This document shows positions 1-42,402 of a stretch of 42,402 nucleotides of DNA, one piece after another. The position numbers and the translations under genes are program-made. This DNA comes from a virus: IMG/VR virus record IMGVR_UViG_3300025127_000078, positions 1-42,402 of that record; one strand, given 5' to 3'. The notes below the pieces were generated by a model, which was not told the DNA's origin, did no database searches, and saw only the letters and a list, made by a program, of their open reading frames with translations. How positions within the stretch are numbered: the stretch's first letter is position 1; each line of letters opens with the position of its first letter.

Positions 1-2
1 GT

Positions 3-377
3 TTAGCAAAAATAGCTTTGCAGGCTGGAAGTAAGATATATTCTAATCGTCAAAAGACGAAAATGGCTATGTCTGACGCTCAACTCATGCATGCTGAAAA
101 AATGGCCCGTGGAGAGGAGCAATACCAAGGAAAATTGCTGGAAGCTAGACAAAACGACTATAAGGACGAATTTGTACTCGTTATAATTTCGGCGCCCATC
201 ATAGTTTTAATGTGGGCAGTCATGTCAGATGACCCTGCAGCGATGGAAAAGGTTAAATTATTCTTTGAATACTTTCAATCCCTTCCGTCCTGGTTCACCA
301 ATTTATGGATACTTGTAGTTGCGTCAATTTTTGGTATAAAGGGTACACAAGTTTTTAGAAACGGAGGAAAAAAATAA
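3..377 (+). CDS. Holin-like membrane protein, 5'-truncated by the window
   Basis: The reading frame is open to the window edge, so the N-terminus is missing; the first visible possible starts are internal. Two hydrophobic segments are seen, one beginning FVLVIISAPIIV and one around LWILVVASIFGI, separated by a short amphipathic stretch. The segment DEF before the first TM and the overall layout resemble the C-terminal part of the three-TM holin family known from gene transfer agents and marine phages (GTA_holin_3TM type). The expected role is to permeabilise the inner membrane so that the endolysin at 38.3 kb can act, although the two genes are far apart here. The stop codon overlaps the next start. 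Family assignment is by recalled pattern, not by search. Confidence 0.6.
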   Translation, partial: LAKIALQAGSKIYSNRQKTKMAMSDAQLMHAEKMARGEEQYQGKLLEARQNDYKDEFVLVIISAPIIVLMWAVMSDDPAAMEKVKLFFEYFQSLPSWFTNLWILVVASIFGIKGTQVFRNGGKK

Positions 378-934
378 TGGGTGTAAATAAATTATACAAT
401 CTTTATGAAGCTGGTAAACAGATTTTGAGAACTGTTAAGAAAAAAACTAATTTATCTAAAACAGCTCCTGATATTAAACAACCAAGACAGCTTAAAACCA
501 CTATGCAGAAGATAAAAGATGCAAATAAAAGATTTGGTTTTAAAGATGCTAAAACGGCAACTGATAGAGCTAACATTGTTAGAACAAAAAAATCTATTGA
601 GAGAATGGATAAATTAGACAAAGCAAAAGCTAAAATAAAAACAGGCGAACAAGGAAAAAAAGACGTTCAAAAACTTGTTGATACGGGACAAGCAAAGAAA
701 ATTGGAGATGACGTTTTTCACAAAAGTATTCCAGACAAAAAAGCCAAAGGCGGCAGAATAGGTTTCAAAAAAGGAACAGGTAGATCTGGTGTACCAGCTA
801 TGGACATTAAATCTACACCAACTAAAAAATTATCTGAGAAACAAAAAAGAATAGCAAGACTAGCAGGCGATCCAAGAAGAATTGATAAACCTGATTTTGC
901 TAAATTAAGAAACAAAAACAAAAAGATTATCTAA
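377..934 (+). CDS. Lysine-rich hypothetical protein with GGRIGF motif
   Basis: A 185-residue, strongly basic, low-complexity protein with no enzyme motif. The N-terminal two thirds are mostly predicted helical and rich in Lys, Ala, Asp and Thr. Near residue 125 is the motif KAKGGRIGFKKG, variants of which recur in several structural-region proteins of this phage (19.4-22.3 kb). It overlaps the preceding holin-like gene by one base and abuts a string of other tiny basic proteins, so it is cotranscribed with them. The charge would suit nucleic-acid binding or DNA condensation, but that is inference only. The two antisense reading frames inside it are shadows. Confidence 0.75.
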   Translation: MGVNKLYNLYEAGKQILRTVKKKTNLSKTAPDIKQPRQLKTTMQKIKDANKRFGFKDAKTATDRANIVRTKKSIERMDKLDKAKAKIKTGEQGKKDVQKLVDTGQAKKIGDDVFHKSIPDKKAKGGRIGFKKGTGRSGVPAMDIKSTPTKKLSEKQKRIARLAGDPRRIDKPDFAKLRNKNKKII

Positions 935-1080
935 TGGCTGGAAAAGGTTTATACGCAAACATCGCGGCTAAAAAAGCTAGAATCAAAGCTGGTTCAGGTG
1001 AAAAAATGCGAAAGAAAAATTCAAAGGGTGCACCAACAGCAGCGAATTTTAAAAGAGCAAAACAAACAGCGAGAGCATAA
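934..1080 (+). CDS. 48-residue basic conserved phage protein
   Basis: The ATG overlaps the stop of the previous gene (TAATG) and the frame runs to TAA at 1078-1080. The product begins MAGKGLYANIAAKKARIKAG and continues with GEKMRKKNSKGAPTAANF. I recall very similar tiny proteins (KGLYANI...AGSGEKMRK...GAPTA) from many marine podovirus and cyanophage genomes, always of unknown function. There are no cysteines, membrane segments or catalytic motifs. Its position in a run of start/stop-overlapped small basic genes supports real translation. The function is unknown; a virion-associated or DNA-binding role is only a guess from its charge. Confidence 0.7.
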   Translation: MAGKGLYANIAAKKARIKAGSGEKMRKKNSKGAPTAANFKRAKQTARA

Positions 1081-1317
1081 TGGCAAAACTATGTCCTAGA
1101 GGAAAAGCGGCAGCGAAGCGTAAATTTAAAGTTTACCCGTCTGCCTATGCCTAACATGTATGCATCTGCAGTATGTTCCGGTAAAGTTACACCCGGTGGT
1201 AAAAAGAATAGAACCAAGAAGATGGGTGGTGGTATGATGGAAATGCCAAGAGCCATGTATAAAGGTGGAGGAATCTGTAAGAAAGGTAAAGGAAGAGCTT
1301 ACGGAAAAAATTCGTAA
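1080..1317 (+). CDS. Small Cys/Lys-rich protein split by an apparent +1 frameshift
   Basis: Two frames together make one protein-like sequence. The first starts at ATG 1080 (overlapping the previous stop) and reads MAKLCPRGKAAAKRKFKVYP then SAYA before TAA at 1152-1154. Skipping one base (T1152) continues as NMYASAVCSGKVTPGGKK and ends GKGRAYGKNS at 1315-1317. In related phage proteins as I remember them, PSAYAN.YA..VC.GK..PGGKK is continuous, so the frame change looks like a lesion, a sequencing or assembly error, or programmed +1 frameshifting at GCC-TAA-C. If the second half is translated alone it could start at ATG 1156 (53 residues). The C-terminal GKGRAYGKNS nearly repeats the end of the next gene product. 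Confidence 0.6.
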
Positions 1318-1622
1318 TGGGAAAACTTACAATAGCTCCCAAAATTACTGAAAAAATTATGAAGGTCATAAAAGGCGCCGAAGGTAGTCCTTATAAGACT
1401 GTTGATGATTTAGGTAAAATACCTGACTATAGAAATCCAAACGATCCGCCAGGAACAGAAAAGAAAAAATTAAAACAAGCAGGTGAAAAAATTAGTAAAT
1501 TTTTTAAAAAAATGAGAAAAAAAGAAAAAGATTTTCCTGAAATTAAAGATTTTAGAAGCGGAGGCAGAGTATGTAAACTTGCCACAAAAGGTAGAGGAAG
1601 AGCATACGGAAAGAATTCGTAA
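1317..1622 (+). CDS. Basic hypothetical protein with GRAYGKNS tail
   Basis: A 101-residue lysine-rich protein whose ATG overlaps the preceding stop and whose stop overlaps the next ATG, so it belongs to the same polycistronic run. The middle is rich in Lys/Glu helix-forming residues (KKMRKKEKDF). The C-terminus reads FRSGGRVCKLATKGRGRAYG then KNS. That end is closely similar to the C-terminus of the preceding frameshifted gene product, which suggests a shared short terminal module, and the SGGRV part fits the GG-[RE]-[IV] motif seen in other proteins of this phage. No function recognised. Confidence 0.7.
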   Translation: MGKLTIAPKITEKIMKVIKGAEGSPYKTVDDLGKIPDYRNPNDPPGTEKKKLKQAGEKISKFFKKMRKKEKDFPEIKDFRSGGRVCKLATKGRGRAYGKNS

Positions 1623-1921
1623 TGGCTAAAAAAGGATTAAGATCATGGGTAAAGGAGAACTGGGTAGATATTGCCAACAAAAAATCGGATGGCTCATACC
1701 CGAAGTGTGGAAGAAGTGGTGGAGAAAAAAGAAAAAATTATCCAAAATGCGTGCCCATTGCAAAAGCAAGAGTGATGTCCAAAGGTCAACGTGCGGGTGC
1801 CGTAGCAAGAAAACAAGCTAAATCTAATACAGGTCCAACACCTTCAAGAGCAGCAACATTTGCAAAAAGAAAGAAAGCCATGATGGGTGGATTTATGGGT
1901 AGACGAATGGGAGTAAGATAG
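1622..1921 (+). CDS. Small conserved phage protein, WVxExWVDI type
   Basis: A 99-residue basic protein. The N-terminal part contains GLRSWVKENWVDIANKK followed by a Cys-containing stretch YPKCGRS...KNYPKCVPIAKA. I recall this pattern (a short Trp-rich segment, then two YPKC-like cysteines) from many cyanophage and marine phage proteins of unknown function. The C-terminus is Met/Gly/Arg rich (MMGGFMGRRMG). The two cysteines could coordinate a metal, but a third and fourth ligand are not obvious. Start and stop overlap the neighbours by one base each, typical of this operon. Confidence 0.75.
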   Translation: MAKKGLRSWVKENWVDIANKKSDGSYPKCGRSGGEKRKNYPKCVPIAKARVMSKGQRAGAVARKQAKSNTGPTPSRAATFAKRKKAMMGGFMGRRMGVR

Positions 1922-2202
1922 TGAGAAGACAAGATAAAATGCCCGCAAGAAATAAAAAAAATTTCAGACCTACAAAGTCTGGAGCAGGAATGACCCGAGC
2001 CGGTGTCAAAGCCTACAGAAGAAAAAATCCCGGTTCAAAACTAAAAACAGCGGTCACTGGCAAGGTCAAACCAGGATCAAAAGCTGCAAATCGACGTAAG
2101 TCGTATTGCGCAAGAAGCGCAGGCCAAATGAAAAAATTTCCAAAAGCTGCAGCAGATCCTAACTCAAGACTAAGACAGGCTCGCAGAAGATGGAAATGCT
2201 AA
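1921..2202 (+). CDS. Arg/Lys-rich conserved phage protein
   Basis: The frame can start at GTG 1921, overlapping the previous stop, or at ATG 1939 (MPARNKKNFRP). The ATG gives an 87-residue product and is plausible; the GTG is favoured only by the overlap pattern of the operon. The core reads TKSGAGMTRAGVKAYRRKNP followed by GSKLKTAV and a later KSYCARSAGQM, a combination I remember from widely distributed phage proteins of unknown function. Its very high Arg/Lys content and single cysteine resemble its neighbours. There is no enzymatic motif. A role inside the virion or in binding nucleic acid is inference. Confidence 0.75.
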   Translation: MRRQDKMPARNKKNFRPTKSGAGMTRAGVKAYRRKNPGSKLKTAVTGKVKPGSKAANRRKSYCARSAGQMKKFPKAAADPNSRLRQARRRWKC

Positions 2203-2487
2203 ATGAAAGATCCTAAAAAAGGAACAGGTAAAAAACCAAAAGGTTCAGATAGAAGATTGTATACGGATGAGAATCCTAGAGATACAGTTAAAATAAAATT
2301 TGCAACACCTGCAGATGCAAGAGCAACTGTTGCAAAAATAAAAAAAGTAAACAAACCATTTGCACGAAAGATACAAATACTCACAGTGATGGAGCAAAGA
2401 GCTAAAGTCATGGGTAAAAATCAAGTTGTGCAGATAGCAAAGAAAGGTAAAAATGCAATTAGAAACAGTAATAAATCGTCTACTTAA
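2203..2487 (+). CDS. Basic conserved phage protein
   Basis: A 94-residue protein starting directly after the previous TAA. It contains a recognisable compact segment (TDENPRDTVKIKFATPADAR then ATVAKIKKVNKPFARKIQIL), which looks like an alternating strand/helix fold rather than simple low complexity. I recall this sequence type from other marine phages, unannotated. It is the last of seven consecutive small basic genes before the chaperonin/capsid module. It overlaps the next gene in another frame by 35 bases. Confidence 0.75.
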   Translation: MKDPKKGTGKKPKGSDRRLYTDENPRDTVKIKFATPADARATVAKIKKVNKPFARKIQILTVMEQRAKVMGKNQVVQIAKKGKNAIRNSNKSST

Positions 2488-2677
2488 ATACATACATAGA
2501 CGAACAGAAGAATTATCAATAGCCGTAACGTCCGGAGGCATTGACAATATGGAAAAATATAACTATATAATAGGACAGATAACAGCCCTAGAGGCAACTA
2601 AACAGGAACTCTCTAACCTGCTAGAAGATAAGGAGCAACATGGAACAGTCATCGAAATCAATAAAACTACCGAATAA
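2453..2677 (+). CDS. Small coiled-coil phage protein
   Basis: A 74-residue, mostly helical product (METVINRLLKYIHRR-like heptad pattern, then YNYIIGQITALEATKQELSN). Unlike its upstream neighbours it is roughly neutral to acidic. The start lies inside the previous gene in a different frame and the end overlaps the GroES-like gene, a translational-coupling layout. The predicted coiled coil and position just before capsid genes would fit a small head-assembly or connector-associated protein, but no homologue with known function was recognised. Confidence 0.65.
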   Translation: MQLETVINRLLKYIHRRTEELSIAVTSGGIDNMEKYNYIIGQITALEATKQELSNLLEDKEQHGTVIEINKTTE

Positions 2678-3059
2678 AAAACTGGTAGGAGTCAAAAAAG
2701 AAAAAGATCTAACAAAAGAAGATTCAACTAAACTACCACAGCCAACTGGTTGGAGGATGTTAGTTTTACCTTTCAAAATGAAAGAGAAAACTAAGGGCGG
2801 GTTAATACTTGCCGAAGCAGCCTTAGAGAGACAACAAGTTGCGTCGCAATGTGGTTTAGTTTTAAGAATGGGTCCAGATTGTTACAAGGACAAAGAGCGT
2901 TACGCCGAAGGTCCTTGGTGCAAGGAAGGGGAATGGGTAATGTTTGCCCGTTATGCTGGATCAAGAATAAAGATAGAAGGTGGAGAAATACGTCTGCTAA
3001 ACGATGACGAAGTTTTAGCAACCATCAAGAATCCAGAGGATATCTTGCATGAATATTAA
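2640..3059 (+). CDS. Phage GroES-like co-chaperonin (Cpn10 fold)
   Basis: A 139-residue protein. After a basic N-terminal extension of about 35 residues it matches the Cpn10 layout: a first strand (GWRMLVLPFKMKEKT), the mobile-loop region (KGGLILAEAALERQQ, the place of the GroEL-binding loop), a GxVLxxGP strand, a short insertion, then EGEWVMFARYAG and a terminal IRLLNDDEVLATI strand. In T4 the equivalent protein (gp31) replaces host GroES so that host GroEL can fold the capsid protein. A strong AAGGAG (2630-2635) precedes the ATG. Its place immediately before scaffold and capsid genes supports the same role here. Confidence 0.88.
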   Translation: MEQSSKSIKLPNKKLVGVKKEKDLTKEDSTKLPQPTGWRMLVLPFKMKEKTKGGLILAEAALERQQVASQCGLVLRMGPDCYKDKERYAEGPWCKEGEWVMFARYAGSRIKIEGGEIRLLNDDEVLATIKNPEDILHEY

Positions 3060-3076
3060 CATCATAGGAGGAAACT

Positions 3077-4033
3077 ATGCCAACTAAAGAAGAAAAAATG
3101 GTTGATCTAGATACATCCGGCGAAGGTGCTGAGATTAATCTAGAGGAACAAAAAGACGAGTCGGTTGTTGAAACCGAAGCGCCTAAAGAAGAAGCAGAAG
3201 CCCCTAAAGAAGAACCAATAGAAACGAAACAGGAAGAAGAAACACCTAAAGAAGAACCAAAAAAAGAAGACGAACAACTTGAAGATTACAGTAAAGGTGT
3301 TCAGGCAAGGATTGCAAAACTTACACGTAAAATGCGTGAAGCTGAAAGGCAAAGAGATGCAGCCACTGAATATGCAAAATCAGTTGAACAAAAAAGACAA
3401 GCTTTGGAAACAAGGTTTGAAAAAACTGACGCTGATTATATTAAGAAGTTCGAAACAAGTATCAACACTGGTTTAGAAGCGGCACAAAAAGAATTAGCTG
3501 CAGCTATTGAAGCAGGTGATGCTAAAGCACAAGTAGAAGCCAATAAGAGAATTGCTACACTTGCTTTTGAAAACGCTAAGTTATCACAAAGTAAAGAAGC
3601 AAGGGAGACAGCGGTGTCTAAACCTTCAGAAGTGAAAGCTCCTGAACAGCCTAGAACACAAGCTGAACCTAGTGATCCTATGGCTGAAGCATGGGCGTCA
3701 AAAAATACATGGTTTGGTAAAGATAGAGCCATGACATACACAGCGTTCGAAATTCATAAGGATTTAGTTGAAAAAGAAGGTTACGACTCAAATTCAGATG
3801 AATATTATGCAGAAATCGATAAAAGAATCCGTGTTGACTTTCCGCATAAATTTGCTAAAAGAGATGTTAGAAACACGACCGACCCCGTTCAGACGGTGGC
3901 TTCAGCGAAGAGAAGCGTAAGACCTGGTCGCAAAACTGTGAAACTCACATCATCACAGGTAGCAATCGCTAAAAAATTAGGTGTGCCACTCGAAGAGTAC
4001 GCAAAACAAATAAAAAACACGGGAGGAGCGTAA
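3077..4033 (+). CDS. Acidic scaffold-like capsid assembly protein
   Basis: A 318-residue protein with a very acidic, repetitive N-terminal part (many EAPKEE and PKEEPK units to about residue 70). A long helical/coiled-coil middle follows (EAERQRDAATEYAKSVEQKR and after), then a more basic C-terminus ending near KKLGVPLEEYAKQIKN. Acidic coiled-coil proteins directly upstream of the major capsid gene are characteristic scaffolds, and the basic C-terminal helix would be the capsid-binding end by analogy with P22 and T7 scaffolds. No protease domain is visible. An AGGAGG at 3066-3071 fixes the ATG. The assignment is from composition and position. Confidence 0.7.
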   Translation: MPTKEEKMVDLDTSGEGAEINLEEQKDESVVETEAPKEEAEAPKEEPIETKQEEETPKEEPKKEDEQLEDYSKGVQARIAKLTRKMREAERQRDAATEYAKSVEQKRQALETRFEKTDADYIKKFETSINTGLEAAQKELAAAIEAGDAKAQVEANKRIATLAFENAKLSQSKEARETAVSKPSEVKAPEQPRTQAEPSDPMAEAWASKNTWFGKDRAMTYTAFEIHKDLVEKEGYDSNSDEYYAEIDKRIRVDFPHKFAKRDVRNTTDPVQTVASAKRSVRPGRKTVKLTSSQVAIAKKLGVPLEEYAKQIKNTGGA

Positions 4034-4034
4034 A

Positions 4035-4499
4035 ATGGAAAAAGAAAACCAAAAGAAAACATCTCGTGCGAATCAAACACGGTCAAAGTCTGAAAGACCA
4101 AAAGTGTGGGTTCCACCATCATCTCTAGATGCACCCCCTGCGCCTGATGGATTCAGGTACAGATGGATAAGAGCCGAAGTTGTAGGCTTTCAAGATACGA
4201 AAAACGTAACTGGACGATTAAGAGAAGGTTATGAGTTAGTTCGTGCCGAAGAAGTTGAAAACGCAGGTGACTATCCGGTTCTCGAAGACGGGAAATACAA
4301 GGGAGTGATTGGGGTTGGCGGCCTTCTACTTGCGAAGGTACCGATCGAGATCGCGCAGCAACGTCAAGACTATATGACTAATCGTCATAAAGACAGAAGC
4401 GAAGCAGTAGCAAACGATCTTATGAAGGAGCAGGATCAGAGGATGCCTATCAATGTTGATAGACAGTCTCGTGTAACCTTCGGTGGTACAAAGAAATAA
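4035..4499 (+). CDS. Conserved phage head-region protein, unknown function
   Basis: A 154-residue protein with a basic, disordered-looking N-terminus and a compact domain from about residue 30 (VWVPPSSLDAPPAPDGF then YRWIRAEVVGFQDTKNVTGR). I recall this pattern from many marine phages between scaffold and capsid genes. The C-terminal 45 residues are charged and helical. It follows the scaffold gene after one base, with GGAGG overlapping that gene's end as ribosome binding site. Likely a head-assembly or minor head protein, by context only. Confidence 0.7.
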   Translation: MEKENQKKTSRANQTRSKSERPKVWVPPSSLDAPPAPDGFRYRWIRAEVVGFQDTKNVTGRLREGYELVRAEEVENAGDYPVLEDGKYKGVIGVGGLLLAKVPIEIAQQRQDYMTNRHKDRSEAVANDLMKEQDQRMPINVDRQSRVTFGGTKK

Positions 4500-4530
4500 A
4501 ATTATTTCGTGGGTTAATCCCTATCATCGA

Positions 4531-4542
4531 ATTAACGTTAAT
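4531..4542. repeat. Perfect 12-bp palindrome before decoration gene
   Basis: ATTAACGTTAAT is a perfect palindrome in the 78-base gap between the head-region gene (ends 4499) and the decoration-type gene (starts 4578). It could be a protein binding site or simply an AT-rich chance event. No terminator-like T run follows and no clear -35/-10 pair flanks it. Confidence 0.4.
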
Positions 4543-4577
4543 CAGTCTATGGCAACATGGACACAAGGAGAAACAAC

Positions 4578-5141
4578 ATGGCAAATAAAAACACACAAGG
4601 TTTTGGACTTATTGCTGCGGGTATGCTCGGACAAACTCCGGCTACGCAAGGCTTAGGTAAGTACAAAATCGATGCTGGTTATGCTACTACGATCTACAAT
4701 GGTGGAGCTGTAGCTTCTGCTGCTGGTTATATTGTTGACGGTCAAACGACCGATGCGCCTATCATAGGTGTATTAAATGGAATCTTCTACAACGCGGCGA
4801 CAACTTTGAAGCCGACGTTCGCGAATTTCTATACACAAGTAACTCCAGCGAACTCAGAAGATATAGACGCTTTTGTATTCGATAGCCCAACACAGCAATA
4901 TGTTGTAGCAACGGACGACGCAGTAACCCAAGCGGGTTTTCTAGAAACGTACGACATGAACACTTCAGCTGGTAGCGATATCACTGGTAAGTCTTCAGCT
5001 ACATTAGATATCGGTGATACAAGTGCGGACGCAGCCACTTTCAGACTCTTAAGAGTTGCAGAAGATCCAGAGAACGAGGATATTACTGCAGCAAGATGTT
5101 CTGTAGTCGTTGTTCCAAACTTGATTGAACTACAATCATAA
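4578..5141 (+). CDS. Head decoration-type structural protein
   Basis: ATG 4578 is preceded by AGGAG at 4566-4570 and begins MANKNTQGFGLIAAGMLGQ; an upstream in-frame ATG at 4557 lacks a ribosome site and is rejected. The 187-residue product is Ala/Thr/Gly/Asp rich, predicted mostly beta, with YKIDAGYATTIYNGGAVASA near the start and RCSVVVVPNLIEL at the end. No cysteine cluster, TM segment or enzyme motif is present. Its position directly before the major capsid gene, and its size and beta-rich composition, fit a capsid decoration or minor head protein. The specific role is inferred. Confidence 0.65.
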   Translation: MANKNTQGFGLIAAGMLGQTPATQGLGKYKIDAGYATTIYNGGAVASAAGYIVDGQTTDAPIIGVLNGIFYNAATTLKPTFANFYTQVTPANSEDIDAFVFDSPTQQYVVATDDAVTQAGFLETYDMNTSAGSDITGKSSATLDIGDTSADAATFRLLRVAEDPENEDITAARCSVVVVPNLIELQS

Positions 5142-5162
5142 TAGGAGAATAGGAGATAAATT

Positions 5163-6065
5163 ATGGCAATATCAAGAAGTCAACTAGTTAAAGAACTAGA
5201 GCCAGGATTGAATGCACTATTCGGCCTGGAATACAAAAGGTATGAAAATCAGCATGCTGAGATTTATACTGCAGAAAACAGTGACAGAGCTTTTGAAGAA
5301 GAAGTAATGTTATCTGGTTTCGCAAACGCGCAAGTAAAAGCAGAAGGTAGCGGAGTCTCTTTTGACGAAGCACAAGAAACTTTTACAGCGAGATACACTC
5401 ACGAGACCGTAGCTCTAGCGTTCGCTATCACAGAAGAAGCTATCGAAGATAATCTCTACGATAGACTAGCTTCTAGATACACGAAAGCTTTAGCAAGATC
5501 TATGAGTAACGCTAAACAAGTAAAAGCAGTTGAACCTTTAATCAACGGTTTTGGAACTTTCAAAACTGGAGATGGAGTTGCTTTATTTAGTGGTTCTCAC
5601 CCGACAGTAGCAGGAACGTTTTCAAACACGTTAGCTACAGCGGCGGATCTTAACGAAACTTCATTAGAACAGTCGATGATTGACATCGCGGCTATGACTG
5701 ATGAAAGAGGTCTAAGAGTTGCAGCAAGAGGAGTAAAAATGGTTATTCCTTCTGAGCTTCAGTTTACAGCTGAGAGATTGATGAAATCTCAAGGTAGAAC
5801 TGGAACAGCTGACAACGATATCAACGCAATCGTATCTATGGGTATGGTTCCTCAAGGTTATAGAGTGAACAACTACCTAACAGACACAGATGCGTTCTAT
5901 ATCTTGACAGACGTGCCAAATGGCATGAAAATGTTCAATAGAGCACCATTAACGACTGCAATGGAAGGTGATTTCGACACTGGCAACGTAAGATACAAAG
6001 CTAGAGAAAGATATTCTTTTGGAGTATCAGACCCTAGAGGTATTTTCGCGTCACCAGGTGCGTAA
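5163..6065 (+). CDS. Major capsid protein, Mu gpT-like
   Basis: A 300-residue protein. The central ITEEAIEDNLYDRLASRYTK region, the VALFSGSHP motif around residues 137-146 and the later SELQFTAERLMKSQ and TDTDAFYILTDVPNGMKMF segments match, from memory, the Mu gpT-like group of HK97-fold major capsid proteins. The length is close to that family. The ribosome site is GGAGATAAATT upstream of the ATG. The gene is followed by a strong terminator at 6079-6108, as expected for a highly expressed capsid gene. The start is short and uncleaved-looking, with the separate scaffold gene upstream; no fused delta domain is seen. Confidence 0.85.
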   Translation: MAISRSQLVKELEPGLNALFGLEYKRYENQHAEIYTAENSDRAFEEEVMLSGFANAQVKAEGSGVSFDEAQETFTARYTHETVALAFAITEEAIEDNLYDRLASRYTKALARSMSNAKQVKAVEPLINGFGTFKTGDGVALFSGSHPTVAGTFSNTLATAADLNETSLEQSMIDIAAMTDERGLRVAARGVKMVIPSELQFTAERLMKSQGRTGTADNDINAIVSMGMVPQGYRVNNYLTDTDAFYILTDVPNGMKMFNRAPLTTAMEGDFDTGNVRYKARERYSFGVSDPRGIFASPGA

Positions 6066-6078
6066 TAACTAACTAATT

Positions 6079-6108
6079 AAAAAGGGGGCTTTCGGGCCCC
6101 CTTTTTTT
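6079..6108 (+). terminator. Strong intrinsic terminator after capsid gene
   Basis: AAAAAGGGGGC, a six-base loop TTTCGG, then GCCCCCTTTTTTT: an 11-bp stem counting the A/T pairs, with a G/C core and a seven-T tail. It ends the capsid transcription unit 14 bases after the capsid stop codon. The flanking As and Ts would also give a usable terminator on the opposite strand. Confidence 0.92.
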
Positions 6109-6128
6109 ATGATAGAAAGATAGGACTC

Positions 6129-6389
6129 ATGAAAACATTTCGAATACAAATAAGAGCATATGGCTACTATGCTGATTTTCAACTTGCATCAGAAGACAGC
6201 ACTGAAGCATTCAATAATGCACTAGTTGACAAACTAGGAGAAAATGCTATAACATGGGAAAAAGATGGATTTATAGACCATCGTAAACTATGGATAACCT
6301 ACGAGGAGATCATAGATGCAGACTCAAGTAAGAGACCTTTACAAAACGAAGAGGGGCCTCGAGACAGAGTGGGCGGTGCAACAGCGTGA
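6129..6389 (+). CDS. Small conserved hypothetical protein
   Basis: An 86-residue product beginning MKTFRIQIRAYGYYADFQLA, an alternating strand pattern, followed by a helix (EDSTEAFNNALVDKL) and a KLWITYEEI strand. I recall similar short MKTFRIQIRAYGYYADF proteins in other marine phages, function unknown. The last 20 residues overlap the next gene in another frame and look less constrained. It is the first gene after the capsid terminator, yet no convincing promoter is seen in the short gap before it. Confidence 0.6.
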   Translation: MKTFRIQIRAYGYYADFQLASEDSTEAFNNALVDKLGENAITWEKDGFIDHRKLWITYEEIIDADSSKRPLQNEEGPRDRVGGATA

Positions 6390-6534
6390 TAACCAAAGAT
6401 ATACTTTGGACATGGTCAGGATTGACAATAAAATTAGAGAAGTTGTTAATCAAATTAAGTTAGAAGAAGCTAGATTAGCTAATCTAACTAACAAGATCGA
6501 AGACGCAGCACCCGAAGTTTCTGTAGCTACTTAG
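6316..6534 (+). CDS. Small coiled-coil protein
   Basis: A 72-residue, charged, helical product (DNQRYTLDMVRIDNKIREVV then NQIKLEEARLANLTNKIE) with a heptad-like pattern over most of its length. It starts inside the previous gene, in another frame, but behind a good GAGGAG (6303-6308, seven bases from the ATG), which argues that the overlap is genuine. It is followed by the longest non-coding gap in the window. Function not recognised; small coiled-coil proteins at this place could be structural or assembly factors. Confidence 0.65.
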   Translation: MQTQVRDLYKTKRGLETEWAVQQRDNQRYTLDMVRIDNKIREVVNQIKLEEARLANLTNKIEDAAPEVSVAT

Positions 6535-6581
6535 TAAAAAGCTACATCTTGGATAAATATCAAACCAAAGCACGGGCTCTC

Positions 6582-6610
6582 TTGCACTCTACTAAAAAAG
6601 GGAGTATAAA
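6582..6610 (+). promoter_or_regulatory. Sigma70-like promoter candidate
   Basis: TTGCAC (6582-6587) and TATAAA (6605-6610) are separated by exactly 17 bases, in the 162-base gap upstream of the structural gene at 6697. It is followed by an inverted repeat (6634-6674) in the presumed 5' leader, then by AGGAGG just before the ATG. It lies downstream of the capsid terminator and would restart transcription of the tail module. Confidence 0.5.
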
Positions 6611-6633
6611 TTCCTCACTGTATAATTATTAAA

Positions 6634-6674
6634 GATCATAGACGCGTACAGTCGACGGCCTAGAGACTATGATC
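6634..6674. repeat. Inverted repeat GATCATAG/CTATGATC in leader
   Basis: Perfect 8-bp arms GATCATAG (6634-6641) and CTATGATC (6667-6674) enclose 25 bases that are unusually G+C rich for this genome and contain a GTCGAC palindrome. It sits between the promoter candidate and the ribosome site of the gene at 6697. It could be an RNA hairpin in the leader or an operator. No T run follows, so it is not an intrinsic terminator. Confidence 0.55.
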
Positions 6675-6696
6675 ATATAAACTAGGAGGATATAAT

Positions 6697-7215
6697 ATGG
6701 CAAAAACAACGTTTTCAGGACCGGTGATTTCCAAAAATGGATTTCAAAATACGGGACCTGGCATGACTGTTAGCTTAACAGCTGACACAACTTTGACAGT
6801 TGCTACACACGCAGGTAAGATCTTACTTACAAATGATGCTGACGGTAAATTTACTTTACCAAGTATCAATGTAAATAGTAACGGTGCTACTGCAGGTGAT
6901 ACTGACTTCAATAACTTAAACAACATTGGTGCAACTTTTCACTTTTATGTGGAAACAGCTGCAACTGATATGGACATCAAAACAGATGGTACTGACAAAT
7001 TTAAAGGCGGTATCATGATAGCTGTAGATGATGGCTCTAAAAAAGCTTTCATACCAGGTGCATCTAACGATGTTATAACTATGAATGGTTCTACAAAAGG
7101 TGGAATCGTTGGTAGTGTCGTATCTTTCACAGCGATTGATACAGCTACATATTTGGTTCACAATTCTTTATTGCTTGGATCAGGTACAATAGTAACACCA
7201 TACGCAGACGCGTAA
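6697..7215 (+). CDS. Virion structural protein, probable decoration/fibre type
   Basis: A 172-residue beta-rich, Thr/Gly/Asp/Asn-rich protein beginning MAKTTFSGPVISKNGFQNTG. I recall this start from numerous marine phage structural genes. No cysteines, TM segments or catalytic motifs are seen. AGGAGG at 6685-6690 supports the ATG. The gene is bracketed by its own promoter candidate upstream and a hairpin terminator downstream (7230-7256), so it could be expressed separately at a high level, as for an abundant surface protein. Exact role unknown. Confidence 0.65.
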   Translation: MAKTTFSGPVISKNGFQNTGPGMTVSLTADTTLTVATHAGKILLTNDADGKFTLPSINVNSNGATAGDTDFNNLNNIGATFHFYVETAATDMDIKTDGTDKFKGGIMIAVDDGSKKAFIPGASNDVITMNGSTKGGIVGSVVSFTAIDTATYLVHNSLLLGSGTIVTPYADA

Positions 7216-7229
7216 TAATAAATAACTCG

Positions 7230-7256
7230 GAGCGCCTGGTAATGCAGGCGCTCTTT
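7230..7256 (+). terminator. Hairpin terminator after structural gene
   Basis: GAGCGCCTG (7230-7238), loop GTAATG, CAGGCGCTC (7245-7253), then TTT and AAAA: a perfect 9-bp G/C-rich stem with a short T tail. The weak T run suggests a partial terminator or an attenuating/processing hairpin between two structural genes. Confidence 0.7.
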
Positions 7257-7276
7257 AAAATGAGGAGGAAAAACAC

Positions 7277-7684
7277 ATGGCGGATACAGTATTAAATACT
7301 ACAGTATTTGACGGAGCAAAAAGACTTATAACTCACTACAACGTAGTTTCTGATAGTTCAGGAGGCACAACTAAAATTGTTGATGTTTCTGGATTATCTA
7401 CAAACCCAGCAACAGGCGCAGCTTGTTCTAAAGTTAGACTTGTAAAAGTTAGTTGTAACGTTTCAGTAACAGCACCAGTTGATGCACTCAGAATGCAATG
7501 GGATGCTGACACAGATGTTGTATTTCAAACTTTAAATGGCGAAATGGAATATGACTATTCTAGTTTTGGTGGTTTAAAAAATACTGATGCTACCGGAGTA
7601 ACTGGAGATGTAAATATAGTTCTACCTGCTTGTACCGACGGAGATAGTGGTACAGTAGTTTGTGAGTGGTTAAAGATTTACTAG
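7277..7684 (+). CDS. Small virion structural protein
   Basis: A 135-residue, beta-rich product beginning MADTVLNTTVFDGAKRLITH, with regularly alternating hydrophobic residues and four cysteines spread through the sequence without a metal-binding spacing. The ribosome site is GAGGAGG shortly before the ATG. It lies between decoration-type and adaptor genes. Its composition resembles tail or decoration proteins; I do not recognise a family with assigned function. Confidence 0.6.
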   Translation: MADTVLNTTVFDGAKRLITHYNVVSDSSGGTTKIVDVSGLSTNPATGAACSKVRLVKVSCNVSVTAPVDALRMQWDADTDVVFQTLNGEMEYDYSSFGGLKNTDATGVTGDVNIVLPACTDGDSGTVVCEWLKIY

Positions 7685-7692
7685 GAGTTTAA

Positions 7693-8445
7693 ATGGCTAA
7701 TACTACTTCAGGAACAGCTACGTTCGACAAAACTTTTGCTATTGATGAAATAGTAGAGGAATCTTTTGAACGTATTGGATTACAGAACGTAGCCGGTTAC
7801 CAATTAAAATCAGCAAGAAGATCTCTTAATATTTTGTTTCAAGAATGGGGAAACAGAGGTATTCACTATTGGGAAATAGATGAGACTAATATAGATCTGA
7901 TAGAAGGACAATCAGACTATGATTTTTTTAGATCTAGCGATGATGGCACAAGTGCAACAACTACGCCTTCAAACGGTGTCTACGGAATGTCTGATGTTTT
8001 AGAAGCACAACTAAGAGCAAATAGAACACAAACAACACAAGCAGATTCACCTATGACAAAAGTAGATAGATCTACTTATGCTGCTTTTTCAAACAAGCTA
8101 TCAAAAGGAACACCTAATCAATATTGGGTAGAGAGGTTTATAGACAAAGTTAGAATACATATTTATCCAACACCAGATTCAACGAATGCATCAAAAGATA
8201 TGCACTTTTATTACATTAAAAGAATACAAGATGTAGGTGACTATACAAATGCAACAGACGTACCATTTAGATTCGTGCCTTGCATGGTATCAGGACTATC
8301 TTATTATTTAGCACAAAAATATAAACCAGAATTAATTCAAGCTATGAAACTAGTTTATGAAGATGAATTAGCTAGAGCATTAGCGGAGGATGGGTCAGCT
8401 TCAAGCACATATATTACGCCTAAAGCTTATTACCCAGGAACATAA
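7693..8445 (+). CDS. Head-tail adaptor-like protein (P22 gp4/podovirus type)
   Basis: A 250-residue protein with a helical N-terminal domain (IDEIVEESFERIGLQNV then YQLKSARRSLNILFQEWGNR), a beta middle, and a C-terminal helical region with PFRFVPCMVSGLSYYLAQKY. The pattern of one helix-rich adaptor-like N-terminus followed by YYIKRIQDVGDYTNATDVPF and an ALAEDGS-like end matches, from memory, the P22 gp4-like tail accessory/adaptor group of podoviruses, which sits between portal and tail hub. A second adaptor-like protein is encoded at 9166. Overlaps the next ATG by one base. Confidence 0.65.
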   Translation: MANTTSGTATFDKTFAIDEIVEESFERIGLQNVAGYQLKSARRSLNILFQEWGNRGIHYWEIDETNIDLIEGQSDYDFFRSSDDGTSATTTPSNGVYGMSDVLEAQLRANRTQTTQADSPMTKVDRSTYAAFSNKLSKGTPNQYWVERFIDKVRIHIYPTPDSTNASKDMHFYYIKRIQDVGDYTNATDVPFRFVPCMVSGLSYYLAQKYKPELIQAMKLVYEDELARALAEDGSASSTYITPKAYYPGT

Positions 8446-9071
8446 TGGCAAAATTTGCAACAGGTAAATATGCAAGAGCTATATCAGATAGATCAGGATT
8501 AGAGTTTCCATATACAGAAATGGTTAGAGAATGGAATGGTTCTTTTGTTCATGTATCTGAATTTGAACCAAAACAGCCACAATTAGAACCAAAACCAATG
8601 AACGGAGACGCTATTTCTTTAAGAAATATTAGACCAGATAGAGAGGCTCCTGCAGTTTTAGGTATGATACCAGAAAATGGTTTTGAAACTTATGCATCAG
8701 GATCTAGAGTTATTAATGTTTCTTTTCCTGGACACGGTTTAACAAACGGAACAACATATAGATTCAGAGGTCAACCCACTACAGCTCCAGGAACAGGAAC
8801 GCCTCCTGATCCGGTAACAGGTGTTAATGGTAACTCTGTTTTTGCGTTTTCAAATCCACAAGATTTTGATGGCATAACAGGATCTAACATAGCTAAGGCA
8901 GTAGGCTACGCTATAACAACAGGTCTGTATGTTGATGATGCTAGAAACACAAGTGACTATTCCGTTGCTAATTTTTTTCATTTTACAGTCGATACAGATA
9001 CTGCTACAAAGGGTGGAGTATCAGGAGGAGGAATAGGATGTTCAGTTGGACCCATTACATTGAGTGCATAA
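8445..9071 (+). CDS. Virion structural protein with conserved YAR.ISDRSG head
   Basis: A 208-residue protein. The first 60 residues (KYARAISDRSGLEFPYTEMV then REWNGSFVHVSEFEPKQPQ) form a compact conserved segment. I recall this segment in many phages, in some with CxxC pairs replacing the serines and valines, suggesting a rubredoxin-like knuckle that has lost its metal here. The rest is Gly/Thr-rich and beta. It sits between two adaptor genes and shares a start/stop overlap with the first. Probably a virion or connector-associated protein; function unproven. Confidence 0.6.
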   Translation: MAKFATGKYARAISDRSGLEFPYTEMVREWNGSFVHVSEFEPKQPQLEPKPMNGDAISLRNIRPDREAPAVLGMIPENGFETYASGSRVINVSFPGHGLTNGTTYRFRGQPTTAPGTGTPPDPVTGVNGNSVFAFSNPQDFDGITGSNIAKAVGYAITTGLYVDDARNTSDYSVANFFHFTVDTDTATKGGVSGGGIGCSVGPITLSA

Positions 9072-9166
9072 AAATTTTTTGGTTTAGATTAAGAAAAAAA
9101 CAACATTGTTGGATTCACGATAGCTACACTGTTAGCTGTGAGTTCTGTAAAAGGATAGCAGCATAA
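9038..9166 (+). CDS. 42-residue CxxC protein overlapping two genes
   Basis: ATG 9038 lies inside the end of the previous gene in another frame, behind an AGGAGG (9023-9028) with nine-base spacing, and the stop overlaps the next ATG (TAATG at 9164-9168). The product begins MFSWTHYIECIKIFWFRLRK and ends with HCWIHDSYTVSCEFCKRI then AA. The ligands Cys24 (and His23 or His27) and Cys34-x2-Cys37 could bind one zinc. The ribosome site, exact coupling and the otherwise unexplained 94-base gap support it as a real gene. Function unknown; I recall similar HCW.HD.YT..CEFC peptides in related phages. Confidence 0.6.
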   Translation: MFSWTHYIECIKIFWFRLRKKQHCWIHDSYTVSCEFCKRIAA

Positions 9167-9879
9167 TGGCAGGAATAAGTTATTCAGGATTAGTTACACA
9201 AATTAGAAATTACACAGAAACAGATTCTAATGTGTTAACGACAGATATTTTAGAAAATATTATTTTAAATGCGCAATATAGAATTATGCGAGATATTCCT
9301 ATCGATGCTGATAGGCAACAACAAGTTGCTAATTTTGTTGCCGGTCAAGAATCAATAAATACACCCGCTGGAGCTCTTTTTATAAGAGGAATACAAGTTT
9401 ACGATACAGCTGGAACAGAACTTACTGGAGCTAGCAGATGGTTAGAAAAAAAAGATTTTACATATTTACAAGAATATCAAGATGTTACGGGCACATCAGC
9501 TGCTCAAGGAAAACCTAAGTATTATGCTATGTATGGTGGAGCTACTGGAGACGCTGAAACTAACTCTGGAAGAATTATAGTTGCTCCTGTGCCTAACACT
9601 ACTTATAGATTCAAAGTGCATTTTAATAAGATGCCGGCTACTTTGGCCTCAGATAATACTACTAATTATATTAGTATGAACTTCCCAAATGGCTTATTAT
9701 ATTGCTGTTTAGCAGAGACTTATGGCTTTTTAAAAGGCCCCGCAGATATGTTGACATTATACGAGCAAAAGTATAAACAAGAAGTACAGAAGTTTGCTAA
9801 TGAGCAAGTTGGAAGACGAAGAAGAGACGACTATACTGACGGCACAGTTAGAATACCAATTAACTCAGCAAACCCATAG
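9166..9879 (+). CDS. Phage adaptor/connector protein (SU10/gp4-like)
   Basis: A 237-residue protein. The N-terminal helices (YSGLVTQIRNYTETDSNVLT then DILENIILNAQYRIMRDIP) and the later ITVAPVPNTTYRFKVHF-like strand and helical FPNGLLYCCLAETYGFLKGP segment fit the adaptor proteins found below the portal in podoviruses such as SU10. The C-terminus is basic (QVGRRRRDDYT). A good fit to that group is recalled rather than searched. It is translationally coupled to the 42-residue gene before it. Confidence 0.7.
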   Translation: MAGISYSGLVTQIRNYTETDSNVLTTDILENIILNAQYRIMRDIPIDADRQQQVANFVAGQESINTPAGALFIRGIQVYDTAGTELTGASRWLEKKDFTYLQEYQDVTGTSAAQGKPKYYAMYGGATGDAETNSGRIIVAPVPNTTYRFKVHFNKMPATLASDNTTNYISMNFPNGLLYCCLAETYGFLKGPADMLTLYEQKYKQEVQKFANEQVGRRRRDDYTDGTVRIPINSANP

Positions 9880-9889
9880 GAGATAAAAA

Positions 9890-10342
9890 ATGGCAATTAC
9901 ATCGGCAATATGTTCAACTTTTAAAAGAGATCTGTTAAAAGGAAAACACAGTTTTGAATCATCTGGTGGACATACTTTTAAAATAGCTTTATTTACTAGC
10001 TCAGCATCTTTAGGTGCGGCTACTACAGATTATTCTACTTCTAATGAAATAACTAATTCATCAGGAACTGCTTACACAGCAGGTGGAGCTGCTTTAACAA
10101 ATTCTGGAGTTTCTTTATCTTCAACAACAGCATTCACAGATTTTTCTGATGTATCATTTACATCAGCTTCTTTCACAGCTAATGGTGCAATGATATACAA
10201 CACGACAACAGATGGTGGTTCAAGTACTACTGACTCTGTTGCAATAATTGCATTTGGTGCTGATAAAACTGTAACCAGTGGGACTTTTACAATTCAATTT
10301 CCTACAGCAGACGCTTCTAACGCGATCATAAGACTAGCATAA
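9890..10342 (+). CDS. Conserved beta-rich virion protein
   Basis: A 150-residue protein beginning MAITSAICSTFKRDLLKGKH then TFKIALFTSSASLGAATTDY, with a Ser/Thr-rich beta body and a terminal FTIQFPTADASNAIIRLA strand. This start and end pattern is very common in marine and freshwater phage structural modules as I recall, always annotated as hypothetical or virion protein. An AGGAG precedes the ATG and the gene immediately precedes the long repeat protein. Most likely a tail- or decoration-associated surface protein. Confidence 0.65.
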   Translation: MAITSAICSTFKRDLLKGKHSFESSGGHTFKIALFTSSASLGAATTDYSTSNEITNSSGTAYTAGGAALTNSGVSLSSTTAFTDFSDVSFTSASFTANGAMIYNTTTDGGSSTTDSVAIIAFGADKTVTSGTFTIQFPTADASNAIIRLA

Positions 10343-10355
10343 GGAGGCCTTCCTT
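10341..10355 (+). promoter_or_regulatory. Ribosome binding site inside a small hairpin
   Basis: AAGGA (10341-10345), loop GGCCT, TCCTT (10351-10355) form a perfect 5-bp stem directly before ATG 10356. The AAGGAGG Shine-Dalgarno is half in the stem and half in the loop. This could dampen translation of the long repeat protein until the hairpin melts or the upstream ribosome passes. Confidence 0.4.
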
Positions 10356-11948
10356 ATGGCATCAACCTGGGGCAATAATACTTGGGGCGCCAATACATGG
10401 CAATCTGAAGTAATAGCTGTTTCTTTAACAGGTCAATCTATAACATCATCAGTTGGTTCTGTAGACGCTTTTAACGAAGCTGGATGGGGATCAGATGGTT
10501 GGGGTGAAGACGGTTGGAGTGGAACTTTTACAGTAACTTTATCAGGTATTTCTTTTAGTGCATCTGTTGGAGAGTTAGGAGCTTTTGCAGAACAAGGCTG
10601 GGGTAGAGATGCATGGGGTGAAGAACCATGGGGTGAGAGTAATGATCCTGCTATTAACGTAACTGGTTTTGAAATTACATCTTCTTTAGGAACAGCAGAC
10701 GGATTTAATATATCAGGTTGGGGTAGACAAGCATGGAATAACTCAGGATGGGGTGTTCAATATGCTCAAGAACTTGATGGAATATCCATGTCATCTTCCG
10801 TTGGATCTGTAGACGCTTTTGATACTACAACTGTTGAAGTTTCAATGCCTCAACAAATGGATGCACTACAAGGAAGTGCAACAGCTGATGCAGAAACTAT
10901 AATTACTACAACAGGATTCTCCATAACTTCTTCACTTGGAAATGCTGACGGATTTAACTTTGCTGGTTGGGGTAGACAAGCTTGGGGTAATTCAGGATGG
11001 GGTGTTGCTTACACTGTAGAGGTTGGTGGAATATCTATATCATCATCTTTAGGCACTGTTGATGCAGGTGATATTCAACAAGTAGAATTAACAGGTCAAT
11101 CTATAACTTCATCACTTGGAGAGATTTCTCCAGCGGATGCAATTGGTATATCTTCACCTGGTGAAATAACATCAACTTTAGGTGAGATAACAAGTGTTGG
11201 AACTTTAGTTGGTTGGGGTAGAAATGGATGGGGTGAGGAACCTTATGGTTCATCTGTAAACAGTCTAGTAACTCCTACAGGTGTAAGTTCTAGCTTTAGT
11301 GTTGGATCAATAACTCCTGCGGATGTAATGGGTTTAACTGGTCAAGAAGCTACACCTAGTGTTGGTTCTTTAGTGCCTGGAGATGTGATGGGAGTAACTG
11401 GTCAAGAGTTTACGGTTAGTGTTGGCTCTTTAACAGTTGCTGATGCTGTAGTAGGACTAACTGGTCAAGAATCTACATCTAGTGTTGGATCTTTTGCTAC
11501 AATACCTGATCAAGCTGTAGGTTTGGAATCTCAATCTATCTCATCTAGTCTAGGATCTGCTGTAATAACATCTAATCCTGTAATAATACCTACAGGTATA
11601 TCTTCTACAATGTCTGTGGGATCAATAACTCCTGCTGATGTTATAGGAATATCAGGACAATCTATATCCTCTGCTGTAGGATCAATAACTCCTGCTGATA
11701 CAATAATAGGTTTAGAGGGTCTATCTGGCACACTAACTCTTGGAAATATAACAACAATTCCTATTTACTCAAATGTTGACACCGGCTCAAATAATACTTA
11801 TAGTACACCGTCAACTGGATCGAATAATAGTTATTCTACTCCAAGTACAGGATCGAATGCTTCTTATAGCAATGTTTCCACTGGATCGAATGATACTTAT
11901 TCTGATGTTGCAACGGGATCAAATACAAGTTATACTGACGCGGCATAG
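10356..11948 (+). CDS. 530-residue repeat-rich virion/tail surface protein
   Basis: Built almost wholly from repeats. The N-terminal half alternates Trp/Gly-rich units (GWGRQAWNNSGWGVQ, GWGRDAWGEEPWGE) with beta units of the form G-x-S-[IM]-[TS]-S-S-[VL]-G-[ST]-[VA]-D-A. The middle continues with GQSITSSLGEI and GQEATPSVGSL-like units about 20-30 residues apart. The C-terminus carries five 11-residue TGSN..YS repeats. Repeating short beta units of this kind are typical of extended fibres or surface-displayed virion proteins. There is no catalytic motif. DNA-level similarity between units (10716-10757 and 10965-11006, 38 of 42 bases identical by eye) shows recent internal duplication. Confidence 0.7.
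   Translation: MASTWGNNTWGANTWQSEVIAVSLTGQSITSSVGSVDAFNEAGWGSDGWGEDGWSGTFTVTLSGISFSASVGELGAFAEQGWGRDAWGEEPWGESNDPAINVTGFEITSSLGTADGFNISGWGRQAWNNSGWGVQYAQELDGISMSSSVGSVDAFDTTTVEVSMPQQMDALQGSATADAETIITTTGFSITSSLGNADGFNFAGWGRQAWGNSGWGVAYTVEVGGISISSSLGTVDAGDIQQVELTGQSITSSLGEISPADAIGISSPGEITSTLGEITSVGTLVGWGRNGWGEEPYGSSVNSLVTPTGVSSSFSVGSITPADVMGLTGQEATPSVGSLVPGDVMGVTGQEFTVSVGSLTVADAVVGLTGQESTSSVGSFATIPDQAVGLESQSISSSLGSAVITSNPVIIPTGISSTMSVGSITPADVIGISGQSISSAVGSITPADTIIGLEGLSGTLTLGNITTIPIYSNVDTGSNNTYSTPSTGSNNSYSTPSTGSNASYSNVSTGSNDTYSDVATGSNTSYTDAA
11775..11939 (+). repeat. Five tandem 33-bp coding repeats
   Basis: Five in-frame units of 33 bases encode x-x-TGSN-x-x-Y-[ST]-x: VDTGSNNTYST, PSTGSNNSYST, PSTGSNASYSN, VSTGSNDTYSD and VATGSNTSYTD, ending two codons before the stop. 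The Asn/Ser/Thr/Tyr composition suggests a flexible or beta-stacked tail tip, and the array can change copy number by slippage or recombination. Confidence 0.85.
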
Positions 11949-11957
11949 GAGAAAAAT

Positions 11958-12746
11958 ATGGCATCAACATACACCCCTCTGGGTATAGAAAAACAAGCAA
12001 CAGGTGAAAACGCTGGTACTTGGGGCACGAAAACTAATACCAATTTAGAAATTATAGAACAAATATCTGGTGGATTTATTCAAAAATCTATTGCTGGTGG
12101 TGCACAAACAACTGCTCTGTCAGTATCAGATGGATCAACTGGTGCAGAACTTGCACACAGAATGATAGAATTTACTGGTACGATTACAGGTAATCAAATT
12201 GTAACTATTCCATTAGATGTTCAAACTTTTTATATTTTAAGAAATTCAACTTCAGGATCTTATACAGTTCAATTTAAATATGTGTCAGGATCAGGTAGTT
12301 CTTTCACTTTCTCAGCATCAGACAAAGGCGATAAAATGGTTTTTGCTTCTGCAGATGATGGAACTAATCCAAAAATTTTAACGCTTGCAATCGGAACAGG
12401 TATTTCTGATGTAGTCGATGATACAACACCACAATTAGGTGGTAATCTAGACACTAATTCTTTCATGGTTGATTTTGACGATGACCATGGAATTAGAGAC
12501 GAAAACGGTAACGAACAATTACAATTTCAAACAACAGCCTCTGCAGTTAACCATTTTGACATAACTAATGCGGCAACTGGTAATAGTCCTACTATTTCAG
12601 CAGTTGGTGGGGATACTAATATTGACCTTACTTTGGTGCCAAAAGGCTCAGGAGTTGGTAAATTAACTAATGCTAATGGCACTAGTTCAACACAAAAAAT
12701 AACAACTGATGGAAAAGGTATTGTCTTTTCCATGGTTTTCGGGTAG
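11958..12746 (+). CDS. Tail fibre-like structural protein
   Basis: A 262-residue protein with a conserved N-terminal segment (YTPLGIEKQATGENAGTWGT then KTNTNLEIIEQISGGF) that I recall at the start of many marine phage tail or fibre proteins. A beta-rich body follows, then DDTTPQLGGNLDTNSF and a GSGVGKLTNANGTS-like C-terminal region. DDTTPxLGGNLDxN is a segment often seen in phage fibre and receptor-binding proteins. It is preceded by AGGAG and lies in the fibre cluster (10.4-14.4 kb). No enzymatic domain is visible. Confidence 0.7.
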   Translation: MASTYTPLGIEKQATGENAGTWGTKTNTNLEIIEQISGGFIQKSIAGGAQTTALSVSDGSTGAELAHRMIEFTGTITGNQIVTIPLDVQTFYILRNSTSGSYTVQFKYVSGSGSSFTFSASDKGDKMVFASADDGTNPKILTLAIGTGISDVVDDTTPQLGGNLDTNSFMVDFDDDHGIRDENGNEQLQFQTTASAVNHFDITNAATGNSPTISAVGGDTNIDLTLVPKGSGVGKLTNANGTSSTQKITTDGKGIVFSMVFG

Positions 12747-12766
12747 AAAACAAATAGGAGAAAAAT

Positions 12767-13126
12767 ATGGCTACACCAAATCTTGTTAATATAGCAACCA
12801 TCACACCCAAAAATGCTATGGGTACTTTGGGCGATACTAACAGAACAACTATGATCGATGTTCCTGCAGATACTGCAGTTAGAATCGATACAATACTTTT
12901 AGCGAATGATGATGGAACAAACGCTGTTGATGCTACTGTAGAAATCAGTAACGACAACGGTTCAACTTACTTTAAAATTTTAAGTACAGTTTCTATTCCA
13001 GCAGATTCAACTTTAAGCCTTATTGATACTCCGATTTATTTAGACGAGACTGATTTAATAGCCGTTACAGCGGGAGCTGCCAGCGATTTAGACTATCATG
13101 TTTCGTATGTTGAATTAGTGGATTAA
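12767..13126 (+). CDS. Small beta-rich virion protein
   Basis: A 119-residue protein with regularly alternating strands (VDATVEISNDNGSTYFKIL, LDYHVSYVELVD at the end). Its strand order and a segment of the form V+x-D-T-I-L-L-A-N-D-D-G resemble the protein at 18917-19258 (VVKSILVSEDAGSGANITIT), so the two may be diverged copies of one small jelly-roll-like surface protein. The ribosome site is AGGAG before the ATG. It lies between fibre genes. Function in the virion inferred only from context. Confidence 0.6.
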   Translation: MATPNLVNIATITPKNAMGTLGDTNRTTMIDVPADTAVRIDTILLANDDGTNAVDATVEISNDNGSTYFKILSTVSIPADSTLSLIDTPIYLDETDLIAVTAGAASDLDYHVSYVELVD

Positions 13127-13138
13127 TGGAGGATTTAA

Positions 13139-13858
13139 ATGCCAAAAATAATTAAACCAGCAACAGGTGCATTCACAGTAGCATCTTTAAGTATTGACTC
13201 TTCAGGTAGAGTTTTTTCTGCTTCATCTGGAACTGCAGGTGGTGGAAACATGGTTCCTACTTTTGCAGAATATGGTCCAGGAACTGGAACTTACACTGCA
13301 GGAAATAATGCTAACTTCGTTGGTGCCTACATAACAGGTGCTGGAGGTGGCGGACAAGGACCAGCAAATGGTCAGGGTGGTGCTGGAGGTTTTGGATATT
13401 TTACAGCTCCAATTAGTCCACCTTTTTCAGGCCCTTATACTATCGGTGAAGCTGGAAATAGTACAAACGGAAACGGTACAGCAGGCACTGCAACTAATTT
13501 AACAAACATAGGAACTGGTAATGGAGGCGGCGGAGGAACTCAGCCAGCGACTGGATCTATTGGTAACGCTGTGGCAGGACCTATAGGAACTTTACACGCA
13601 ATATCATACCAATCAAACACAGGTGGAGGTTTCGATGCTCCTAGTGGACCTGACATTAATAATAGTGGTTTTGGTTACGGTATGCTTTCGACTGGAATGT
13701 CGAAAACCCCGGCTACTAGTGGTAATGGTAATCCTAGGGTCTCAGAAAATGGTATGCGTTTTATGGGTTCAGGATCAAGTAAAGGAAACCCTAGAGGTGG
13801 ACACCTTGGTGAAGGTATGCACGGAGCAATCTTAATTTACGAAAACACAGGAAGTTAA
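13139..13858 (+). CDS. Glycine-rich tail fibre/adhesin-like protein
   Basis: A 239-residue protein. After a short N-terminal beta segment come long Gly-rich runs (ITGAGGGGQGPANGQGGAGG, TGNGGGGGTQPATG) separated by short loops, ending with SGSSKGNPRGGHLGEGMH then GAILIYENTGS. This layout is typical of phage adhesins with polyglycine-II-type tips, such as T4-like gp38-type or other Gly-rich receptor-binding proteins, in which loops between Gly runs decide host range. It is followed directly by a tail-assembly-chaperone-like gene, the usual partner of such fibres. Receptor unknown. Confidence 0.7.
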   Translation: MPKIIKPATGAFTVASLSIDSSGRVFSASSGTAGGGNMVPTFAEYGPGTGTYTAGNNANFVGAYITGAGGGGQGPANGQGGAGGFGYFTAPISPPFSGPYTIGEAGNSTNGNGTAGTATNLTNIGTGNGGGGGTQPATGSIGNAVAGPIGTLHAISYQSNTGGGFDAPSGPDINNSGFGYGMLSTGMSKTPATSGNGNPRVSENGMRFMGSGSSKGNPRGGHLGEGMHGAILIYENTGS

Positions 13859-13860
13859 TC

Positions 13861-14361
13861 ATGGCTAAATACGCAATTTGTTTACCAGAAAATTTCAATA
13901 ACGAGGGAGTATTATGTAAAGTAGTAGATGGCGGAAACACAGAAATATTAGCTATGATGGGAGATAATGGTTTAAATCCAGAAACTTACAATAGAATTGA
14001 AATTACAGATGCAGAGTATGCAGGAATAGTAAAAGAAACACATACTTTTGGTTACATTAATCCAGATAACTCTTATGTAGTGCACGATAATTCTTCAGAT
14101 GATAATGATCACGTTGGAACTTTCACAAGAGCACAAATAGAAGATTGGATAGAAGGTGACATAAGTATTATTGATAGATGGCTTAGCAACAGAAAAGCAG
14201 ATCACAGCGAAAGACCAGTTTGGACAGCTTATAAACAAACTTTACAAAACATTGATTTAGACGCGTTAAATTTAACATACCCTACTAATAAAACACCAGG
14301 ACAATTAGTTGAAGACGCTGGTGGAACACCTAGAAACCCTGGTTTACAGGTTCCAAAATAA
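13861..14361 (+). CDS. Tail fibre assembly chaperone-like protein
   Basis: A 166-residue acidic protein. The C-terminal half contains a Trp-centred segment (RPVWTAYKQTLQNIDLDALN then LTYPTNKTPGQLVED) resembling the R..W..YRQALRD..... P motif of tail fibre assembly and tail chaperone proteins. The N-terminal half is beta-rich and variable. It starts three bases after the Gly-rich adhesin stop codon, the usual chaperone/fibre arrangement. The match is moderate; it could also be a minor structural protein. Confidence 0.55.
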   Translation: MAKYAICLPENFNNEGVLCKVVDGGNTEILAMMGDNGLNPETYNRIEITDAEYAGIVKETHTFGYINPDNSYVVHDNSSDDNDHVGTFTRAQIEDWIEGDISIIDRWLSNRKADHSERPVWTAYKQTLQNIDLDALNLTYPTNKTPGQLVEDAGGTPRNPGLQVPK

Positions 14362-14402
14362 TAGTACTTTACTTTTAATTACAAATTAGTATATTTACCT
14401 CT

Positions 14403-15191
14403 ATGTTTAGAAAGCAAATAGAGTTCATATGTCATGAAGATTACGCTCATACAGATTTAGAAAAACCTGAGCCTGTCAGATTACATATTCCAGATTGGTA
14501 CAAAAAATTAGAACATACTATAAAAGAAGTAACTATTAAAGGTTGTATGCCTTTTCTAGACACATTAACAGCTGGTTATGTTTTAAAAATGCCTCAAGAT
14601 CTACATATTGAATTTAACGTAGACAAGATTGATCCTGAAACAGGTAAAGTAATGGTGAATGAAGAGACAGGAAAGAAAATGAAAGACTATAAATTTAGAT
14701 ATGGTCTTTGCAATGAAGATAATATGATGCAGGTTAGAATGATGAATTTAAATGGAAAAAAACCTCAATATCATCACAGATTTCAATTAGAAGGATCTTC
14801 TTTTGTTAAAAAAAATAAAGATTTTGATATTTTAAAAATATTAAACCCTTGGGTTATAAAAACACCTCCTGGATATTCTTGTTTGTTTGTGCCACCTTTA
14901 AATAACGCTGATGATAGGTTTGAAATTATTTCTGGCATAGTGGAGACAGATAAATGGAATTTACAAGTTAATTTCCCATTTGTTGTAAATGGCGATAAAT
15001 ACGAAACTCTAACTACTACAATTAAAAGAGGAACTCCTTATGTTCAAGTTATACCTTTTAAAAGAGATGATTGGAAAATGAAATTTGGGACTACAAATGC
15101 AAAAGGAATATTTAGAGATTGGATTGGTCATCAACTTCAAATAATAAGATCATACAAAGATAGGATATGGAGTAAAAAAACATGGAACTAA
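14403..15191 (+). CDS. Conserved protein of unknown function, DUF6065-like
   Basis: A 262-residue protein. Recognisable segments are PDWYKKLEHTIKEVTIKGCM, PFLDTLTAGY, NPWVIKTPPGYSCLFVPP, DDRFEIISGIVETD and RGTPYVQVIPFKRDDWKM. This series fits a family I remember as DUF6065, found in cyanophages and marine bacteria, with a predicted double-stranded beta (cupin-like) core. No 2-oxoglutarate oxygenase H-x-D triad is obvious, so it is not counted with the oxygenases next to it. It is the first gene of an accessory cassette (14.4-16.5 kb) and its stop overlaps the next start by 10 bases. Confidence 0.6.
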   Translation: MFRKQIEFICHEDYAHTDLEKPEPVRLHIPDWYKKLEHTIKEVTIKGCMPFLDTLTAGYVLKMPQDLHIEFNVDKIDPETGKVMVNEETGKKMKDYKFRYGLCNEDNMMQVRMMNLNGKKPQYHHRFQLEGSSFVKKNKDFDILKILNPWVIKTPPGYSCLFVPPLNNADDRFEIISGIVETDKWNLQVNFPFVVNGDKYETLTTTIKRGTPYVQVIPFKRDDWKMKFGTTNAKGIFRDWIGHQLQIIRSYKDRIWSKKTWN

Positions 15192-15742
15192 GAAAGTATT
15201 TAAAAGTTTATGACGATGTTCTACCAAATGAAACAATGGGTAATATGATTAGGTGGTTTAATACCTGTGGGTTTACACCGGGTTCAGTGGGACAAGGTGT
15301 TCTCGATAAAAATATAAGAAATGTTCAAACTAAACCATTAGTTAATCTTGGAGATAGTTTAACTGAAGCGCATTGGTGTAATTTATTAAATAATTATTTT
15401 TCTGAATCTATTAGGACGTATGCAAAAGATACAAAGATAAAAGATTTAGGAGCTGAAAGAGTAAATACAATAGAGGTTTTAAAATATGAAATAGGCGGTC
15501 ACTATGATTTACACGTAGATCATTTTGCTGCACAACCAAGAACTATGAGTATGATACTTCTTTGTAACAATGATTATGAGGGCGGAGATTTGGGTTTTGC
15601 AAATCCCGATTACACGGATGAATTAATAGTGCCAGTGAGAGCTAATAGATTAATAGTGTGGCCAAGTAATTTTTTATTTCCACACGGTGTAAAACCAATA
15701 ACAAAAGGAACGAGGTATTCAGTAGTAGGATGGGCTCTTTAA
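15182..15742 (+). CDS. Fe(II)/2-oxoglutarate oxygenase, prolyl-4-hydroxylase-like
   Basis: A 186-residue protein with a full active-site set. The iron ligands are His111-x-Asp113 (in GGHYDLHVDHF) and His168 (in FLFPHGV), and Arg178 (GTRYSVV) would bind the 2-oxoglutarate carboxylate. EGGDLGFANPDY is the typical EGGxL turn of this family. Such enzymes couple 2-oxoglutarate decarboxylation to hydroxylation of a protein, nucleic acid or small molecule, and the substrate cannot be told from the sequence. It overlaps both neighbours, including a second oxygenase downstream. It is a close architectural match to cyanophage P4H-like proteins. Confidence 0.85.
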   Translation: MELRKYLKVYDDVLPNETMGNMIRWFNTCGFTPGSVGQGVLDKNIRNVQTKPLVNLGDSLTEAHWCNLLNNYFSESIRTYAKDTKIKDLGAERVNTIEVLKYEIGGHYDLHVDHFAAQPRTMSMILLCNNDYEGGDLGFANPDYTDELIVPVRANRLIVWPSNFLFPHGVKPITKGTRYSVVGWAL

Positions 15743-16305
15743 AAAACAAAAAATATTGTTTAGTTGAAAAGTTTTTAACAATAGAGGAAACAAAACTTCT
15801 TACCGACTATTGTAGATTAAAGCATAGATTTAATATGACAGATTTTGCCAGTCCAAAAGCTCAAAATAATAATATGGATTCTCATTTTTATGCAGATTAC
15901 CTAATGGAGTCTTTAATGTTAAATAAAGTTAACATGATGGAAAAAATAACTGGTGTTAAATTATTACCAACTTATTCTTTTTGGAGAATGTACACTAAAT
16001 TTGCAGACCTTAAAGCTCACAAAGATAGACCATCATGTGAGTATAGTGTTACGGTTTGCATAGGTTCTTGTGGAACTGAGTGGCCTATTTATATGGACAA
16101 AAAACCTATAAATTTAAAACCAGGTCAAGCTGTGGTGTACAAAGGTTGTGATATAACACACTCTAGAAAAGAGTTTCAAGGAGACTGGCAGGCTCAGGTC
16201 TTCTTGCATTACGTTAATAAAAATGGACCAAACAGAGATTTTGTTAGAGACAAAAGACCTTTTTATGGAATGCCTTCAGCGATAGGGAAAAGTCAATTAA
16301 GATGA
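15730..16305 (+). CDS. Second Fe(II)/2-oxoglutarate oxygenase-like protein
   Basis: A 191-residue protein with a 2-oxoglutarate oxygenase outline. It shows a YSFWRMYTKFADLKAHKDR strand with His97-x-Asp99, a LKPGQAVVYKGCDITHSR segment with His144, and FLHYVNKNGPNRDF at the end of the core. I know this type (H.DR..CEYS.......W PI) from marine phages and cyanobacteria. The 2-oxoglutarate-binding Arg is less certain; Arg146 directly after the distal His is one candidate. It overlaps the previous oxygenase by 13 bases and the next small gene by 4, so the set is coexpressed. Substrate unknown. Confidence 0.75.
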   Translation: MGSLKNKKYCLVEKFLTIEETKLLTDYCRLKHRFNMTDFASPKAQNNNMDSHFYADYLMESLMLNKVNMMEKITGVKLLPTYSFWRMYTKFADLKAHKDRPSCEYSVTVCIGSCGTEWPIYMDKKPINLKPGQAVVYKGCDITHSRKEFQGDWQAQVFLHYVNKNGPNRDFVRDKRPFYGMPSAIGKSQLR

Positions 16306-16520
16306 TATTTAGACAAAAAGAAGATGGATCATGTAATATAGAGTTTTCTTGGAAAGAGAGATGGTCTCTGTTTATAAAAGGTAAAATAATATTTGATTCT
16401 GCTGGATTAAAACACTTTTCAAACATGTTGGTTAAAATGGTCAGCGATTGGCATAAAAGATTTGACGATAAAACTAAACAAATACAGACCCACGATTCAT
16501 CAGAACCGCCTAAAAAATAG
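16302..16520 (+). CDS. Small conserved protein of the oxygenase cassette
   Basis: A 72-residue product beginning MIFRQKEDGSCNIEFSWKER, then a strand (KGKIIFDSAGLKHFSNMLVK) and a Trp-containing helix. I recall MIF.QK.DGSC-type small proteins near tail genes in other phages, always unassigned. It overlaps the second oxygenase by four bases (ATGA). A short hairpin (GCCTA, loop AAAAA, TAGGC, TTTT) coincides with its stop codon. The function may be linked to the oxygenases or simply hitchhiking in the cassette. Confidence 0.6.
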   Translation: MIFRQKEDGSCNIEFSWKERWSLFIKGKIIFDSAGLKHFSNMLVKMVSDWHKRFDDKTKQIQTHDSSEPPKK

Positions 16521-16526
16521 GCTTTT
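16508..16526 (+). terminator. Weak terminator after oxygenase cassette
   Basis: GCCTA (16508-16512), loop AAAAA, TAGGC (16518-16522), then TTTT. The 5-bp stem overlaps the TAG stop codon at 16518-16520. It is short, so read-through is likely, but it lies exactly at the end of the 14.4-16.5 kb cassette and before a promoter-like AT-rich gap. Confidence 0.45.
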
Positions 16527-16538
16527 AATCAAAAAAAT

Positions 16539-16551
16539 TATAATATATAAT
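16539..16551 (+). promoter_or_regulatory. Overlapping TATAAT boxes before tail hub gene
   Basis: Two overlapping TATAAT hexamers (16539-16544 and 16546-16551) lie 28 bases before ATG 16579, downstream of the weak terminator. No good -35 is present at 16-18 bases, so this is either a sigma70 promoter of the weak or activated type or just AT-rich sequence. Confidence 0.35.
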
Positions 16552-16578
16552 CCTTTCGTCTAAATAGGATAACACAGC

Positions 16579-18753
16579 ATGCTACAAAAAATAGGATTTG
16601 CACCTGGAATCAACAAACAAATTACAGCTACTACCGCTGAAGGACAGTGGATAGATTGTGATAATGTTCGTTTTAGATATGGTAGCCCTGAAAAAATAGG
16701 CGGTTGGAGTCAATTAGGGACAAACCATTTAACTGGTGCAGGCAGAGGGTTACATCATTTCGTAAACAGTCTGGGTAGAAAGTATGCTATTATAGGGACC
16801 AACAGAATTTTATACGCATATTCAGGAGGTGTGTTTTATGACATACACCCTATTAAATCTACAACAACTCTTACAAGTGCATTCAGTACAACTAATGGAT
16901 CAGCAATTGTTACAATAACTTTTTCATCGAGTCACAATATTAATCCTGGGGACATTATATTATTAGATAACTTCTCTACGATTACAGATTCTAATTTTTC
17001 GTCATCTGATTTTGATGACAAGAAATTTATGGTGACTACAACACCAACAACTACAACTTTAACTATAACAATGCCTTCAAACGAAACGGGCTCAGGAGCC
17101 ACTACATCTGGTGGTATAAGAGTACAACACTACTATCCTGTAGGCTCTGCTGTCCAAGAGAGAGGTTTTGGGTGGGGTCTAGGCTCTTGGGGTGGTGAAG
17201 CAGCCGGAGCTATCACAACAACGCTAAACGGGGCTATAAATGACTCCACGACTACAATTGTATTAACTGATGCTAGTTTATTTCCAAGCACAGGAACAAA
17301 CTTTATAAAGATAGGCACAGAAGAAATGTCTTACACTGGTGTATCAACTAATACTTTAACAGGTGTAACAAGAGGAGTTAGAAACACAACAGCTGCATCT
17401 CACAGTGATGGTGCTACCATAACCAATACAACTGATTTTGTTGCTTGGGGTGAAGCAGCATCTGGTGACTTAGTATTAGAACCTGGTATGTGGTCGTTAG
17501 ATAATTTAGGTGATAAAGCTATTTGTTTAATTCACAACAACGCATGTTTTTCTTGGGACTCATCTTTGTCCAATGCAACTACAACTAGAGCAGCTATTAT
17601 TACAAATGCACCAACTGCATCAAGACACATGCTCGTATCTACACCGGATAGACACTTAGTGTTCTTTGGTACAGAAACCACGATAGGTGATATCGATACA
17701 CAAGATGATATGTTTATAAGATTCTCTGCTATTGAAGATATTAATACGTATACACCTACAGCAACCAATGACGCTGGTACACAGAGACTGGCCGACGGAT
17801 CACGGATCATGGGAGCTATTAGAGGTAGAGATGCAATTTATGTTTACACAGATACAGCATTATTCTTAATGCGTTTTGTTGGTCAACCTTTTACATTTGC
17901 TTTTACACAAGCAGGCACTAACTGTGGGCTAGCTGGACAAAATGCAGTAGTCGAAGTAGATGGAGCTGCTTACTGGTTTTCTGAAAATGGTTTCTTTAAA
18001 TACTCTGGTAATTTAGAATCACTACCTTGTTTAGTAGAAGATCATGTGTTTGACGATATTAACTTAGACTCTGGTAATCAAATGATATCAGCAGGTTTAA
18101 ATAACTTGTTTGGTGAAATATCTTGGTTCTATCCAACAACTAATTCAGCAGTTGTTAATAGAGTTGTTACATATAATTATTTTGATTCATCGCCACAAAG
18201 ACCAGTTTGGACTATCGGCACATTATCTAGAACAATGTGGAAAGACTCTGCAGTATTTGGTAAACCCCATGCATTAGAGTATGACGCTGACACTGATACT
18301 TCTTTTGATGTTGTTGGTAATACAGAAGGTAGAACAACATATTACGAACACGAAACAGGAACTGATCAAGTTAAAGACGCTACGACTACAGCTGTTACCG
18401 CATCTATAACATCTGGAGATTTTGATATTACACAAAGAACTATTAGAGGCACTCAAACAGGTGTGGCTGATTTTAGGGGTGATGGTGAATTTTTAATGAA
18501 GATAAGAAGATTTATACCAGACTTTTTATCTCAAACAGGTGACGCAAGAGTAACTTTAAATTTAAGAAATTTCTCTAATGATGCAGCAGCAAGCTCATCA
18601 CTTGGTCCCTTTACAATAACATCATCAACTAGTAAGGTGGACACTAGAGCAAGAGCAAGAGCCATAGCATTAAAAGTAGAAAATACAGGATCTGGTCAAA
18701 ATTGGAAGTTAGGAACTTTTAGATTAGATACACAACCAGATGGAAGAAGATAA
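16579..18753 (+). CDS. Tail hub/stabilisation protein (P22 gp10-like)
   Basis: A 724-residue beta-rich protein. The N-terminus (MLQKIGFAPGINKQITATTA, EGQWIDCDNVRFRYGSPEKI, GGWSQLG) and the repeated propeller-like segments (GRGLHHFVNSLGRKYAIIGT then NRILYAYSGG) match, from memory, the DNA-stabilising/tail hub protein group of podoviruses related to P22 gp10 and T7 gp12-type nozzles. C-terminal strands and ..GSGQNWKLGTFRLDTQPDGRR end the protein, also typical of that group. It would form the tail nozzle below the adaptor. Its large size fits. The stop overlaps the next ATG. Confidence 0.75.
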   Translation: MLQKIGFAPGINKQITATTAEGQWIDCDNVRFRYGSPEKIGGWSQLGTNHLTGAGRGLHHFVNSLGRKYAIIGTNRILYAYSGGVFYDIHPIKSTTTLTSAFSTTNGSAIVTITFSSSHNINPGDIILLDNFSTITDSNFSSSDFDDKKFMVTTTPTTTTLTITMPSNETGSGATTSGGIRVQHYYPVGSAVQERGFGWGLGSWGGEAAGAITTTLNGAINDSTTTIVLTDASLFPSTGTNFIKIGTEEMSYTGVSTNTLTGVTRGVRNTTAASHSDGATITNTTDFVAWGEAASGDLVLEPGMWSLDNLGDKAICLIHNNACFSWDSSLSNATTTRAAIITNAPTASRHMLVSTPDRHLVFFGTETTIGDIDTQDDMFIRFSAIEDINTYTPTATNDAGTQRLADGSRIMGAIRGRDAIYVYTDTALFLMRFVGQPFTFAFTQAGTNCGLAGQNAVVEVDGAAYWFSENGFFKYSGNLESLPCLVEDHVFDDINLDSGNQMISAGLNNLFGEISWFYPTTNSAVVNRVVTYNYFDSSPQRPVWTIGTLSRTMWKDSAVFGKPHALEYDADTDTSFDVVGNTEGRTTYYEHETGTDQVKDATTTAVTASITSGDFDITQRTIRGTQTGVADFRGDGEFLMKIRRFIPDFLSQTGDARVTLNLRNFSNDAAASSSLGPFTITSSTSKVDTRARARAIALKVENTGSGQNWKLGTFRLDTQPDGRR

Positions 18754-18917
18754 TGGCAAAAATAGTTCAGTCACTTACCAGACCTTCTAAAGTATATAAT
18801 CAAGCTGTAGCTGACTCACAAGTCAGAGATCTTGATGGTGTGATAGAAAAATTAAATACAACGTTTCAACAAGAACTTAAGGATGAAGTAGAAGCATTTA
18901 ACTTCTTTTTACAATAA
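18753..18917 (+). CDS. 54-residue small protein
   Basis: ATG 18753 overlaps the tail hub stop and the TAA at 18915-18917 overlaps the next ATG. The product is MAKIVQSLTRPSKVYNQAVA then DSQVRDLDGVIEKLNTTFQQ followed by ELKDEVEAFNFFLQ: a mainly helical, acidic peptide with a predicted coiled coil. The double start/stop coupling and the otherwise unexplained gap make it a credible gene. No homologue with known function was recognised; it could be a small tail-associated or assembly protein. Confidence 0.6.
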   Translation: MAKIVQSLTRPSKVYNQAVADSQVRDLDGVIEKLNTTFQQELKDEVEAFNFFLQ

Positions 18918-19258
18918 TGGCTAATAGTTTTATTAATAAAAAAGTAGACTTAACTACAACAGATTTAACAACTCTGTACACAGTTCCAACGGCTACTACG
19001 GCTGTAGTCAAATCAATTTTAGTATCTGAAGATGCAGGATCAGGAGCGAATATAACTATAACTTTAGTTAACTCATCTGGCACTATTTTTAGTTTATTTA
19101 AAACTAAGGCTATATCTTCAAATACTACTACTGAACTTTTAACTCAACCTCTTGTAGTTCAAGAAAGTGAAATAATAAAAGTTCAAGCTTCTGACGCGAA
19201 TGAGCTGCACGTCATAGCCTCAATACTAGAAATACAGCCAAGAGAGGTAACAACATAA
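18917..19258 (+). CDS. Small beta-rich virion protein
   Basis: A 113-residue protein with a strand-rich sequence (TTLYTVPTATTAVVKSILVS, EDAGSGANITITLVNSSGTI, LHVIASILEI). It resembles the protein at 12767-13126 in strand order and in the V-K-S-I-L-V-S-E-D-A-G segment. Marine phages commonly carry one or two of these near tail genes. Probably a surface or decoration protein; function unknown. Start and stop both overlap neighbours by one base. Confidence 0.6.
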   Translation: MANSFINKKVDLTTTDLTTLYTVPTATTAVVKSILVSEDAGSGANITITLVNSSGTIFSLFKTKAISSNTTTELLTQPLVVQESEIIKVQASDANELHVIASILEIQPREVTT

Positions 19259-19428
19259 TGCAAACAATAAAACCAGAGAAAATAATAACAACTATATCCA
19301 ACTTGAAAACAGGAGAAAAATATAATACAGAGGACGAATGGAAGGCTAAAGGAATCCCAGAATCAGAGATTAGAAGGGATATTAAGGTAATTATGCCTTC
19401 GCTTGATTTGTTCCCTAAAACAAAGTAG
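19258..19428 (+). CDS. 56-residue small hypothetical protein
   Basis: ATG 19258 overlaps the previous stop and the frame ends TAG 19426-19428. The product is MQTIKPEKIITTISNLKTGE then KYNTEDEWKAKGIPESEIRR and DIKVIMPSLDLFPKTK, a mixed strand/helix sequence that looks like a small folded domain. The next gene begins nine bases later. No known family recognised. Its position between tail and ejection-protein genes suggests a structural or assembly role, but that is only positional evidence. Confidence 0.6.
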   Translation: MQTIKPEKIITTISNLKTGEKYNTEDEWKAKGIPESEIRRDIKVIMPSLDLFPKTK

Positions 19429-19437
19429 TGTAATAAA

Positions 19438-21324
19438 ATGGCAATAACTAGATCACAAATAGCGAGACAATTACTTCAGCAAGGTGGAGTTAGTATAGAT
19501 GAGAGACCTACAGCAAGCCTTATAGATCCTAGAATGAATCTGTCTTATAATGAAAACCGTGCTAGAAATGAAATTCAAAGAGAGATGGGTGAGGCTCGTA
19601 GAGGTGGTAACTTTAGAGATTTTTTAATAGAAAATATAGGAGTAGGTGGAGCGACATCATATGGAGGTCTGTATGGTGATGAGTTAAATCCACAAGGTCC
19701 ATTTGTAGGAACTAGGCGAGCTATGAAAGACAGTGTAATAGATCAAATATATAGACAAAGACAGGGTCAACTAGCACAACAAAGATATCTCCAATCTGAA
19801 GCTGGATTAAGAGCTGCACGAGAAAAACAAGAAGCATTAGATTTACAAAGAAATGCTCCTCTTGTTAAATTACCAAGTGGTCCTGAAGGTATTGCAGAAC
19901 TAGATGCTGTTAGAAATAGAGTTTTAGCAGAACAAGAAGCACAACAAAGAGCAGATGGTTTAGAGGATCCAATTACTGGTAAAAGATATATGTCACAACA
20001 AGAAGCTATAGATGATTTAGGAATAGTGCTTTACAATCAAAGATTTGCAGAGGGTGGAGAAGTATCTAGAATACCTTTTAGATCAGGTGATTTAGCTGCA
20101 AGAGATGACTCTTACGGCACTTTATCTGGTGTAGAATCTTCTGCATCTACAGGAGGAGATAACGCTCCCGATGCAGTTACTATTGGTCAACCCATGCAAA
20201 GAAAATCAACTTTAGCTAGAGATGTAATTACAAGCGCTGCTGATGTAGCTGCAAGATTAGCTTTTCCTCCATATAATCTTTTAAGAAGTGCTCAAGGTAT
20301 TGGAAATGCTTTACAGAATCAGGGATTTATAGATAGGAATCCTTTTGCTTTTGACCCTAATGCTAAAGGTCCTAAAAATCGTAATGATGACGATGGTGAT
20401 AATGATGATCAAATTGTAAGACCTATTATACCAATGGCGCCCATGGCTCCAAAACTACCAACAGACATAGAACCTGAAAAAAGTGATTATGAAGAATTTG
20501 TACAAAGATTTACATTACCTGAAAGATTTCAATTAGCAGACGGCGGACCAATTAGACAAGCATATAGTTTAGGAAGTATAGTTAAAAGTATTACAAAACC
20601 AGTTAAGAAAGTTTTAAAAAGCGATGTAGGTAAAGCTGCGTTAGCAGCAGCTGCTATATATTACACTGGTGGTGGAGCAATAGGGCCATTTCAAAGAGCA
20701 GGTTTAGGTACAAAAGGTTTTGCTTTAGGTAATTTACCAGGAGCAAGTTTTTTTGGCCCAGGAAGTTTTAATCCATTAAAAACAGCAGTTATGGATTCAG
20801 GGTTTCAAGGATTCGGTCCAAGTAGATTTGCACAATTTTTAGGAACAGGTAAAGGTAAAGCAGCTGTAGGTATATTAGGAACATCTGCACTAGCAGGAGT
20901 ACTAACACCTGAACAAGAACAAGAAGTAGAAAGTTTAACCGGTAGAATATCTAATCAAACAGGTATTGATGTAGAAGCAATTAGAAAAGAAGTTCAAGCA
21001 GCTTATGCCTCTGGTGATTTATCAGGATTAAGATCTAAGTATCCATTCTTAATACCCGAAGAAGCAGCAAAAGCTGAGGGTGGTAGAATAGGTGCTGAAG
21101 AAGGTGGTCTTATGAATCTAGGTGGTAATGAAATGGATCTTAGAGGTGGTGGATTTGTACCATTAGGAGAATATGAGAAAAAAGACGATGTACCTGCAAG
21201 ATTATCTAAAAATGAGTTTGTTTTCACAGCTGATGCCGTTAGGGCAGCAGGTGGAGGAAGTGTTGATAGAGGAGCAGATTTAATGTATAAAACAATGAAA
21301 CAACTGGAGAATAAGGTAGCATAA
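19438..21324 (+). CDS. Large internal virion/ejection protein with GG-motifs
   Basis: A 628-residue protein with Gln/Ala/Arg-rich helical N-terminus (YRQRQGQLAQQRYLQSEAGL), an acidic disordered stretch (RNDDDGDNDDQ), and two hydrophobic Gly/Ala segments (KAALAAAAIYYTGGGAIG; AAVGILGTSALAGVL) that could insert into a membrane. The C-terminal domain contains DDVPARLSKNEFVFTADAVR and GADLMYKTMKQLE, which I know from many marine phage virion proteins. Three copies of a FAEGG/LADGG/KAEGGRIG motif occur (about 20050, 20540 and 21075). It is the first of four consecutive overlapping internal-protein genes, and likely one of the proteins ejected with DNA. Confidence 0.65.
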   Translation: MAITRSQIARQLLQQGGVSIDERPTASLIDPRMNLSYNENRARNEIQREMGEARRGGNFRDFLIENIGVGGATSYGGLYGDELNPQGPFVGTRRAMKDSVIDQIYRQRQGQLAQQRYLQSEAGLRAAREKQEALDLQRNAPLVKLPSGPEGIAELDAVRNRVLAEQEAQQRADGLEDPITGKRYMSQQEAIDDLGIVLYNQRFAEGGEVSRIPFRSGDLAARDDSYGTLSGVESSASTGGDNAPDAVTIGQPMQRKSTLARDVITSAADVAARLAFPPYNLLRSAQGIGNALQNQGFIDRNPFAFDPNAKGPKNRNDDDGDNDDQIVRPIIPMAPMAPKLPTDIEPEKSDYEEFVQRFTLPERFQLADGGPIRQAYSLGSIVKSITKPVKKVLKSDVGKAALAAAAIYYTGGGAIGPFQRAGLGTKGFALGNLPGASFFGPGSFNPLKTAVMDSGFQGFGPSRFAQFLGTGKGKAAVGILGTSALAGVLTPEQEQEVESLTGRISNQTGIDVEAIRKEVQAAYASGDLSGLRSKYPFLIPEEAAKAEGGRIGAEEGGLMNLGGNEMDLRGGGFVPLGEYEKKDDVPARLSKNEFVFTADAVRAAGGGSVDRGADLMYKTMKQLENKVA

Positions 21325-22241
21325 TGGCAATAACAGAATCACGAGTATTACCAGCACAATTTATAGAAGATCTTGGTAAAGATTATGGAACGCAGTTAGC
21401 AGCGTTAACGGCTCAACCTATTGATACATCTAGAATTGCACCTTCAGTTGCAGCACAAGACCCATTACAAACACAAGCAGCTACATTAGCTCAACAAGGT
21501 ATAGGTTCTTATCAACCATTTGTAACAGGAGCACAGCAAGCAGCTACAGATTTTGGCACTGGTATTGCGCAAGCACAAGCATTAACAGGCACCGGAGCAG
21601 GAACAGGTGCAGGATCTATTGCATCTTATATGTCTCCATATCAATCACAAGTTATAGATGCTTCGTTAGGAGAATTTGACAGACAACAACAGATACAAGA
21701 ACAAAGAATAAAAGATCAACAAGCACAACTTGGTGCTCTTGGTGCAGGTAGAGCAGGCGTTCAGCTTTCCGAGTTCGGAACGGGAGCGGCAAGAGAGCGT
21801 GCATTACTACAAGCTGGATTATTACAACAAGGTTTTCAACAAGGTCAATCTGCTAGACAACAAGATTTATTAAATCAAAGAGCTTTAGCTGGTGATCAGT
21901 TAAGAGGTGGACAATTTCAAACAGGATTGGCTTCATTAGTTCCAGGTTTACAATCTTCTGACATACGTACTTTAGGATCAGTGGGCGCTGTCCAACAAGC
22001 ACAGAATCAAGCGGTACTAGATGCACAAAGAGAAGCGAATAGATTAGAAGCGTTTGAACCGTACGAAAGATTAGGAACATTTGGATCTGGTGTTACATCA
22101 CTAATTAGTGGTTATCCTGGAAGACAACAGTTTTCTTCTGTTCCAAATCCAACGCCGTTACAATCATCGTTAGGTGTGCTTTCAACGTTATCTGGAATTT
22201 ACGGTAACGTCATGGGACCAGTAAGGGTTAAAAATATATAA
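21324..22241 (+). CDS. Internal virion/DNA-ejection-type protein, Gln/Ala-rich
   Basis: A 305-residue, helix-rich protein. The centre carries SYMSPYQSQVIDASLGEFDR followed by QQQIQEQRIKDQQAQLGALG, AGRAGVQLSEFGTGAARERA and many Gln-rich turns. SYMSPYQ..VID...... DR..Q and GA.G..R are features I remember from podovirus internal/ejection proteins (P22 gp7-like or gp20-like class). A GT/AG-rich linker precedes it. It shares a one-base overlap with both neighbours, and would be packaged in the head and expelled at infection. Confidence 0.6.
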   Translation: MAITESRVLPAQFIEDLGKDYGTQLAALTAQPIDTSRIAPSVAAQDPLQTQAATLAQQGIGSYQPFVTGAQQAATDFGTGIAQAQALTGTGAGTGAGSIASYMSPYQSQVIDASLGEFDRQQQIQEQRIKDQQAQLGALGAGRAGVQLSEFGTGAARERALLQAGLLQQGFQQGQSARQQDLLNQRALAGDQLRGGQFQTGLASLVPGLQSSDIRTLGSVGAVQQAQNQAVLDAQREANRLEAFEPYERLGTFGSGVTSLISGYPGRQQFSSVPNPTPLQSSLGVLSTLSGIYGNVMGPVRVKNI

Positions 22242-22984
22242 TGAAAAGTAGAATATTAAAAAGACCAATGTTTAGAATGGGTGGCGACGTTGAAAACGTT
22301 GGCATCATGGACGGTATGCGTCAGAGATATAAAAATTCTGACCCACAGGGTGTACAACCTAAAAGAGATCCTATGTTATTTAGACCAAGTATGAATGATT
22401 TTTTAATTAACTTTGGTTTAAATCTAGCGTCGCAAACACCAGGTGCAAATATATTTCAAACAGCTGCAACTGCAGCAAAAGAACCTTTTCAAATAATGCA
22501 AGCTAAAAAAGCTCAAGAGGAACAGCTTCAAAGCGAAAGAGAATTTCAAATTAAATTAAAATCATTAGATAGAAGTGACGCTGAAGAAGTTGCAAAACTT
22601 ATGAGTGAAACAGAAGGTAATGAATTTTTTGGTAACTACGAAGGTGCTTTAAATAAAGTTCTTGATGCTAGAATGAAAGATGCAAGTCCTTTCTTAAAAG
22701 AAAGAAACCCTATCAGAGCAGCTAAAGATCAATTAATAGATGACAATGTTCCTGCAACCATTGCAGAGTTTGCAGCGCCTTATCAAGCAAAGATAGTTCA
22801 AATTATAGAAGACAACCCTGATGTTCCTTTTGATATCTCACAACCTTATGCATATAAAGGTAGATCAAAATATGCAGATGGAGCTGTTTACATTGAACCT
22901 GTAAAAGGTAAAGTAAAAAGATACGACGCTAAAACTAAACAATTTATAGATATAACAGATACGGTTAAACTACCTAGTCTGTAG
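22241..22984 (+). CDS. Internal virion-type protein
   Basis: A 247-residue protein beginning with a short basic segment and the motif RPMFRMGGDVENVGIMDGMR, a signature I recall from proteins of many marine phages (KRPMFRMGG). A helical middle (KAQEEQLQSEREFQIKLKSL) and a C-terminal strand-rich domain ending KVKRYDAKTKQF then IDITDTVKLPS follow. The GG after M fits the GG motif seen in the neighbouring large protein. It is flanked by ejection-type genes with overlapping stop/start codons. Its function in the virion is inferred. Confidence 0.6.
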   Translation: MKSRILKRPMFRMGGDVENVGIMDGMRQRYKNSDPQGVQPKRDPMLFRPSMNDFLINFGLNLASQTPGANIFQTAATAAKEPFQIMQAKKAQEEQLQSEREFQIKLKSLDRSDAEEVAKLMSETEGNEFFGNYEGALNKVLDARMKDASPFLKERNPIRAAKDQLIDDNVPATIAEFAAPYQAKIVQIIEDNPDVPFDISQPYAYKGRSKYADGAVYIEPVKGKVKRYDAKTKQFIDITDTVKLPSL

Positions 22985-22993
22985 GAGTAAACC

Positions 22994-25900
22994 ATGGCTG
23001 TAAAGAAATACGACCCTTACGATCTTGCACAACCCGAAAAAGAAAACGACACAAATTTAGCTGTATCTATAGCTGCAGGTATTGGATCAGGATTAGTAAA
23101 AATACCTTTAGGTCTAACATCTGTTGCAGCAGAAGTTTATGATGCTGTGCAGGGAGAAAACTTACAAATAGAAGATAGTGCTGTTGCAAGACTAGAGCAA
23201 TTTTTAGATGACTCTGTTGTAGGTGATGTTGTTCAAGGATTAGAAGACAAAGCAAGAGACACTGCTGCAGGTAGAATTACAGAAGCACTTGTTCAAGTTG
23301 GTATACCCGCTTCTGCTGGTGCAAGAATAGCTGCAGGCATAGCTTCTAAAGCTGTAAAAGCAATTCAAACTGGTAAAAGAGTTTCATTAAAAAATAAAAA
23401 TATATCTAAGGCTGCTAAAAGAGCATCTCAAGTAGGAAGATTTGCAACTGTAGCTGCAGGTGGATCAGCAGGAGCTGCACTGGTATATGATATAGAAGAT
23501 ATAGGAACATTTGGAGACATCTCTGCTTTACCTACAGAATTAGATAGAGATGAAAGAGCATCTAGTTCAGATGATGCTATTCGTAGATTAGAAAATAGAG
23601 CTAAATTTTTTTATGAAGGTATACTAATTTCACCTTTTGCATACGGTGCAGGTAAGGCTGCAAGTCTTATTGCAAAAAAAGGTAAAGAACTAGCTTACAG
23701 TAACTCTGTATTTGAAAGAATAGTTGACAAATATTTAGGTGCACCTTTTAGACCAAGAGGTAAAAAGACACAAGAATTGTTTGAGGCATCTATGAAAGTT
23801 CAAGGTAGAGAAGGATCTTCTGCAATTGTGGCTAAAGATTTATTAAGAGATACCGACGAAGTATTAAAAACAGTTTATGATAAAACCGTGGATGTTGCTA
23901 GCAAAGTTAAGAACACTGATAAAATAGTTGAAGCAATGGATGATGTTTTAAAATCAGGAAAAGACTCGATAAAGAATAATAAATTTGAGTTTCAATACTT
24001 TGATAAGAAAAAATTAAATGACTTTAATAAATCATTAGATAATATTGGTGTTAAAAAACAACAAAGAGAATCTTTAATAGGAACGCTTACAGACGCAAGA
24101 AATAGTTTTAATGTTTTAAAATCATCAATACTACAAGGAAAAAATATAAGTGTAGGTGAGAACGAACTAAATAAATTTTTTAGTAATAGATTAAAATACA
24201 CGTTAAGTAATGACTATAAAATATTTGAAAACAAAAAATTATTTAAAGTAAATAAATATATTCCTACCAAAGACGCTAAAGATAAAGTTGTTGATCTCTT
24301 CATGAACTATGCAAGAGCTAACAAAAGACCATACACTAATAAACAAGAAGCAGTTTTAGAGGTTGATCAAATGTTAGAAAATGTAAAAATGGATAAGGTT
24401 ACAAGAGCACCAGTATTTAGATTTGAAAATAAAAGCGCTCTTTCTGATAATGCAGTTCAAGAAATAAATATGGCAGAAGCTATAAGTCAAAACAAATTTG
24501 ATCCAAAAGATTTAGTTAAGTCACAAAAAGATGTTAAAGCATTTAGAGAATTATTTGGTGAGATAAAAGACGCCAGAAGAACTGTAGTAAACAATATGCA
24601 AGCTTTGGCTGGAGTGTCTGCACGAGATGAATTCTATAATACAATATTAAAGAACGGTAAATTAGTTTTTGATACACCAGGAGCTGCAAGAAATGCACTA
24701 CCAAACAGAGAAATAATGAGAGGTAGAAATGGTTTACAAATTAAATCACCGTTAGGTGAACAAGTTTACACTAATCCACTAAACGGTAAATTCACATCAC
24801 AAGAGTTTGCAGATGCCATACAGTTTGCTGAACAACTTCCTCTTGAGGGTTTAATGAAAAGTGCTTTGTATAGATATTTAATTGCTATACCCAAAGGTTT
24901 AGCGCAAGTTGCAAAGACAGTATTAAGTCCTTTTACACACATGCGTAACTTTACAAGTGCCGTAGCATTTAGTTTAGGCACAGGTAACATGTTTAAAAAT
25001 CCTAAGTTTATTTTAGATAACTTTAAAAAATCTTTTAACACAATACAACCACAGCTGTTGTACAGAAACTTACCAGAGGACCAAGCTTTCTACAGATTTT
25101 TGTTAGATGAAGGTGTTGTTAATTCAAGTTCTACATTTCAAGATGTTCAAGGATTATTAAAAGATATTGCAAAAGGTGGTGATGTTATTGAAAGAACGTT
25201 CGGTAAACTTGGTAAACGAATGAATAAAACTTTTAAAGGTGCACAAGATCTATATGTTGCAGAAGATGACTTCTATAAAATATATAATTATTTTGCTGAG
25301 TATGATAATTTAATTAATGCGTTTCCAACAGCAAATAAAACTAAATTAGCCAAAGACGCAGCAAGTATTGTTAGAAATACAGTTCCAAACTATTCTTATG
25401 TTTCTGATTTTATAAAAGGTTTAAGAAGATCTCCACTAGGTAATTTCGTATCTTTCCCTGCAGAGATTATTAGAACATCACACAATATTGTGCAACAAGG
25501 TATCAAAGAATTAAAAAATCCTGCAACACGAAGTATTGGAGCAAGAAGATTGATAGGTTATGGAACTGCTGTTTCCATTATACCACCGACAGTTGTTGAA
25601 GCATTTAGGGGTATGTATGGTGTATCCAGAGAACAATTAGCAGCTATCAGAAGATTTTTACCAGAGTGGTCTAGAGAGTCTACAATTATACCAAACAAAG
25701 ACAAAGAGGGTAATTTATATTACACAGATTTTAGTCATGGTTTTGCATACGATACTGTAATCAATCCTGTGCAATCAGTTATAGCAAACGTAGAAGCGTT
25801 TGATGAAGAACCTTTAATCAAAGGTTTGTTTGAAGGCACAACCAAAGGTATATCTAGATTAGTTGAACCATTTATAAGTGAGTCTATTTATTTTGAAGCT

Positions 25901-26758
25901 TTACAGGACATCTTTTCAAGAGGTGGTGTCACTGATACAGGACAAAGACTTTACAATGATGAAGAACCTGCAGGTAATAAATACTACAAAGCTTTAAAAC
26001 ATGTAACAGAAGCTCTGTTACCGGGTTCTATTCCTCAGTTTACAAGAATAGCACAAGCTGCAATATTTGGTGAAGATCCTAAATCAGGTAGAGATTTAGA
26101 TCTTACTGGTGAAATTGGAGGATTCTTTGGTTTTAGAAATATTAAATTAGACATACCACAATCTCTTGGTTACAAAATTACAGACTATAATAAGAATCTT
26201 AGAGACTCTAGAGCATTTTTACCAAGACCAGCCGGTAATGTAAAACCAGAAGAGATCATAGATGGTTTTTTAAAAGGTAATAAAGCAAGATTAAGAGGTA
26301 TGAAAGAAATGAAAAAAGATATTGAGGCTATGGAAGAACTTGGTTATGACACAAGAGAGATAGCTGAGATATTTGAAAGACGTAATTTAAAAAGTGAGTT
26401 TAGAGCTTTAACACAAAACAGATTTAAACCTTTTAATATTCCAGAAGGATTAGAAGAAGCATACATAAGAAATGCTAATGAAAATGATTATGACAATCCT
26501 TTTGATAGTAATACAGCTATTCAAATAGGAGAGATATTAAGAGAATTAAGAAATTTAGATCTTGACGATGACTTTCCATCATTTGATCTTAATGAAGAAG
26601 GCCCAGACCCAATGGCCTCTTTACCTCAACAAGTAACATCAGCTCAACCAATAGTACAACCAACTGCCCAAGTGCTGCCACAAAAAGGATTGACACCAAC
26701 TGAAACAGCGTTATTGTCTCCTGAAGAACAAATTATAAGACAAAGGACTAGAACTTAA
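22994..26758 (+). CDS. 1254-residue internal virion/ejection protein
   Basis: The largest gene in the window. The N-terminus is hydrophobic and Gly/Ala rich (TNLAVSIAAGIGSGLVKIPL). Long Lys-rich helical regions occupy 300-500. From about residue 760 a conserved segment (DAASIVRNTVPNYSYVSDFI, RSPLGNFVSFPAEIIRTSHN, IQQGIKELKNPATRSIGARR-like) matches, as I recall, the LPD38-type region of large polyvalent and ejection proteins of pelagiphages. The C-terminus is acidic and proline-rich, disordered-looking. No transglycosylase or polymerase motif is visible. Size and position fit the big internal core protein (T7 gp16 class) that helps carry DNA through the envelope. Confidence 0.65.
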   Translation: MAVKKYDPYDLAQPEKENDTNLAVSIAAGIGSGLVKIPLGLTSVAAEVYDAVQGENLQIEDSAVARLEQFLDDSVVGDVVQGLEDKARDTAAGRITEALVQVGIPASAGARIAAGIASKAVKAIQTGKRVSLKNKNISKAAKRASQVGRFATVAAGGSAGAALVYDIEDIGTFGDISALPTELDRDERASSSDDAIRRLENRAKFFYEGILISPFAYGAGKAASLIAKKGKELAYSNSVFERIVDKYLGAPFRPRGKKTQELFEASMKVQGREGSSAIVAKDLLRDTDEVLKTVYDKTVDVASKVKNTDKIVEAMDDVLKSGKDSIKNNKFEFQYFDKKKLNDFNKSLDNIGVKKQQRESLIGTLTDARNSFNVLKSSILQGKNISVGENELNKFFSNRLKYTLSNDYKIFENKKLFKVNKYIPTKDAKDKVVDLFMNYARANKRPYTNKQEAVLEVDQMLENVKMDKVTRAPVFRFENKSALSDNAVQEINMAEAISQNKFDPKDLVKSQKDVKAFRELFGEIKDARRTVVNNMQALAGVSARDEFYNTILKNGKLVFDTPGAARNALPNREIMRGRNGLQIKSPLGEQVYTNPLNGKFTSQEFADAIQFAEQLPLEGLMKSALYRYLIAIPKGLAQVAKTVLSPFTHMRNFTSAVAFSLGTGNMFKNPKFILDNFKKSFNTIQPQLLYRNLPEDQAFYRFLLDEGVVNSSSTFQDVQGLLKDIAKGGDVIERTFGKLGKRMNKTFKGAQDLYVAEDDFYKIYNYFAEYDNLINAFPTANKTKLAKDAASIVRNTVPNYSYVSDFIKGLRRSPLGNFVSFPAEIIRTSHNIVQQGIKELKNPATRSIGARRLIGYGTAVSIIPPTVVEAFRGMYGVSREQLAAIRRFLPEWSRESTIIPNKDKEGNLYYTDFSHGFAYDTVINPVQSVIANVEAFDEEPLIKGLFEGTTKGISRLVEPFISESIYFEALQDIFSRGGVTDTGQRLYNDEEPAGNKYYKALKHVTEALLPGSIPQFTRIAQAAIFGEDPKSGRDLDLTGEIGGFFGFRNIKLDIPQSLGYKITDYNKNLRDSRAFLPRPAGNVKPEEIIDGFLKGNKARLRGMKEMKKDIEAMEELGYDTREIAEIFERRNLKSEFRALTQNRFKPFNIPEGLEEAYIRNANENDYDNPFDSNTAIQIGEILRELRNLDLDDDFPSFDLNEEGPDPMASLPQQVTSAQPIVQPTAQVLPQKGLTPTETALLSPEEQIIRQRTRT

Positions 26759-26952
26759 TGGCGATAGACCCAAAAACAACTAGAGAACATATTGTATCCC
26801 TTTACGGACATGTTAAGGGAGTTAAAAAAGATATTGCTCACATGCATAATGGTATTCACAAATTGGGTGGTAAAGTAGATAAAATCTACTGGGTTCTTTT
26901 AGCTGCGGTGGGGACCGTGGCCATAATTCTATTAGAAAGATTTATAACTTAG
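26758..26952 (+). CDS. Small coiled-coil/TM protein, XhlA-like
   Basis: A 64-residue product. The N-terminal half is hydrophilic and helical (THREHIVSLYGHVKGVKKDI-like, with HMHNGIHKLGGKVDKI). The C-terminal 22 residues (YWVLLAAVGTVAIILLERFI) form one TM segment. This order (coiled coil, then a C-terminal TM) is that of the XhlA-like haemolysin/holin-associated proteins. It overlaps the ejection gene before it by one base and meets the convergent - strand gene tail to tail, overlapping by four bases. A lysis or membrane role is likely but unproven. Confidence 0.6.
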   Translation: MAIDPKTTREHIVSLYGHVKGVKKDIAHMHNGIHKLGGKVDKIYWVLLAAVGTVAIILLERFIT

Positions 26953-27158
26953 TCTTCGCGATCATCGTGCCAACGCTCGTTGATCTTACTAGCCATCCAG
27001 TAAGCTACCGGAATACATAGTATAAATGTTATTTCTGCGGCTCTAAGAACACTAACATCCCAAAGTTTATACACAATGTGATGAATTCCTATTGGTGCAA
27101 AGGCACCCACACACAGTAAGATTGCTATTCTTATATAATAAGGATATCTCATATCCAA
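26949..27158 (-). CDS. Two-TM membrane protein, - strand
   Basis: A 69-residue protein with two predicted TM segments (YYIRIAILLCVGAFAPIGIH and VLRAAEITFILCIPVAYWMA) and a charged C-terminus (SKINERWHDDRED). It overlaps the end of the SNF2 helicase gene by 10 bases in the same direction, so it is cotranscribed after it, and its own stop overlaps the end of the + strand gene at 26758-26952. The function is unknown; a small early membrane protein such as a superinfection or host-takeover factor is possible. Confidence 0.6.
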   Translation of the reverse strand: MDMRYPYYIRIAILLCVGAFAPIGIHHIVYKLWDVSVLRAAEITFILCIPVAYWMASKINERWHDDRED

Positions 27159-28579
27159 GACTTTAACTCTTCTCCCATAACTTTGGAAGCTATATTTATC
27201 TTTTTACGTAAAGATTTTACAATCTTTGTGTCTACAGTTTCTTCTGCTATAATATCTACGTATGTCACTGTTTTCTTTTGCCCTATTCTGTGTGCTCTGT
27301 CTTCTGATTGCATTCTTTTTTCAAGATCATATCCATTAGAATAATAAATAACTGTGCTAGCCTGTGTTAACGTAATACCATAACCACCTGTAGCAGGAGT
27401 ACCTATAAAGAATCTAACCTTATCATTTGTCTTAAAGTTCTTGATTGCATAGTCCCGTTCTTCAGGTAACGTCTTTCCATAATAATGAACCGCGGAACCC
27501 GGACCATACTTTTCTTCCAATAGTTTAAATATATTTTTAACATCGTGTTGATAGTGTGCCCAGATAATAGCTTTACCTTCTGTTTCTTCTAACACATCTA
27601 ACAGTTCTGCTAGTCTATTGTTTTTCACTTCTTGAACGCTGCCATCATCAGCAGAAAAATGACCACAAGTTATTTGATGTAGTCTCATCAACTGTGTAAG
27701 AGCTGTCATAGTTGTAACTGTTTTACCATTTAATGTAGCTAAAGCTTCTTGTCTCATTTGTTTGTATAGTTTCTGCTGTTCTGGTGTAAGTTGTATTTCT
27801 CTTTTTATGTAAACTTTGTCTGGTAAATCTAAACAATCTTCTTTTAACACTCTGTAAGAAAAAGGTTTTAATTTGTCAGATAGTTCTGGTAAATTTTTAA
27901 AACCGGCAACTAGTTGTATAGCTCTGCCAGATATGTGAGCTGTTTTCATTACAGCGTATCTCATTCTAAAAGAATAATAAGACTCGTGATTTAAATGAAA
28001 AGGATCTAAAAAATAACATTGTGTAAAAAGATCTAATGGATTTTTAGTTACAGGAGAACCTGTCATTATTCTTCTGTACTTACATAAGTCTGTTAAGTCT
28101 AATATGTTTTTAGTTCTTTTAGCTTTTGGATTTTTTATTGTAGTAGACTCATCTATAGCCATCATAGCTTTATGAGACCTTAAAAATTTCTTAGCAAAAT
28201 TTAAACCTTTTTCTGTGCTAAAAGCCTCTACATTCATAATTAATATGTGCAGTTCATGACCTGTTTTGAATAATTGATCTAGTTTATCTTGTTGTTTTTT
28301 ATTTATGTTTGATTGCCACAAAACGGTCACATTCTCTATATGGTCTGGTAAATGCGCAGGCAACTCCTGGTTGTACCAAGTGCCTACTACACCTTTAGGT
28401 GCAACAATTAAGGCACCATCTACCATACCTTTGTCATAAAGCATAGCAAGATTATCAATTAACACTTTTGTTTTACCAGTACCCATTTCCATAAAATATG
28501 CAAATGTATCTCTATTCCAAGATTTTTCTAACGCAGTTAACTGATGCGCATACGGCTTCATTTTAAATTTATATTTCAT
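27149..28579 (-). CDS. SNF2-family DNA helicase/ATPase
   Basis: A 476-residue protein with the SNF2-type SF2 set. Walker A is FAYFMEMGTGKTKVLID, and motif Ia-like APKGVVGTWYNQE follows. The DEAH-like box is AIDESTTIKNP and motif III is RRIMTGSPVTKNPLDLF. The C-terminal lobe has IIWAHYQHDVKNI, IGTPATGGYGITLTQASTVI and YSNGYDLEKRMQSEDRAHRI plus GQ. ESTTIKNP and Q-x3-R-x-H-R-x-G-Q (QSEDRAHRIGQ) are clear signatures. It probably remodels or translocates on DNA during replication or recombination. It is encoded opposite to every other replication gene and diverges from the start of the main replication cluster. Confidence 0.9.
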   Translation of the reverse strand: MKYKFKMKPYAHQLTALEKSWNRDTFAYFMEMGTGKTKVLIDNLAMLYDKGMVDGALIVAPKGVVGTWYNQELPAHLPDHIENVTVLWQSNINKKQQDKLDQLFKTGHELHILIMNVEAFSTEKGLNFAKKFLRSHKAMMAIDESTTIKNPKAKRTKNILDLTDLCKYRRIMTGSPVTKNPLDLFTQCYFLDPFHLNHESYYSFRMRYAVMKTAHISGRAIQLVAGFKNLPELSDKLKPFSYRVLKEDCLDLPDKVYIKREIQLTPEQQKLYKQMRQEALATLNGKTVTTMTALTQLMRLHQITCGHFSADDGSVQEVKNNRLAELLDVLEETEGKAIIWAHYQHDVKNIFKLLEEKYGPGSAVHYYGKTLPEERDYAIKNFKTNDKVRFFIGTPATGGYGITLTQASTVIYYSNGYDLEKRMQSEDRAHRIGQKKTVTYVDIIAEETVDTKIVKSLRKKINIASKVMGEELKSWI

Positions 28580-28588
28580 AACTTTCTA

Positions 28589-28617
28589 TTGACATAGATA
28601 TAGGATTATAATAAAAA
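28589..28617 (+). promoter_or_regulatory. Divergent early promoter region
   Basis: TTGACA (28589-28594), six bases, then TAGGATTAT (28601-28609), the same core as the promoter at 39805. Possible -10 hexamers are TATAAT (28607-28612, short spacing of 12) or TAAAAA (28612-28617, spacing 17). Inverted TTGAC/GTCAA arms at 28589-28593 and 28618-28622 also give a TTGACT -35 for the - strand SNF2 gene (with TATCTA as -10). The + strand start would be almost at the ATG at 28625. Confidence 0.55.
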
Positions 28618-28624
28618 GTCAAGT

Positions 28625-29026
28625 ATGAAAGATAAAGAAAGTATAAATTATTCAGAGGCAAAAAAAGATAGAGTGCCTAAAGTTTATGTCGTGCAAGAAA
28701 TTGCAGGCACAAGAGAAGGCCGCCCTAAATTTAATATTATAGGTGCAGCCGAATATGGCGATCTAGAATTTTTGTTAGATGAAAGATCACAAATGATTTT
28801 TTCACCTGGACCACTGATAATGAAACTGAAAAATCTTATAAGAGATTTCAGACCAACAGACTACTTGTTATTAACAGGTGATCCTGCTATAATAGGTGTA
28901 GTCTGCTGTTTGATATCAGAAACAACAAACGGTAGATTCAATCTCTTGAAGTGGGATAGACAAGAAAAAAGATACTACCCAATAGAGATTGATGTTTACG
29001 GAACAGGAGCAAAGAATGACGATTGA
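28625..29026 (+). CDS. Early conserved protein, unknown function
   Basis: A 133-residue protein, first gene of the replication cluster and next to the promoter region. Segments VPKVYVVQEIAGTREGRPKF, FSPGPLIMKLKNLIRDFRP, DYLLLTGDPAIIGVVC and GRFNLLKWDR give a compact alpha/beta outline. I recall this sequence type from marine phage replication modules, with no assigned function. No ribosome binding site is visible before the ATG, and the promoter geometry predicts a very short or absent leader. It overlaps the next gene by 11 bases. Confidence 0.65.
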   Translation: MKDKESINYSEAKKDRVPKVYVVQEIAGTREGRPKFNIIGAAEYGDLEFLLDERSQMIFSPGPLIMKLKNLIRDFRPTDYLLLTGDPAIIGVVCCLISETTNGRFNLLKWDRQEKRYYPIEIDVYGTGAKNDD

Positions 29027-29567
29027 TTTTGAGAAAGATCAGGAACAAGTATTGGATAAAACAACCAATATTAATAAACTTGCAGACAAAATTAAAGAGA
29101 TGCAAGCTAAACAAACACAACTAGAACTTCAAGAAGATTCTGTAAAGAAAACTAAAAAAGACATAGAACATTTGTCTGGTGAAATTATACCTACAATGTT
29201 GTCTGAAATGGGTTTATCTTTTTTAAAACTACAGGATGGATCATCAATAGAAGTTAAAACAAATTACAGCGCCACTATTACTCAAGCAAATAAAGAGAAG
29301 GCGTTTAACTGGCTTCGTGAGAATGGCCTGGGCGACATAATCAAAAATGAGATATCCGTGTCGTTCGGTCGTAACGAGGATAACAAGGCGGCTGATTATG
29401 CCGAACTTGCGAAGGGTCAGGGTCTCGAACCGATGCAAAAGCTGAAAGTCGAGCCCATGACTCTGAAAGCGCTAGTCCGTGAGCGTATGGAGGCGGGTAA
29501 AGAAATGCCAACGGAAATTTTCAACATTTATGTTGGAAATAAAACAACAATAAAAAGGAAACAATAA
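29016..29567 (+). CDS. Conserved phage protein with coiled coil, replication module
   Basis: ATG 29016 follows AGGAG (29005-29009) and is preferred to the longer frame starting at 28989. The 183-residue product has an N-terminal coiled coil (NKLADKIKEMQAKQTQLELQ) and a compact C-terminal domain (KAFNWLRENGLGDIIKNEIS, RMEAGKEMPTEIFNIYVG). I recall this protein beside the single-strand-binding-type gene in several marine phages. It lacks nuclease or helicase motifs. Bases 29300-29500 are distinctly richer in G+C than the flanks, unlike the surrounding genes. Role in replication inferred from position. Confidence 0.6.
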   Translation: MTIDFEKDQEQVLDKTTNINKLADKIKEMQAKQTQLELQEDSVKKTKKDIEHLSGEIIPTMLSEMGLSFLKLQDGSSIEVKTNYSATITQANKEKAFNWLRENGLGDIIKNEISVSFGRNEDNKAADYAELAKGQGLEPMQKLKVEPMTLKALVRERMEAGKEMPTEIFNIYVGNKTTIKRKQ

Positions 29568-29569
29568 CC

Positions 29570-30322
29570 ATGAGTGAAGTACAAACAAAAAAGAAAAACG
29601 AGATCAGCACAAATTTATTTGAAGCTGATGCAGGTCAAGGTTTGAACATGACGCAAGAAGATCTTGCGTTACCGTTCTTAAAAGTTCTTGGCCAACTATC
29701 TCCTGAATGCAATAAGCGAGATGCTAAACATGTCGAGGGGGCAGAACCAGGCATGATTATAAACACCGTTACAGGCGAGGTTTATGATGGCGTTAAAGGG
29801 ATAGATGTCGTGCCAGTGCACTATAAAAGACAGCACATCGAATGGCAGGATAGAGGTGAGAGTCAAGGTGCTCCAGTAAAAATATATGATGCTGGGGATG
29901 ACTTACCGTCAACTACAAGAGACAAGTTTAATAAAGATAGATTATCTAATGGTAACTATCTTGAAAACACAGCTAGTCACTTCGTAGTTATACTTGGTGC
30001 TAGTCCAACTACAGCGTTGATATCTATGAAAGCTACTCAATTAAAAGTTAGTAGAAAATGGAATTCAATGATGATGGGTTTGAAGATGCAAGGTAAAAAC
30101 GGTATGTTCACACCGCCAACATATAGCCACATTTATAAACTAAAAACAGTGCAACAGTCTAACGACAAGGGCACTTGGTTTGGTTGGGATGTAGCGAGAG
30201 TTGGTCCTATTAGTGATCCGGGTATTTACAAAATAGCAAAAGACTTTGGAGCAAACGTTTCAAAGGGTGATGTTAAAGTAAAACACGGAGAGCAAGAATC
30301 CAAATCCGATTCACCGTACTAA
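29570..30322 (+). CDS. Conserved replication-module protein, possible ssDNA-binding
   Basis: A 250-residue protein with the segments EDLALPFLKVLGQLSPECNK, GAEPGMIINTVTGEVYDGVK and PTYSHIYKLKTVQQSNDKGT then WFGWDVARVG. This belongs to a family I have seen in many phages between the helicase/primase and recombination genes, sometimes called a DNA-binding or ssDNA-binding protein; the function is not settled. It has mixed alpha/beta character and a polar C-terminus (GEQESKSDS), less acidic than T7 gp2.5. It starts two bases after the previous stop. Confidence 0.5.
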   Translation: MSEVQTKKKNEISTNLFEADAGQGLNMTQEDLALPFLKVLGQLSPECNKRDAKHVEGAEPGMIINTVTGEVYDGVKGIDVVPVHYKRQHIEWQDRGESQGAPVKIYDAGDDLPSTTRDKFNKDRLSNGNYLENTASHFVVILGASPTTALISMKATQLKVSRKWNSMMMGLKMQGKNGMFTPPTYSHIYKLKTVQQSNDKGTWFGWDVARVGPISDPGIYKIAKDFGANVSKGDVKVKHGEQESKSDSPY

Positions 30323-30325
30323 TAA

Positions 30326-30372
30326 CTTCCTAGGAAGATAGGGGCCGGTGATGGGAGACTGGAGCCGGCTCC
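30326..30372. repeat. Palindromes and G/C hairpin before primase gene
   Basis: A perfect CTTCCTAGGAAG palindrome (30326-30337), followed by GGGGCCGGT (30341-30349) pairing with GCCGGCTCC (30364-30372), a 9-bp stem allowing G-T pairs. The right arm is itself inside the perfect palindrome GGAGCCGGCTCC (30361-30372). It lies between the ssDNA-binding-type gene and the primase and is unusual in such an AT-rich genome. It could be a leader structure, a protein site or a replication signal. Confidence 0.5.
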
Positions 30373-30383
30373 GCAAAATAATT

Positions 30384-31874
30384 ATGGAAGATTTTAGAAA
30401 GATATTTAAAGGATTAGAGCGAGCACATGGTTGCACCTATGTGGACAAGAAAGGTGCCGATGGACTTAAAATAAAAGGCAAGTCCTTTGTAAAAAGAGAA
30501 CCAGTAACAGAAGAGCTTTGGCAAAATCATTTAAACGGTATTGAACCTAGTTTAGGTATTATACCTATTGATGAAGAAAATAAATGTAGATGGGGTTGTA
30601 TCGATGTAGACAAGTACACTCTTGATCATAAAGAAATAATTAAAAAGATAAACACATACAAACTACCTTTAATGACATGTAGATCAAAAAGTGGTGGTGC
30701 ACATATATTTTTATTTACAACAGAATCTGTACCTGCAAAATTAATGCGAGATAAATTAATTTCTGTCAGTGCTATACTTGGGTTTGGTAATGCTGAAGTT
30801 TTTCCGAAACAAATTGAATTAAAATCGCAAGATGATACAGGAAATTTCTTAAACTTACCATACTTTAATTGCAAGAACACAACAAGATATGCTTATGACA
30901 CTTCAGGTAAAGCTGTTACAATTTCAGATTTTTTAGAAAACATAGTAAAGATATCTCCAAAAGAATTACAAGACTTAAAAATACAAAGACCACCATCAGA
31001 ATTTGATGATGGACCACCTTGTTTAGAATCTTTGACAAGGGAAAAATTAGAAGATGGTAGAGACAGAGTTTTATTTCAGTACATGGTCTATGCTAAAAAG
31101 AAATGGCCAGAAGAGTGGCGTAACAAATTAAGCACATTCAACCATAAATATTTTACAACACCACTTACAGACGACATCATAGAGAGAAAAAAGAAAGATA
31201 ATAAAGATTATGGTTTTAAATGCACAGAAGAACCTATGTGTAATCATTGTGATAAACAATTATGTAAGACGAGAAAGTTTGGTATTGGCTCACAGTTACT
31301 ATTTCCACAACTTAGTGATTTACAAATTGTAAAATTAGATCCACCTATTTACAGATTAAATGTGGATGGAGAAAGAGTAGAATTAAAATCAGAACAATTA
31401 CAAGAACAGAGATTGTTTGTTAGAGCGTGTATGGATCAAATACATAAGTATCCACCTAAACTAAAACCAAAAGACTATGATATTATGGTGACAGCTTTGA
31501 TGGCTAACCCTGAGTTAGTAGAAGCTCCAGCAGGTGCATCAAAACTAGATCAACTATCACAGCACTTAGAGAACTATTGTACAAGTAGGACTGCAGAGGG
31601 TTCGACTAAAGAAGATATGGAATCTGGTAATGTATGGAATAAAGGCGGTTATCATCACTTTATATTTGGTGAGTTCTTTCATAAATTTTTACACCGACAC
31701 AAGTGGTCAGAAAAATATGATGTTACAAATTTTTTACTTACCGAACATTGTAATTGTGAGGTTGCAAGGATGACAATAGGTAAAAAGAAAATATCTGTTA
31801 TCAAGTTAAAAGAATTTGAAAAAGAAGATATTAAAATAAAAGAAAGAGTATTTAAAAAGGAGGATGCATTTTGA
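30384..31874 (+). CDS. AEP-type (TOTE-like) primase
   Basis: A 496-residue product if started at ATG 30384 (MEDFRKIFKGLERAHGCTYV); GTG 30348 and ATG 30351 are in frame but lie in the G/C hairpin, so they are less likely, though a weak ribosome site precedes them. The catalytic acidic pair is in WGCIDVDKYTL, followed by SKSGGAHIFLFTTE (the SxH element) and GNAEVFPKQIEL. NLPYFNCKNTTRYAYD follows, as in the TOTE-type archaeo-eukaryotic primases. Near residue 280 is a cysteine cluster (CTEEPMCNHCDKQLCKTRKF), possibly a zinc or Fe-S site. It would make RNA or DNA primers for the polymerase at 34167. Confidence 0.82.
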   Translation: MEDFRKIFKGLERAHGCTYVDKKGADGLKIKGKSFVKREPVTEELWQNHLNGIEPSLGIIPIDEENKCRWGCIDVDKYTLDHKEIIKKINTYKLPLMTCRSKSGGAHIFLFTTESVPAKLMRDKLISVSAILGFGNAEVFPKQIELKSQDDTGNFLNLPYFNCKNTTRYAYDTSGKAVTISDFLENIVKISPKELQDLKIQRPPSEFDDGPPCLESLTREKLEDGRDRVLFQYMVYAKKKWPEEWRNKLSTFNHKYFTTPLTDDIIERKKKDNKDYGFKCTEEPMCNHCDKQLCKTRKFGIGSQLLFPQLSDLQIVKLDPPIYRLNVDGERVELKSEQLQEQRLFVRACMDQIHKYPPKLKPKDYDIMVTALMANPELVEAPAGASKLDQLSQHLENYCTSRTAEGSTKEDMESGNVWNKGGYHHFIFGEFFHKFLHRHKWSEKYDVTNFLLTEHCNCEVARMTIGKKKISVIKLKEFEKEDIKIKERVFKKEDAF

Positions 31875-32415
31875 GGAGAAGACCATCATTCAAAAGCGAT
31901 ATTTCAATCATTACTGTGATTTGTATTGCTACTATCTTGATGACACATTTATTATGAAAACAAAAATAATTGATAACTGGTTAGAGCCTGATTTAGCAGA
32001 ATTTCTTTCTGTTCATTTAACAAAAAATATTTTATATAGTTTAGATCACAGCAGTAGACCTGACACAACAGAGTCTAGTTTTTTAATGTCTCATTTATCT
32101 ATTCACGATCCTATTATTCTTTTTTTGCATTCTAAAATTAATAAAGTTAAAAAAGTAAATCTATTAAGAAGTTATGTAAATTGTCATTACTCTTGTCATG
32201 GAGGAAGCTTTCATCAAGATGATGGAGACACTACTTTTCTTTATATGCCTTCAAAAAACGTAGAAGGTGGAGAGTTTGAAATATTTAATCAACCAAGAGT
32301 AGAATATAAATTTAACAGATTAATTTATTTTAACGCTTTAGATTTTCATAAAGGAAATCCACCCACTAATAATACCACTAGATTAACTTTAGCTTTTAAA
32401 ACTAAGAATATATGA
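31864..32415 (+). CDS. Fe(II)/2-oxoglutarate oxygenase in replication cluster
   Basis: A 183-residue open frame. Iron ligands are His117-x-Asp119 (SFHQDDGD) and His162 (LDFHKGNPP), with Arg173 (TTRLTLAFKT) for 2-oxoglutarate; VEGGEFEIF is the EGGxxxx turn. The first 30 residues are not part of the fold and ATG 31954 (MKTKIIDNWLEPDLAEFLSV) is the likely natural start, because the upstream ATG has AAGGAGG directly touching it. It lies between primase and SF1 helicase, overlapping both, so it is expressed with the replication genes. A nucleic-acid or nucleotide substrate is therefore tempting but unproven. Confidence 0.78.
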   Translation: MHFEEKTIIQKRYFNHYCDLYCYYLDDTFIMKTKIIDNWLEPDLAEFLSVHLTKNILYSLDHSSRPDTTESSFLMSHLSIHDPIILFLHSKINKVKKVNLLRSYVNCHYSCHGGSFHQDDGDTTFLYMPSKNVEGGEFEIFNQPRVEYKFNRLIYFNALDFHKGNPPTNNTTRLTLAFKTKNI

Positions 32416-33902
32416 AAACAATAGTATTAGGACCACCAGGTACAGGTAAAACAACTACATTACTTAATGAAGTGGATAAGTATTTAAAACAAACTGATCC
32501 AGATAAGATTGGTTACTTTTCTTTTACACAGAAAGCTGCACACGAAGCAAGAGACAGAGCTATGTCAAAATTTAATTTTACTGAAGGTGACTTACCTTAT
32601 TTCAGAACACTACACTCATTAGCATTTAAAAGACTTGGTATTAAGAAAGAAGATGTAATGCAACGTAGACACTACGAAGATCTAGGTAAAAAAACTAAAT
32701 ACAATTTAGATTATCATGAATACGATAATGAACACACTGGATTGTTTACAACTAAAAGTGATTTACTTCGTATAGTGCAGATGGCTAAACTACGGGGTAT
32801 TACTCCAGAGAGACAATACAATTTAAAAGAACACACACAAGATATTTCAGTCAACGATTTAAAACAGTTTATATATGATCTTAATAAATACAAAAAAGAT
32901 TATAGTTTAATTGATTTTGCTGACATGATTACAGAATTTATTAAATTAGATAAGTCTCCAAAATTTGATGTTGTTTTTATAGATGAGGCTCAAGATTTAT
33001 CTACATCACAATGGCAGATGGCAAAATCTATATGGGATAAGACTCAAGATACATTTATTGCAGGCGATGATGATCAAGCTATATTTAGATGGGCTGGTGC
33101 AGACGTAGATAGTTTTATTGCACAGAAGGGTAAGGTGATGCAATTAACACAGTCATACCGAATACCACAGGTTGTGCATGATGTTGCTTCAAAGATAGTA
33201 AGCAAAATACAACATAGATTACCAAAAGAGTGGAGACCAAAAACGCAAAGAGGTTTACTTTCATATTATGATGACTTTGAACAAGTTAACATGAAAAAAG
33301 GTAATTGGCTAGTGTTAGCTAGAACTAGATTTATGTTAAATGATATTGAAGATAAATTACACTCGCAGGGATTGTATTTTGAGAACAAATTTAAAACAAA
33401 TAAAGAACAAGATTTGTACAAAGCAATTACAGATTGGGAAGATGTTCGTAAAGGTGTGGATATAAATTATGATCAACTTGTAAGGATAGCTTCGTATATG
33501 TCCGAAAATAATTTTGATAAGAATTCTTTAAAATATATGGACAAGGATGCGATGTATCAATTGTCTGGACTTAGAGAAAGACTATGGTTGAAGACAGATA
33601 AGGTTTGGTATGAAGCTTTTGATAGTGCACCTAGAAAAAAAATAAGATATATAAGAAGAATGAGGGAGAATGATGAGAAATTAAATTCTACTCCACGTAT
33701 TATTTTATCAACGATACACGGAGTAAAAGGTGGTGAGCAGGATAACGTAGTTCTCCTGACAGATCTATCAAGAAACACGATAAGAAACTACGAACAAAAT
33801 CCTGATGATGAGAACAGACTATTCTATGTTGGTGCAACTAGAACTAAAACTCATTTACATATCATCAGACCAAAAGATAATTATAAAGGATACAAAATAT
33901 GA
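32412..33902 (+). CDS. SF1 DNA helicase, UvrD/Rep-like
   Basis: A 496-residue ATP-dependent helicase. Walker A is VLGPPGTGKTTTLLNEVDK (residues about 5-23) and motif Ia is GYFSFTQKAAHEARDRA. Walker B is VVFIDEAQDLSTSQ (about residue 190), motif III FIAGDDDQAIFRWAGAD and motif IV LTQSYRIPQVVHDVAS. Motif V is STIHGVKGGEQDNVVLL and motif VI NRLFYVGATRTKTHLHII. All SF1A signatures are present. The size is a little smaller than UvrD, with short 2A/2B insertions. It overlaps the oxygenase before it and the next gene by four bases each. Likely the replication or recombination helicase of this phage, as no DnaB-type gene is seen in the window. Confidence 0.92.
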   Translation: MKTIVLGPPGTGKTTTLLNEVDKYLKQTDPDKIGYFSFTQKAAHEARDRAMSKFNFTEGDLPYFRTLHSLAFKRLGIKKEDVMQRRHYEDLGKKTKYNLDYHEYDNEHTGLFTTKSDLLRIVQMAKLRGITPERQYNLKEHTQDISVNDLKQFIYDLNKYKKDYSLIDFADMITEFIKLDKSPKFDVVFIDEAQDLSTSQWQMAKSIWDKTQDTFIAGDDDQAIFRWAGADVDSFIAQKGKVMQLTQSYRIPQVVHDVASKIVSKIQHRLPKEWRPKTQRGLLSYYDDFEQVNMKKGNWLVLARTRFMLNDIEDKLHSQGLYFENKFKTNKEQDLYKAITDWEDVRKGVDINYDQLVRIASYMSENNFDKNSLKYMDKDAMYQLSGLRERLWLKTDKVWYEAFDSAPRKKIRYIRRMRENDEKLNSTPRIILSTIHGVKGGEQDNVVLLTDLSRNTIRNYEQNPDDENRLFYVGATRTKTHLHIIRPKDNYKGYKI

Positions 33903-34186
33903 AAACAGAAGATGCGTTAAAGTTAGCGAGAGAACTTATCATAGGACCTAGAGCAAAAACTTATGGTGATAAAATAATAAACCATGCAAACATAGCAAAA
34001 CTATGGACGGCATATTTAGATAAAGAGATAACGGCACACGACGCTGCTGTCATGATGGCCTTGTTAAAAGTAGCCAGAACAAAGTTTGGTCAACCAACAT
34101 CAGACACCTATGTAGATGCAGCTGCGTACATGGCAATAGCCGGTGAATGTAAACACGAGGGTGATGATGCAGATACCGATCTTTAA
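33899..34186 (+). CDS. Small conserved protein, DUF6378-like
   Basis: A 95-residue helical protein with AKTYGDKIINHANIAKLWTA then YLDKEITAHDAAVMMALLKV and a SDTYVDAAAYMAIAGE segment. The order TYG..I.N...IA.LW.AYL....ITA.D.A.MM.LLK.AR...G.....D.YVDAA.Y matches the family I know as DUF6378, common in phages next to replication and nucleotide metabolism genes. That fold is thought to be all-alpha, similar to MazG/dUTPase-type pyrophosphatases, but activity has not been shown to my knowledge. It overlaps the helicase by four bases and the polymerase start by about 20. Confidence 0.7.
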   Translation: MKTEDALKLARELIIGPRAKTYGDKIINHANIAKLWTAYLDKEITAHDAAVMMALLKVARTKFGQPTSDTYVDAAAYMAIAGECKHEGDDADTDL

Positions 34187-36020
34187 ACCACAGACAGAGT
34201 GGATACCACCAACAGACTTTCCTGATCTAGGTAAGTATAATGAGATTGCTATCGACTTAGAAACAAAAGATCCAAACTTAAACAAAAGGATGGGATCTGG
34301 TTCTGTTGTAGGCGAAGGTGATGTTGTAGGTGTATCATTAGCAACACACGATTGGTGTGCATACTATCCAATAGCTCACGAAGGTGGTGGTAATATGGAT
34401 CGTAAAGTAGTTTTAAAATGGTTGCAAGATCAGCTTAATACACCAGCTACAAAAATATTTCACAACGCAATGTATGACGTATGTTGGTTAAGAGCATTGG
34501 GTTTAAAAATAAACGGAACGATTGTAGATACAATGATAGCTGCATCGTTGATAGATGAGAATAGATTTAGATATGATTTAAATGGTTGCGGTAGAGATTA
34601 CGTTGGTAAAGGTAAAGATGAATCTGCATTATATGAAGCTGCAAAGTCTTGGGGTGTAGATCCAAAAGCAGAGATGTATAAGCTGCCAGCTATGTACGTT
34701 GGTGCTTACGCAGAGCGTGACGCCCAACTGACATTGGAGCTATGGCAGGAGTTAAAAAAAGAAATAATGCATCAAGATATTGGAAACATTTTTGAAATGG
34801 AAACTAAGTTGTTTCCTGTTCTTGTTGATATGAGATTTTTAGGAGTACGTGTAGATGTTGAACGTGCAGCAGAAGAGAAAAAACAAATGGTTGAAGAAGA
34901 GAATAGACTGTTGGGTGGTATATATGCAGAAACTGGACAAGAAGTACAAATATGGGCTGCAAGATCTATTGCTAAAGTATTTGATAAATTAGGTTTACCT
35001 TATGATAGAACAGAGAAAACAGGTGCACCAAGTTTTACTAAAAACTTTTTAGCTAATCATCCACATAATATTGTGCAAGCGATTGCAAAAGCAAGAGAGA
35101 TTAACAAAGCACACACTACGTTCTTGGATACGATACTAAAGTATTCTGGCAAAGGTAGAATACATGCAGAGATAAACCAGTTACGTGGTGACAGTGGTGG
35201 TACAGTTACAGGTAGATTCAGTATGAACAATCCAAACCTACAGCAGATACCAGCAAGAAACAAAGACCTTGGACCACGGATCAGAAGTTTATTTATACCT
35301 GAAGAAGGATGCAAGTGGGGTTGTTTTGATTACAATCAACAAGAACCTAGACTAGTTGTGCACTACGCAGCGTTACAAGGATTCTATTCTGTAGAAGATG
35401 TTGTCGATGCTTATAAAGATGGTGATGCAGACTTTCACAAAATTGTAGCAGATATGGCCAACATACCTAGAACGCAAGCTAAAACAATCAATCTTGGTTT
35501 GTTTTACGGTATGGGTAAAAATAAATTACAAGCAGAGCTAGGTGTAAACAAATTACAAGCTGAAGAATTGTTTAAACAATATCACAGTAAAGTGCCTTTT
35601 GTTAAACAACTTATGGATGCTGTGATGAATAGAGCACAACGTAAGGGTAAGGTAAGAACTCTTCTTGGTAGGTTATGCAGGTTCCATTTGTGGGAGCCCA
35701 ATCAGTTCGGTATTCACAAGCCATTGTCTCACGATGATGCGCTCGCGGAACACGGACCAGGGATAAAAAGAGCATACACATACAAAGCTTTAAATAGATT
35801 GATACAAGGGTCTGCAGCCGACATGACAAAGAAGGCTATGATAGATTTACATGCTGAAGGCATACTGCCTCATCTACAAGTTCACGATGAGTTAGATATA
35901 TCTATACAAAATAAAAAAGAAGCTGATAAGATCAAAGAAATAATGGAGTCAACAGTATCACTTGAAGTTCCTAATAAAGTAGATTATGAAGAAGGTGACA
36001 ACTGGGGCAGTATCAAATGA
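34167..36020 (+). CDS. polA: Family A DNA polymerase with 3'-5' exonuclease
   Basis: ATG 34167 (MQIPIFKPQTEW) is chosen because GAGG at 34157-34160 lies six bases upstream; a longer frame starts at 34143. The 617-residue protein has exonuclease motifs AIDLETKDP, FHNAMYDVCWL and YAERDAQLTLEL. Polymerase motif A is CFDYNQQEPRLVVHY, motif B TQAKTINLGLFYGMGKNKL and motif C LQVHDELD. No 5'-3' exonuclease domain is present, as in T7 gp5. In motif B the residue equivalent to E. coli Phe762 is leucine (Leu443 in this product, codon 35493-35495). Preceded by the DUF6378-like gene and followed by a conserved unknown. Confidence 0.95.
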   Translation: MQIPIFKPQTEWIPPTDFPDLGKYNEIAIDLETKDPNLNKRMGSGSVVGEGDVVGVSLATHDWCAYYPIAHEGGGNMDRKVVLKWLQDQLNTPATKIFHNAMYDVCWLRALGLKINGTIVDTMIAASLIDENRFRYDLNGCGRDYVGKGKDESALYEAAKSWGVDPKAEMYKLPAMYVGAYAERDAQLTLELWQELKKEIMHQDIGNIFEMETKLFPVLVDMRFLGVRVDVERAAEEKKQMVEEENRLLGGIYAETGQEVQIWAARSIAKVFDKLGLPYDRTEKTGAPSFTKNFLANHPHNIVQAIAKAREINKAHTTFLDTILKYSGKGRIHAEINQLRGDSGGTVTGRFSMNNPNLQQIPARNKDLGPRIRSLFIPEEGCKWGCFDYNQQEPRLVVHYAALQGFYSVEDVVDAYKDGDADFHKIVADMANIPRTQAKTINLGLFYGMGKNKLQAELGVNKLQAEELFKQYHSKVPFVKQLMDAVMNRAQRKGKVRTLLGRLCRFHLWEPNQFGIHKPLSHDDALAEHGPGIKRAYTYKALNRLIQGSAADMTKKAMIDLHAEGILPHLQVHDELDISIQNKKEADKIKEIMESTVSLEVPNKVDYEEGDNWGSIK

Positions 36021-36029
36021 GGATTTATT

Positions 36030-36680
36030 ATGGCTTACTTAAATGCAAACATACCACCGGAATACGCACAAATAAAAAAAGAGTATCTTTATGACCTTAA
36101 GAAACATGTTGGTGAAGTTGAAGACTGTATTATATTTGGTCTTTCGGCTATTACAGGCCGTGCCATCCTTTTTCATTGTATTATGGAAAATGGAGCTGTC
36201 TACTATCGTCTACCGATATCTGCGTTTATTCAAAGAGGCTTTGATCCAGAAAAAGTTCCTAGACGCAGACTTGATGAGCTTCAGTTATGGAATTGTTTCA
36301 GCTATTATCCTGCTGTTCATTCTTGGGATATTTTAGAAGCACAAGCTGGTAAATACATAGGAAAAGATAAAAAATGGCACCACGGTAAGTACTTATTTAC
36401 GGTTGACTTTGCTCATCCTGAAAGTAATATACTTGACACGGACCATTCAGAGATTCCGCATGAGCACAAATGTGCTCACATCATAGCCCTTGACGACGGG
36501 AACTATGCAGCACAACCTAACAATAGATGCATTTGGGATATACCTTCGTTTACAGTAAAAGATAATATTCCAGACTGGAAAGTGCAAACTTCTGAGTGGA
36601 ATGTAGAAAACACAAGTCAATGGAAAACAGAAGATACTGATAAGTTCTTCTACGAAATTGAGGAGAAAAAACATGATTAA
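36030..36680 (+). CDS. Conserved phage protein after DNA polymerase
   Basis: A 216-residue protein with a recognisable core (DCIIFGLSAITGRAILFHCI, YRLPISAFIQRGFDPEKVP, LQLWNCFSYYPAVHSWDILE, GKYLFTVDFAHPESNILDTD). I recall this sequence type directly downstream of polymerase genes in many marine phages, with no assigned function. The C-terminal region contains SEIPHEHKCAHIIALDDGNY with several His/Cys, then Trp-rich repeats (WKVQTSEWNVENTSQW). Its end overlaps the start of a 26-residue peptide gene by eight bases. Confidence 0.65.
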   Translation: MAYLNANIPPEYAQIKKEYLYDLKKHVGEVEDCIIFGLSAITGRAILFHCIMENGAVYYRLPISAFIQRGFDPEKVPRRRLDELQLWNCFSYYPAVHSWDILEAQAGKYIGKDKKWHHGKYLFTVDFAHPESNILDTDHSEIPHEHKCAHIIALDDGNYAAQPNNRCIWDIPSFTVKDNIPDWKVQTSEWNVENTSQWKTEDTDKFFYEIEEKKHD

Positions 36681-36753
36681 AAAAATTTGGGATAAAATTA
36701 AAAGTCTATGGGACAAGTATGTTAAATGGATTTTTAAAGGTTTTTATAAGTAA
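36673..36753 (+). CDS. 26-residue cationic amphipathic peptide
   Basis: ATG 36673 follows AGGAG (36661-36665) with seven-base spacing, inside the end of the previous gene, and the TAA at 36751-36753 overlaps the next ATG. The product starts MIKKIWDKIKSLWDKYVKW and ends IFKGFYK: eight lysines, two aspartates, and a regular 3-4 spacing of Ile/Trp/Leu/Val/Phe that makes one hydrophobic helix face. This is the pattern of membrane-active cationic peptides. The ribosome site and double coupling argue for translation. A role in lysis or membrane disturbance is inference. Confidence 0.6.
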   Translation: MIKKIWDKIKSLWDKYVKWIFKGFYK

Positions 36754-37079
36754 TGGCAAAGAAACAACTTAAAAGTAAATTATCCAGATTTGAATGGGTA
36801 AAAAAGAATATTGTAATTGTTCCTGTTGTAGCAGCTATATTAGCAGGAACATTTACATCTGTAAGATATGTTCTTAATCTTACGGATACAATAGAAGCAA
36901 ACAAATCAACTCTTGTAAATATTGAAAGAGATTTAAAAGTAGCAGAAGATAAACTAACCGAAATTGCTACAAGATTATCTGCAGCAGAAGCAACGTGGGA
37001 TATGGCAGAAAATTTATATAGACAACTAGCAGACCAGGTAAGGGAACATGCATACGATATCAAAGATCTTAACAGGTAA
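36753..37079 (+). CDS. Single-TM coiled-coil protein, possible i-spanin/holin partner
   Basis: A 108-residue protein with a basic N-terminus (KKQLKSKLSRFEWVKKN), one TM segment (IVIVPVVAAILAGTFTSVRY) and then a long coiled coil (NIERDLKVAEDKLTEIATRL and after). The N-in topology with a periplasmic coiled coil is that of inner-membrane spanins (Rz-like). The gene lies in the envelope/lysis cluster 1.3 kb before the endolysin and overlaps the secreted-protein gene after it by 32 bases. A candidate outer-membrane lipoprotein partner is encoded at 40584, but no adjacent Rz1 is present. Confidence 0.5.
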   Translation: MAKKQLKSKLSRFEWVKKNIVIVPVVAAILAGTFTSVRYVLNLTDTIEANKSTLVNIERDLKVAEDKLTEIATRLSAAEATWDMAENLYRQLADQVREHAYDIKDLNR

Positions 37080-37593
37080 TCTATTCTGGATTATTTTTTT
37101 TCTGATTGTAGCAACATCAGTACAAGCACGTAACGAGTATTTACAAAACGGAACAAACACATGTAGTCGAGGTAGTTTTGACGTTTCTATTGAACAAAGA
37201 GACGATCAATATAATTACAATCATAATAGTCCTAGTAATAATTATGAAGGCACTGATGATGATAGAAGTGTAAGATTTACTTATAGAAAATATTTAGGAT
37301 CAGCATGTACAGAGGAGTTTATTGCTGAACAAGAAAAACAAATGAAGATTAAAACACAACTAGAAGTTATTAAAGAGTGTAAAAGAGTACCTAGAATAAG
37401 CCCTCCACCACCGGAGTTTGCAGAGCTAATCAATATGTGTATGAAAGTTGGTGTGATGTCATCATCTCAATTTGCTGGCGACAGAGATTTTGATCCTAAA
37501 ATTAGCTATTGGACAGAGCTAAAACAACAGTATTTAAAAGATAACCCAGATGTGGTAACACTAGACAATTATAAGGAAAAGAATGGCAAATAA
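37048..37593 (+). CDS. Secreted/periplasmic protein with signal peptide
   Basis: A 181-residue protein with a signal peptide (LFWIIFFLIVATSVQA, cleavage expected after VQA, near residue 27), followed by a mature part with cysteines (NTCSRGSF; SACTEEF; ECKRVPR; INMCMKVG) that could form disulphides. FAELINMCMKVGVMSSSQF and a Trp/Tyr-rich segment near the end are notable. There is no lipobox. It starts inside the previous gene and its stop overlaps the next start. I recall such conserved secreted proteins in pelagiphage lysis regions; function unknown. A hydrolase motif is not visible. Confidence 0.6.
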   Translation: MHTISKILTGNLFWIIFFLIVATSVQARNEYLQNGTNTCSRGSFDVSIEQRDDQYNYNHNSPSNNYEGTDDDRSVRFTYRKYLGSACTEEFIAEQEKQMKIKTQLEVIKECKRVPRISPPPPEFAELINMCMKVGVMSSSQFAGDRDFDPKISYWTELKQQYLKDNPDVVTLDNYKEKNGK

Positions 37594-37987
37594 ACCAATG
37601 AAAATTAGCGAAGAAGCAGCTGTGCAAATGCCGATGAAGACGGTTGCCAGTTTGATCGCGATGGTCGCTATCGGAACCTGGGCTTATTTTGGCCTGCACG
37701 AAACGCTCAACAACCACGCCACAAAAATAGAATTAATGCAGAAAGATTTAGAACAAAACACAGAGTTTAGAATTAAATACCCAAGAGGTGAGTTAGGTCA
37801 ATCAGCTGGAGAGGCAGAACTTTTTATGATTGTAGAACATGTTAGTGGTTTATTAGAGGACGTAGAAGCAGAACTTAAAAGTATGAGAAACAATGCAGTT
37901 AACATAGAATTTTTAAAGAAAAGAACTGAGAAGTTGACTGAAGATGTAGAAAAAATAATTAGAAACGGAAATGGACCGAAACACTAG
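37583..37987 (+). CDS. Single-TM protein of envelope cluster
   Basis: A 134-residue protein with a predicted TM segment (VASLIAMVAIGTWAYFGLHE) near the N-terminus and a long charged region (KIELMQKDLEQNTEFRIKYP then RGELGQSAGEAELFMIVEHV, EKLTEDVEKI). The segment [FY]P+GELG is one I have met in similar TM proteins of marine phages, annotated as holin- or spanin-like without proof. The first 110 bases are distinctly G+C richer than the rest. It lies immediately before a small basic gene and the endolysin. Confidence 0.55.
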   Translation: MANKPMKISEEAAVQMPMKTVASLIAMVAIGTWAYFGLHETLNNHATKIELMQKDLEQNTEFRIKYPRGELGQSAGEAELFMIVEHVSGLLEDVEAELKSMRNNAVNIEFLKKRTEKLTEDVEKIIRNGNGPKH

Positions 37988-38135
37988 AAAAATTTTAAAT
38001 TATATCTCTGATATGGAGAAGCAAGCAAAACAAATGAGCTATGTAAAAGACCTTAAAAAAGAGGTAGAAATTAATGGCACGGGTACACATAGGTACAGAA
38101 TTAAAAAAGGACCAAATAAAGGCAGAGTTTTATGA
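37971..38135 (+). CDS. 54-residue basic small protein
   Basis: ATG 37971 lies inside the previous gene, preceded by AACGGAA, and the frame ends TGA 38133-38135, overlapping the next ATG (ATGA). The product is MDRNTRKILNYISDMEKQAK then QMSYVKDLKKEVEINGTGTH and RYRIKKGPNKGRVL: a short helix followed by a basic tail. Without it there would be a 144-base gap between two coupled genes. Function unknown. Confidence 0.55.
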   Translation: MDRNTRKILNYISDMEKQAKQMSYVKDLKKEVEINGTGTHRYRIKKGPNKGRVL

Positions 38136-38341
38136 TAGAAACTGTATTTGCACTTATCCTAACTTTAAACGGAAATATGATAGAGCATACATATAAAAGC
38201 TCGTTAAGCGATTGTTTAAAATCCAAACGCCTGGCTCAGAACGAGGTAAACCCAGAAAGAGTAGTATTTACTTGCAAAAAAGTAAAGGCTAAAACAGAAA
38301 TATACATGGATCGTAAGAAAATTTTAAGTATAATAAAATAA
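38132..38341 (+). CDS. Small two-cysteine protein, secreted-type
   Basis: A 69-residue product beginning with a hydrophobic strand (MIETVFALILTLNGNMIEH), then S-x-x-D-Cys28 and a later FTC (Cys48), and a Lys-rich end. I recall a family of MIETVFAL....LNG...... S..DCL....... V.YTC-type small proteins in marine phages, unassigned. The same outline (N-terminal strand, S..x C, then a late [FY]xC) appears in two other small genes here (39292 and the - strand 39593). The two cysteines could pair in the periplasm. It directly precedes the endolysin with an overlapping stop/start. Confidence 0.6.
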   Translation: MIETVFALILTLNGNMIEHTYKSSLSDCLKSKRLAQNEVNPERVVFTCKKVKAKTEIYMDRKKILSIIK

Positions 38342-38826
38342 TGAGACTAAGTAAACATTTTACATTAGAAGAAATGACTAAGTCTATGACGGCTGCTCGT
38401 AAAGGTATAGACAATACACCGGGGTCAGGTGAGATACATAATCTTACTGAAGTTTGTTATAATATATTAGAACCACTTCGTGCTAAATTTGATAAGCCAG
38501 TTACAATCACATCAGGCTATCGATCCGAAGCGCTTTGCGAAGCGATCGGCAGCAAAAAAACATCGCAACATGCAAAAGGCCAGGCGGTCGACCTAGAAAT
38601 TATGTCTGTTCCTAATATTAAATTAGCTTATTGGATAGAAGCTAACTGTGATTTTGACCAGCTCATACTTGAATACTACAAACCAAACGATGGCCAAGCA
38701 GGATGGGTTCACGTATCTTACAATGAGAAAGGCGCTAACAGAAAACAAGTTTTAACTTTTGACGGTAAAAAATATGACAACGGACTTCCTGAAATGAAAT
38801 GGAAAGACGGACAAGTCGTAGAATAA
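38341..38826 (+). CDS. Endolysin: M15-family peptidase (VanY/L,D-type carboxypeptidase)
   Basis: A 161-residue protein with the M15 active site. SGYRSEALCEAIGSKKTSQH then AKGQAVDLEIM gives His77 and Asp84 as zinc ligands, Glu111 (LILEYY) as the general base candidate and His124 (GWVHVSYN) as the third zinc ligand. The order SGYR...SQH..G.A.D....... W.H matches the peptidase M15_3 group used by many phages as endolysin, cutting peptide cross-links in peptidoglycan. No signal peptide is present, so it needs a holin (a candidate is at the window start). It sits in a cluster of membrane and secreted proteins. Confidence 0.9.
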   Translation: MRLSKHFTLEEMTKSMTAARKGIDNTPGSGEIHNLTEVCYNILEPLRAKFDKPVTITSGYRSEALCEAIGSKKTSQHAKGQAVDLEIMSVPNIKLAYWIEANCDFDQLILEYYKPNDGQAGWVHVSYNEKGANRKQVLTFDGKKYDNGLPEMKWKDGQVVE

Positions 38827-38835
38827 TTATAAACT

Positions 38836-39060
38836 ATGACTAAAATAGGAACACTCACTTCACAAATTGTAACTGGTAATTGTCCAGAGTGTAGAACAGA
38901 TACACTTCTTGTATCTTTCGAACCACACCTTTATCGATGTGTTAATTGTGGTTTTGATCTAGAACAAAAAGTAAATGGTGTGATTAAATATGTTATAGCC
39001 AACGAAGAAACTAAGTTTAAAGCTAGTATTTTACCGGACGAAGAAGATAAACATGGCTAA
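38836..39060 (+). CDS. Small zinc-ribbon protein
   Basis: A 74-residue product with Cys16-x2-Cys19 (GNCPECR) and Cys35-x2-Cys38 (YRCVNCGF), a clear four-cysteine zinc ribbon of the kind found in many small nucleic-acid- and transcription-associated proteins. The C-terminus is acidic (PDEEDKHG). It overlaps the next small basic gene by eight bases. A regulatory or structural role is likely but cannot be told from the sequence. The start is ATG 38836; no strong ribosome site is visible. Confidence 0.65.
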   Translation: MTKIGTLTSQIVTGNCPECRTDTLLVSFEPHLYRCVNCGFDLEQKVNGVIKYVIANEETKFKASILPDEEDKHG

Positions 39061-39187
39061 AAAGAAACCGCTTTTTGGCGTTAACACATACATAAAACGA
39101 ACTCCCAAAAAAAGACCTGGTAGACACTCAAAGCACCACTCTAAACGCGTGCCCAGGCGTAAGAAATATCGCGGCCAAGGCCGTTAG
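39053..39187 (+). CDS. 44-residue Arg/Lys/His-rich protein
   Basis: ATG 39053 lies inside the end of the zinc-ribbon gene and the frame ends TAG 39185-39187. The product begins MAKKKPLFGVNTYIKRTPKK and continues RPGRHSKHHSKRVPRRKKYR then GQGR. Tiny proteins of this type (KRPG.H.K...... KKYRGQGR) occur, as I remember, in many pelagi- and cyanophages, with no function assigned. The extreme basicity suggests nucleic-acid binding. Confidence 0.65.
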   Translation: MAKKKPLFGVNTYIKRTPKKRPGRHSKHHSKRVPRRKKYRGQGR

Positions 39188-39202
39188 TTTAGAATCATTC
39201 TA

Positions 39203-39295
39203 ATGTGGAATATAATTATATTCTTTTGGTGGATTGCATTTTTATTATGTATTCTGGTATATAGTGCTTTTATATTTGGAAGCTTTATCATATGA
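39203..39295 (+). CDS. 30-residue single-TM peptide
   Basis: ATG 39203 to TGA 39293-39295, overlapping the next ATG (ATGA). The product begins MWNIIIFFWWIAFLLCILVY then SAFIFGSFII: almost one continuous hydrophobic helix with no charged residue. Stop/start coupling to the following gene and its place in the membrane-protein cluster support it, but there is no good ribosome site, and short hydrophobic frames do arise by chance in AT-rich DNA. If real, it resembles tiny lysis or membrane-disturbing peptides. Confidence 0.45.
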   Translation: MWNIIIFFWWIAFLLCILVYSAFIFGSFII

Positions 39296-39507
39296 AACCT
39301 ATAATGATCACATTAATGTATTTAACTTTTGGTGGAGACATCAAACTAAATACGTTTGAAATACACACATCTTGCTCCAGTTGGTTTCACACTAACGTAG
39401 CGGTTCATGAAAAGAAAAAGAAAACCTTTATGTCAAATCATTACTATCATACTTATAAAGGTAAAAAAGTTATTGGTTATATCTGTGGAGGTGACGAACC
39501 ACGATAA
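39292..39507 (+). CDS. Small secreted-type protein with two key cysteines
   Basis: A 71-residue product: a hydrophobic N-terminal strand (KPIMITLMYLTFGGDIKL), then HTSCSSWFHTNVAVHEKKKK and at the end VIGYICGGDEPR. It has the same outline as the products at 38132 and 39593 (complement): N-terminal strand, Gly turn, S-x-C, late [FY]xC. No lipobox is visible. The ATG overlaps the stop of the 30-residue TM peptide. Probably exported and disulphide bonded; function unknown. Confidence 0.55.
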   Translation: MKPIMITLMYLTFGGDIKLNTFEIHTSCSSWFHTNVAVHEKKKKTFMSNHYYHTYKGKKVIGYICGGDEPR

Positions 39508-39510
39508 ACG

Positions 39511-39544
39511 AACCTATCTCTACGAGGGAAATGAGAAATAGGTT
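39511..39544. repeat. Hairpin between convergent genes
   Basis: AACCTAT (39511-39517) pairs perfectly with ATAGGTT (39538-39544), extended inward by CTC/GAG across a two-base bulge. It lies in the 85-base gap between the + strand gene ending at 39507 and the - strand gene ending at 39593. No T run follows on either side, so it is an RNA-processing or stability structure at most, or a poor terminator. The rest of the gap shows nothing else recognisable. Confidence 0.4.
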
Positions 39545-39592
39545 ATAAGGTGAGAAAAGATAACATATTCTTGCCATATTTTAAACACATTG

Positions 39593-39802
39593 TCAAGCAC
39601 CTAAGACTGGATCGCATTTAAAGGATACAAAAAGCTTTCTTTTATTCACATCCTCTTTACCTAATTCTGCCATAGCGTTAAGAGTATTTAATGATCCTGC
39701 AGCCGCACAGTCATACCAAGAATTATGCACGCCACCGTTGTGTTCTGGTAGACAGTTGCCCGACAGGGCAGAACAAATTTTCATAATTAAAATAAATTTC
39801 AT
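39593..39802 (-). CDS. Small secreted-type two-cysteine protein, - strand
   Basis: A 69-residue protein beginning MKFILIMKICSALSGNCLPE, with HNSWYDCAAAGSLNTLNAMA and a terminal KRKLFVSFKCDPV. I remember MKFVLV...C....G.C......... YDC..AG and ....F.C-type proteins from marine phages, which supports this strand over the + strand frame that crosses it. It shares the two-cysteine outline of 38132 and 39292. It diverges from the promoter at 39805, whose region may also serve it. Function unknown. Confidence 0.6.
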   Translation of the reverse strand: MKFILIMKICSALSGNCLPEHNGGVHNSWYDCAAAGSLNTLNAMAELGKEDVNKRKLFVSFKCDPVLGA

Positions 39803-39804
39803 TG

Positions 39805-39833
39805 TTGACAGTCCTTTAGGATTATCCTATAAA
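39805..39833 (+). promoter_or_regulatory. Strong sigma70 promoter with palindromic spacer
   Basis: TTGACA (39805-39810), 17 bases, TATAAA (39828-39833). The spacer holds AGGATTATCCT (39818-39828), an 11-bp palindrome with an odd centre that reaches into the -10. TTGACA, six bases, TAGGATTAT is shared exactly with the promoter region at 28589. It drives the gene at 39852. The palindrome is placed where a repressor would block RNA polymerase. Confidence 0.75.
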
Positions 39834-39851
39834 TGTGTGAAAGGAGAATAT

Positions 39852-40088
39852 ATGACAGACACTACAAAATACAGAAATACTTCCCTTAAGAACGAGGTAT
39901 ATACTGCAGGACATTTGTTGGCAAGAGAAATGACCCCTGGTCTTGCACTATCGATGTCACAGACCATTGAGTTATTAATTATGGAAAAAATAAAAAAGTT
40001 AGGTTTAGAAACTAAACTATCAACTTACGTAAAACCAGATAGAAGGTCAGCGAAAAAAAGAAAGAAAAAGAAAAATGGCAAAGCATAG
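39852..40088 (+). CDS. Small early protein, RHH-like DNA-binding candidate
   Basis: ATG 39852 follows AAGGAG (39841-39846) directly behind the promoter, so a longer frame from 39738 is rejected. The 78-residue product begins MTDTTKYRNTSLKNEVYTAG and continues HLLAREMTPGLALSMSQTIE then LLIMEKIKKLGL, ending in a Lys/Arg-rich tail. The outline of a short strand (TSLKNEVY), helix, turn and second helix (SMSQTIELLIMEKIKK) fits a ribbon-helix-helix DNA-binding fold. It is a candidate regulator of the palindrome in its own promoter, an inference from fold and position. Confidence 0.5.
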   Translation: MTDTTKYRNTSLKNEVYTAGHLLAREMTPGLALSMSQTIELLIMEKIKKLGLETKLSTYVKPDRRSAKKRKKKKNGKA

Positions 40089-40488
40089 ACTACCGTTTGC
40101 GAACAGTGATGTTATTCGATTAAACGAATACAATAAAACTCCGCAACAAAAACTTTGGATCTCAGTTCTAGCTAAGGCTTTTGATGATGCATTTTATTCA
40201 GCAGATGAAAGATCAGCATTAGAAGCTTTACGTTGGATCAAACACGGTAAAGATTTTAACATGGTATGTAGAATGGCGGGAAGAGAAGGCACATACGTCA
40301 AAGAAAAAATGTTAAACAAAGTTATCGAAAGAGAAGCAAACTTATTAGGAAAGCATGCAAGCATTAGAAATGCCACGAACAATATTTTAATTCTTAAAAA
40401 CGAGGCTGAGAAAAGAAAAGTAAGAAGACAAAAAGAAAAGGAGTATACTAATTTACCAAAGTACAGTCATGATTATGTCGACAGGTAG
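40075..40488 (+). CDS. Conserved helical phage protein
   Basis: A 137-residue protein: QQKLWISVLAKAFDDAFYSA then DERSALEALRWIKHGKDFNM, VCRMAGREGTYVKEKMLNKV and IEREANLLGKHASI. The combination KLWISV.AKAFDDAF....... AL.WI..G.DF..VC..AG recurs, as I recall, in many marine phages without assigned function; GREGTYVKEKMLNKV could be a helix-turn-helix. The C-terminus is Lys-rich. It overlaps the previous gene by 14 bases and the zinc-finger gene by 20. Confidence 0.65.
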   Translation: MAKHRLPFANSDVIRLNEYNKTPQQKLWISVLAKAFDDAFYSADERSALEALRWIKHGKDFNMVCRMAGREGTYVKEKMLNKVIEREANLLGKHASIRNATNNILILKNEAEKRKVRRQKEKEYTNLPKYSHDYVDR

Positions 40489-40654
40489 AAGAATATGTCC
40501 TGAGTGTAAAGGTAATGGGTATTTAAAAACAAGTATAGGTAAAATAGTACAATGTTTAAACTGTTGGTCGGAAGGAGAGATAGATGAAAAGATTTGGGCT
40601 AGGGATTTTGATCCTATTATTCCTGATGAGTTGCAGTCAATCAAAGAAGATTGA
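40469..40654 (+). CDS. Small DnaJ-type zinc-finger protein
   Basis: A 61-residue protein with Cys10-x2-Cys13-x-Gly-x-Gly (RRICPECKGNGYL) and Cys29-x2-Cys32 (VQCLNCWSEGE), the arrangement of a DnaJ-type zinc ribbon. Such mini-zinc proteins are common in phages, with no J domain. It starts inside the previous gene. A lipoprotein gene begins inside it in another frame at 40584, so its C-terminal 23 codons are under double coding pressure. Confidence 0.6.
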   Translation: MIMSTGRRICPECKGNGYLKTSIGKIVQCLNCWSEGEIDEKIWARDFDPIIPDELQSIKED

Positions 40655-40715
40655 TAAGATTACATGGGACCCTATAAAAGCAATGGTTAGGATAACATTT
40701 GGACAAGTTAAATGA
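40584..40715 (+). CDS. 43-residue lipoprotein overlapping zinc-finger gene
   Basis: ATG 40584 lies out of frame inside the previous gene, behind AAGGAG (40572-40577) with six-base spacing, and its TGA (40713-40715) overlaps the next ATG. The product begins MKRFGLGILILLFLMSCSQS and continues KKIDKITWDPIKAMVRITFG: a basic n-region, a hydrophobic core and the lipobox LMSC with Cys17 as the lipidation site, then a mature part of about 27 residues. This is the form of an Rz1-like outer-membrane spanin or an exclusion lipoprotein of the Llp/Cor type. Ribosome site, lipobox and coupling together make it convincing. Confidence 0.72.
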   Translation: MKRFGLGILILLFLMSCSQSKKIDKITWDPIKAMVRITFGQVK

Positions 40716-41038
40716 CAGTTGAGTATTTAGCAGGATTGTTTGATGCTGACGGATGTGCATCGAGTTATTTACAAAGAAACAAAAAGTCTAACAAGACTGT
40801 GCAAGTACACAGCTGTGAGATATCAATGACAAACAAAGAAGTTATATATTGGGTTAAAAATTTTTTAGGTTTTGGTAACATACACTACAGAGCAAAAGTA
40901 GGTGGTATGGGTAAGAAACCACAGTGGCGATACCGAGCTTCACATAGATTAGCGTTGAAGTTTGCAAACAAAGTTTTGCCATATAGTATTGTTAAGAAAA
41001 AGAAATTACAGGATATTGTAAAACACTATGGCAATTAA
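40712..41038 (+). CDS. LAGLIDADG homing endonuclease, single motif
   Basis: A 108-residue protein beginning MTVEYLAGLFDADGCASSYL, with the LAGLIDADG-type motif at residues 6-14. KVGGMGKKPQWRYRASHRLA is the later strand segment of the fold, as seen in group I intron and free-standing enzymes. With one motif it would act as a homodimer. It is free-standing here, with no intron or intein recognised next to it. It overlaps the lipoprotein gene by four bases and the next gene by 11. Confidence 0.8.
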   Translation: MTVEYLAGLFDADGCASSYLQRNKKSNKTVQVHSCEISMTNKEVIYWVKNFLGFGNIHYRAKVGGMGKKPQWRYRASHRLALKFANKVLPYSIVKKKKLQDIVKHYGN

Positions 41039-41330
41039 AAATAAAATAAAAATTAGAAAGGTTACCGGGATAGGGGTACAAGGCATCGCAACTAGCGGCC
41101 CAATGGACCTAAGCGATAAGCGTCGAAGCCCGGCGTTAGATGGGGAGAGTACTAGACGTAGTGTTCCCGCTGACGATAATGTATTTAAAGATAAAACAAT
41201 TAGCGATGATTACAAAAGCGGCGGTGCATACAAAGCTATGTTAAATATGTTTGCTGATCACGTTAGTGATGAGGAGTATGCTGAACACTGTAGAAAGTTT
41301 TTTAAAGGAGACAATGAAAACAATACCTGA
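41028..41330 (+). CDS. Hypothetical protein, small basic/acidic
   Basis: A 100-residue protein without recognised domain. The N-terminal half is basic with Gly/Ser/Pro-rich stretches (VTGIGVQGIATSGPMDLS, RSPALDGESTRRSV). The C-terminal half is helical (YKSGGAYKAMLNMFADHVSD then EEYAEHCRKFFKG). The first 130 bases are richer in G+C than the neighbourhood. It overlaps the endonuclease by 11 bases and the next gene by 17. Function unknown. Confidence 0.55.
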   Translation: MAIKNKIKIRKVTGIGVQGIATSGPMDLSDKRRSPALDGESTRRSVPADDNVFKDKTISDDYKSGGAYKAMLNMFADHVSDEEYAEHCRKFFKGDNENNT

Positions 41331-41484
41331 TGCAATAGATGATATTTTATATTTTTGGAAGAAAACCAAGGATGTCTATTATAGATTCTTTGAACATTAC
41401 GGTAGTAAGATGAATGTTTATGGTTGGAACAAGAGATGGAAGAACAGAAAGATAGGAACAGGTTACGGTAGACAGGATGATTAA
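41314..41484 (+). CDS. 56-residue small basic protein
   Basis: ATG 41314 follows AAAGGAG just upstream (three-base spacing, rather close) and is preferred to an upstream in-frame start at 41251. The product is MKTIPDAIDDILYFWKKTKD then VYYRFFEHYGSKMNVYGWNK and RWKNRKIGTGYGRQDD, rich in Trp/Tyr/Phe and Lys/Arg, with a helical first half. It overlaps both neighbours. Function unknown. Confidence 0.55.
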   Translation: MKTIPDAIDDILYFWKKTKDVYYRFFEHYGSKMNVYGWNKRWKNRKIGTGYGRQDD

Positions 41485-42061
41485 AGAAGATATTTTTTCT
41501 ACTTTTATATTAGAGGATAACATTAAAGTAAATGTAAGTGAATTAAACAAATACGCCTACGAACTTAAAAATAAAAATATAAAAACAAAAAGAATACCAT
41601 CTACCCAAGGTGGTTTTCACTCCGATGATCTACATTTAGAAGAACCGGTACTACAACCTCTTATTAAAGCTATAACTAAAATGAGTTATGTTTATTGTAG
41701 AGAATTAAAGGTTAAAGAAAAGTATGCTTTATCTCTTGCTAATATGTGGTTTGTTATTAACAATCAAAATCATTACAACAGCCCACACAATCATCCTTTC
41801 TCTTTTTTATCTGGTGCGTTTTACACTAAATCTGGAGCGGATAGTGGTGACATAGTTTTTTTAAACCCTAATCCTAAAATAGAAGGATACTGGTTTGATG
41901 GTGCATGGAAAGAATACAATATGTATCAGTCTGGCAGTATTATGAAAGAATCACTAACAAATAAAATCATACTTTTTCCGTCTTGGTTGGCGCATCACGT
42001 AACTCCTAATAAAACCAAAGAAGACAGGATCGTATGGTCTTTTAACATACAATTAATATAG
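41477..42061 (+). CDS. Fe(II)/2-oxoglutarate oxygenase-like protein (TIGR02466 type)
   Basis: A 194-residue protein. SLANMWFVINNQNHYNSPHN then HPFSFLSGAFYTKSGADSGD and, near the end, IILFPSWLAHHVTPNKTKED then RIVWSFNI match the outline H.HP.S.LSG.YY.....SG...F and LFPSWL.H.V.PN..... RI..SFN of a putative 2-oxoglutarate oxygenase family (2OG-FeII_Oxy_5/TIGR02466, recalled). Candidate ligands are His104, His106 and His173 or His174, with Arg184 for 2-oxoglutarate. The usual H-x-D is H-x-H here, as in that family. It is the fourth oxygenase-like gene in the window and lies next to another probable member at the edge. Confidence 0.72.
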   Translation: MIKEDIFSTFILEDNIKVNVSELNKYAYELKNKNIKTKRIPSTQGGFHSDDLHLEEPVLQPLIKAITKMSYVYCRELKVKEKYALSLANMWFVINNQNHYNSPHNHPFSFLSGAFYTKSGADSGDIVFLNPNPKIEGYWFDGAWKEYNMYQSGSIMKESLTNKIILFPSWLAHHVTPNKTKEDRIVWSFNIQLI

Positions 42062-42069
42062 GAAAACAA

Positions 42070-42402
42070 ATGAAAAAAGAAAAACAATATCCAAAAGATA
42101 CGAGAACAGAGATACCAGTAACAACTCACAACTGGGGACCTTCTCTTGTTAGAATGCAAATTGATGAAGGTTTAAGAATGATACTTATGGACGAGTGGAA
42201 AAAGAATAGAAAAAACAAGGAGTTAGATTACAGAAAAAATTTAGCAGGGCAACTGGACCACGAAACAGGGTATCCCACAGAGTCTAGAAAAAGAATACTG
42301 CCTTATCTTGGTAAATATTTTCATATTTACGATCAAGCTCAAGCTAGGTTTTTTCAAAGAGAACCACAAAAAACAGACTATGTTTTGTCGGCTCTTTGGA
42401 TT
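42070..42402 (+). CDS. Conserved phage protein, cut by the window end
   Basis: ATG 42070 opens a frame with no stop before the window end (111 codons visible). The product has PVTTHNWGPSLVRMQIDEGL, DYRKNLAGQLDHETGYPTES, FHIYDQAQARFFQREP and YVLSALWI. I recall this N-terminal pattern (WGP.L......... LAG....E........ Y......... SLW) from marine phage proteins whose C-terminal part carries NPPH.H.GD..FV, a putative 2-oxoglutarate oxygenase core. If so, this would be a fifth oxygenase, with its active site outside the window. Confidence 0.55.
   Translation, partial: MKKEKQYPKDTRTEIPVTTHNWGPSLVRMQIDEGLRMILMDEWKKNRKNKELDYRKNLAGQLDHETGYPTESRKRILPYLGKYFHIYDQAQARFFQREPQKTDYVLSALWI

Follow-up and report, generated by a model that had tools for sequence, protein, structure and literature searches.

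A predicted short lipoprotein gene overlapping the 3' end of a zinc-knuckle gene in a probable pelagiphage, and the recurrence of this layout in uncultured marine phages

The precursors of bacteriocin release (colicin lysis) proteins and entericidins measure about 40-50 aa and give rise to lipidated peptides of some 22-33 residues, whose site of action is the envelope. Lipoprotein genes that overlap another gene are known in phages from the spanins; in the locus reported here the outer gene encodes a zinc knuckle. In the spanin survey of Kongari et al., a periplasmic Cys was present in 505 of the 526 tabulated pairs, with 21 exceptions, the greatest separation reported for the genes of a pair was about 1 kb, and the reported combined periplasmic length ranged from 62 to 300 (PMC6139136). 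The mature part of the phage T5 lipoprotein Llp comprises about 61 residues, and its target is FhuA, on the periplasmic side (PMC9586334).

The window, i.e. the whole stretch of DNA analysed here, comes from a virus record of 42,402 bases. Its capsid protein is 85% identical to that of Pelagibacter phage HTVC027P and 75% identical to those of HTVC023P and 023Pt_psg01, so that the window probably represents a pelagiphage of the HTVC023P type, with SAR11 bacteria as hosts. The features of the locus and of the region upstream are as follows.

36753-37079, plus strand: transmembrane (TM) and coiled-coil protein, the first spanin partner candidate of the original prediction; partnership unsupported
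37583-37987, plus strand: TM and coiled-coil protein, phrog_20984, the second partner candidate; partnership unsupported
38341-38826, plus strand: M15 peptidase endolysin (PF08291 3.4e-20, phrog_894 1.2e-46), 1.8 kb upstream of the lipoprotein ORF
40469-40654, plus strand: zinc-knuckle ORF of 61 aa, CPECKGNG...CLNCWSEGEI, DnaJ/anti-TRAP-like, the outer frame
40568-40582, plus strand: zinc-knuckle codons TCG GAA GGA GAG ATA (S34-E-G-E-I38), which contain the lipoprotein Shine-Dalgarno (SD) sequence
40572-40577, plus strand: SD sequence AAGGAG, 6 nt ahead of the lipoprotein ATG and kept in relatives
40584-40715, plus strand: lipoprotein ORF of 43 aa in the +1 frame relative to the zinc ORF, with ATG at 40584 and stop TGA at 40713-40715
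40584-40631, plus strand: signal peptide, residues 1-16, entirely within the overlap with the zinc ORF
40632-40712, plus strand: mature lipopeptide of 27 aa, first residue Cys17 (TGC 40632-40634), predicted to be lipidated, Ser at +2
40712-41038, plus strand: LAGLIDADG homing endonuclease ORF (PF00961 1.3e-07, phrog_5046 2e-19)

The lipoprotein ORF is translated as MKRFGLGILILLFLMSC followed by SQSKKIDKITWDPIKAMVRITFGQVK, with lipobox LMSC and Cys17. MKRFGLGILILLFLMSC has the make-up of a bacterial-type lipoprotein signal (Lgt/Lsp substrate), i.e. a positive n-region, a hydrophobic core and a lipobox Cys within about the first 15-25 residues. The zinc-knuckle ORF matches Pfam PF15777 and PF00684, both below the family cut-offs. 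The original prediction of a 43-residue out-of-frame lipoprotein with this lipobox and Cys17 held in the sequence and in relatives, as did AAGGAG six bases before the ATG at 40584. Its placement inside a zinc-finger gene was right as to the other frame but wrong as to full nesting: 71 of the 132 nt overlap the 3' end of the zinc-knuckle ORF, and because the remaining 61 nt extend past the zinc-gene stop, the lipoprotein ORF is overlapping and not fully embedded. The coupling to the endonuclease gene is real in the window genome, where the lipoprotein stop and the LAGLIDADG start overlap in ATGA at 40712; the downstream gene varies among relatives, some of which have a LAGLIDADG endonuclease there and some a different small gene. 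The site 3' of the lipoprotein looks like an insertion hot spot. Whatever its kind, the gene after the lipoprotein usually begins within the end of the lipoprotein ORF, both in the window (40712-41038) and in relatives.

Under a strict rule, 40584-40715 was the sole lipoprotein ORF in the 42.4 kb window; a relaxed rule added two more, on the minus strand and without SD, and left 40584-40715 as the sole plausible one. Random windows of matched first-order composition held about 0.9 lipobox ORFs each, and none of 20 such windows held one with SD. Judged on its own, 40584-40715 is only moderately unusual as an ORF; the evidence from the single genome being moderate, conservation therefore decides whether the lipoprotein gene is real. 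In viral contigs, about 42 close relatives of the zinc ORF were found. All of those covering the region keep the lipoprotein start, SD and lipobox, with lengths of 40-44 aa, and FGL, L11, L14, S16 and C17 are invariant across the signal peptides; the lipobox pattern is kept in all distinct relatives. Conservation of Cys17 and the lipobox was thus found in every relative covering the region, and the objection from a lost lipobox, foreseen in the original prediction, falls. A scan with the lipoprotein itself yielded 41 loci, in which the zinc ORF stood at the same place in the loci compared, two being cut by a contig end. Zinc-frame diversity at the three codon positions, given as descriptive values because the 34 distinct sequences are related, was 0.092/0.083/0.367 before the overlap and 0.166/0.124/0.150 within it, a drop at the third position from 0.367 to 0.150. 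The lipoprotein-only tail gave 0.415/0.276/0.561, and its length changed in whole codons only. Both frames are under constraint in the overlap, and the lipoprotein-only tail is coding; by the diversity of its non-overlapping 5' part, the zinc-knuckle ORF evidently codes as well. As judged from these comparisons, the lipoprotein gene is clearly real and conserved.

The zinc-knuckle form surveyed more widely was CxxCxGNG...CxxC..[SQ/SE]GE, and a scan at DNA level for zinc knuckles with an S[E/Q]GE end and GGAGARAT, with nothing required downstream, gave at least 120 matches and thereby many further contigs. Across all loci compared, these matches among them, there were 140 distinct phage zinc-knuckle ORFs; a lipoprotein ORF was present in +1 in 79 of them and in +2 in none. 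The fraction is no estimate for zinc knuckles in general because the pattern presupposes GGAGARAT, an SD-like codon run. Synonymous recoding of the same 140 proteins led to an expectation of 1.83 in +1 and 0 in +2. The 140 include the window's close relatives, which account for 30 of the 79 carriers; 58 of the 94 distinct ORFs first met through the zinc-pattern scan had the lipoprotein (among the matches listed). Lipoproteins accompanied 78 of 116 GEI knuckles and 1 of 22 GEL knuckles, and GGAG or AGGA lay at most 16 nt upstream in 78 of the 79 overlapping lipoprotein genes (both across all loci compared); thus the S[E/Q]GEI codons of the zinc knuckle itself provide the ribosome-binding site of the lipoprotein. 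The commonest lipoboxes in these 79 lipoproteins were LTSC, LMSC and LVSC, and the +2 residue was Ser or Thr in 70 of them. The overlap layout is common to at least dozens of uncultured marine phages.

Named phages gave no match to blastn of the region or to tblastn of lipoproteins of both types, the latter limited by the short queries, and tblastn of the window's zinc ORF against them found a single weak place, in 023Pt_psg01. Neither the window lipoprotein nor two close relatives had a significant match in Pfam or PHROGs. A wider overlapping-gene layout of this kind in marine phages has apparently not been described before: the codons of a zinc-knuckle motif double as a start signal, recurrently in uncultured marine phages and in none of the named phages searched. 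Genes that overlap in this way probably escape standard gene callers, and annotation may therefore be missing for a class of envelope proteins encoded by phages that abound in the ocean. The layout also offers a clear case for study of the origin of overlapping genes and of domain exchange in them.

Two types of mature lipoprotein share the start site and the position of the signal peptide and differ in mature sequence. The short type has 22-30 residues, is cationic and carries the motif DPxT/NPxT; the window's mature part, WDPIKAMVRITFGQVK, is a divergent member, a placement that rests on locus L171 (WDPKTGLVRITFGQVK), which shows the membership. Across all loci compared, the 79 mature parts carry a net charge of +1.8 on average. 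The helical hydrophobic moment of short mature parts lies above shuffles (mean z 1.74 vs 0.50 for strand periodicity, 63 related sequences). The longer type comprises about 50-67 residues; around YNGxD..T.K.IK.H, its Y, D, T, K and H do not vary. AlphaFold models of both types were of low confidence. A scan with the longer type gave 171 loci, of which 79 were examined (77 viral, 2 genome contigs); a +1-frame overlap with a zinc knuckle was seen in 57 of these, and no zinc knuckle in the other 22. The genome scan with the longer family returned two matches, both in metagenome-assembled genomes and probably phage DNA. Free-standing longer-type lipoproteins of 138-139 aa with a polar, possibly coiled-coil tail occur in loci L289, L290, L319-L323 and L327. 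In L289, L319 and L323, the three of these loci with listed genes, the free-standing relative has a long polar tail, and an M15 endolysin follows about 0.55 kb downstream of it; the three loci are closely related and are counted as one case. Another small lipoprotein with Cys is found in different phages, in L117 at 3010-3171 and in L323 at 5479-5670 (CSYKVQFGKACTPNNSEWSYVWL.. and CSIKEPRLSFGKKCAVKEDKVVYSYIWL..).

The two partner candidates of the original prediction differ in distribution. Many of the lipoprotein-bearing loci covering the position of the 36753 product gave no sign of it, and the 37583 product was found in the lipoprotein loci covering its region. Homologues of the latter occur in 43 phage records, 38 of them of Pelagibacter phages. 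No plausible lipoprotein in any frame was found in HTVC027P, HTVC023P, 023Pt_psg01, HTVC041P, HTVC121P, HTVC106P, HTVC010P and Jormungand, of which HTVC023P and HTVC010P were included for their genome relatedness, no homologue of 37583 having been shown in them; HTVC026P has one lipoprotein, of 93 aa and unrelated to that of the window. Over 24 loci, pairwise distances of 37583 correlated with those of 38132 at r = 0.88 and with those of the mature lipoprotein at r = 0.26; adjacency alone may explain the former value. The 38132 product has 69 aa, an N-terminal hydrophobic stretch and two Cys. It stands side by side with 37583 in several pelagiphages (window 37583-38341). The products of 37583 and 38132 could form a pair that acts in lysis or at the envelope with no lipoprotein involved. 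At window positions 1-377 lies a possible holin, a TM protein (phrog_2524 match, 5.9e-31) that resembles an HTVC121P protein at 38850-39203.

That the +1 frame of the zinc-gene tail merely resembles a lipoprotein by chance is very improbable. After synonymous recoding this frame stays open across the overlap 27% of the time, and lipobox ORFs without SD are not rare in a random window, but a chance ORF sits poorly with 79 carriers in 140 where 1.83 were expected, with 0 in +2 and with an SD in 78 of the 79 across all loci compared, or with the low third-position diversity of the zinc frame in the overlap and the coding signature of the tail. The lipoprotein could instead be the o-spanin of a two-component spanin, paired with 37583, its gene overlapping a non-spanin gene. 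It is the sole plausible lipoprotein in the window, its lipobox and +2 Ser give the outer-membrane signal expected of an o-spanin, and 37583 has a spanin-like layout, a weak Rz-like match (phrog_739, E 0.011) and a presence in the lipoprotein loci covering its region; together the two would have a periplasmic length of about 120 residues, within the range of 62-300 (PMC6139136). What makes this pairing unlikely is the lack of the usual periplasmic Cys, there being none in 36753 or 37583 and none besides C17 in the lipoprotein, where 505 of 526 pairs have at least one, and the separation of 2.6 kb, where the reported pairs lie at most about 1 kb apart (PMC6139136). Homologues of 37583 also occur in phages without any plausible lipoprotein, and the r of 0.26, against 0.88 for 37583 and 38132, shows no co-variation. 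Both partners were therefore rejected: 36753, whose gene ends 3.5 kb upstream, is missing from many lipoprotein-bearing loci, and 37583, 2.6 kb upstream, is present in pelagiphages without the lipoprotein and tracks 38132 in its distances. The proposed pairing with these TM coiled-coil products is thus not supported, and neither is the o-spanin role, with no periplasmic Cys and no close linkage.

A superinfection-exclusion or receptor-blocking lipoprotein, by analogy with T5 Llp or Cor, would bind an outer-membrane protein from the periplasm and shut out later phages. This reading is doubtful, though better placed than the o-spanin. The presence of the lipoprotein is patchy and accessory, exchangeable mature domains follow a conserved start site, the gene sits among small genes with a variable downstream neighbour, and Llp sets the example of a small phage lipoprotein acting on FhuA from the periplasmic face; on the other side, the mature parts have 22-30 residues against about 61 in Llp (PMC9586334), the window's peptide is without a second Cys, no receptor-binding gene adjoins, and no Pfam or PHROGs family matches. 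The preferred account, held with somewhat less than even confidence, is a real overlapping pair in which a short lipoprotein begun in the +1 frame of the zinc-gene 3' end acts most likely as a lysis helper. Ribosomes would start at the SD that the SEGEI codons of the zinc knuckle form, cleavage at Cys17 would remove the signal peptide, and the lipidated 27-residue peptide, with Ser at +2, would reach the outer membrane on its periplasmic face; lipidation and location are predicted from the lipobox and the +2 residue. There the short, cationic, probably amphipathic lipopeptide might be an accessory factor in lysis that perturbs this membrane in the manner of a bacteriocin release or entericidin lipopeptide, and not half of a spanin. 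Among the ideas on function this lysis helper is the leading guess, a tentative one, because of the helical moment and the endolysin 1.8 kb upstream; exclusion comes next and the o-spanin last. The mature charge of +1.8 and the distance of about 0.55 kb from an M15 endolysin in L289, L319 and L323 are further points for it, and the longer family, which is without the short cationic form, is a point against. Membrane activity is a guess from composition and from a structure model of low confidence (mean pLDDT 68). No plausible lipoprotein was seen in HTVC027P, HTVC023P and 023Pt_psg01, the nearest isolates, so that lysis in general does not require one, and its absence from close isolates marks it as accessory. 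A broader proposal, rather unlikely as a whole, is a recurrent module of uncultured marine phages in which the S[E/Q]GEI end of the knuckle serves both as protein motif and as ribosome-binding site of a +1-frame outer-membrane lipoprotein into which unrelated mature domains are exchanged; zinc protein and lipoprotein may then function together as a single unit, with the lipopeptides as a new class of phage effectors that act on the envelope.

Among known systems, pelagiphages of the HTVC023P/HTVC027P type resemble the window in their capsids (75-85% identical), and HTVC027P also in gene order, from DNA polymerase through endolysin to a small-gene region. The cultured HTVC027P and HTVC023P, and 023Pt_psg01, differ in being without the window's lipoprotein; the zinc knuckle is present in 023Pt_psg01 and absent at the corresponding place in HTVC027P. 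The accessible part of the HTVC027P transcriptome paper gave no placement for the timing of the matching genes, and lipoproteins, spanins and zinc proteins go unmentioned in the main text of a paper on 80 genomes of the HTVC023P type. With the lambda Rz/Rz1 spanins of the overlapped and embedded types the locus shares a small outer-membrane lipoprotein out of frame in another gene, often overlooked by gene callers; it differs in that the outer gene is a zinc knuckle and not an i-spanin, periplasmic Cys is lacking, and the candidate partners lie 2.6-3.5 kb off and do not co-vary. T5 Llp and Cor are likewise small phage-encoded lipoproteins of accessory distribution, whereas the window's mature part is under half the length, has no sequence match and is not adjacent to a receptor-binding gene. 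Homology to bacteriocin release or entericidin lipopeptides was not seen in Pfam, where the lipoprotein has no match. Those peptides are chromosome- or plasmid-encoded with no overlapping phage gene, and in size both their precursors and their lipidated peptides are similar to those of the window.
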